From: Lachnospiraceae bacterium
GTDB lineage: Bacteria > Bacillota > Clostridia > Lachnospirales > Lachnospiraceae
DNA: 35,294 nucleotides
Assembly: GCA_017480565.1 (NCBI GenBank)
Contig: JAFVAL010000051.1
Span: 1-35,294, forward strand
Reading direction: 5' to 3'
In this document: piece after piece, positions 1 through 35,294 of the stretch
How positions within the stretch are numbered: position 1 is the first letter of the stretch
Layout of the letters: each line of letters starts with the position of its first letter
Program-made: the position numbers and the translations under genes
Notes under the pieces: generated by a model
What the model was told of the DNA's origin: nothing
The model's input: the letters and a program-made list of their open reading frames with translations, nothing else
Databases searched by the model: none

Positions 1-103
1 ATCGTACTCTGTTTGATTCTCGATGCCTAAAAAGGCAATCCTGACATTGATCTTTTCATCTGAAGTCTTCTAATGTTTTTTCAGTGATATCTTTTCCTTT
101 CAA
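1..103 (-). pseudogene. Rpn-family nuclease/transposase remnant, partial at the left edge
   Basis: On the minus strand a GAGGAG ribosome binding site (110-115) sits 6 nt before a TTG start at 101-103. The first frame reads LKGKDITEKTLEDFR and stops at TGA (56-58). A second frame from position 60 to the edge reads DEKINVRIAFLGIENQTEYD. From memory of the family, the Rpn/PD-(D/E)XK putative transposases start with a KDITEKTLE-like segment and carry a R-I-A-F-x-G-x-E-N-Q-T segment about 60 residues later. Here the two are nearly joined and lie in different frames. I infer an internal deletion with a frameshift around 56-66. The rest of the gene lies outside the window, so the state of its C-terminus is unknown. 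Confidence 0.6.
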
Positions 104-157
104 TGTTCACTCCTCATATCATCTTTTGCATATGAGGGGACGCGTCCTCCTACTAAC

Positions 158-186
158 ATTGTATCAAGCTTCCTTCGCTTTTTCAA
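158..186 (-). promoter_or_regulatory. Predicted sigma-A promoter upstream of the Rpn remnant
   Basis: Minus-strand -35 TTGAAA (181-186) and -10 TACAAT (158-163) are separated by 17 bp, with a TG extension before the -10. It faces the remnant at 1-103. The stretch from 187 to 330 shows no convincing gene on either strand. Confidence 0.5.
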
Positions 187-330
187 GTGATTCAAATCAG
201 GGAATCCCATACAGTGTAATACGAAAAATGTGCGTACATGCGTGTTAAGTCCCTCATGAAATGTGTGAATCGGCTTGAAATTCGCTCATCTTTTGTGAGA
301 TAGAGCAGTGACCAATACAACAGCAGCAGT

Positions 331-362
331 TAAAAATAACCACCCGAAGGTGGTTATTTTTA
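331..362 (-). terminator. Rho-independent terminator of the suf operon
   Basis: A perfect 14-bp inverted repeat (331-344 and 349-362) surrounds the tetraloop CGAA. The outer part of the stem is A/T so that a U tract forms on either strand. It lies 10 bp past the sufU stop and probably ends the suf transcript. It could also work in the plus direction. Confidence 0.85.
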
Positions 363-372
363 ACGGATCTAC

Positions 373-798
373 TTATTCTTCTTTCAACAGTTCATCCATC
401 GTGTGCCAACCGAGCACCGCGCATTTGACACGAGCGGGCATGTGAGAGATGTCCTGCAGTGCACAGGCTTCTTCCAGTTCCTCCATCTCTTCGTCAGTAA
501 TCTTTCCCTTGATCATGCGAAGAAAGATCTCGGAGAGGTGCTTTGCCTCTTCGACGCTGCGGCCGATGATCAAATCCAGCATGATATCTGCGGAGGCTTG
601 TGAGATCGCGCAGCCGTCGCCGGTGTAGGCACCGTCAACGATCTCGTCATTTTCCACTTTCAGCTTTAAGACGATGTTGTCGCCGCAGCTCGGATTGACG
701 CCGCGCAGCTCCATGTTTGCGTCCGCAAGTTCGTGTTTGTGTGCTGGGCGCAGATTGTGATCCGTCAGGATCTCGTTATAAAAATTATTCGTTGCCAT
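373..798 (-). CDS. sufU: SufU iron-sulfur cluster assembly / sulfur-transfer protein
   Basis: 141 residues, normal for SufU. The zinc/sulfur-acceptor ligands are all present: Cys38 and Asp40 in NPSCGD, Cys63 in GDGCAIS and Cys126 in RVKCAVLGW. The insert around residues 98-118 that separates SufU from IscU is also present. In Firmicutes SufU accepts persulfide sulfur from SufS and stimulates it, feeding the SufBCD scaffold in the cytoplasm. The start at 798 has a GGGAG site and overlaps the end of sufS by 14 bp, so translation is probably coupled. It is the last gene of the operon. Confidence 0.93.
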   Translation of the reverse strand: MATNNFYNEILTDHNLRPAHKHELADANMELRGVNPSCGDNIVLKLKVENDEIVDGAYTGDGCAISQASADIMLDLIIGRSVEEAKHLSEIFLRMIKGKITDEEMEELEEACALQDISHMPARVKCAVLGWHTMDELLKEE

Positions 799-2029
799 AG
801 CCCATTTTCTCCCTTACGGTGGAAAGACTTGCCACGAGACGGTCGATGTCTTCTTCCGTGTTATAGAAGGCAATGCTTGCCCTGGTGGTGGAAGGCGTTC
901 CTAAAAACTGCATGAGTGGCTGTGCACAATGATGTCCTGCGCGGATATCCACGCGGTCTGCATCCAGCATAGCGGCGATGTCATGTGGATGGACACCGTC
1001 CACGAGGAAGGTAAAGATGCCGTGGTGTTCCTTCGGATCGTCAGATCCAAGGATGTGCAGATGCTGCACTTTGGAGAGCTTCTCGTACGCGTAGATGCTT
1101 AAGTGCTCCTCGCGCTCTAAGATGCGCTCCCAGCCGATCTTTTTGTAGTAGCGGATCGCAGCACCTAAACCCACCGCACCGGATGCGTTGACCGTGCCTG
1201 CCTCAAACTTGTGCGGCAGTTCCGCATAGGTCGCGCCTTCACGGGTGACATATTCGATCATCTCGCCGCCAAAGAGGAACGGAGGCATCTGCTCAAAGAG
1301 CTCGCGCTTGCCGTAGAGTACACCGATGCCCATCGGGGCTAACATCTTATGGCCGGAACAGGCAAGAAAATCGACGTCTAAGTCCCGCACGTTGACAGGC
1401 ATATGAGGGACGCTCTGCGCACCGTCACAGACAAAGAGAGCACCGTTTTCATGGGCAATCTTTGCAAATGTCTTCACATCATTTTTCACACCGAGGACGT
1501 TGGAGACCTGGGTCATCGCAACGAGTTTTGTCTGCGGTGTGAGAGCAGCGCGAAACATCTCTTCAGTGATTTTTCCCTTGGGATCGCACTCCAGATAATG
1601 CAGATGCGCACCGCGGCGTTTCGCGGCCTGCTGCCAGGTGAGCAGGTTGCTATGATGCTCCATGATGGTGATCAGGATATCATCGCCTTCTTTGACAAAA
1701 GCCTCTGCCGCCGAATAGGCAAGCAGATTGAGGCTTTCGGAAGCATTTCTTGTAAATACAATCTCCTCTGTGGAGGCCGCACCGATGAATTCGCGCACCA
1801 GCTCTCTGGCATCCTCATAGGCATCGGTGGCCCGCATGCTCAGCTCGTAGAGACCGCGCAGCGGATTCGCGTTGTCCTTGACATAATAGTCGCGGACCGC
1901 ATCGATGACGCACTGCGGCTTTTGTGTGGTCGCTGCGTTATCAAGGTAGGCGATGTCTGGATAGGTTGTAAATAAAGGGAAATCCGCGCGGATCTCCTGA
2001 TCCTCTAACTTTCTCTCTAAATCAGTCAT
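785..2029 (-). CDS. sufS: SufS group II cysteine desulfurase
   Basis: 414 residues from the ATG at 2029, chosen because GGAGGA precedes it; an upstream ATG at 2071 lacks a site and lies inside sufD. It is a PLP-dependent aminotransferase-fold enzyme that removes sulfur from L-cysteine and gives it to SufU. The PLP-stacking His pair is near residues 125-126 (MEHHSN), the Schiff-base Lys is at 228 in SGHKMLAP, and the catalytic Cys is at 368 in RAGHHCAQP. The start overlaps the end of sufD by 8 bp and the end overlaps sufU. Confidence 0.95.
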   Translation of the reverse strand: MTDLERKLEDQEIRADFPLFTTYPDIAYLDNAATTQKPQCVIDAVRDYYVKDNANPLRGLYELSMRATDAYEDARELVREFIGAASTEEIVFTRNASESLNLLAYSAAEAFVKEGDDILITIMEHHSNLLTWQQAAKRRGAHLHYLECDPKGKITEEMFRAALTPQTKLVAMTQVSNVLGVKNDVKTFAKIAHENGALFVCDGAQSVPHMPVNVRDLDVDFLACSGHKMLAPMGIGVLYGKRELFEQMPPFLFGGEMIEYVTREGATYAELPHKFEAGTVNASGAVGLGAAIRYYKKIGWERILEREEHLSIYAYEKLSKVQHLHILGSDDPKEHHGIFTFLVDGVHPHDIAAMLDADRVDIRAGHHCAQPLMQFLGTPSTTRASIAFYNTEEDIDRLVASLSTVREKMGYGNE

Positions 2030-3059
2030 GATCGTCCTCCTTCGGTAAGAGAAGGGTTCTCGTGGTTTCATCCGGGATCTTTTTGATCACCGCATCGATA
2101 CGGGCGGAAGCCATCATCTCGATGACGGAAGCCTCATCCATACCGCGGGACTCTGCGTAGAAGAGGGCGTCTTCGTCGAGACGTCCGATCGTCGCACCAT
2201 GGTTGCCTTCGACGTCTTCTTCCGCACACAAGATCAGCGGAATGGTCTGGTTGACCACGTCATCACTTAAGAGCAGCACATCCTCACGCTCGTCGCCGAC
2301 AGAGCCTGCGCAGCCGTTGATGAAATCTATGGTGCCGCGGAAGACTTTCTTTGCATGATCTGCAAGGACACCATCCGCCTGGATCTCGCAGGAGGTCTTC
2401 TTGCCGGTGTGGTAAGCGTAGTAGTTCATATCGAGCTTGCTCTCTCCCTGGAGGCGATAGCCGATATCAGTCTTTAAGTCACTGTGTCTGCCCTCTAAGT
2501 TGACGCGGCAGCCCTGATAGACTTCCTTTCCGCCAAGCATCACATGGATGATATGCACATCTGCGCGGTCTTTAACACGGCCGCCGATGTCATTGACCAG
2601 TGTAAACTGTTCTCCGGGACGAAGGATCTGCACGAGAGTCAGATGGGAATCCTCTTCCAACTCAAAGAGGGTCTGCAGCGCGGCAAAACCGGTTGCTTCA
2701 GAGGTGAGATCCATGACCGCGACCAGAGACGTTCCTGCATTCAGATGCAGAGAAATGACGTTGCCAGCCTGTGCGTCTTTGGCGTAATCTGTGCGGATGC
2801 GAAGCGGCTTAGCAGGAATCGATCCGGCAAGCACATCGTAGGAGAGTACCGGGACATCCTTTAAGTAATCGGTGAGGGCATCTCCGGCCCCGGTCGGAAC
2901 CGCGATGCGAGCGGATTCATTTGCCACGACATGCACAGGGACTTCGACTTTAAGATCTGCAGGCACCGGTGCGTCCTTGACAGTTAAATCTGCGTTATTT
3001 AAATGTAGCCAGCCATAGGTGTAAGCCGGCAAATGGTTGATTTTCATCGTTCTTTCCAT
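2022..3059 (-). CDS. sufD: SufD, Fe-S cluster scaffold subunit
   Basis: 345 residues, related to SufB but shorter, with the beta-helix core (about residues 100-270) and the conserved C-terminal segment GNHGATIGRLDEDALFY followed by SRGMDEASVIEMM, typical of the SufB/SufD superfamily. It forms the SufBC2D scaffold complex where clusters are built. The start at 3059 has GGAGG 6 nt upstream; the Met at codon 5 is a possible alternative. It lies 11 bp after sufB and overlaps sufS by 8 bp. The order C-B-D-S-U differs from the sufC-D-S-U-B order of Bacillus, but it is not rare in Clostridia as far as I recall. Confidence 0.9.
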   Translation of the reverse strand: MERTMKINHLPAYTYGWLHLNNADLTVKDAPVPADLKVEVPVHVVANESARIAVPTGAGDALTDYLKDVPVLSYDVLAGSIPAKPLRIRTDYAKDAQAGNVISLHLNAGTSLVAVMDLTSEATGFAALQTLFELEEDSHLTLVQILRPGEQFTLVNDIGGRVKDRADVHIIHVMLGGKEVYQGCRVNLEGRHSDLKTDIGYRLQGESKLDMNYYAYHTGKKTSCEIQADGVLADHAKKVFRGTIDFINGCAGSVGDEREDVLLLSDDVVNQTIPLILCAEEDVEGNHGATIGRLDEDALFYAESRGMDEASVIEMMASARIDAVIKKIPDETTRTLLLPKEDDHD

Positions 3060-3070
3060 AGGCGGCCTCC

Positions 3071-4483
3071 TTATCCAATGGCACCCTTCATCTCCAGACG
3101 GATCAGATTGTTCATCTCGATCGCATATTCCAGAGGAAGTTCTTTTCCAACATTATCTGCAAATCCACTGACGATCATCGCACGGGCATCGTCTTCGGCG
3201 ATACCGCGGCTCATCAGGTAGAAAATCGCGTCATCACTGATGCGTCCAATGCGGGCCTCGTGTCCGATGTCGGCCTTTGAGGTGCGGATGTCCATCGCAG
3301 GGATCGTATCCGAGCGGGAAATCGTATCTAACATCAGGGACTGGCAAGAGACTGCGGACTTGCTCTCCGGCGCATTCTTGGTCACAACCACGGAGCTTCT
3401 GAACGTGCTGATACCACCGCTCTTACTGATCGAACGGGTGTTGACGACCGAAGAGGTCTGTGGCGCATTGTGTACGACCTTGCAGCCAGTGTCCAGATTC
3501 TGGCCTTTGCCAGCAAATGTAACGCTCGTAAATTCAGAGCGAGACCCCTTGCCTGCAAGCACACTCATCGGGTAGAGATAGGAGACATGGGAACCAAAGG
3601 ATCCGGAGACCCATTCGACCTTGCCGCCTTCTTCGACGCGGGCACGCTTGGTGTTTAAGTTATACATATTCTTCGACCAGTTTTCGATGGTCGAGTAACG
3701 CAGGGTTGCGTTCTTTCCAACAAATAATTCCACGCAGCCTGCATGGAGATTCGCCACGTTATATTTCGGTGCGGAACATCCTTCGATGAAATGCAGATAG
3801 GCACCTTCATCGACGATGATTAAGGTGTGCTCAAACTGGCCAGCACCGGGGGCATTTAACCGGAAATAAGACTGCAGAGGGATCTCCACGCTCACCCCGG
3901 GTGGAACGTAGACAAAGGATCCGCCGGACCAAACCGCACCGTGCAGGGCTGCAAACTTGTGATCGGTCGGGGGCACAAGCTTCATGAAATGATCATGAAT
4001 CATGTCCGCGTAAGGGCCGTGAAGCGCGCTCTCTAAATCCGTATAGATGATGCCCTGTGCAGCGACTTCCTCCTTGACGTTGTGGTAGACAAGTTCGGAG
4101 TCAAACTGTGCGCCGACACCCGCGAGGGATTCACGCTCTGCCTGCGGAATTCCTAGCTTTTCAAAGGTATCTTTGATCTCTTCCGGCACTTCTTCCCAGT
4201 CCGCATGCATCTTCGTGTTCGGACGGACATAAGTGACGATATTGTTCATATTCAGGCCTTCGATGGAAGGACCCCAATCAGGCATCTGCGTCTGATTGTA
4301 GATGTCGAGTGAATGCAGACGAAATTCGCGCATCCACGCCGGGTCTTTCTTCTCGTCAGAAATCGTCTTTACGATCTCCGGGGTCAGACCCTCATCCACC
4401 TTGTAGGCATCTTTATTCTCAAACCGAAAGTCATAGAGAGAACGGTCGATGTCTTCTACGTAAGTTTTATCTTCTGTTGCCAT
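3071..4483 (-). CDS. sufB: SufB, Fe-S cluster scaffold subunit
   Basis: 470 residues, the usual SufB length. Typical blocks are visible: GVWSGGSFVYVPPGV-like (residues 182-197), FIEGCSAPKY (232-241), HAGCVELFVGKNATLRYSTI (247-266) and the C-terminal ADIGHEARIGRISDDAIFYL. Cys380 in AVSCQSLML is at about the place of the essential E. coli SufB cysteine (my alignment by eye). With SufC and SufD it forms the ATP-driven cluster assembly scaffold. The start at 4483 has an AAAGGAT site. It lies 14 bp downstream of sufC in the same operon. Confidence 0.95.
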   Translation of the reverse strand: MATEDKTYVEDIDRSLYDFRFENKDAYKVDEGLTPEIVKTISDEKKDPAWMREFRLHSLDIYNQTQMPDWGPSIEGLNMNNIVTYVRPNTKMHADWEEVPEEIKDTFEKLGIPQAERESLAGVGAQFDSELVYHNVKEEVAAQGIIYTDLESALHGPYADMIHDHFMKLVPPTDHKFAALHGAVWSGGSFVYVPPGVSVEIPLQSYFRLNAPGAGQFEHTLIIVDEGAYLHFIEGCSAPKYNVANLHAGCVELFVGKNATLRYSTIENWSKNMYNLNTKRARVEEGGKVEWVSGSFGSHVSYLYPMSVLAGKGSRSEFTSVTFAGKGQNLDTGCKVVHNAPQTSSVVNTRSISKSGGISTFRSSVVVTKNAPESKSAVSCQSLMLDTISRSDTIPAMDIRTSKADIGHEARIGRISDDAIFYLMSRGIAEDDARAMIVSGFADNVGKELPLEYAIEMNNLIRLEMKGAIG

Positions 4484-4497
4484 ACATGCGCCATCCT

Positions 4498-5238
4498 TTA
4501 ATTGTGTTCGTAGCGTGCAAAACCATCGCGGTTGATCTCATCGACAAGAGAGCCGTCCCCATTTGCCACGATCTCGCCATCCACCAGAATGTGGGTGTGA
4601 TCGACGTGCAGAGAAGAGAGGATGCCGGTCGAGTGCGTGATGATGATCAGTGCAGAATCCTTGTCCTTCTGATACTCCAAAATGCCGCGGGAAACCGTAC
4701 GGACCGCATCGACATCAAGGCCGGAGTCGGTCTCGTCAAGGATTGCAAGAGAAGGCTTCAACATCAGAAGCTGCAGAATCTCTGCTTTCTTCTTCTCGCC
4801 GCCGGAGAAGCCGACATTCAGATCACGCTCTGCGTAGGAAGGATCCATCTGCAGCACTTCCATGGCTTTTTCAAGCTCCTTCTTGAACTGGAAAATGCGG
4901 ATGCGCTGGCCGGTTTTCTGCTCCAGGGCACTGCGGATAAAGTTAGAGAGCGTGATGCCAGGCACTTCGATCGGGTTCTGGAAGCTCATGAAAATGCCTG
5001 CCTTCGCGCGCTCATTGACAGGCTTCGCCAGTAAGTCCTCGTCCTGGAAGAAAATGGATCCGCCATCGATGTGGTAGGCGGGGTTGCCCATGATCGCGTT
5101 GCCGAGTGTGGACTTGCCGGCACCGTTCGGTCCCATGAGAACGTGGGTCTCTCCCTTGTTGACCTGGAAGGTTAAATTCTTTAAAATCTGTTTTTCTTCG
5201 ACACTAACGGATAAGTTGTCGATGGAAAGTAATGACAT
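4498..5238 (-). CDS. sufC: SufC, Fe-S assembly ATPase
   Basis: 246 residues from ATG 5238, which has GGAGGAG at proper spacing; an in-frame ATG at 5301 lacks this. It is an ABC-type ATPase: Walker A GPNGAGKST (36-44), Q-loop FQNP (86-89), signature FSGGEKKK (144-151), Walker B LAILDETDSGLD (164-175) and switch His in ITHSTG (200-205). The insertion ETDSGLD is characteristic of SufC. It drives conformational change of the SufBCD scaffold. It is the first gene of the operon, behind the promoter at 5326-5353. Confidence 0.95.
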   Translation of the reverse strand: MSLLSIDNLSVSVEEKQILKNLTFQVNKGETHVLMGPNGAGKSTLGNAIMGNPAYHIDGGSIFFQDEDLLAKPVNERAKAGIFMSFQNPIEVPGITLSNFIRSALEQKTGQRIRIFQFKKELEKAMEVLQMDPSYAERDLNVGFSGGEKKKAEILQLLMLKPSLAILDETDSGLDVDAVRTVSRGILEYQKDKDSALIIITHSTGILSSLHVDHTHILVDGEIVANGDGSLVDEINRDGFARYEHN

Positions 5239-5300
5239 AAGTGTCTCCTCCTTGATGGAATCTATCAAAATACCGTGGAATGTGGTCAAAATCAATTCCA

Positions 5301-5311
5301 AGTAATTTACT
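5301..5311. promoter_or_regulatory. Small inverted repeat in the sufC leader, possible operator
   Basis: AGTAATTTACT is an 11-nt dyad (5-bp arms around one base) just downstream of the expected suf transcription start. It might bind a regulator, but short AT-rich dyads arise easily by chance. Confidence 0.2.
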
Positions 5312-5325
5312 AGTATTTCTTCTTC

Positions 5326-5353
5326 ATTATAAAGGTTTCATCAAAGAAATCAA
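5326..5353 (-). promoter_or_regulatory. suf operon promoter
   Basis: Minus-strand -35 TTGATT (5348-5353) and a consensus -10 TATAAT (5326-5331) are separated by 16 bp. Transcription would start near 5319, giving a leader of about 80 nt before sufC. It is back to back with the plus-strand promoter at 5379-5406. Confidence 0.75.
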
Positions 5354-5378
5354 GTGGATTCGCGCGAAAAATGCGTGC

Positions 5379-5406
5379 TTGAAAACGCATCTTCTAGTGA
5401 TATAAT
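5379..5406 (+). promoter_or_regulatory. Promoter of the CD225-like / MFS / GDPD genes
   Basis: -35 TTGAAA (5379-5384), 16-bp spacer and -10 TATAAT (5401-5406) with a TGA extension (5398-5400). It diverges from the suf promoter about 25 bp away. Confidence 0.8.
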
Positions 5407-5466
5407 GGAATTACCAATCAATGCCGCAGGAATGCTGCGTAAATAATAAGAAGGAGGGCGTGGTAT

Positions 5467-5697
5467 ATGGAAAATATGCCTAGTAAGACAACATATCTCG
5501 TTTTGACGATTGTTGGTTTTGTTTTCGGACTGATCTGGGGGATTCTTTGCATCTCACCTTACAACAAGTTAAAGGTTGCGGTAGATGAGGGAGATGTAGA
5601 GACTGCACAGGCAAATGCGAAGAAGATTCGTACCTTCGTAATCATCGGCATTGTGCTTAACATCCTGCTCTTTATCGGTCAGATGGCGGGTGCTTAA
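5467..5697 (+). CDS. Small CD225/dispanin-like two-helix membrane protein
   Basis: 76 residues. There are two membrane segments, about residues 8-28 (LVLTIVGFVFGLIWGIL) and 53-72 (FVIIGIVLNILLFIG), joined by a polar loop of the form VAVDEGDVETAQANAKKIRT. A short loop with an acidic-Gly-Asp turn, then Ala-x-x-x-Ala-x-Lys leading into the second helix, is the pattern of the CD225 (dispanin) family. No enzymatic residues are seen, and bacterial members have no settled function. The start is supported by GGAGG. It is followed by an MFS transporter 33 bp later and probably shares its transcript. Confidence 0.65.
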   Translation: MENMPSKTTYLVLTIVGFVFGLIWGILCISPYNKLKVAVDEGDVETAQANAKKIRTFVIIGIVLNILLFIGQMAGA

Positions 5698-5730
5698 TCA
5701 CATTTCAATCATTATACAGGACGAAAGAAT

Positions 5731-7170
5731 ATGTCAGCAAAGGAAACAACTGGTGGATTAAAACTCAACTATAAGAGAACGGCACTGATCGGATTTGCGT
5801 TCTTTGGTATCTTGCTTTTGTGGCAGGTGTATGATTCGTGGTGCCCGACGTTTCTGACGGACATTTTTGCAAGAAGAATGTACGGGATTTCTTCAGCGCA
5901 GTTAAAGGCCGGGGATCCGGAGAAGATCTTGAATGTCCAGTGGATCGTCGGCATCATCATGGCGTGCGATAACCTGGCCGCACTGATTTTGCTGCCGATC
6001 TTCGGTAATCTCTCTGACAAGACGAAGACGCCGATCGGCAAGAGAATGCCTTATATTCTGGTTGGTACGATGGTGGCGGCGGTTGCCTTCCCGTTCATTC
6101 CGCTGTTTTTCCACTACAACAACGTGGCGGGCATGGTGATCATGATGGCCATCGTGTTGATGTTCATGATGATGTACCGCAATCCTGCGGTTGCCTTGAT
6201 GCCGGATATTACGCCGAAGCCGCTTCGTGCAAAAGCGAACGGTATCATCAACATCATGGGCTATTTTGGCGGCGCGTTTGCGACGGTTCTTGGTATCTTC
6301 TTAAAGCTGTCGGATTACATCAATGTAGAAGACAGTGCGAGAAAGCTCTGGATCATCGAGATTCCGTTCATCGTGGCGAGCCTTCTGATGGTGATCTCTG
6401 CAATGGTACTTTTCTTCACCATCAAGGAAAATAAGCTGGCGGAAGAGATGAAAGAGGAGATGGCGCTCGGTGAGCAGATGGCTGCGGTGGAGACGCCAAT
6501 CGATGACGATGCACCGATGTCAAAGGCAAACAAGCAGATGCTTCTCGCAATTCTCGGGGCAGAGTTTCTCTGGTTCATGGCGGATAATGCGATCGGAACG
6601 TACATCGGCAACTACGTCATCTATTACATGAATTCTTCTTCGAGTTCGACGATGATCCTTACGATTGTCGGTGGTCTGGCAAGCGTGATCGGTTTTGCGG
6701 TTGCCGGATCGATTGCAGACAAGATCGGCCGCAAATGGACGATCTCCACGGGTCTTGGCATCACGGTGGCAGCCCTGCTTTTAATGTGCTTTGTGCGCCC
6801 GACCGGCAACGTCGTCGGTGCCAACGGAGAGTTCTCCTTCCCGGTGATTTTATTTGCCGTATGGATGATTAAAGGCTTTGGCATGTCGCTCGTTCACAAC
6901 TGTTCGTTCCCGATGGTCGTTGAGCTTTGCTCCAGCAAGAAGATCGGAAGATTTACCGGCTTTTACTATGCTGCCAGCATGTCGGCACAGACGATCACCC
7001 CGATTTTGCTAGGCCTGGTCTTTCGCGTGACACTTGCCTGGTATGCACTGCCGATTTATTCGACGATTCTGTTCTGCCTGAGCCTGATCGTCTTTACCAC
7101 GCTTGTAAAGAATATTAAGGCGAAGAAAGTGGCAAATGTGCATGGCATTGAAGCGCTGGAGGGAGACTGA
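5731..7170 (+). CDS. MFS transporter, SLC45/GPH-like (probable sugar or glycoside importer)
   Basis: 479 residues with about 12 hydrophobic segments. Residues 80-112 contain CDNLAALILLPIFGNLSD followed by KTKTPIGKRMPYILVG, the loop 2-3 motif of the GPH/SLC45 branch. Around residues 150-180 is YRNPAVALMPDITPKPLRAK, typical of prokaryotic SLC45-like proteins. A charged, acidic central loop lies near residues 230-265. The substrate cannot be read from sequence; sugar uptake with a cation is the usual role of relatives. It starts 33 bp after the CD225-like gene with a weak site (GGACGAAAG), and its end is 3 bp from the GDPD gene, so the two are co-transcribed. Confidence 0.8.
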   Translation: MSAKETTGGLKLNYKRTALIGFAFFGILLLWQVYDSWCPTFLTDIFARRMYGISSAQLKAGDPEKILNVQWIVGIIMACDNLAALILLPIFGNLSDKTKTPIGKRMPYILVGTMVAAVAFPFIPLFFHYNNVAGMVIMMAIVLMFMMMYRNPAVALMPDITPKPLRAKANGIINIMGYFGGAFATVLGIFLKLSDYINVEDSARKLWIIEIPFIVASLLMVISAMVLFFTIKENKLAEEMKEEMALGEQMAAVETPIDDDAPMSKANKQMLLAILGAEFLWFMADNAIGTYIGNYVIYYMNSSSSSTMILTIVGGLASVIGFAVAGSIADKIGRKWTISTGLGITVAALLLMCFVRPTGNVVGANGEFSFPVILFAVWMIKGFGMSLVHNCSFPMVVELCSSKKIGRFTGFYYAASMSAQTITPILLGLVFRVTLAWYALPIYSTILFCLSLIVFTTLVKNIKAKKVANVHGIEALEGD

Positions 7171-7173
7171 TTC

Positions 7174-7959
7174 ATGAGGAAAATGACTGCGAGGCTGCTT
7201 CGTGCAGCGGCCGGGCTTGCCCTGACACCCCTTGTGGTTGCCGCGCCTGGTTATTTGCCCGAAGAAGTGCTGGATCCGCTGATGCATCATCATTATGCGC
7301 ACCGTGGTTTGTATGAAAAGGATCAGAGCATCCCAGAGAATTCGCTTCCTGCGTTTGAACGAGCGTGTGCGGCGGGCTACGGAAGTGAGCTGGACGTGCA
7401 GCTTAGCAAGGACGGCCAGGTCGTGGTCTTTCATGATGATGATCTGAAACGTGTCTGTGGTGTCGATCGGCCAGTCGTGGATCTGACATTTGCAGAGTTA
7501 GAAGAACTGTCGCTTTGTGGAACTAAGGAGAAGATTCCGCTCTTTACGGATGTGCTTTCGGTGGTTGCCGGACGGACACCGCTCATTGTGGAGTTAAAGA
7601 CTGGAAAACGCAACAAAGAGCTGTGTGAGAAGACGCTTGCGATCTTACAGAGCTACGCTGGCGTCTACTGCGTGGAAAGTTTCGATCCTTCGATCGTATT
7701 CTGGTTTCGCAGACATGCACCTCAGATTGTGAGAGGACAGCTTGCGATGGCGAAGGCGAATTACAATCCGAATGCGATGGGAGGGTTTGGTCCCGTGCTT
7801 TTATCCAATACGTGCTTTAATGTGTTTGCGAGACCACATTTTATCGCTTATCAGGTCGGAGAGAAAGCGCCGCTTGCCAAGCTTTCGGAATGGATGGGCG
7901 CGGTGAAGGTCGGCTGGGTGACACATGCGCCGGAAGAAGAGAAGCCGTACGATATCTAG
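7174..7959 (+). CDS. Glycerophosphodiester phosphodiesterase, with amber stop before the expected C-terminus
   Basis: 261 residues to TAG at 7957-7959. A basic N-terminus and one hydrophobic segment (about residues 7-30) suggest membrane anchoring or export. The GDPD barrel starts with HRGLYEKDQSIPENSLPAF; the metal/catalytic residues are in AHRG, PENS, SELDVQLSKDG and VVFHDDDLKRVCG. The enzyme cleaves glycerophosphodiesters to glycerol-3-phosphate and an alcohol. Directly after the TAG the same frame continues IFEWYLP and then TAA (7981-7983). Relatives commonly end in a Tyr-Asp-x-x-Ile-Phe-Glu-type strand as I recall, so the TAG looks like a nonsense change cutting off 7-8 residues. Activity may be retained. 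It follows the MFS gene after 3 bp. Confidence 0.85.
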   Translation: MRKMTARLLRAAAGLALTPLVVAAPGYLPEEVLDPLMHHHYAHRGLYEKDQSIPENSLPAFERACAAGYGSELDVQLSKDGQVVVFHDDDLKRVCGVDRPVVDLTFAELEELSLCGTKEKIPLFTDVLSVVAGRTPLIVELKTGKRNKELCEKTLAILQSYAGVYCVESFDPSIVFWFRRHAPQIVRGQLAMAKANYNPNAMGGFGPVLLSNTCFNVFARPHFIAYQVGEKAPLAKLSEWMGAVKVGWVTHAPEEEKPYDI

Positions 7960-7998
7960 ATCTTTGAATGGTATCTGCCATAAACATTTGCAAAGGAA

Positions 7999-8032
7999 AA
8001 CGTGCTGCCGGAAGTGATTCTGACAGCACGTT
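7999..8032. terminator. Bidirectional terminator between the GDPD gene and the DUF5662 gene
   Basis: A 9-bp stem AACGTGCTG (7999-8007) / CAGCACGTT (8024-8032) with a 16-nt loop is followed by TTCTTTT on the plus strand and TTTTCCTTT on the minus strand. It lies between two convergent genes. Confidence 0.65.
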
Positions 8033-8035
8033 CTT

Positions 8036-8602
8036 TTAATGTCTTTTCTTGCGGCGGTCCCTGCGCCACTGCGGGAGGACGACCGTTTTAATGTAGGAGT
8101 AGAGCGCTTCTTCACCCTCTTCTGCAAGCATCACAAGCAGCTTTTCTAACAAGGCACTCGTGTCCGGATGCATGAACCGGGAAGGGTTGCCTTTCTGGTA
8201 GTAAGCGAGTGGATCTTTCTGTGTGTAGGCATCTCCATTATAGACTTTGCAGGCCGCGATGCGGTCCATGCACATCTCAACCACATAATTGACAGGCATC
8301 TTCATGCCGGCAAGCTCGATCTGACCGTCTTTTCTGACATAATCAATCCAGTATTCATAATGGTGTTTGTTGCGCCCCTTGTGGTGCAGCCACGCGGTGG
8401 AGAGGCCAGTATCTTCGCGCTCCGCGTTATTTGGACTGCGATTGCCCTGCCAGTAACGCGCGCCGACGATGAATTCGGTGGGAGAGTATTTGCTCAGATC
8501 GTGCAGCAATCCTTGACGGTAGAGGCCGACGCGGAAACACTCCTGCATGACCATATGGCGGTGTGTGGTAATCGTTTTAAAATGCTTGATCGGATGAAAC
8601 AT
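8036..8602 (-). CDS. DUF5662 family protein (HD-like metal-binding motifs)
   Basis: 188 residues. Conserved-looking blocks are GLLHDLSKYSPTEF (residues 31-44, a His-Asp pair) and WLHHKGRNKHHYEYW (71-85, His-rich). These resemble HD-type metal phosphohydrolase helices and match what I remember of DUF5662. Later, a PVNYVVEMCMDRIAACKVY helix carries another acidic pair. The function is unknown; a metal-dependent hydrolase is plausible but unproven. A promoter lies upstream at 8642-8669. The gene stands alone and converges on the GDPD gene. Confidence 0.75.
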   Translation of the reverse strand: MFHPIKHFKTITTHRHMVMQECFRVGLYRQGLLHDLSKYSPTEFIVGARYWQGNRSPNNAEREDTGLSTAWLHHKGRNKHHYEYWIDYVRKDGQIELAGMKMPVNYVVEMCMDRIAACKVYNGDAYTQKDPLAYYQKGNPSRFMHPDTSALLEKLLVMLAEEGEEALYSYIKTVVLPQWRRDRRKKRH

Positions 8603-8641
8603 GACTTACCTGCTTTCCAAAAATCTTTCAAATCTATCTCT

Positions 8642-8669
8642 AGTATAACGCGAAAAAAAGTTTTTGCAA
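8642..8669 (-). promoter_or_regulatory. Promoter of the DUF5662 gene
   Basis: Minus-strand -35 TTGCAA (8664-8669), 16-bp spacer and -10 TATACT (8642-8647). It is divergent from the gpx promoter 17 bp away. Confidence 0.6.
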
Positions 8670-8686
8670 ATGATTTCAAAAAATAC

Positions 8687-8714
8687 TTGACAACACAATT
8701 TAATTTGATACAAT
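8687..8714 (+). promoter_or_regulatory. Promoter of the gpx-trxR-trxA-ohrR operon
   Basis: Consensus -35 TTGACA (8687-8692), 16-bp spacer and -10 TACAAT (8709-8714) with a TGA extension (8706-8708). The OhrR-type operator at 8709-8723 overlaps the -10, so repressor binding would block RNA polymerase. Confidence 0.88.
8694..8708. promoter_or_regulatory. Degenerate second OhrR-like half of a tandem operator
   Basis: CACAATTTAATTTGA is directly adjacent to the perfect operator with a 15-bp offset. It keeps the ACAATT-N-AATT core but loses the right arm. It lies in the promoter spacer and could be a weak second site. Confidence 0.4.
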
Positions 8715-8723
8715 TGAATTGTA
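8709..8723. promoter_or_regulatory. OhrR operator
   Basis: TACAATTGAATTGTA is a perfect dyad (7-bp arms around one G). It matches the OhrR operator pattern TACAATT-N-AATTGTA known from Bacillus subtilis ohrA. It overlaps the -10 of the operon that ends with an OhrR-like gene, which indicates autoregulation. Confidence 0.85.
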
Positions 8724-8773
8724 GAAAATCGAAAGACCGCTAGAGAGCGGAAAATTATTATGGAGGTATGAAA

Positions 8774-9319
8774 ATGAGTAGCGTATATGATTACAGTGTC
8801 AAGAATATCAAGGGCGAAGACATTTCTTTAAAGGAGTTTGAAGGCAAGGTCATGTTGATTGTCAACACCGCAACCGGCTGCGGCTTCACCCCTCAGTACA
8901 AAGAGATCGAAGAGATGTATGAGAAGTATCATGAGCAGGGTCTTGAGATCATCGATATCCCTTGCAACCAGTTTGCAGGCCAGACCCCTGGCACGGATGA
9001 AGAGATTCATGAGTTCTGCACACTCAAGTATAAGACCCAGTTCCCGCAGATGAAGAAGAGCGAAGTCAACGGTGAGAACGCACTGCCGCTTTACGGATAT
9101 TTAAAGAGCCAGAAGGGCTTCGAGGGATTTGGTATGAACCCGATGGCGATCGCGATGAACACGATGCTTAAGAAGATCGACAAGGATTATAAGAAGAATC
9201 CGGACATCAAGTGGAACTTCACGAAGTTTGTTGTCGACCGTGCAGGCAACGTGGTTGCACGTTTTGAGCCTACCCACAGCATGAAGGATGTCGACAAATG
9301 TGTCGCTTCTCTGTTATAA
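8774..9319 (+). CDS. Glutathione-peroxidase-family (thioredoxin-dependent) peroxidase
   Basis: 181 residues. The start at 8774 is preferred because GGAGGT lies 6 nt upstream; an ATG at 8768 touches the site. The peroxidatic Cys36 is in NTATGCGFTPQY, the catalytic Gln66 in IPCNQFAGQ, and Trp147-Asn148 in KWNFTKFVVD, giving the full Gpx tetrad. Cys64 and Cys82 are candidates for the resolving cysteine; which one is not decided here. Cys-type Gpx proteins of bacteria usually use thioredoxin rather than glutathione, and thioredoxin and a reductase-like gene follow. It is the first gene of the OhrR-controlled operon and reduces organic or lipid hydroperoxides in the cytoplasm. Confidence 0.92.
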   Translation: MSSVYDYSVKNIKGEDISLKEFEGKVMLIVNTATGCGFTPQYKEIEEMYEKYHEQGLEIIDIPCNQFAGQTPGTDEEIHEFCTLKYKTQFPQMKKSEVNGENALPLYGYLKSQKGFEGFGMNPMAIAMNTMLKKIDKDYKKNPDIKWNFTKFVVDRAGNVVARFEPTHSMKDVDKCVASLL

Positions 9320-9363
9320 TTTTCTTGTAGATATCAATTTTATTTCTTTCATGGGAGACTGAC

Positions 9364-10236
9364 ATGGGACGTTATGATATCGCGGTGATCGGAACCGGGC
9401 CTGCGGGACTGTCTGCAGCCATCACCGGAACCGTTCGCAATAAGAAGGTGTTGCTTTTAGGAAGCAAGGATTTAAGCCTTAAGGTGACGAAGGCACACAA
9501 GATTGCCAATTATCTGGGACTGCCGAATGCGGGCGGTGAAGAGCTCTCTGCGGCATTTCAGAAGCACATCGATGAGATGGGCATCGAAATCACAGAGGAT
9601 AAGATCAATGCGATCTATGGCATGGGTGACTATTATGTGCTGCAGGGCGGCGAGAACGTGATGTACGAGGCGACGAGCGTCATCCTCGCGACCGGTGTTG
9701 TGGCGGGCAAGCCGTTTCCGGGCGAAGAGGAGAACCTTGGCCGCGGCGTCAGCTACTGCGCGACCTGCGATGCAGCACTTTATCGTGGCAAGAATGCGGT
9801 GGTGATTGCGTACGCGCCGAAGGAAGAGCCGGAAGCAGATTTCCTTGCAGAAATGGCGGATCACGTGTATTATATTCCTATGTACAAAGAGGAGCCGCAG
9901 CTTTCCGAGAAGATTGAGATCGTGCGCAAAAAGCCGGTTTCGATGGAGCGCGACGGCAGCAAGATGAAGCTTGTGACGGATGACGGCGAGATTCTGACGG
10001 ACGGTATCTTTATCCTGCGCGAGGCCATTTCCCCGAAACAGCTGGTGCCAGGCCTTGTGACCGATGGGCCACATGTGGCGGTGGATCTTCAGATGAAGAC
10101 GAATCTCCCCGGATGCTTCGCGTGCGGCGATATCGCAGGAACCCCTTATCAGTACATTAAGGCAGCGGGACAGGGCAATGTGGCTGCGCTCTCTGCCGTG
10201 AGTTATCTAGATGAGTTGAAGCGAAGGAGTAAATGA
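9364..10236 (+). CDS. Thioredoxin-reductase-like flavoprotein lacking NADPH motifs (FFTR-like)
   Basis: 290 residues, shorter than typical TrxB (about 310). The FAD motif GTGPAG is at 10-15, the redox pair CATC at 132-135 and the C-terminal FAD motif CFACGDIAGTPYQYIKAAGQ at 251-270, so fold and redox site are those of low-molecular-weight thioredoxin reductase. At the place of the NADPH motif GxGxxA the sequence is VIAYAPKEEPEA (147-158), and the HRRxxxR motif is replaced by YIPMYKE. Both losses are described for the ferredoxin-dependent flavin thioredoxin reductases of Clostridium (FFTR) and the related DTR group. I infer that electrons come from ferredoxin or an unknown donor. GGGAG precedes the start. 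The stop overlaps trxA. Confidence 0.85.
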   Translation: MGRYDIAVIGTGPAGLSAAITGTVRNKKVLLLGSKDLSLKVTKAHKIANYLGLPNAGGEELSAAFQKHIDEMGIEITEDKINAIYGMGDYYVLQGGENVMYEATSVILATGVVAGKPFPGEEENLGRGVSYCATCDAALYRGKNAVVIAYAPKEEPEADFLAEMADHVYYIPMYKEEPQLSEKIEIVRKKPVSMERDGSKMKLVTDDGEILTDGIFILREAISPKQLVPGLVTDGPHVAVDLQMKTNLPGCFACGDIAGTPYQYIKAAGQGNVAALSAVSYLDELKRRSK

Positions 10237-10550
10237 TGTTAAAAGAGATCTTAAATGACAACCTGGATGAAGTAAAGGGTTGTGAGTATGCAGTGGTTGA
10301 TTTTAATGCAACCTGGTGTGGCCCTTGTAAGATGATGGCACCTGTCCTTGATGATCTGGCAAATGAGTACGCAGGCAAGGTGGAGTTCTTTGGCTGTGAC
10401 GTAGATGAGAACCAGTATCTGGCACAGGAGTATGGGATCATGAGCATTCCGTGCCTTGGCTTTTTTAAGAACGGTGAGCAGTTGGATCAGAGCATCGGTT
10501 TTAAGCCGAAGCAGGTGATCGCTGCCTGGATCGAGGGTCATTTAAACTAA
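10236..10550 (+). CDS. trxA: Thioredoxin
   Basis: 104 residues with the classical active site WCGPCK (27-32), the buried Asp22 in VVDFNA and a cis-Pro region MSIPCLGFF near residue 70. The Thr before cis-Pro is replaced by Ile, and a Cys follows it. The start at 10236 is preferred over 10233 because GGAG is at better spacing; the ATG overlaps the TGA of the reductase gene, so translation is coupled. It very likely carries electrons from that reductase to the Gpx-type peroxidase encoded first in the operon. Confidence 0.93.
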   Translation: MLKEILNDNLDEVKGCEYAVVDFNATWCGPCKMMAPVLDDLANEYAGKVEFFGCDVDENQYLAQEYGIMSIPCLGFFKNGEQLDQSIGFKPKQVIAAWIEGHLN

Positions 10551-10576
10551 GACGTAAGGATGTGTGAGGGAGAGAG

Positions 10577-11044
10577 ATGGAGGAGCTTTGCAATTATGAT
10601 CAGCTGAAGCTGGAGAACCAGTTGTGTTTTCCGCTCTATGCGTGTGCGAGGAAAATCGTCAATCTCTACACACCGCATTTGAAACCGCTGGGACTGACGT
10701 ATACGCAGTACATCGTCTTTATGGTTCTCTGGGAGGCGAAGAGCATCTCGGTGAAGGATCTGTGCAAGAAGCTGTACTTAGATAGCGGAACCCTGACCCC
10801 CCTGCTTAAGAAGATGGAGGAGGCCGGGTACATCCTGCGCGCGAGATGTCACGAAGATGAACGTGTCGTGACCGTTACGATCACAGAGGAAGGCATGGCG
10901 CTTCGAGAGAAAGCTGCGGAGATTCCTGCAAAGATCGGTATGTGCGTGCCACTCGCCCCGGAAGAGGCGATGACGATGTACAAACTGCTCTATCAAGTGC
11001 TAAATCATGCGGGGGAACCCACAGAACATTTTGTAGAAGAATAA
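10577..11044 (+). CDS. ohrR: OhrR, MarR-family organic hydroperoxide repressor
   Basis: 155 residues. Residues 8-24 (DQLKLENQLCFPLYACA) carry the peroxide-sensing Cys17 in the OhrR context NQLCFxLYA. Tyr residues near 42 and 45 fit the thiolate-binding tyrosines. The winged helix includes LYLDSGTLTPLLKKME (residues 66-81), almost the signature of B. subtilis OhrR, and the wing segment CHEDERVVTV. A further Cys123 lies where two-Cys OhrR proteins have their second thiol, by rough position. The perfect OhrR operator at the operon promoter indicates that it represses its own operon and releases on oxidation. Confidence 0.93.
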   Translation: MEELCNYDQLKLENQLCFPLYACARKIVNLYTPHLKPLGLTYTQYIVFMVLWEAKSISVKDLCKKLYLDSGTLTPLLKKMEEAGYILRARCHEDERVVTVTITEEGMALREKAAEIPAKIGMCVPLAPEEAMTMYKLLYQVLNHAGEPTEHFVEE

Positions 11045-11052
11045 GTGAGAAG

Positions 11053-11078
11053 ACCGAGGCAAATTGTCTCGGTTTTTT
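11053..11078 (+). terminator. Terminator of the gpx-ohrR operon
   Basis: Stem ACCGAG (11053-11058) / CTCGGT (11067-11072), followed by a run of T. It lies directly after the ohrR stop. Confidence 0.85.
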
Positions 11079-11110
11079 CGTTTTGATACACAGATTGAGA
11101 GTAGGATTTC

Positions 11111-11139
11111 TTGCACCACTTATGGATCAGTGTTAAAAT
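11111..11139 (+). promoter_or_regulatory. Promoter of the dha operon
   Basis: -35 TTGCAC (11111-11116), 17-bp spacer and -10 TAAAAT (11134-11139) with a TG extension at 11131-11132. Confidence 0.6.
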
Positions 11140-11176
11140 GAATGCAAAGAATTCGGAACAAAGGAGATCGGGAACG

Positions 11177-11797
11177 ATGGCGACTTCTATTTATCAGTGT
11201 TTGACGAGGATTACGGCAGCGATCACGGAAAACAAAGACTTTTTGACGGAACTGGACCGTGAGATCGGCGATGCGGATCACGGTCTTAATATGGCGCGCG
11301 GATTTGCGGCAGTACTTGAGAAGGTGCCGCAGGAAGAGCCGGATTTCGGCGTGGTGCTAAAAAAGGTCGGTATGACCTTGCTTTCCACGGTCGGCGGGGC
11401 GTCCGGACCTCTCTATGGAACGGCTTACATGGAGGCTGCGAAGGTGGCCGCAGGAAAGACTGAGATTACGGCGGATTTATTTGACGAGATGCTCGGCGCG
11501 GCGATCGCGGGCATTGAGCGCAGAGGAAAAGCGGTGCGCGGCGAAAAGACGATGTTAGATGCACTGATTCCGGCGAAGGATGCATTTGCAGAGAAGGTTG
11601 CAAAAGGTGCGTCTTTTGTGGAAGCCCTGGATGCAGCGTGTGCGGCTGCCGAAGAAGGAGTGGCATTTACCAAGACGATCGCAGCGACGAAAGGCCGCGC
11701 GGCTTATCTTGGCGAGCGCAGCATCGGACATCAGGACCCTGGCGCAACGAGCGCGACGCTGATGCTGGAAAGCATCCGCGATTATGTGAAAGGCTAG
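11177..11797 (+). CDS. dhaL: DhaL, ADP-binding subunit of PTS-dependent dihydroxyacetone kinase
   Basis: 207 residues from ATG 11177, preceded by AAGGAG and GGGA; earlier in-frame ATGs at 11111 and 11138 overlap the promoter. The Mg/ADP-binding motif is LDREIGDADHG (26-36), where the usual GDGDHG has Ala for the second Gly. TVGGASGPLYGT is the glycine-rich nucleotide loop, and GERSIGHQDPGATS is the C-terminal DhaL signature. DhaL holds ADP as a tightly bound cofactor that DhaM rephosphorylates, and it phosphorylates dihydroxyacetone bound to DhaK. It is the first gene of the operon, 3 bp before dhaM. Confidence 0.92.
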   Translation: MATSIYQCLTRITAAITENKDFLTELDREIGDADHGLNMARGFAAVLEKVPQEEPDFGVVLKKVGMTLLSTVGGASGPLYGTAYMEAAKVAAGKTEITADLFDEMLGAAIAGIERRGKAVRGEKTMLDALIPAKDAFAEKVAKGASFVEALDAACAAAEEGVAFTKTIAATKGRAAYLGERSIGHQDPGATSATLMLESIRDYVKG

Positions 11798-11800
11798 GCG

Positions 11801-12190
11801 ATGGTTGGACTGGTGATTGTCTCGCACAGCCCCAAGATTGCCGAGGGCGTGCGGGATCTGGCAAATGAAGTCGCTCGGGCATCCGGCCTGATTGTGGCAG
11901 CAGGCGGCCTGGAGGACGGATCGATCGGTACGGATGCCATGCGGATCCTGGATGCGATTCAGGAAGCAAATCAGGGCGACGGCGTGGCGATTTTGTGCGA
12001 TCTTGGCAGTGCGATTATGAGTGCGGAGATTGCACTGGAATTCTTAGGTAATGACGTGGCCGCAAAGATTGTGGACGCGCCTTTGGTAGAAGGCGCTGTG
12101 GCAGCCGCGGTGGAAGCATCCTGCGGCTCTTCACTTGAGGACGTGATTGGTGCCGCGGAGGCGGTGCGCGGTGAGAAAAAGATCTTGTAA
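11801..12190 (+). CDS. dhaM: DhaM, EIIA-Man-like phosphoryl carrier for dihydroxyacetone kinase
   Basis: 129 residues, an EIIA-mannose-type fold. The phosphorylated His9 is in VGLVIVSHSPKIAEGV, and AILCDLGSAIMSAE is the second typical block (conserved DLGS). It has only the EIIA-like domain, without fused HPr or EI domains, so it should take phosphate from the general PTS proteins encoded elsewhere. It starts 3 bp after the dhaL stop with only a poor site, so it is probably translated by coupling. Confidence 0.9.
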   Translation: MVGLVIVSHSPKIAEGVRDLANEVARASGLIVAAGGLEDGSIGTDAMRILDAIQEANQGDGVAILCDLGSAIMSAEIALEFLGNDVAAKIVDAPLVEGAVAAAVEASCGSSLEDVIGAAEAVRGEKKIL

Positions 12191-12215
12191 TTTTTCGAAT
12201 GGGAGGTTTTAGGCG

Positions 12216-13208
12216 ATGAAGAAGTTAATCAATGAGGTCGATACCGTCGTCGATGAGATGTTAAACGGTATGGTCGCGGCTTACCCGCAGTATGTGAAAC
12301 GTCTGGATGGATTTGATGTGCTCTTAAGAGCCGAGAAGAAAGAGAAGGTTGCCCTGGTATCCGGTGGTGGCGGCGGACACGAGCCTGCACACGGCGGCTA
12401 TGTGGGTTACGGAATGCTGGACGCAGCGGTCACCGGAGAGATGTTTACCTCCCCGACGCCGGATCAGGTGTATGAAGCAATTATGGCCGCAGATGCAGGC
12501 AAAGGCGTGCTTTTGGTGACCAAGAACTACACTGGCGATGTGATGAACTTTGAGATGGCGGCCGAGATGGCCGCAGATGAAGGCGTGGAAGTTGCACAGG
12601 TGATCGTGGCGGACGATGTCGCGGTGGAGAACAGCACGTGGACGACCGGGCGCAGAGGCATCGCGGGAACCGTATTTGTGCACAAGATTGCGGGTGCACT
12701 GGCGGAGACCGGTGCGGAGCTTTCAGAAGTAAAACGTGTCGCAGAGAAGGTCATTGCAAATGTGCGCTCTATGGGCATGGCGATCAATCCTTGCACAGTG
12801 CCGGCGGTTGGAAAGCCTGGCTTTGAGCTAGCGGAGGATGAGATGGAGATCGGTATCGGTATCCACGGAGAGCCTGGCGTACGCAGAGCAAAGCTTGAGA
12901 CCGTAAATGAGATCTCTGACGAACTGCTTGCAAAGATCTTTGCCGAAGACATTTTCCATGAGGGAGATGAGATTGCGCTGATGGTCAACGGCATGGGCGG
13001 CACACCGATTATGGAACTGTTCATCGCGAACAATCATGTGAGCGAAGTGCTCGCAGGAAAGGGTCTGAAGGTAGCTAAGACCATCGTCGGCAACTATATG
13101 ACATCACTTGAGATGGAGGGATTCTCGATCACGCTACTAAAGCTTGATGAGGAGTTGAAAGAACTGCTTTTCGCACCAGCGGATACGCCTGCATTTGTGC
13201 AGAGGTAA
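12216..13208 (+). CDS. dhaK: DhaK, dihydroxyacetone-binding subunit
   Basis: 330 residues, the usual DhaK length. GGGGGHEPAHGGYVG (50-64) is the substrate loop, with His55 near the active site. GIGIHGEPG (213-221) holds the His217 that forms the covalent hemiaminal with dihydroxyacetone. With DhaL and DhaM it converts dihydroxyacetone to its phosphate, which enters glycolysis. GGAGG precedes the start. It is last in the order L-M-K, whereas K-L-M is the common arrangement. Confidence 0.94.
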   Translation: MKKLINEVDTVVDEMLNGMVAAYPQYVKRLDGFDVLLRAEKKEKVALVSGGGGGHEPAHGGYVGYGMLDAAVTGEMFTSPTPDQVYEAIMAADAGKGVLLVTKNYTGDVMNFEMAAEMAADEGVEVAQVIVADDVAVENSTWTTGRRGIAGTVFVHKIAGALAETGAELSEVKRVAEKVIANVRSMGMAINPCTVPAVGKPGFELAEDEMEIGIGIHGEPGVRRAKLETVNEISDELLAKIFAEDIFHEGDEIALMVNGMGGTPIMELFIANNHVSEVLAGKGLKVAKTIVGNYMTSLEMEGFSITLLKLDEELKELLFAPADTPAFVQR

Positions 13209-13227
13209 GAAAATTAAGTCAAAGAGA

Positions 13228-13259
13228 GGGAGCTTCTTAGGAAGCTCCCTGACGTTTTT
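13228..13259. terminator. Terminator after dhaK, shared with the convergent DUF3592 gene
   Basis: A perfect 9-bp stem GGGAGCTTC (13228-13236) / GAAGCTCCC (13241-13249) with loop TTAG is followed by GACGTTTTT on the plus strand. Confidence 0.8.
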
Positions 13260-13743
13260 ATTCGGTGTAAGTGATATCATAGGAATCATCGGAATGATCA
13301 GAATCCGGTTCGGAAGGTGTTTGCGTGCCCTTAAAAAGCGTAGCCCGGACAAAATACATTGCGACGGCAAGAATGATACCAGTAGCCGTGAGTGCAATAC
13401 CTGCCATCCGAGTAGAACCCTTGACTTCCATCTTCGTGGGATCTGACGGGTCATAAGAGATCGTGAGCTCCTTGCCTACCTTCCAGAGGGAACTTGAGGT
13501 GTCTAGTTCGACATGCTGATAAGAGACACCATTTACTTCGTAATCGACAAAATAAACGTTCCGATGGACCTCTGTGTCATCATTATCATAGTGAATTCTT
13601 TCTTCTACATCGGTGATGGTTGCGGTGGTATCAACATAATTTGTGTGTGGATGAAGAAGCAGCCAAACACCGACCGCAAAGAGAATAGCTCCGACGATGA
13701 AGAAAAGACCAGTGAAGAGAGAATAGATTTTACGCGGATTCAT
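13258..13743 (-). CDS. DUF3592-like membrane protein
   Basis: 161 residues from ATG 13743 (GGAGG upstream; longer in-frame starts lie inside the upstream gene). Two membrane helices, about 9-30 and 112-133, flank an extracytoplasmic beta-rich domain. That domain carries TTATITDVEER and, before the second helix, GKELTISYDPSDPTKMEV, the usual DUF3592 features. The C-terminal tail is acidic (PSEPDSDHSDDSYD). The function is unknown. It overlaps the upstream coiled-coil gene by 14 bp, so the two form a coupled pair. Confidence 0.65.
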   Translation of the reverse strand: MNPRKIYSLFTGLFFIVGAILFAVGVWLLLHPHTNYVDTTATITDVEERIHYDNDDTEVHRNVYFVDYEVNGVSYQHVELDTSSSLWKVGKELTISYDPSDPTKMEVKGSTRMAGIALTATGIILAVAMYFVRATLFKGTQTPSEPDSDHSDDSYDITYTE

Positions 13744-14218
13744 GGGAGTCCTCCTCGGCCAAGGTATCTTCTTCGCAAGATACGTTCTCAGTCGCTTCGC
13801 CAGCTGCTTCATTCGGCGATTCCGCGTAATAGTAGGCGTCATCGAGGAAAGACTCTTTCTCAGTCTTCAGATAGGCCACCTGATCTTTCTGTGCGGAGAG
13901 CTCTTTTTCCAGAGATTCCACGTGCTCGAGATTCTCAAGCGTTTCGTTGTATTCATTTTTCAGCTTTTCTACTTTTTTCTCAAGCTCTGCAATCTTTGCT
14001 TCGTAGCTCGTGGTGGGTCGATCTTCGGCCTTTGCGCGGGCAAGAAAACGCCTCTGGTCGTCGAGCTCATTTTCTGCGTTGTGAAGCTTAACGCGGGCGC
14101 GGGACTCCTCGGCACGAACACGGGCGACGCTGGCATGGACGGTCGCAAGGGTTTCTTCTAACTCTTTTAACGCGTCTTTGATTTGCGTATCTTCTTTTTT
14201 CTTTTTAAATAATCCCAT
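13730..14218 (-). CDS. Coiled-coil protein of unknown function
   Basis: 162 residues from ATG 14218, which has GAGGT upstream; an earlier ATG at 14281 falls within the promoter. The N-terminus MGLFKKKKED is basic. Residues about 12-125 are rich in Glu, Lys, Leu and Ala with heptad-like spacing (LKELEETLATVHASVARVRA, then IAELEKKVEKLKNEYNETLE), which indicates a long coiled coil. The tail is very acidic. I do not recognise a family; a PspA-like or scaffold role would be a guess. It is translated just before the DUF3592 gene. Confidence 0.65.
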   Translation of the reverse strand: MGLFKKKKEDTQIKDALKELEETLATVHASVARVRAEESRARVKLHNAENELDDQRRFLARAKAEDRPTTSYEAKIAELEKKVEKLKNEYNETLENLEHVESLEKELSAQKDQVAYLKTEKESFLDDAYYYAESPNEAAGEATENVSCEEDTLAEEDSHESA

Positions 14219-14252
14219 GGGTGGAACCTCATTTCTTAAAAATGTTACTTTC

Positions 14253-14281
14253 ATTTTATTCGTGGCTGGCAAAAGCGTCAA
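14253..14281 (-). promoter_or_regulatory. Promoter of the coiled-coil / DUF3592 pair
   Basis: Minus-strand -35 TTGACG (14276-14281), 17-bp spacer and -10 TAAAAT (14253-14258). Confidence 0.65.
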
Positions 14282-14347
14282 GGACTTGCGGAAACATTTT
14301 GCAGATGGTACACTTGCTTTAGAATATGTACAAGGATGGAATCAATT

Positions 14348-15226
14348 ATGTGGGTTGCAGATCAGTGGAAAGAGTTTCGTGTATTGGATGCTTCGTGCGG
14401 GGAGCGTCTGGAGAAGTGGGGAGACTATCGCTTGGTGCGGCCGGATCCGCAGGTGATTTGGCAGACGCCGAAGAAGCATCCGGGTTGGAAAAAGCCAAAT
14501 GCGCACTATCACCGCAGCAACAAGGGCGGTGGCGAGTGGGAGTTTTTTGACTTGCCGCAGGTGTGGAGCATTCATTATCGTGAATTGACCTTTAGACTGC
14601 AGCCGTTTTCCTTTAAGCATACGGGACTTTTTCCAGAGCAGGCGGTTAACTGGGACTGGTGTGCGGAGTTGATACGAGGAGCGCTTTCGCAGGGGAAAGA
14701 GCAGGTGAAGGTTCTCAATTTATTTGCCTATACGGGAGGCGCGACGATCTCTGCGGCAGCAGCTGGGGCGCAAGTGACCCACGTGGATGCGTCCAAGGGG
14801 ATGGTGACCTGGGCGAAGGAAAATGCCGCGGATTCTGGGCTTTCTGATGCACCGATTCGCTGGCTTGTGGACGATTGCGCAAAGTTTGTCGAGCGGGAAA
14901 TCCGGCGCGGCAATCATTACGATGGGATCATTATGGATCCGCCTTCCTATGGACGCGGCCCGAAGGGAGAGATCTGGAAGATCGAAGATTCCATCTATCC
15001 GTTCCTGCAGCGGTGTGAATTGCTCTTATCGGACGAGCCCTTGTTTGTCTTGATCAATTCGTATACGACTGGCTTGCAGCCAGCGGTGTTGACTTACATG
15101 CTGGGCGAAGCAATCGAGAAAAAGCATGGCGGGCATACGGTGTCGGATGAGATTGGCCTGCCGGTCGAGGAGAATGGACGGATTCTGCCGTGCGGCGCGA
15201 GCGGCAGATGGGTGAAGAAGGAATGA
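14348..15226 (+). CDS. SAM-dependent methyltransferase, RlmI/RlmL-like (COG1092 type)
   Basis: 292 residues from ATG 14348 (AAGGATGG upstream; an ATG at 14336 touches the site). It is a class I Rossmann methyltransferase: motif I VLNLFAYTGGATISAAAAGA (122-141), acidic strand HVDASK (145-150), and catalytic motif IIMDPPSYGRGPKG (194-207), the DPPxF/Y motif of 23S rRNA methyltransferases. The N-terminal PUA domain of true RlmI is missing, replaced by about 70 residues ending in a WSIHYRELTFRLQP strand. The likely substrate is rRNA, but position and base cannot be told. It has its own terminator. Confidence 0.8.
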   Translation: MWVADQWKEFRVLDASCGERLEKWGDYRLVRPDPQVIWQTPKKHPGWKKPNAHYHRSNKGGGEWEFFDLPQVWSIHYRELTFRLQPFSFKHTGLFPEQAVNWDWCAELIRGALSQGKEQVKVLNLFAYTGGATISAAAAGAQVTHVDASKGMVTWAKENAADSGLSDAPIRWLVDDCAKFVEREIRRGNHYDGIIMDPPSYGRGPKGEIWKIEDSIYPFLQRCELLLSDEPLFVLINSYTTGLQPAVLTYMLGEAIEKKHGGHTVSDEIGLPVEENGRILPCGASGRWVKKE

Positions 15227-15273
15227 GGGAGGATCAATGCAGTCATTGACAAATTTTTGATTGAATGAGCAGG

Positions 15274-15317
15274 AGCATCTCTAATGTGTTGAAAGCATGT
15301 TAGAGATGCTTTTTTTT
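15274..15317 (+). terminator. Terminator of the methyltransferase gene
   Basis: An 11-bp stem AGCATCTCTAA (15274-15284) / TTAGAGATGCT (15300-15310) is followed by seven T. Confidence 0.92.
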
Positions 15318-15368
15318 GCTTTATGCAGAGGGTGTTTGGCATCTGGATTATGAAAAAGAGCAGGAAAA

Positions 15369-15407
15369 GATGCTTGTCGGGGTAGACTGAGGCGACAGAC
15401 AAGCATC
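15369..15407. repeat. Orphan inverted repeat in the intergenic region
   Basis: A perfect 10-bp inverted repeat GATGCTTGTC (15369-15378) / GACAAGCATC (15398-15407) has a 19-nt loop. It lies between a plus-strand terminator and a plus-strand promoter, and its minus-strand reading ends in TTTTCCTG. The rest of 15227-15618 contains the terminator, a promoter and a leader hairpin but no convincing gene. Confidence 0.6.
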
Positions 15408-15495
15408 CGAAAGAAGAAAAATAAGCTAACAAGATGTTTGAGGCACAAGTTTTCCAGCTGACAGCGAAAAAACTATGCACATTGCCTTGCATTTA

Positions 15496-15504
15496 TGCTA
15501 TACT
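15496..15504 (+). promoter_or_regulatory. Extended -10 promoter of the FAD enzyme / MoxR operon
   Basis: TGC followed by TATACT (15499-15504). No good -35 is seen at 16-18 bp, so it would depend on the extended -10. Confidence 0.5.
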
Positions 15505-15543
15505 AAACTCATCAAAGAGGTCGGAATTCATAGGTACAGATCA

Positions 15544-15561
15544 CTGCTTTATCCAAAGCAG
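15544..15561 (+). other. Leader hairpin upstream of the FAD enzyme gene
   Basis: Perfect 7-bp stem CTGCTTT / AAAGCAG with loop ATCC, in the untranslated leader about 57 nt before the start codon. There is no T tract, so it is not a terminator. Confidence 0.5.
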
Positions 15562-15618
15562 AGTTTGTCATTGAAACAATTGTGCTTTATCTGCACGGAA
15601 TAAGGAGGTGCGACGATT

Positions 15619-17166
15619 TTGAGCAAACACTATGACATTGTGGTTGTCGGTGCGGGCAATGCGGGGCTTTCCGCGGCGCTGCACTGCGCGAAGGAGGGCA
15701 AAAAGGTCTTGCTTATCGAACAGCACAACCTCCCAGGGGGCTGTGCGACGAGTTTCGTGAGGGGGCGGTTTGAGTTTGAGCCTTCTTTGCATGAATTGTG
15801 CGATATCGGTACGGCGGAGGATCCAGCTGAGATTCGCCAGATGATGGAAGAGTACGGTGTGCACGTGGACTGGAAAGAAGTGCCGGACTGCTTCCGCATC
15901 ATCAGTAAGTATTCGGATGGTACACCGATGGATGTGACGATGCCTTCAGGCAAGGAGCCTTTCCTTGCAAAGATGGAGGAGTACGTGCCGGGAACTTCCA
16001 AGAAGATGAGAGAGTACTTTGAACTTCTGGAAGAGACGATGGCTGGTACCGCGTACATCAGTAATTCCAATGGCCATGCGGATTCGAATGTCTTAAAAGA
16101 GAAGTATCCGAACCTTTTAAGAACCGGTGCGTATCCGGTCAAGAAGGTCTGGGATGCGATGAAGCTTCCGCAGAAGTGTCAGGATATCATGTCCACCTAC
16201 TGGGGATACCTCGGTATCGACATGGAGAGAATGGCCTTCATCCACTACTGCAACATGTTCATGAAGTACGTGACCAGGGCTGCTTACATCCCGGCACATA
16301 CATCTCATGAGATCAGTAACAAGATGGTGGAGCGCTTTCGCGAACTGGGTGGCGATGTCTGGTACAACTGCCGGGCGGAGGAGTTCTTGTTCAACGGCGA
16401 TCGTCTCTGCGGCGTGAAGACCTCGATGGGCACGATTGAGTGCGATTACGTTCTGGCAAATATCAATCCAGACATCATTTATGCAAAAATGATGCCGAAG
16501 GATCTGATTCCGGAGCGTGAGAAGAAGCTGTCTGCCGCAAGAAATCACAACTACAGTGCAAGAATGTACACGGTCTACGTTGGACTTAATAAGACCGCGG
16601 AAGAACTTGGCATCAAGTATTACTGTATCTTCATGGCGGACACGGCGGACTCGACGAAGGAGTATAAAAACATTCTTGGCGGCTACGAGACCAACAACTT
16701 TACAATCTTCCTCTGTAATAATATCACGAACCCGGAGGCTTCCCCGGAGGGAACTTCGATCGGTTTCTTTACCTCCATGGGAAATCCAGACGAGTGGGGC
16801 AACCTTGCGCAGGAAGACTACGTTGCTTACAAGAATAAGTATGCAAAGAAGTTTATCCGCGAGTTGAAGGATCGTGCAGGTATCGATATCGAGCCTTACA
16901 TTGAGGAGATCTGCGTGGCGTCGCCGTGGACATTTGCAAGATACTTAGGAACCCCGGAGGGCAGTGTTTATGGATATGAGACTGCAGAGTGGGATGGCAT
17001 GATGGCAAGAATGATGATGCTTTCTAGCGACTATCCGATCAAGGGACTTCGCCCGATCGGTGCGGCAGGACCGAGAGGCGATGGCTACAGTTCTGCATAT
17101 GTCTGCGGACGTCTGATGGCAAGACTCGCCTTAAAAGATTTACGTGAGGAAGGGGGGCAGCAGTGA
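15619..17166 (+). CDS. FAD-dependent oxidoreductase of the phytoene desaturase (CrtI-like) superfamily
   Basis: 515 residues with a TTG start at 15619, chosen because GGAGG lies 10 nt upstream and the FAD motif begins at residue 6. DIVVVGAGNAGLSAALHCA is the N-terminal Rossmann motif, followed by GGCATSFVRGRFEFEPSLHE (40-59), which matches the GG-x-A/C-x-S/T region of CrtI-like flavoenzymes. The C-terminus has the second FAD segment LRPIGAAGPRGDGYSSAYVC. No carotenoid genes are nearby, so the substrate is unknown. Its stop overlaps the start of a flavin/[2Fe-2S] reductase, which may be its electron-transfer partner. Confidence 0.8.
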   Translation: MSKHYDIVVVGAGNAGLSAALHCAKEGKKVLLIEQHNLPGGCATSFVRGRFEFEPSLHELCDIGTAEDPAEIRQMMEEYGVHVDWKEVPDCFRIISKYSDGTPMDVTMPSGKEPFLAKMEEYVPGTSKKMREYFELLEETMAGTAYISNSNGHADSNVLKEKYPNLLRTGAYPVKKVWDAMKLPQKCQDIMSTYWGYLGIDMERMAFIHYCNMFMKYVTRAAYIPAHTSHEISNKMVERFRELGGDVWYNCRAEEFLFNGDRLCGVKTSMGTIECDYVLANINPDIIYAKMMPKDLIPEREKKLSAARNHNYSARMYTVYVGLNKTAEELGIKYYCIFMADTADSTKEYKNILGGYETNNFTIFLCNNITNPEASPEGTSIGFFTSMGNPDEWGNLAQEDYVAYKNKYAKKFIRELKDRAGIDIEPYIEEICVASPWTFARYLGTPEGSVYGYETAEWDGMMARMMMLSSDYPIKGLRPIGAAGPRGDGYSSAYVCGRLMARLALKDLREEGGQQ

Positions 17167-18371
17167 TGGCAGTAAAAGTGAAAGTCGGACTGATCGGCGC
17201 GCTGGACATGTTGAAGTTTAAGAACATGTCGAAGGTGCGTGAGGCAGCCATCCAGGCTGCGCCAGCCAAAGAAATCACCGCGGATTATGCGGTCAACAAC
17301 AATGCAAAGGCACTGCATCCGGACTTCCAGAAAGTGGTTGTTACGGAGATCATCGATCATCCGGGTGCAGATGCAAAGACCTTGGTTCTACGTGCGGCTG
17401 ACGGTGGAAAGCTGGCATATTTTAGAGCAGGTGAATATCTTTCTCTGAAGTTAAAGATCGGGCAGAGCTATGTCTCAAGACCGTACTCGATCAGTTCTTC
17501 CCCGAAGGAAGCGCTTGCGGGCAAATACGAGGTGACGGTGCGCACGAATCCGGGTGGATTTGCGGCAGACTATCTGTTAAATGAAGTCAAGGTCGGCGAC
17601 GAATTCCTCTGCTCCGCACCGCAGGGCAACTTCTATTATGAAGAGTTAAGAGATCCGGAGCACATCGTGGCGTTGGCAGGCGGCAGCGGTATCACACCAT
17701 TCCTTTCGATGGCCAAGGCGATCGCGGATGGCACCGAGGACTTTAAGCTCACGATTTTGTTTGGCAGCCGCACCGAGGAGCAGATTCTCTTTAAAGAGGA
17801 GCTCGATGCCCTTGCTGAGAATGACAAGATCAATGTCGTGCATGTGCTCTCCGATGAGGAAAAAGAAGGCTACGAGCATGGCTTTATCACGGCAGATCTG
17901 GTAAAGAAATATGCCTCCGAGGATTACAGTGTCTTTATCTGCGGACCGGAAGCGATGTATCGGTTCCTCGAAGGCGAACTGCCAAAACTTGGTCTTCCCA
18001 GAAAGAACATCCGCAGAGAGTTGCTTGGTGTGACGAAGAAGATCGCTGCGCATCCGGACTTCCCGCAGGAATGCGTTGGAGCGACTGTACAGATCACGGT
18101 ACGCCAAGGGGAGGTAGAGTGTGTGATCCCGGCATCGTGCGAAGAGCCGATCCTTGTTGCGGTCGAGCGCGCGGGTATCATTGCTCCTTCCCGCTGCCGC
18201 AGCGGTGAATGTGGCTGGTGCCGGTCGAAGGTGATCTCCGGTACATTCTTCGCACCGCCGGAGCACGAGGGCAGAAGGTATTCGGATAAAGAGACCGGAT
18301 ATATTCATCCTTGCGCAACCTTCCCGACGTCGGATCTGATCCTGGAAGTACCGGGAGAGTATCACGGCTGA
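17166..18371 (+). CDS. Ferredoxin-NAD(P)H reductase-type flavoprotein with C-terminal [2Fe-2S] domain
   Basis: 401 residues. The first 50 form a separate leader segment of unknown role. The FNR-like part has the FAD motif RPYSISSSP (105-113), GGFAADYLL, the NAD(P) motif ALAGGSGITPF (169-179) and FICGPEAMYRF (257-267). The plant-type ferredoxin domain at the C-terminus has the four ligands Cys344, Cys349, Cys352 (SRCRSGECGWC) and Cys383 (HPCATFP). Such proteins pass electrons from NAD(P)H through FAD and [2Fe-2S] to a partner. ATG 17166 overlaps the previous TGA (TGATG), and the end overlaps the next gene the same way. Confidence 0.88.
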   Translation: MAVKVKVGLIGALDMLKFKNMSKVREAAIQAAPAKEITADYAVNNNAKALHPDFQKVVVTEIIDHPGADAKTLVLRAADGGKLAYFRAGEYLSLKLKIGQSYVSRPYSISSSPKEALAGKYEVTVRTNPGGFAADYLLNEVKVGDEFLCSAPQGNFYYEELRDPEHIVALAGGSGITPFLSMAKAIADGTEDFKLTILFGSRTEEQILFKEELDALAENDKINVVHVLSDEEKEGYEHGFITADLVKKYASEDYSVFICGPEAMYRFLEGELPKLGLPRKNIRRELLGVTKKIAAHPDFPQECVGATVQITVRQGEVECVIPASCEEPILVAVERAGIIAPSRCRSGECGWCRSKVISGTFFAPPEHEGRRYSDKETGYIHPCATFPTSDLILEVPGEYHG

Positions 18372-19714
18372 TGCGTTTTTTGACAAATGATGTAGCTGCC
18401 GCACGTGATGAGCGTGCGGCAGCTTTGGCGGGGCAGGTGTTAGGTGAAGTCAGAGCGAGACTGACGTTATCATTTCCTTATCTTTCTTCTGCATTTCGGT
18501 ATCTGAAATGCGTCGATTCCAAAACACTGCTCGTGGCGGGCGAGGGAGATCGTCCCATCGCATTCGGCACAGACAGTTACAGGCTGTATTATGATCCCTG
18601 GTATGTGCTCTCTGTTTATCGGGAAGATGAGAGGGTGCTTACGAGAGATTATCTTCATGTGCTTTTACACTGCCTGTTTCGACATTTTCAGGCGGATGAG
18701 CGGAAGAAACTTTCGGTCAACCGCCCGTACTGGGATCTCTCCTGCGATATTGCGGTGGAGGCGTTGATCGGAGAACTTGCACCTTCCATATTGCGCACAA
18801 AGCGAGAAGCAGAGCAAGAGACGATGATTCAGCTTCTTAAAAATGAGCTCGGCAAACCTCTTACTGCAGAACGCATTTATACATATTTGAAAGATAAAGA
18901 GATCCCTGCAGAAGAGGTAATCTCTGAGCGAGAACATTTTGCAGCAGATCAGCACAAACTCTGGTATTATGATGCCAATGGGCAAATGCTTTTGCTGCCG
19001 GAGGAGGAGACAGACTGGCGACAGGTAGAGAAGGAGACGCAGATCCTTGCCGAGGAGTTGGAGGATGAGGATGCACTGCTTGGCGCGATCGCGAAGCATC
19101 AGGCGAAGCGTCTTTCCTACGAAGACCTATTGCGTGCATTTTTCCATCAGCCGGAGATCTTGCATCCTGCGGAGGAGTTTGATTACATTTATTATACCTA
19201 CGGCATGCAGCTTTATGAGAACATTCCGCTGATTGAGCCGTTGGAATATCAGGAAAATGAAAAGATCCGGACGTTTGTGATTGCGATTGATACATCAGGC
19301 AGCGTGCAGGGGGATGCGCTGCACAGTTTTGTGATGCAGACCGTGCGGCTGTTGTCCGAAGATATCATTGCTGACCAGGTGCGGATTCATTTGCTGCAAT
19401 GTGATGACCAGATTCGGGAAGAAGTTGTGGTAAATGACAGGCAAGAGATGGAGGCGTATCTGGCCGGTTTTCAGGTAAAGGGAAAGGGACAGACAGACTT
19501 TCGGCCGGTGTTTGCGCATGTTGGTGCTTTGCAAAAACGAGGCGAGCTTCCGCAGTTTCAGGGGCTCATCTATTATACGGATGGGCAGGGAAGGTTCCCG
19601 GAGGAAGCGCCAGAGTATCCGACGCTTGTGATTTTGAGCCAGAATGCGGGGGTGCCTGCCTGGGCGGAGAGTTACGTGATGACAGAAGAGGACTGGGTGA
19701 GAAGCCATGGATGA
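18371..19714 (+). CDS. VWA-like DUF2201 protein with degenerate metallopeptidase-like N-terminus
   Basis: 447 residues. The N-terminal half has DYLHVLLHCLFRHF (93-106), followed by WDLSCDIAVEALI (121-133). This resembles the DUF2201 peptidase-like helix (HExxH), but the Glu position is Val. The C-terminal half is a von Willebrand A domain: MIDAS DTSGS (307-311), a Thr in GKGQTDFRPVF and an Asp in YYTDGQG. VWA proteins of this kind usually act with a MoxR AAA+ ATPase, which is encoded two genes on. ATG 18371 overlaps the TGA of the reductase gene, so translation is coupled. Confidence 0.82.
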   Translation: MRFLTNDVAAARDERAAALAGQVLGEVRARLTLSFPYLSSAFRYLKCVDSKTLLVAGEGDRPIAFGTDSYRLYYDPWYVLSVYREDERVLTRDYLHVLLHCLFRHFQADERKKLSVNRPYWDLSCDIAVEALIGELAPSILRTKREAEQETMIQLLKNELGKPLTAERIYTYLKDKEIPAEEVISEREHFAADQHKLWYYDANGQMLLLPEEETDWRQVEKETQILAEELEDEDALLGAIAKHQAKRLSYEDLLRAFFHQPEILHPAEEFDYIYYTYGMQLYENIPLIEPLEYQENEKIRTFVIAIDTSGSVQGDALHSFVMQTVRLLSEDIIADQVRIHLLQCDDQIREEVVVNDRQEMEAYLAGFQVKGKGQTDFRPVFAHVGALQKRGELPQFQGLIYYTDGQGRFPEEAPEYPTLVILSQNAGVPAWAESYVMTEEDWVRSHG

Positions 19715-20492
19715 GGAGAGAGTGCTGCGGGTTCCGGAGGGAACCATCGAGATCCCTGCGGAAGCCTATGCGGAGAGCGATTTCACGACCGTGATCTTGC
19801 CGGAGGAAGTGCGCAGGATCGGGGAAGCAGCGTTTCTCGGGTGCATGAGTCTTTTGCGGGTACATCTGCCGAAGAGCCTTCATGAGATTGCGGATGGCGC
19901 GTTTACTTCGTGCAGTGCGCTGCGAGAGATTACGTTTCCGGAAGGTCTTCGCCGGATTGGGGAAATGGCGTTTTTTGAGTCAGGACTGCGTGCGGTTTCT
20001 GTGCCTGCTTCGGTAAATGAGATCGGGGAGATGGCGTTTTGGGGGTGCGAGGATCTGCGATTCGTGGAAGTGTTGGGAAAGGAAACGCTTCTTTATAAAG
20101 ATGCCTTTGGTGGCGCGGCATGTATTTCAGATGGGTATTTTGCGCCTGGTTTTCCAAAGGAAGAGACGCCATGGTCGATGAAAGGCTATGCGCTTTTGTG
20201 GGCCGCAAACCTGGAGCGATATGATGATGAGGCAAATGTACGAGGCTTTTCCTACGTGCGAACACATTTGCACGAATGGCTGGAAACTATAATTGCGACC
20301 GGACGAGGAGATGCGCTCCGGAAAGTTGCAGAAGCGTGTCCGGAGGATCTTAAGGGACAGCTGGCTGAGGAAGCTGCGTTTTATCTGAAAGAAGATCCTG
20401 GGTTGGAACGAAACCGAGAACTGCGGGCAGTATTTCTCACGGTGTCGCTTAAGCAGAGCAAAAACAAAGACGATGATGAATTCTTGCTATAG
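19707..20492 (+). CDS. BspA-type leucine-rich repeat protein
   Basis: 261 residues. About four LRR_5-type repeats of roughly 23 residues lie between residues 15 and 120, with the pattern LPEEVRRIGEAAFLGCMSL, LPKSLHEIADGAFTSCSAL, FPEGLRRIGEMAFFESGL and VPASVNEIGEMAFWGCEDL. The rest (about 150-250) is a helical domain I do not recognise. It has no signal peptide and no anchor, so it should be cytoplasmic, unlike secreted BspA proteins. It overlaps the VWA gene by 8 bp and lies 13 bp before the MoxR gene. I infer that it is an adaptor or substrate-recognition part of the VWA/MoxR pair. Confidence 0.75.
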   Translation: MDEERVLRVPEGTIEIPAEAYAESDFTTVILPEEVRRIGEAAFLGCMSLLRVHLPKSLHEIADGAFTSCSALREITFPEGLRRIGEMAFFESGLRAVSVPASVNEIGEMAFWGCEDLRFVEVLGKETLLYKDAFGGAACISDGYFAPGFPKEETPWSMKGYALLWAANLERYDDEANVRGFSYVRTHLHEWLETIIATGRGDALRKVAEACPEDLKGQLAEEAAFYLKEDPGLERNRELRAVFLTVSLKQSKNKDDDEFLL

Positions 20493-20505
20493 ATGAGGGG
20501 AATCG

Positions 20506-21969
20506 ATGAACATTACGAAGGCAAAAGAAGAAATCAGAAAAACAGCAAAGGCGTATTTTGCCAAAGATGCGGACGGTCTGTCGCGGATCTCGCATCACGA
20601 ACAGCGCCCGGTGCTTCTCATGGGACCGCCTGGCGTCGGAAAGACCGCGGTGGTGTCGCAGGTGGCGGCGGAACTTGGCATTGGATTTTTGTCATACTCA
20701 ATGACGCATCATACGAGACAGAGTGCGCTGGGACTGCCAGCGATCCGGGAAAGAGAATATAAGGGCATGCGTTTTTCGGTCTCGGAATATACGATGAGCG
20801 AGATTATCGCATCGGTTTACGAGCAGATGGAAAAGACCGGCTGCGAGGAAGGCATCTTGTTCCTGGACGAAATCAACTGCGTCTCGGAGACGTTAATGCC
20901 GGTGATGCTGCAGTTTTTGCAGTATAAGGTGTTTGGGCGCCACGAGTTGCCGGAAGGCTGGATGGTGGTCTGCGCGGGGAACCCACCGGAGTACAACCGC
21001 AGCGCAAAAGTCTTTGACGTGGTCACGTTGGACCGCATGAAAGTGATCGAGATCGAACCGGATTACGAGGCATGGAGAAGCTATGCGATCTCCCAGGATG
21101 TCCACCCTGCGGTGCTTCGTTTCTTAAACGGCCATCCGAACTATTTCTATGAGATCACGGGGACGGGCATGCATAAGGCATTTGCAACCGCACGAGGCTG
21201 GATGGATTTATCACAGATGCTCCTCGTGTGCGAGGAAGAAAAGATTGCGGTGGATCGTCATCTTGCCTCGCAGTACATCGGGCACCCCCAGGCGGCGGAA
21301 GCATTTGCGGCTTATTATGCTCTTTATGAGTCTTACCAGGCCAAGGATCAGGTTTTAGAGATCCTGCAAGGCGTAGAGACGGACGAGATTCATGAGAGAG
21401 CGAAGGCTGCTGACTTTGACGAGCGTTTTTCGTTGCTCTCACAGCTGCTCTCACAGACAAACCGGATGCTTCGCGAGAATCTGTTGCAGGAAGATGTCGT
21501 GCGCGATCTGCATGAAGCGCTGCTTCGCGTGAGGGAGCGGGAGGAGTTATCGGATGCGCTCTTAGAGGAAAGAAAGAAGATTGAAGAACGAAGAGAACGC
21601 GATCGGCTTCGCGGCATCTTGGCAAGACGAGATGAGAAACTCTGGAGCAGAGAGATTTCTTTCTTGAAGGAGTGTTTGGCTGAGTGCGGGACATTTGAGG
21701 AAGTGAAGACAAGTTTCCAGAGTCTCGTTGCAGAAATGAAGCTGAAACGAGAGGTTGTCTCTGCTGTGCTTGCAAGACTTTTTGCTTTTGTCGAAGACGT
21801 TTGGCCGGACGGCTATGAGATGTTAATGCTTGTCACGGAGCTTTCCTCCGGGAAAGACTCTGCCAGATGGATCGCTGCGCATGGATGCGAGGCGTATGAG
21901 AGACACGTTGGGGAACTTCAGTTTGAAGAGAGAAGAGAGAACATTTTACAAGAAATCGCGCGGCTTTGA
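20506..21969 (+). CDS. MoxR-like AAA+ ATPase
   Basis: 487 residues. Walker A GPPGVGKT (40-47), Walker B ILFLDEIN (117-124), sensor 1 region CAGNPPEYNRSAKVFD (156-171). The lid follows, then a helical C-terminal extension (about 300-480) with a charged coiled-coil segment EERKKIEERRERDRLRGILA, which is longer than in short MoxR proteins. The family remodels or matures partner proteins, often together with VWA proteins and sometimes for metal or cofactor insertion. The start has GGGG 5-8 nt upstream. It is the last gene of the five-gene operon. Confidence 0.85.
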   Translation: MNITKAKEEIRKTAKAYFAKDADGLSRISHHEQRPVLLMGPPGVGKTAVVSQVAAELGIGFLSYSMTHHTRQSALGLPAIREREYKGMRFSVSEYTMSEIIASVYEQMEKTGCEEGILFLDEINCVSETLMPVMLQFLQYKVFGRHELPEGWMVVCAGNPPEYNRSAKVFDVVTLDRMKVIEIEPDYEAWRSYAISQDVHPAVLRFLNGHPNYFYEITGTGMHKAFATARGWMDLSQMLLVCEEEKIAVDRHLASQYIGHPQAAEAFAAYYALYESYQAKDQVLEILQGVETDEIHERAKAADFDERFSLLSQLLSQTNRMLRENLLQEDVVRDLHEALLRVREREELSDALLEERKKIEERRERDRLRGILARRDEKLWSREISFLKECLAECGTFEEVKTSFQSLVAEMKLKREVVSAVLARLFAFVEDVWPDGYEMLMLVTELSSGKDSARWIAAHGCEAYERHVGELQFEERRENILQEIARL

Positions 21970-21987
21970 ATTCATTTTCAAGGCCGC
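21960..21987 (+). other. Hairpin at the end of the MoxR gene, without a T tract
   Basis: An 11-bp stem (21960-21970 and 21977-21987, one G-T pair) contains the stop codon. It is followed by A residues, not T, so it may protect the 3' end or work with Rho rather than as an intrinsic terminator. Confidence 0.5.
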
Positions 21988-22019
21988 AAAAAATATTTGC
22001 AAAAAAAGAAAAAAAGTAC

Positions 22020-22048
22020 TTGCTTTCAAATGAGAGATAGGCTATAAT
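22020..22048 (+). promoter_or_regulatory. Main promoter of the S10-spc ribosomal protein operon
   Basis: -35 TTGCTT (22020-22025), 17-bp spacer and consensus -10 TATAAT (22043-22048). Long A tracts at 21988-22017 just upstream resemble an UP element, which fits a strongly expressed ribosomal promoter. Confidence 0.88.
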
Positions 22049-22059
22049 TTCATCTGTTG

Positions 22060-22260
22060 TGACATTGATAGCTGTGAAGCGTGAGGTTGCCGCAAGGAGA
22101 TTGCGGGTTTTCCGTGGAGCGAATGTCAAGTTATAAAACTGGCGACAAGTCACTGTACAGATTTTTCTGCCGACGAGCAGATAAACCGTGCGCTAAGTTT
22201 GCGCATTTTCTTAAGAAGATGCAGGACACGCACGGGTGGGTGTACAGTCACCGCTTGTCG
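22060..22260 (+). ncRNA. Structured leader RNA upstream of rpsJ (S10 operon leader)
   Basis: There are two helical domains. Domain A is closed by TGACATT (22060-22066) / AATGTCA (22122-22128) and contains the hairpin CCGCAA (22090-22095) / TTGCGG (22101-22106). Domain B is closed by CGACAAG (22143-22149) / CTTGTCG (22254-22260) and CTGTACA (22153-22159) / TGTACAG (22241-22247). Inside it are the hairpins CTGC-GCAG (22167-22180) and TGCGC-GCGCA (22189-22205). In E. coli the S10 leader is bound by L4 for feedback control. I infer a similar autoregulatory role, but which protein binds is unknown. Confidence 0.65.
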
Positions 22261-22268
22261 TACTTCCG

Positions 22269-22298
22269 AAAAAAGTGCGAAAAGGAGGCGACTTTTTT
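22269..22298 (+). promoter_or_regulatory. Hairpin presenting the rpsJ ribosome binding site in its loop
   Basis: An 8-bp stem AAAAAAGT (22269-22276) / ACTTTTTT (22291-22298) has a 14-nt loop that contains GGAGG (22284-22288). The stem ends right before the rpsJ ATG (22300). Confidence 0.55.
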
Positions 22299-22299
22299 A

Positions 22300-22617
22300 A
22301 TGGCTAATCAGATTATGAGAATTACTCTCAAGGCGTATGATCATCAGTTGATCGATCAGTCTGCTGCAAAGCTCGTGGAAACTGTCAAGAAGACCGGTGC
22401 GAAGGTGAGTGGTCCTGTACCGCTTCCGACCAAGAAAGAGGTTGTTACCATCTTAAGAGCCGTTCATAAGTACAAAGATTCCAGAGAACAATTTGAGCAG
22501 AGAACTCACAAGAGACTGATTGATATCATTCAGCCCAGCCAGAAGACTGTAGATGCACTCTCAAGACTTGAGATGCCTGCAGGTGTCTACATCGACATCA
22601 AGATGAAGACAAAATAA
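22300..22617 (+). CDS. rpsJ: Ribosomal protein S10
   Basis: 105 residues. [20 protein letters not shown] at the N-terminus and [20 protein letters not shown] in the middle are S10 hallmarks, as is the loop with [10 protein letters not shown]10 is a 30S head protein and also the NusE subunit of antitermination complexes. The start is the ATG after GGAGG (spacing 11 nt), inside the hairpin described at 22269-22298. It is the first gene of the operon. Confidence 0.97.
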
Positions 22618-22675
22618 TTAACTAGAGAACGCAACGTTTTCCTTAGGGTTTATATATAGGGTAAGCACTCAGATA

Positions 22676-22736
22676 AACCGTCTAGGATGAACGGTTGGCC
22701 TCCGGATGAGATTTCATTCGGGTATGGGAACGTTCC
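22676..22736 (+). other. Hairpin cluster in the rpsJ-rplC spacer
   Basis: Three consecutive inverted repeats: AACCGT (22676-22681) / ACGGTT (22691-22696); CCGGATGA (22702-22709) / TCATTCGG (22714-22721, one G-T pair); and the palindrome GGAACGTTCC (22727-22736). They fill an unusually long (148-bp) spacer and end 29 nt before rplC, so they may control its translation. Confidence 0.5.
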
Positions 22737-22765
22737 GCTGTAGATTAACAGGAGGTGCAATTTCT

Positions 22766-23446
22766 ATGAAGAAAGCGATTTTAGCGACAAAGGTCGGAAT
22801 GACTCAGGTCTTCGCTGAAGATGGTGTTCTGACTCCGGTCACCGTACTGCAGGCCGGTCCTTGCGTGGTAACGCAGGTAAAGACTGTCGAGAACGACGGT
22901 TACAGTGCAGTTCAGGTTGGTTATGGCGATGCTAAGGTGAAGGTCATTACCAAGGATGCAACCGGTACCAAGGTCGTAAGACACGTACACGGTGTGAAGA
23001 AGGCTCAGCAGGGTCTGTTCACAAAAGCGGGTCTTGAACCCAAGAAGTATTTAAAAGAGTTCCGTTTCGAGAACGCAGAAGAGTATTCTGTAGGCGACGA
23101 GATCAAGGCTGACATCTTTGCTGCAGGCGACAAGGTTGATGCAACCGCGAAGTCCAAAGGTAAAGGATATCAGGGCGCAATCAAGCGTTTTGGTCAGCAC
23201 AGAGGACCTATGGCTCATGGTTCCAAGTTCCACAGACATGCCGGTTCTAACGGCGCTGCATCGGATCCGAGCCGTGTCTTCAAGGGCAAGGGAATGCCTG
23301 GTCAGATGGGTGCTGTAAAGGTTACCACCCAGAACCTGGAAGTTGTCCGCGTTGATGTTGAGAATAACGTAATCTTAGTCAAGGGTGCTGTTCCCGGACC
23401 TAAGAAATCTATCGTGATCTTGAAGGAATCTGTAAAAGCAAACTAA
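22766..23446 (+). CDS. rplC: Ribosomal protein L3
   Basis: 226 residues from ATG 22766, which has AGGAGGTG upstream. It begins [16 protein letters not shown], the L3 signature. The central extension [19 protein letters not shown], which reaches the peptidyl transferase centre, is present, followed by [13 protein letters not shown] and MPGQMG. It is slightly longer than many bacterial L3 proteins (about 209), with the extra length in the first half. L3 starts 50S assembly. Confidence 0.97.
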
Positions 23447-23473
23447 TGCTTTTCGGAAAGGAGGAACACACAG

Positions 23474-24097
23474 ATGGCTAATGTATCTGTTTATAATATG
23501 GAAGGCCAGGCAATCGGCACAATCGAACTGAATGATGCCGTATTTGCTACAGAGATCAAAGAGCACTTAGTGCACCAGGCAGTTGTCCTGCAGCTTGCTA
23601 ACAAGCGTCAGGGAACGCAGAGCGCCAAGACCCGTGCTGAGGTCAGCGGCGGCGGCAAGAAGCCTTGGAGACAAAAAGGTACCGGTCATGCAAGACAGGG
23701 TTCCATCCGCGCTCCTCAGTGGACCGGTGGCGGCGTTGTATTTGCTCCGAAGCCGAGAGAGTACTCGTTTAAGATGAACCGCAAGGAGAAGCAGGCAGCG
23801 ATTCTTAGCGCTCTTTCTTCCAGAGTTGCGGAGTCCAAGATTTTCGTGATTGATGAACTGAAGGTCGATGAAGTAAAGACCAAAAAGATCGTCAACCTGT
23901 TAAATGGACTGAATGTAAAGAAGGCACTGGTTGTTACCGGTGAGAAGGATGAGAAGGTAGCTCTTTCTGCAAGAAATATTCCTTCCGTCAGAACGATTGC
24001 AGCAAACTCGATCAATGTCTATGACATTTTAAAGTATGACAACCTGGTCATCTCCAAGGACGCAGTTGCCAAGATTGAGGAGGTTTACAATGGCTGA
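23474..24097 (+). CDS. rplD: Ribosomal protein L4
   Basis: 207 residues. The long loop that lines the exit tunnel is visible: RQGTQSAKTRAEVSGGGKKP followed by WRQKGTGHARQGSIRAPQWT. L4 is the classic feedback regulator of the S10 operon, so it is the first candidate ligand for the leader at 22060-22260. AAAGGAGG precedes the start; the end overlaps rplW by 8 bp. Confidence 0.97.
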   Translation: MANVSVYNMEGQAIGTIELNDAVFATEIKEHLVHQAVVLQLANKRQGTQSAKTRAEVSGGGKKPWRQKGTGHARQGSIRAPQWTGGGVVFAPKPREYSFKMNRKEKQAAILSALSSRVAESKIFVIDELKVDEVKTKKIVNLLNGLNVKKALVVTGEKDEKVALSARNIPSVRTIAANSINVYDILKYDNLVISKDAVAKIEEVYNG

Positions 24098-24389
24098 TTT
24101 AAAGTACTACGATGTAATCCAGAAGCCCATCGTGACTGAGAAGTCCATGAGCGCTATGGCTGAGAAGAAGTATACGTTCCAGGTTCATGTGGACGCTACC
24201 AAGACTCAGATCAAGGATGCAGTTGAGAAGATGTTTGCAGGCACCAAGGTTTTAAAGGTCAACACCATGAATCTTGATGGTAAGTGGCGCAGACAGGGAA
24301 TGACCTACGGCAAGACCGCGAAGTCCAAAAAGGCGATTGTTCAGCTGACCGCTGATTCCGCTGAGATCGAGATCTTCGAAGGACTGTAA
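24090..24389 (+). CDS. rplW: Ribosomal protein L23
   Basis: 99 residues from ATG 24090 (GGAGG upstream, overlapping the end of rplD by 8 bp; a longer in-frame start has no site). IQKPIVTEKSMSAMAEKKYTF is the typical L23 N-terminus, split here as IQKPIVTEKS and MSAMAEKKYTF. The extended loop GKWRRQGMTYGKTAKSKKA follows. L23 sits at the tunnel exit and docks trigger factor and SRP. Confidence 0.96.
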   Translation: MADLKYYDVIQKPIVTEKSMSAMAEKKYTFQVHVDATKTQIKDAVEKMFAGTKVLKVNTMNLDGKWRRQGMTYGKTAKSKKAIVQLTADSAEIEIFEGL

Positions 24390-24418
24390 TTCGTTTTTAG
24401 ACACTTTATATTATGGCA

Positions 24419-24466
24419 GCGATCGCCGAAACGGATCGCACGCAGATGAATTTTAAGCGAATTCAT
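24419..24466 (+). other. Two hairpins in the rplW-rplB spacer
   Basis: GCGATC (24419-24424) / GATCGC (24434-24439), extendable with a bulged G, and ATGAATT (24446-24452) / AATTCAT (24460-24466). The second ends about 9 nt before the rplB ribosome binding site, which could let it modulate rplB translation. Confidence 0.45.
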
Positions 24467-24488
24467 TTGCCAGAAAGGAGTTATTAAG

Positions 24489-25331
24489 ATGGGAATCAAA
24501 ACATATCGCCCATATACACCTTCCAGAAGAAATATGACTGGTTCTGATTTCTCCGAGATCACAAAGACCACTCCCGAGAAGTCCCTGATCGTATCTCTGA
24601 AGAAGAATTCCGGCCGCAACAACCAGGGTAAGATTACCGTGAGACATCAGGGCGGCGGCAACAAGAAGAAATACAGACTTGTTGATTTCAAGAGAAACAA
24701 AGACAACATCCCCGCAACTGTTCTTGGTATCGAGTATGATCCGAACAGAAGCGCTAACATTGCACTGATTTGCTATGCAGACGGTGAGAAGTCCTACATC
24801 CTGGCTCCGAACGGCTTAAAGGTCGGTCAGAAGCTGATGAATGGTGAGAAGGCTGAGGTTCGTTTAGGAAACTGCCTGCCTCTGTCCCTGATCCCTGTTG
24901 GTACTCTGGTACACAATGTAGAGCTTTATCCGGGTGCAGGCGGACAGCTGGTAAGAGCTGCCGGCAACGCTGCACAGCTGATGGCAAAAGAAGGCAAGTA
25001 TGCAACCCTTCGTCTTCCTTCCGGTGAGATGAGAATGGTTCCGATCATGTGCCGCGCGACCGTTGGTCAGGTTGGCAACATCGATCACGAGCTGATCAAG
25101 ATCGGTAAGGCTGGACGTAAGCGTCACATGGGAATTCGTCCTACCGTTCGTGGATCCGTCATGAACCCGAATGATCACCCTCATGGTGGTGGTGAAGGTA
25201 AGACCAGCATCGGTCGTCCTGGTCCGTCTACTCCTTGGGGCAAGCCTGCTCTGGGTCTGAAGACCAGAAAGAAGAACAAGAAGTCCAACAAGTTAATCGT
25301 CAGAAGACGTGACGGAAGCACGATCAAGTAA
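24489..25331 (+). CDS. rplB: Ribosomal protein L2
   Basis: 280 residues. [20 protein letters not shown] opens the protein. Also present are the RNA-binding segment [20 protein letters not shown] and the C-terminal [20 protein letters not shown] with the His essential for peptidyl transferase function. L2 joins the 50S and 30S subunits at the interface. It has AAAGGAG upstream. Confidence 0.97.
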
Positions 25332-25344
25332 GGAGGATTGAAAA

Positions 25345-25623
25345 ATGGCACGTTCATTAAAGAAGGGTCCGTTTGCCGATGAGTCTTTATTAAAGAAAGT
25401 CGACGCTATGGAGAAGTCCGGTGACAAGTCCGTGATTAAGACCTGGTCCCGTCGTTCCACGATCTTCCCTCAGTTTGTAGGCCACACGATCGCTGTTTAC
25501 GATGGCAGACGCCATGTTCCGGTGTATGTAACCGAAGATATGGTTGGACATAAGCTCGGTGAGTTCGTTGCAACAAGAACTTACAGAGGTCACGGAAAAG
25601 ACGAGAAGAAGTCTAGAAGATAA
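25345..25623 (+). CDS. rpsS: Ribosomal protein S19
   Basis: 92 residues beginning [20 protein letters not shown], with [20 protein letters not shown] and [20 protein letters not shown], as in all bacterial S19 proteins. It forms part of the 30S head with S13. AAGGAGG lies upstream, 13 bp after rplB. Confidence 0.97.
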
Positions 25624-25653
25624 GTATAAGAGATTTGAAAGGAGGTCACATCC

Positions 25654-26043
25654 ATGGCGAAAGGACATAGATCCCAGATCAAGAGAGAAAGAAACGAGAA
25701 CATGCGAGACAGAAGACCATCTGCAAAATTATCTTATGCAAGATGCTCTACGACCAAAGCTTGTTTCGTTCTTGACGCTATCAGAGGCAAGGATGTTGAG
25801 ACTGCATTAGCGATTCTCGAGTACAACCCGAGATACGCTTCCAGCATTATTAAGAAATTATTGAATTCGGCAATTGCCAACGCAGAAAATAACAACGGTA
25901 TGAGTCGTGATAACCTGTATGTCGCAGAGTGCTACGCAAACAAGGGACCTACGATGAAGAGAATTCAGCCCAGAGCACAGGGTAGAGCTTACAGAATCGA
26001 GAAGAGAATGAGCCACATTACGATTGTGCTTGATGAGAAGTAA
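25654..26043 (+). CDS. rplV: Ribosomal protein L22
   Basis: 129 residues. [20 protein letters not shown] and the beta hairpin [20 protein letters not shown], which reaches into the exit tunnel (a macrolide resistance hot spot in other species), are clear. The N-terminus is about 15 residues longer than in Bacillus ([20 protein letters not shown]). GAAAGGAGGT is upstream. Confidence 0.96.
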
Positions 26044-26053
26044 GGAGGACATT

Positions 26054-26710
26054 ATGGGACAGAAGGTTAATCCTCATGGCTTAAGAGTTGGAGTTATTTC
26101 TGATTGGGATTCCAGATGGTATGCAGATTACGATTTCGCTGACAATCTGGTAGAAGATTACAAGATCAGAAAGTTCGTAAAGAAGAAATTATTCAATTCC
26201 GGCATTGCAAAGGTTGAGATCGAGAGAGCTTCCGACCGCGTGAAGTTAATCATCCACACTGCAAAGCCTGGCATGGTGATCGGCAAGGGCGGTTCCGAGA
26301 TCGAAACTCTCAAGAAAGAGCTCAAGGCTTTCACCGACAAGAAGATTTTAGTAGACGTTAAGGAAGTTAAGAGACCTGATGCAAGTGCTCAGCTCGTAGC
26401 AGAGAACATCGCTTCTCAGCTTGAGAACCGTGTTTCTTTCCGCCGTGCAATGAAGTCCACGATGGGCAGAACCATGAGAGCCGGCGCAAAGGGCATCAAG
26501 ACTGCAGTTTCCGGTCGTCTGGCAGGTGCTGATATCGCTCGTTCCGAGTTCTACAGTGAGGGAACCATCCCGCTGCAGACCCTGCGTGCAGACATCGACT
26601 ACGGCTTTGCAGAGGCTGATACTACTTACGGCAAGCTTGGCGTAAAGGTATGGATCTACAAGGGCGAGATTCTTCCTGCAAAGGCTAAGAAGGAAGGGAG
26701 CGATAAGTAA
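26054..26710 (+). CDS. rpsC: Ribosomal protein S3
   Basis: 218 residues from ATG 26054 (TAAGGAGG upstream). [20 protein letters not shown] is the S3 start. The KH domain has the [18 protein letters not shown] loop, and the C-terminal part carries [21 protein letters not shown]3 forms the mRNA entry channel with S4 and S5. Its stop overlaps the rplP start (TAATG). Confidence 0.97.
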
Positions 26711-27144
26711 TGTTAATTCCGAAAAGAACAAAGCATAGAAAACAGTTCCGTGGAACAATGGCCGGCAAGGCTAACAGAGGAAACAAGATTTCCAACGGTG
26801 AATATGGTATTGTCGCTATGGAGCCTGCATGGATCCGCTCCAACCAGATCGAGGCTGCCCGTGTTGCTATGACTCGTTATATCAAGCGTGGCGGACAGGT
26901 TTGGATCAAGATTTTCCCTGATAAGCCCGTTACCAAGAGAGCAGCTGGTATCCGTATGGGTTCCGGTAAAGGTGCTACCGAGTACTGGGTTGCAGTTGTA
27001 AAGCCGGGCCGCGTTCTCTTTGAGATCGCAGGTGTTCCGGAAGACGTTGCCAAAGAAGCACTCCGCCTTGGCGTTCACAAGCTTCCTCTGAAGTGTAAGA
27101 TCGTCTCCAAGGCAGACTTAGAGGGAGGTGCTGATAATGAGTAA
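26710..27144 (+). CDS. rplP: Ribosomal protein L16
   Basis: 144 residues beginning [40 protein letters not shown] is the conserved region near the A-site tRNA. The Arg hydroxylated in some bacteria lies in this region. Its start overlaps the rpsC stop by one base and its end overlaps rpmC by 8 bp. Confidence 0.97.
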
Positions 27145-27349
27145 GACCAAGAAAGCATTGGATGCTCTGAAAGCAAAATCCGTAAATGAACTGAACGATG
27201 AATTAGTTGCTGCGAAGAAGGAACTTTTCAATCTGAGATTCCAGAATGCGACCAATCAGTTAGACAACACCAGCAGAATTAAAGAAGTCAGAAAGAACAT
27301 TGCTCGCATTGAGACTTTGATTTCTGAGAAGTCTAAGGCTGCTCAGTAA
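27137..27349 (+). CDS. rpmC: Ribosomal protein L29
   Basis: 70 residues from ATG 27137 (GGAGG upstream, inside the end of rplP). It is a small helical protein with [20 protein letters not shown] and the C-terminal [19 protein letters not shown], the L29 motif. It lies at the tunnel exit next to L23. Confidence 0.95.
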
Positions 27350-27369
27350 TCGAGGAAGGAGGAACTAAC

Positions 27370-27624
27370 GTGGAGAGAAATCTTAGAAAAACCCGTGTGG
27401 GTTTGGTCGTCAGCAACAAGATGGACAAGACAATTGTCGTTGCAGTCGTAGATAACGTAAAGCATCCCCTTTACAACAAGATCGTGAAGAGAACCTACAA
27501 GTTAAAAGCTCATGATGAGAATAACGAGTGCAATATCGGTGACAGAGTCAGAGTAATGGAGACAAGACCGTTATCCAAGGATAAGAGATGGAGACTTGTC
27601 GAGATTATCGAGAGAGCAAAATAA
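27370..27624 (+). CDS. rpsQ: Ribosomal protein S17
   Basis: 84 residues with a GTG start at 27370; GGAAGGAGG lies 7-8 nt before it and no ATG is nearby. [20 protein letters not shown] and the C-terminal [20 protein letters not shown] identify S17, a primary 16S rRNA binding protein. Within the superoperon it is the only gene seen with a non-ATG start. Confidence 0.96.
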
Positions 27625-27671
27625 TCTGTACCTGTGCTTAAGCTATTATAGCGAAAGGAGTAATCAAAGTT

Positions 27672-28040
27672 ATGATCCAGCAAGAATCAAGACTTAAGGT
27701 TGCCGACAATACCGGTGCAAAGGAATTGCTCTGTATCCGCGTATTGGGTGGTTCGACCAGAAGATATGCAAACATTGGCGACATCATCGTTGCTACGGTC
27801 AAAGATGCAACGCCCGGTGGTGTTGTTAAGAAGGGTGAAGTTGTAAAAGCAGTTGTCGTTCGTACCAAGCACGGCGCTCGTCGTAAAGACGGTTCCTACA
27901 TCAAGTTTGATGAGAACGCTGCAGTCATCATCAAGGATGACAAGAACCCGAGAGGAACCCGTATTTTCGGACCAGTTGCAAGAGAGCTTCGTGAGAAACA
28001 GTTCATGAAGATCGTTTCTCTCGCTCCGGAAGTATTATAA
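27672..28040 (+). CDS. rplN: Ribosomal protein L14
   Basis: 122 residues beginning [20 protein letters not shown], with [20 protein letters not shown] and the C-terminal [16 protein letters not shown]. It is a typical L14 at the subunit interface and the binding site of RsfS. The site is GAAAGGAG. Confidence 0.97.
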
Positions 28041-28053
28041 GGAGGGTATCGAG

Positions 28054-28359
28054 ATGGCAATGCAGAAGATTAAAAAGGGTGATACCGTTCAGGTTATCGC
28101 CGGCAAGGATAAAGGCAAACAGGGTAAGGTTCTCTCCGTCAAGGACGGCAGAGTTCTGGTACAGGGCGTCAACATGGTGACCAAGCACCAGAAGCCGAAC
28201 GCAGCCAATGCAAACGGCGGTATCGTTACCCAGGAAGCCCCGATTGATGCTTCCAACGTCATGTTAGTATCTGGCGGCAAGGTTACCAGAGTTGGCTTTG
28301 AGGTACGTGATGGCAAGAAGGTCCGTATCGCAAAGAAGACCGGTGAAGTTGTTCGCTGA
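28054..28359 (+). CDS. rplX: Ribosomal protein L24
   Basis: 101 residues with the KOW motif [20 protein letters not shown] near the N-terminus and [13 protein letters not shown]24 is an early assembly protein of the 50S subunit. The first ATG (28054) has GGAGG at good spacing, so it is preferred over the Met two codons later. Confidence 0.96.
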
Positions 28360-28380
28360 TCTTAAGAGGAGGAAATTAGT

Positions 28381-28920
28381 ATGGCTAGATTAAAAGAGAC
28401 TTATCTGAACGAGATCGCTCCTGCAATGCAGAGCAAGTTCGGATATAAGAACGTTATGCAGATTCCGAAGCTCGACAAGATCGTTGTTAACATGGGTGTT
28501 GGCGAGGCAAAGGATAATGCAAAGGTTTTAGAGTCCGCAGTTAAGGATATGGAGATCATCACCGGCCAGAAGGCAGTGATCACCAAGGCTAAGAACTCGA
28601 TCGCTAACTTCAAGATTCGTGAAGGCGTAGCTATCGGCTGCAAGGTTACCTTAAGAGGCGAGAAGATGTATGAGTTCGCTGATCGTCTGATCAACTTAGC
28701 ACTTCCCCGCGTACGTGACTTCCGTGGTGTTAACCCGAACGCGTTCGACGGCAGAGGCAACTATGCACTCGGTATTAAGGAACAGTTGATTTTCCCGGAG
28801 ATCGAATATGATAAGGTAGATAAGGTCAGAGGTATGGACGTTGTATTCGTTACCACCGCTAAGACCGACGAGGAAGCTCGTGAACTGCTTCGTTTATTCG
28901 GTATGCCTTTTGCGAAATAA
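28381..28920 (+). CDS. rplE: Ribosomal protein L5
   Basis: 179 residues. [40 protein letters not shown] and the C-terminal [20 protein letters not shown] are L5 blocks. L5 binds 5S rRNA and contacts S13 across the subunit interface. AAGAGGAGG is upstream. Confidence 0.97.
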
Positions 28921-28938
28921 TAGGAGGAAAGAGTAGTT

Positions 28939-29124
28939 ATGGCAAAGACTTCTATGAAGGTAAAACAGCAGCGTCCGGCTAAGTTCTCCACCAGAGAATA
29001 TACCCGCTGCAGAATTTGCGGACGTCCCCATGCATACCTGAGAAAATACGGAATTTGCAGAATTTGCTTCCGTGAATTAGCTTATAAGGGCGAGATTCCG
29101 GGCGTTAAGAAAGCAAGCTGGTAA
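28939..29124 (+). CDS. rpsN: Ribosomal protein S14, zinc-binding type
   Basis: 61 residues, the short zinc form (S14 type Z). Ligands Cys24, Cys27, Cys40 and Cys43 are in CRICGRP and CRICFRE. Many Firmicutes keep a second zinc-free copy under Zur control elsewhere; none is in this window. TAGGAGG lies upstream. Confidence 0.97.
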
Positions 29125-29145
29125 TCTGGAAAGGAGGAAGACAAA

Positions 29146-29550
29146 ATGACAATGAGTGATCCTATTGCGGATATGCTGACAAGAATCCGCAACGCGAATA
29201 CTGCGAAACATGATACCGTTGATGTTCCTGCTTCCAAGATGAAGGTTGCAATCGCTGACATTCTTGCAAAAGAAGGATATATCAAGAAATACGAAATCGA
29301 AGAGAATGAGAAGGGTTTTAAGAACATTCACATTACTCTGAAGTACGGCGCAGACAAGAACGAGAAGGTTATCACCGGCATGAAGAGAATCTCTAAGCCT
29401 GGCCTTCGTGTGTATGCGAACGTAGAAGAACTTCCTAAGGTTCTGGGCGGCCTGGGAATCGCAATCATTTCCACCAACAAGGGTATTCTGACTGACAAAG
29501 AGGCCAGAAAAGAGAACGTTGGCGGCGAAGTGTTAGCATTTATTTGGTAA
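29146..29550 (+). CDS. rpsH: Ribosomal protein S8
   Basis: 134 residues beginning [20 protein letters not shown] and ending with [25 protein letters not shown] 29146 has GGAGG at 8 nt and is preferred over the Met two codons on. In E. coli S8 is the translational repressor of the spc operon. A large structured spacer follows this gene here. Confidence 0.97.
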
Positions 29551-29558
29551 TAAGATCA

Positions 29559-29698
29559 GCACCCATTGCACAGGATGCAAAGACGGAATTCAACTTGTTG
29601 AAATGACGGATTTGCAGTATGTGCAAGAGGTGGCCTAGGCGCGTAGCGACTCGGGCCGCCTCACAGTGAGCAATGCGAAGCATTGCGAACCTGGGTGC
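29559..29698 (+). other. Multi-hairpin RNA element between rpsH and rplF
   Basis: A closing stem GCACCCA (29559-29565) / TGGGTGC (29692-29698) encloses five hairpins in a row. They are TTGCA-TGCAA (29566-29580), TTCAA-TTGAA (29589-29602), TTGCA-TGCAA (29612-29626), GAGGTGGCC-GGCCGCCTC (29627-29662, one G-T pair) and GCAATGC-GCATTGC (29670-29686). The element takes most of a 195-bp spacer in an operon where most spacers are 10-50 bp. It ends about 30 nt before the rplF ribosome binding site. It may be a regulatory RNA or an inserted palindromic repeat element. Confidence 0.6.
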
Positions 29699-29745
29699 AT
29701 AACATTTAAAGGGTTAAACCCAGAAGAATATGGAGGTAACGGCAT

Positions 29746-30288
29746 ATGTCACGAATCGGTAGAATGCCTATCGCGGTACCGGCAGGTGTTACTGTTGATA
29801 TTGCAGAAAATAATAAGGTGACAGTTAAGGGACCGAAGGGAACGCTTGAGAGAGTCCTTCCGTCCGAGATGGAGATTACATTAGAGGGTGCAGAGGTCAT
29901 CGTCAAAAGACCGAACGATCTGAAGAAGATGAAGTCCCTTCATGGCCTGACAAGAACATTGATCAACAACATGGTTGTTGGTGTGACACACGGCTATGAG
30001 AAAACTCTGGAGATCAACGGTGTTGGTTATAGAGCTTCTAAGGCTGGCAAAGAGCTGACCTTAAACCTTGGTTATTCTCATCCGGTTATCATGACCGATC
30101 CTGAGGGTATCGAGTCTGTTGTCGAGGGTACGAACAAGATCATCGTCAAGGGCATCGACAAGGAGAAAGTTGGTCAGTACGCAGCGGAGATCAGAGAGAA
30201 GCGCGGACCGGAACCTTACAAGGGCAAAGGTATCAAGTACTCTACTGAGACTATCCGTCGTAAAGTCGGTAAGGCTGGTAAGAAGTAA
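29746..30288 (+). CDS. rplF: Ribosomal protein L6
   Basis: 180 residues beginning [20 protein letters not shown], with [20 protein letters not shown] and the C-terminal signature [17 protein letters not shown]6 sits at the factor-binding region of the 50S subunit. TGGAGGT is upstream, behind the structured spacer. Confidence 0.97.
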
Positions 30289-30304
30289 TTGAGGAGGGAA
30301 TAAC

Positions 30305-30673
30305 ATGGTTAACAAGGTAAGCAGAGCCGATATTCGGGAAAAGAAGCATAGAAGAATGCGTCATCATCTTGCCGGAACATCTGAGAGACCCCGCCTCGCA
30401 GTCTTCCGCAGCAACAATCATATGTATGCTCAGATCATTGATGACTCCGTAGGGAAAACACTGGTTTCCGCATCTACTCTGGATGCTGACATTAAGGGTC
30501 AGGTCGAGTATACGGATACCGTGGAAGCAGCAGCCTGCGTAGGTACCGTTGTAGCTAAGAGAGCACTCGAAGCAGGGATCAAAGAGGTTGTCTTTGACCG
30601 CGGCGGATACATTTACAAAGGTAAGGTCCAGGCACTGGCAGATGCAGCGCGCGAAGCCGGTCTTGAATTCTAA
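30305..30673 (+). CDS. rplR: Ribosomal protein L18
   Basis: 122 residues, with [34 protein letters not shown] and the C-terminal [20 protein letters not shown]. It is a 5S rRNA binding protein that cooperates with L5. TTGAGGAGGG lies upstream. Confidence 0.97.
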
Positions 30674-30688
30674 GCAGGAGGAAATCAT

Positions 30689-31198
30689 ATGAAACGTGAA
30701 ATCATTGATCCGAGTCAGTTTGAATTAGAAGATAAGGTCGTAGCCATCAAGCGCGTTGTTAAGACCGTAAAGGGCGGCCGTCATATGCGTTTCACCGCAC
30801 TGGTTGTTGTCGGTGACAAGAACGGACATGTTGGCGCAGGTCTTGGTAAGGCAATTGAAATCCCTGAGGCAATTCGTAAGGGAAAAGAGGACGCGATGAA
30901 GAAGATCATTACCGTTCCGATCGACGAGAACGGCAGTGTACCGCATGACTTTATCGGTGAGTATGGCAGTGCAGAAGTGCTGCTTAAGAGAAGCCCTGAA
31001 GGTACCGGTATCATCGCGGGCGGTCCCGCTCGTAACGTACTGGAGCTGGCTGGTTATAAGAACATCAGAACAAAGTCTCTGGGTTCCAACAACAAGCAGA
31101 ACGTCGTTCTTGCAACGATGAGTGGCCTTAGCCAGTTAAAGACTGCAGAAGAAGTTGCACGCCTTCGCGGCAAGACCGTCGAAGAAGTCTGCGACTGA
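30689..31198 (+). CDS. rpsE: Ribosomal protein S5
   Basis: 169 residues. [40 protein letters not shown] and [20 protein letters not shown] are conserved S5 blocks. It lines the mRNA entry site and affects decoding accuracy. CAGGAGG lies upstream. Confidence 0.97.
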
Positions 31199-31219
31199 TG
31201 CTACAGGAGGTAACAGATC

Positions 31220-31411
31220 ATGGCAGATAAAGTGAAGGTTACATTAGTTAAGTCCCCTATCGGCGCAATCCCGAAGCATAGAGCAACGGTTGCAGCCCTG
31301 GGCCTCAAGAAGCTGAATCATTCGGTTATTCTCCCGAACAATGATGCAACCAAGGGAATGGTTTTCCAGGTCAAGCATTTGGTGAAGGTTGAGGAAATCG
31401 AAGCTGAATAA
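31220..31411 (+). CDS. rpmD: Ribosomal protein L30
   Basis: 63 residues. [20 protein letters not shown] followed by [12 protein letters not shown] is the L30 signature. It is a small surface protein of the 50S subunit. ACAGGAGG lies upstream. Confidence 0.96.
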
Positions 31412-31430
31412 GAGCGAGGGAGGAATAGCT

Positions 31431-31871
31431 ATGAATTTATCAGAATTAAGACCGGCTGACGGCGCTAAGCAGAACGACAACTTCCGCAGAGGCCGTGGAC
31501 ACGGTTCAGGCAACGGCAAGACCGCAGGTAAGGGTCACAAGGGTCAGAAGGCTCGTTCTGGAGCTCCGAGACCTGGATTCGAAGGCGGCCAGATGCCTCT
31601 TTACAGAAGACTCCCTAAGAGAGGCTTCAAGAACATCAATACAAAAGAAATTATCGCATTAAACGTATCGGATTTGAACCGTTATGAAGATGGTGCAGAA
31701 GTTACCATCGAGTCTTTGATGGATATCGGTTTAATCAGTCACCCGAAGGACGGCGTAAAGATTCTTGGAAACGGAGAGTTAACAAAGAGACTGGATGTGA
31801 AGGTCAACGCTTACAGTGAAAGCGCAAAGACTAAGATCGAGGCTCTTGGTGGAAAAGCTGAGGTGATCTGA
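31431..31871 (+). CDS. rplO: Ribosomal protein L15
   Basis: 146 residues from ATG 31431, with GGGAGG upstream. [15 protein letters not shown], then the Gly/Lys-rich RNA-binding arm [20 protein letters not shown] and [20 protein letters not shown], identify L15, a late assembly protein of the 50S subunit. The stop overlaps the secY start (TGATG). Confidence 0.97.
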
Positions 31872-33208
31872 TGTTTAAGACATTTGTGGATGCTTTCAAA
31901 GTGAAAGAAATCCGTCAGAGACTTCTCTACACATTCATTTGCCTTGTTGTTGTGCGCCTGGGCTGCTTAATTGTGGCACCGGGCGTCAACCAAGCATATG
32001 TGCAGTCGTATTTCAGCCAGACGGTCAACATGGGCTTCTTTGATGCTCTGACCGGTGGATCTCTGTCTCAGATGTCCATTTTCGCGCTGAACATCTCCCC
32101 TTACATCACTTCCTCCATTATCATGGAGCTCCTTACGATTGCAATTCCGAAACTGGAAGAGATCGCTAAGGATGGTGAAGAGGGAAGAAAAGTCATCACC
32201 AAGTACACACGTTATGTCACGGTTGCTTTGGCAGTCCTTGAGAGTGCTGCACTGGCAATCGGATTTGGTAACCGCGGTCTGTTAAATGGCGGCGCTACCT
32301 TTACCAACGTTGTTGTCATGGTTATGGCTATGACTGCAGGTACCGCATTCTTAGTCTGGTTAGGAGAGCAGATCACCGAGAAGGGTGAGGGCAATGGTAT
32401 CTCCATGATCCTCCTTTTCAACATCGTTTCTTCTCTTCCGGCCAGCCTGACAAACCTGTACAATCAATTTGTCGGCGGTGCCAAGAACATCGCTCTTGCA
32501 ATCGTTGCAGCAATCGTGATCTTACTCATCATCCTTGCGATGATCGTGTTCGTTGTGATTCTGCAGGATGCAGAGAGAAAGATCCCTGTCCAGTACGCAA
32601 AGAAAGTACAGGGCAGAAGACTGGTCGGTGGACAGAACTCCAACATCCCGTTAAAGGTTAATACCGCGGGCGTTATCCCGGTGATCTTTGCGAGCTCTCT
32701 GTTCTCGTTCCCGATTGTCATCGCTTCTTTCGCAGGCGTATCTGCAGCTTCCGGTGAAGGCGCAAGCTTCGGTCAGAAGATCTTAAAGGTTCTCTCGACC
32801 AACGCTTGGTTTAACTTCTCCAGCTGGAGCGAGTTTAAGTATACGATCGGTTGTGTTCTTTACATCGTGATGATTATCTTCTTCGCGTACTTCTACACTT
32901 CCGTGACCTTTAACCCGCTTGAGATCGCCAACAACATGAAGAAGCAGGGTGGATTTATCCCTGGTATTCGTCCCGGTAAGCCTACCGTTGAGTATCTGAC
33001 CAATGTTCTGAACAGAATCATTTTCATCGGCGCAATCGCACTGACGATCGTGGCAATTGTTCCGTTCATTTTCTCCGGTGCTTTCGGTGCGGACGTATCC
33101 ATCGGCGGTACTTCCCTGATCATCGTTGTGGGTGTCGTTTTAGAGACCCTCAAGCAGATCGAGTCCCAGATGCTTGTGCGTCACTATAAGGGATTCTTAA
33201 ATGACTAA
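31871..33208 (+). CDS. secY: SecY, protein translocase channel subunit
   Basis: 445 residues with ten hydrophobic segments. The plug region follows the first helix (SQMSIFALNISPYITSSI is the conserved second block). Also visible are ERKIPVQYAKKVQGRR in cytoplasmic loop C4 and GGFIPGIRPGKPTVEYL in loop C5, which binds SecA and the ribosome. SecY forms the export channel in the cytoplasmic membrane. Its start overlaps the rplO stop, so it is coupled to ribosomal protein synthesis. Confidence 0.97.
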   Translation: MFKTFVDAFKVKEIRQRLLYTFICLVVVRLGCLIVAPGVNQAYVQSYFSQTVNMGFFDALTGGSLSQMSIFALNISPYITSSIIMELLTIAIPKLEEIAKDGEEGRKVITKYTRYVTVALAVLESAALAIGFGNRGLLNGGATFTNVVVMVMAMTAGTAFLVWLGEQITEKGEGNGISMILLFNIVSSLPASLTNLYNQFVGGAKNIALAIVAAIVILLIILAMIVFVVILQDAERKIPVQYAKKVQGRRLVGGQNSNIPLKVNTAGVIPVIFASSLFSFPIVIASFAGVSAASGEGASFGQKILKVLSTNAWFNFSSWSEFKYTIGCVLYIVMIIFFAYFYTSVTFNPLEIANNMKKQGGFIPGIRPGKPTVEYLTNVLNRIIFIGAIALTIVAIVPFIFSGAFGADVSIGGTSLIIVVGVVLETLKQIESQMLVRHYKGFLND

Positions 33209-33231
33209 TACGGAAATCGTCTGAATTCAAT

Positions 33232-33263
33232 CCAATAGCTGCAGTTTTCCCTGCAGCTATTGG
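33232..33263 (+). terminator. Strong hairpin after secY, without a T tract
   Basis: A perfect 13-bp inverted repeat CCAATAGCTGCAG (33232-33244) / CTGCAGCTATTGG (33251-33263) has a TTTTCC loop. It is followed by TGGTTACG, so it lacks the usual U tract. It may attenuate, end transcription inefficiently, or protect the 3' end of the secY message. Confidence 0.55.
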
Positions 33264-33312
33264 TGGTTACGATGTAATTGGGCTTGAAGAGAGTGGGCTT
33301 AGTTCGTGGGCG

Positions 33313-33627
33313 GGCTTGCCTTGAGACCCTGAGGGGCGAATTGTTACCTCGAGGGTCCGATTTTCGGCTAAGATAGACTTGTTTCGAGACCCTGAGGGGC
33401 GAATTGTCATGTCTAGGGTCTGAGTTTAGGCTGAGACTGACTTGTTTTAAGACCCTGAGAGGCGAATTGTTGCCGCAGGGGTCCGAGTTATGGCTTAGAC
33501 GGGCTTGTTTCGAGACCCTGAGGGGCGAATTGTTACCATGGGGGTCTGAGTTTTGGCCTAGACGGGCTTGCCTTGAGACCCTGAGGGACGAACAACAGCA
33601 TTGAGGATCCCAAGCATTACAGAAGTA
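33313..33627. repeat. Tandem array of five 63-bp repeats between secY and adk
   Basis: Copies start at 33313, 33376, 33439, 33502 and 33565, an exact 63-bp period without indels. The best conserved core is GAGACCCTGAGGGGCGAATT. Copies 1-4 each contain a short inverted repeat (GACCC...GGGTC; AGACCCT...AGGGTCT in copy 2, 33387-33421), so each unit could form a hairpin. The fifth copy decays after about 33593. Frames stay open on both strands because the period is a multiple of three; I see no ribosome binding site or codon bias that supports coding. No other gene is seen in 33209-33677. Confidence 0.88.
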
Positions 33628-33677
33628 TCCATGGATTGAATTATCAACCACGAATCACTTAAGAAAGGAATCGACCT

Positions 33678-34319
33678 ATGAAGATCGTTATGTTAGGAGC
33701 TCCCGGTGCCGGCAAGGGTACGCAGGCGAAGATGATCGTTGAGAAGTATCAGATTCCGCAGATCTCTACGGGAGACATTTTCCGCGCTAATATTAAGAAT
33801 GGTACGGAGCTTGGCAAGAAGGCGAAGACTTACATGGATCAGGGCGCGCTGGTTCCGGATGAGCTGGTGGTAGATCTTGTCGTGGATCGCCTTGCAAAGG
33901 ATGACTGTGCAAACGGCTATGTTCTTGACGGTTTTCCGAGAACTATTCCGCAGGCAGAAGCTCTGACGGCAGCACTCGCTGCGCAGGGTGATAAGCTTGA
34001 CTATGCTATCGATGTGGAAGTGCCGGATGAGAATATTGTCAATCGTATGTCCGGCCGCCGTGCATGCGTCAATTGTGGCGGCACCTATCACATCGTGTAC
34101 AATCCGACCAAGGTCGAGGGCATCTGCGATGCCTGCGGCGGCAAGCTCATTTTAAGAGACGACGACAAGCCGGAGACTGTACAGCACAGATTGACTGTAT
34201 ATCATGAGCAGACACAGCCGCTCATTGATTACTACAATGGCCAGGGCATCTTAAAAGAAGTCGACGGTACGCAGGATATGGCTGACGTATTCGCTGACAT
34301 CGTTAAGGTGTTGGGGTAA
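33678..34319 (+). CDS. adk: Adenylate kinase, zinc-lid type
   Basis: 213 residues. P-loop GAPGAGKGT (7-15), AMP-binding STGDIFR (30-36) and [11 protein letters not shown] (84-94). The LID domain carries a zinc site with Cys130, Cys133, Cys150 and Cys153, common in Gram-positive bacteria. It interconverts ATP + AMP and 2 ADP. The start has AAGAAAGGA upstream. It follows the repeat array and is 6 bp before map. A separate promoter was not found with confidence. Confidence 0.97.
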
Positions 34320-34325
34320 TTTTCC

Positions 34326-35090
34326 ATGCCAGTGACGATTAAGTCGCCTCGTGAGATTGAACTGATGCGCGAAGCCGGAAGACTTCTTGCGATTGTCCAC
34401 GAGGAGCTGGAAAAAATGATTGCGCCTGGTATCAGTACCTATGACATCGATCACAGAGGAGAGGAGATCATCAGAGACTTCGGATGCATCCCTTCGTTTA
34501 AGAATTACGAGGGGTATCCGGCCTCGATCTGCGTCTCCGTCAACGATGAAGTTGTCCACGGGATTCCTTCGAAGAAGCGAATCTTGAAGGACGGCGACAT
34601 TGTCAGTCTCGATGCAGGATTGATTTACCAGGGCTATCACTCCGATGCGGCGAGGACCTGGGGGGTCGGCGAGATCTCCGAGGAGGCAAGACGTCTCATC
34701 GAAGTCACAAAACAAAGCTTTTTTGAGGGGATCCGGTACGCAAAACCCGGATATCACTTAAGAGATATCGGTGCAGCAATTCAGACGTATGTCGAGGCAA
34801 ATGGGTTCAGCGTGGTGCGCGATCTGTGCGGCCACGGGATCGGAACGCATTTGCACGAAGACCCGCAGATCATGAACTTTGCAGAGAGAAAGCGGGGCTT
34901 AAAGATCCGGCAGAATATGACATTTGCGATTGAACCGATGGTAACCGCCGGCAAGTATGATGTATGGTGGCTGGATGACGACTGGACGGTAACGACCCAG
35001 GACGGATCCCTGGCTGCACATTATGAGAATACCATATTGATCACAGACGGGGAACCGGAAATACTATCATTGAGAGTAAAAGAACGATAA
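34326..35090 (+). CDS. map: Methionine aminopeptidase, type I
   Basis: 254 residues, typical of type Ia enzymes. The metal ligands are Asp96 and Asp107 ([18 protein letters not shown]), His170 ([14 protein letters not shown]), Glu203 ([10 protein letters not shown]) and Glu234 (HYENTILIT); His78 (VVHGIP) is the substrate-binding residue. It removes the initiator Met from new proteins. There is only GGGG as a ribosome binding site, 6 bp after adk, so translation may be coupled. Confidence 0.97.
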
Positions 35091-35107
35091 TTGGAGGAGT
35101 GAAGTTT

Positions 35108-35294
35108 ATGTCGAAATCTGATACACTGGAAATCGAGGGAAAGGTAATAGAGAAGCTGCCGAACGCGATGTTTCGTGTTGAGCTGCCCAACGGACATGTT
35201 GTCCTTGCGCACATCAGCGGAAAGCTTCGCATGAATTACATCAGAATCCTGCCGGGTGATACGGTGACCCTGGCGATGAGCCCCTACGACCTGA
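35108..35294 (+). CDS. infA: Translation initiation factor IF-1, partial (right edge)
   Basis: The first 62 codons are visible and run off the window; IF-1 usually has 72. It reads [20 protein letters not shown] and continues with [19 protein letters not shown], the OB fold of IF-1. IF-1 binds the A site of the 30S subunit during initiation. TGGAGGAG lies upstream, 17 bp after map. The short KOW-domain protein gene often seen between map and infA in relatives is absent here. Confidence 0.96.

Follow-up and report, generated by a model that had tools for sequence, protein, structure and literature searches.

What does an OhrR-type repressor control when the gene behind its putative operator encodes a glutathione peroxidase-family protein, and where would that enzyme obtain its electrons? 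The question is raised by an operon at positions 8687-11080 of a 35,294-nucleotide stretch of DNA from a Lachnospiraceae bacterium (the window, by which we mean this whole stretch). We consider it highly probable that the locus serves an anaerobe as a self-regulated operon for defence against organic hydroperoxides, in which OhrR switches a ferredoxin-fed Gpx chain. The parts, their order, the protein families, the operator and its conservation together with the gene cluster rest on sequence, and from these we infer OhrR binding, induction, the electron donor and the substrate.

The combination of ORF and Pfam analysis places the four genes, in the order gpx-reductase-trx-ohrR, in one candidate operon of the 2.78 Mb genome, all on the forward strand, with products assigned in that order to the GSHPx, Pyr_redox_2, Thioredoxin and MarR families. 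The gene gpx (8768-9319; ORF, Pfam GSHPx and alignment) encodes a Cys-type enzyme of the glutathione peroxidase family; its start is more likely at 8774, since the GGAGG at 8762-8766 lies only 1 nt from the ATG at 8768. After a gap of 44 nt follows the gene for an FFTR-type thioredoxin reductase with a CATC redox motif (9364-10236), which overlaps by 4 nt with trx (10233-10550), a thioredoxin gene recognised by its WCGPC motif, PF00085 (E 4.7e-26) and a TIGR01068 score above the cut-off. The last gene, ohrR (10577-11044), begins 26 nt further on and encodes a MarR-family protein of the two-Cys type (C17, C123). A probable intrinsic terminator (11046-11080), an RNA hairpin with a U run, lies 3' of ohrR; it has an energy of -21.3 kcal/mol and a z of -5.86 against shuffles, and is absent from the list of a separate pattern scan. 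This arrangement agrees with the original prediction of a single operon. Upstream, a sigma-70 type promoter (8687-8714) consists of a -35 box TTGACA (8687-8692) and a -10 box TACAAT (8709-8714) separated by 16 nt, with 11 of the 12 consensus letters. Taken alone, this promoter call is weak because six promoter-like sites are seen in the scanned region versus 3.1 in shuffles. The perfect dyad TACAATTGAATTGTA (TACAATT-G-AATTGTA), said earlier to overlap the -10 box, is indeed found there, at 8709-8723, and is the predicted primary OhrR operator; a secondary dyad with three mismatches, CACAATTTAATTTGA (8694-8708), abuts it in the -35/-10 spacer. A possible internal promoter, TCGACA-18-TATAAT, spans the end of gpx (9291-9320) and could decouple expression of the reductase. 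No close copies of the locus were found in a plasmid collection.

The identity of the regulator can be approached from its relatives and residues. Its closest solved chains are 1z91 (E 1.7e-35), which we take to be OhrR of Bacillus subtilis, and 2pfb (E 7e-31), both ahead of SarZ, MgrA and MarR; the top-scoring chains carry the names organic hydroperoxide resistance regulator or OhrR. C17, found in the context ENQLCFPLY, is invariant in all 101 aligned rows, as are Y21, Y31 and Y42, and these residues presumably correspond to C15, Y19, Y29 and Y40 of B. subtilis OhrR. The second cysteine is C123 in 93 of the 101 rows, and 98 rows have some cysteine at positions 119-127; the phmmer alignment places it one residue away from C127, which we assume to be its counterpart in Xanthomonas OhrR. 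The narrow Vibrio OhrR model NF052638 gives 157.5 bits against a curated cut-off of 200, so the protein is not filed under that model. We assign the regulator to OhrR, two-Cys type, and the clear OhrR with Cys17 in NQLCF that had been proposed to close the operon is thus upheld. Nearest relatives, the cysteine and tyrosines, the second cysteine and a box at the target promoter are all features of the class; what is missing is an ohr gene to control, since an OsmC-family search of the genome returned no Ohr/OsmC protein. Control of ohr is, however, usual for OhrR yet not defining, as OspR illustrates.

The regulator might instead be a broader MarR-family redox sensor of the MgrA/SarZ/AsrR kind, responding mainly to H2O2, hypochlorite or disulfide stress and governing genes beyond this operon. 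We find this unlikely: although SarZ and MgrA are also among its close solved relatives, the OhrR chains outscore them, and the set of cysteine and tyrosines is, by the residue roles that we assume, that of OhrR. A wide regulon including both ohr and gpx is described for AsrR of Enterococcus faecium in the accessible part of PMC3410868. Here, however, the genome has three places that match the dyad with up to two mismatches, and the site before gpx alone lies between genes, which points to a regulon of a single operon. This site is the sole exact copy in the genome, and the next-best matches, C42:106983 (one mismatch) and C3:7592 (two mismatches), both fall within long coding ORFs, presumably RluD-like and glycerol-kinase-like, respectively.

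If OhrR is the switch, the question becomes what the operon does with hydroperoxide. C38, C66 and C84 of Gpx are present in 76 of 77 aligned rows, the remaining row having a gap. C38 and C84 line up with cysteines of 3cmi, which would make C38 peroxidatic and C84 resolving, roles that we assume after the yeast Hyr1/Orp1 type. Gpx thus carries the Cys pair of thioredoxin-linked Gpx enzymes, and the use of thioredoxin itself is predicted. A search of the genome for glutamate-cysteine ligase PF04262 returned nothing, which is a weak argument against glutathione as the reductant because the model matches just 2 of 14 control genomes.

For the reductase, the solved chains 6gnc, 6gna and 6gnd score far ahead of all others, with 6gnc as the best match (E 1.3e-102, 54% identity over 288 columns), and since the sequence matches reach this identity we take the fold as decided. 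6GNC is identified as CaFFTR2 in the part of PMC8469568 available to us. The CxxC (CATC) and FAD motifs are kept; GxGxxA and HRRxxxR, which serve as the NAD(P)H motif definition in the available text of PMC10880999, are absent from the window reductase and from 10 OhrR-linked relatives in a motif check. The original prediction of a reductase devoid of the NADPH motif was therefore right about the motif, but the protein is not merely motif-less: by homology and motif loss it appears to be an FFTR, for which ferredoxin would be the donor. Pyruvate:ferredoxin oxidoreductase family proteins (PF01855) are found in the genome. The claim that one transcript holds the complete hydroperoxide reduction chain therefore needs correcting, because an FFTR needs ferredoxin and a ferredoxin-reducing enzyme, which would have to be supplied from elsewhere. 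One might argue that the reductase uses NADPH or another donor, or that it serves general thioredoxin reduction unconnected with Gpx. At three loci (L050, L125 and L131) OhrR-linked reductases with both NADPH motifs occupy the same setting, so the role in the operon does not demand ferredoxin, and the possible internal promoter upstream of the reductase gene would fit such independence. Still, we regard this as quite improbable, since the reductase has neither motif, its nearest matches are FFTR structures, and the genome has a separate reductase with GxGxxA (C22:5639-6547). The latter is 30% identical and is the genome's sole further match at E 1e-5; it is without HRRxxxR and below the TIGR01292 cut-off (295 vs 343 bits), so that only GxGxxA separates the two reductases.

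Returning to the OhrR-switched, ferredoxin-fed chain as the preferred reading, we can ask how firmly the dyad ties OhrR to gpx. It is kept in the same-genus genome G001 (L034/L157), where the flanks diverge. Frequencies were obtained from 100 loci, namely those of 20 OhrR-positive relatives and the best 80 of at least 589; since these were ranked by likeness to the query OhrR, the frequencies apply only to its close relatives. In this ranked sample, sites with up to two mismatches occur at 41 of 98 upstream regions (two loci being too short) versus 0.82 expected from first-order shuffles. Counted over the same 20 plus 80 loci, 55 such sites fall in 199.7 kb of ohrR/gpx clusters, compared with 3 in the 708.6 kb that flank them, a roughly 65-fold difference in density, while the cluster region contains no such site at 52 of the 100 loci. 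This enrichment, together with the match to the B. subtilis OhrR box TACAATTNAATTGTA as given in the accessible part of PMC6034001, bears out the earlier view of the dyad as the OhrR operator form. Bases -13 to -10 and +11 to +13, unused in site picking, are conserved as a matching palindrome. In 21 of the 48 loci with a primary site a second dyad (up to four mismatches) lies exactly at -15 or +15; OhrR would thus probably meet two dyads in tandem, one directly next to the other. The exact 15-mer occurs in 9 of 200 family genomes and its reversed control in 6 of 200, and among nine exact-dyad loci outside the own genome only that of G021 (L025) has gpx and ohrR within 1.5 kb flanks; the bare pattern is therefore not evidence alone, and the weight of the dyad lies in its position and conservation. 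That it is a chance AT-rich promoter sequence in an operon under other control, for example by PerR, is very improbable, for while the near-parity with the reversed control and the single gpx-ohrR locus among the nine other exact copies would suit this idea, the positional enrichment, the 15-bp tandem register and the same-genus conservation amid diverging flanks all speak against it.

A search for the operator before gpx in related genomes, which the original prediction had proposed, finds it. With strand and position taken into account, a box with up to two mismatches lies before 10 of 14 gpx genes beside ohrR, before 4 of 7 unlinked ones where the genome has OhrR and before 0 of 3 where the genome lacks this OhrR. 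These 24 loci come from the own genome and its relatives; L160 and L167 are left out, as their contigs stop at or close to the gene, and so are three strong Gpx matches that have no locus of their own, two at G039:C23 and the one in the window. No such site was found upstream of the second gpx of the own genome. Across 61 genomes (the own and 60 relatives), a strong Gpx match is found in 19 of 21 OhrR-positive versus 4 of 40 OhrR-negative genomes (Fisher p 5e-10). In the ranked 100 loci (20 relatives plus the best 80 of at least 589), 73 have gpx no further than 2.5 kb from ohrR; the other 27, some truncated by contig ends, have no gpx within this distance, and no single replacement enzyme is prominent among their neighbours. 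OsmC/Ohr occurs in 5 of the 61 genomes, two of these being among the 21 OhrR-positive ones, and in 2 of 49 further genomes with related ohrR. That Gpx takes the place of the usual ohrA accordingly holds in so far as no Ohr was found, but the pairing with gpx is not the exception it was thought to be, given its frequency in this sample and the gpx-ospR precedent. Control of gpx by OhrR-type regulators is already known; the new features here are the FFTR and the missing Ohr. These observations suggest that Ohr-less anaerobes handle organic peroxides via OhrR-controlled Gpx. An FFTR is present in the cluster at 10 of the same 100 close-relative loci, on several branches, and 3 of these 10 clusters have no good box; the OhrR tree implies six changes for FFTR, which, as the tree has few columns and leaves 46 of its 98 inner branches open, no more than hints that FFTR was gained or lost repeatedly.

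In the mechanism that we propose, reduced OhrR dimers would occupy two adjoining dyads, a strong and a weak one, across the -35/-10 region and block transcription, a step that we infer from the operator and the homologues. Organic hydroperoxide would oxidise Cys17, which would then probably be joined by a disulfide bond to Cys123 of the other subunit, releasing OhrR. The derepressed operon would yield Gpx, which would reduce the hydroperoxide, be left as a C38-C84 disulfide and be reduced in turn by the operon's thioredoxin. The FFTR would reduce thioredoxin with electrons of reduced ferredoxin, supplied for example by pyruvate:ferredoxin oxidoreductase, and not of NADPH. Since OhrR is co-produced with the operon, repression would resume once peroxide falls, and the operon's thioredoxin may also return disulfide-bonded OhrR to its reduced form. 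It is tempting to generalise that OhrR has lost its link with Ohr in anaerobic Bacillota and runs a gpx regulon, part of which is powered by ferredoxin via an FFTR-thioredoxin pair that also resets OhrR, a proposal to which we give about even chances. If true, fermentation electrons would both remove the peroxide signal and close the switch, free of NADPH. The analysis also supplies a searchable operator, a 15-bp dyad, often in tandem, within a roughly 27-bp palindrome, for regulon hunts elsewhere.

No OhrR-gpx-FFTR operon is described in the titles and abstracts listed by our searches of the open-licence literature; the closest known systems share parts of it. The OhrR of B. subtilis is a one-Cys protein, which fits a reference whose title speaks of converting it to a two-Cys sensor. 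It belongs to the same family by best PDB match (1z91/1z9c) and has the same operator form over its promoter in the available part of PMC6034001, but its target is ohrA, in contrast to gpx-fftr-trx in a genome with no Ohr found. The same partial source gives two 13-nt OhrR sites inside a 28-nt footprint at ohrR-ohrB2 of Streptomyces avermitilis, hence about 15 bp apart, a spacing resembling that of the tandem dyads, although there OhrR controls Ohr. Clostridial CaFFTR2/CaTrx2 (PMC8469568) and trxA1-trxB1 of Clostridium difficile (PMC10880999) likewise combine a reductase without NAD(P)H motifs with a thioredoxin, but the accessible parts of these papers name neither a peroxidase partner nor OhrR, both of which are present here; the main text of PMC10880999 uses none of the terms gpx, glutathione peroxidase, OhrR and MarR. 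The part of that 2024 paper available to us called the role of FFTR in Clostridia unexplored, and an operon with one FFTR, one thioredoxin and one peroxidase under predicted OhrR control offers a specific, testable job as well as an inducer. The closest parallel is gpx-ospR of Pseudomonas aeruginosa, a tested case of OhrR-type control of gpx, where gpx likewise precedes the gene for a two-Cys OhrR homologue, which acts as its repressor and is induced by organic hydroperoxides. As far as the accessible portion of PMC4999210 goes, P. aeruginosa also has ohrR/ohr, whereas the OsmC-family search found no Ohr here; the mapped OspR box, AATTCAA-N-TTGAATT, differs from our dyad; and no thioredoxin or reductase is named in that operon, whereas here both accompany the peroxidase and its repressor.

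The operon of the original prediction was described accurately, as judged from its ORFs, Pfam matches, promoter and hairpin. All four genes lie on the forward strand: gpx (8768-9319, Pfam GSHPx; translation probably starts at 8774), a short reductase gene (9364-10236, Pyr_redox_2), a thioredoxin gene (10233-10550, Thioredoxin) and the MarR-family gene ohrR (10577-11044, MarR). Successive genes are separated by 44 nt, overlap by 4 nt and are separated by 26 nt, and ohrR is followed by a strong hairpin and a U run. The promoter, TTGACA-16-TACAAT (8687-8714), was rated good, and the perfect dyad TACAATTGAATTGTA (8709-8723), the predicted OhrR operator (OhrR box), overlaps it. No other exact copy is present in this 2.78-Mb genome, and the two next-best places, with one and two mismatches, both fall within coding ORFs. 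A second dyad with three mismatches (8694-8708) lies 15 bp from the primary one. Both box and promoter are kept in the sole same-genus genome, where the flanking bases diverge. A promoter-like TCGACA-18-TATAAT (11/12) across the gpx end (9291-9320) could provide a basal, operator-independent transcript of the reductase, thioredoxin and ohrR genes.

As to the surroundings, a divergent DUF5662 gene (8036-8602, reverse strand) has its upstream region in common with the operon, and Dak2, EIIA-man and Dak1 domain genes (11177-13208, DhaL-DhaM-DhaK-like order) follow immediately 3' of the terminator. Nearby is an iron-sulfur assembly cluster (373-5301, reverse strand), in which NifU_N and class-V aminotransferase domains were detected and whose other genes are presumably SufB/C/D-like. 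Genes for an FAD oxidoreductase and then an FAD/NAD-binding 2Fe-2S electron-transfer protein occupy 15619-18371.

The last gene had been called OhrR, and this identity is upheld: the closest solved relatives of its product are OhrR proteins, and C17, Y21, Y31 and Y42 are invariant in all 101 aligned rows, the window's among them. The score against the NCBIfam Vibrio OhrR model is under the cut-off. Because C123 accompanies the invariant C17 in 93 of the 101 rows, the sequence fits the two-Cys subfamily, where OhrR and OspR of P. aeruginosa have been placed (PMC4999210).

What this regulator is found with is a peroxidase. Strong Gpx matches occur in 19 of 21 OhrR-positive genomes versus 4 of 40 OhrR-negative ones (p = 5e-10, a rough guide as the genomes are related). 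Within the 100 sampled loci (20 relatives plus the best 80 of at least 589), Gpx lies at most 2.5 kb from ohrR in 73, mostly upstream on the same strand. A search for an OsmC/Ohr protein in the window's own genome (98.8% complete) found none; OsmC was detected in 5 of the 61 genomes (own plus 60 relatives), two of them OhrR-positive, and in 2 of 49 further genomes with related ohrR (49 of the 80 in the list). Gene content and linkage thus argue that OhrR pairs with Gpx rather than Ohr in the sampled bacteria. The window Gpx aligns with yeast Hyr1 (3cmi), and C38 and C84, which correspond to the Cys pair of thioredoxin-linked Gpx, are found in 76 of 77 aligned rows, the remaining row being a gap. 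A second gpx of this genome (C31:98684-99007) lies away from ohrR, has no OhrR box and is preceded by an ORF that is presumably TIR-like. In four loci with no gpx nearby (L065, L068, L092 and L094), a conserved ~86-aa multi-Cys ORF, TSCPD-like by our assumption, lies just 5' of ohrR and is possibly another OhrR partner.

The box recurs across the same 100 loci (20 plus the best 80 of at least 589). With at most two mismatches to the dyad, the best upstream match qualified in 41 of 98 regions (two were too short) versus 0.82 expected from first-order shuffles; at least one such site is present in 48 of the 100 loci, about half being without, and 55 sites fall in 199.7 kb of cluster DNA versus 3 in 708.6 kb outside it. 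Palindromic conservation also covers bases -13 to -10 on one side and +11 to +13 on the other, which had no part in site choice, so the natural operator is about 27 bp long. A second dyad (at most four mismatches) lies exactly 15 bp from the primary in 21 of the 48 site-bearing loci, each other offset up to 45 accounting for at most 4% of loci; this is the same spacing as in S. avermitilis, whose OhrR protects two 13-nt sites inside 28 nt (PMC6034001). Against the operator count the loci without such a site and the bare exact 15-mer, which was hardly commoner than its reversed control in 200 family genomes (9 versus 6). Boxes were also sought ahead of the gpx genes of 24 loci (own genome and relatives; at most two mismatches, no more than 350 nt 5' of the Gpx domain). 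They precede 10 of 14 genes adjoining ohrR, 4 of 7 elsewhere in OhrR-positive genomes (perfect in G056, one mismatch in G012, two each in G023 and G039) and none of the 3 whose genomes lack this OhrR. Two unlinked genes, L139 (G056:C12:102813; perfect box 42 nt before the domain match) and L151 (G012:C42:26240-26560; one-mismatch box 90 nt before it), have boxes that suggest OhrR control in trans.

The reductase had been predicted to lack NADPH motifs, and indeed GxGxxA and HRRxxxR are both missing and CATC is kept, here and in 10 OhrR-linked relatives. We assign it by sequence as a ferredoxin-type thioredoxin reductase (FFTR). Its nearest solved chains are 6gnc (E 1.3e-102), 6gna and 6gnd, followed by 5j60 (2.5e-31); 6GNC is the clostridial CaFFTR2, 6GND is CaFFTR2 bound to thioredoxin 2, and 5J60 is the Gloeobacter FFTR (PMC8469568). 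The window's enzyme is 54% identical to CaFFTR2 over 288 columns. At E 1e-5 it matches only itself and one other protein of its genome, the thioredoxin-reductase-like protein on contig C22, in which GGGNSA is present and HRRxxxR is missing too. An FFTR gene is found in 10 of the 100 clusters (20 plus the best 80 of at least 589), eight with gpx, in the orders gpx-fftr-trx-ohrR (L034, L062, L087, L096), gpx-fftr-ohrR (L055, L107), gpx-fftr-ohrR-trx (L060), fftr-trx-gpx-ohrR (L076), fftr-trx-ohrR (L061) and fftr-ohrR (L073). A box with at most two mismatches lies near the cluster start in seven of the ten, all except L055, L087 and L096; the longest ORFs called at L062 and L073 take in the box, and their true starts presumably lie further downstream. 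The FFTR loci are spread over several branches of a poorly resolved OhrR tree (6 changes), and in L050, L125 and L131 an equivalent setting holds a reductase with both NADPH motifs. This distribution points to thioredoxin reduction as a recurrent yet exchangeable module of OhrR operons.

From these data we infer OhrR binding, peroxide induction, the electron donor and the substrate. OhrR would repress the operon, and an organic hydroperoxide would oxidise C17, whereupon OhrR would leave the DNA. Gpx would then remove the peroxide with electrons passing from ferredoxin via FFTR and Trx. Proteins of the pyruvate:ferredoxin oxidoreductase family (PF01855) are present in this genome and may reduce the ferredoxin. 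Since thioredoxin reportedly regulates Chromobacterium OhrR, judging by the title of one study, the operon's Trx might also reset its own repressor if that case holds here.

A search of titles and abstract beginnings in the open-licence literature found no description of a combined OhrR-gpx-FFTR operon. Its components have precedents. The gpx-ospR operon of P. aeruginosa likewise joins an OhrR-type regulator and gpx in one operon, which has been tested and responds to organic hydroperoxides (PMC4999210), and FFTR-Trx pairs are known in Clostridia, where their role has been termed unexplored (PMC10880999). Thus, OhrR-type/gpx operons and clostridial FFTR-Trx pairs are both known, and their combination appears to be new.
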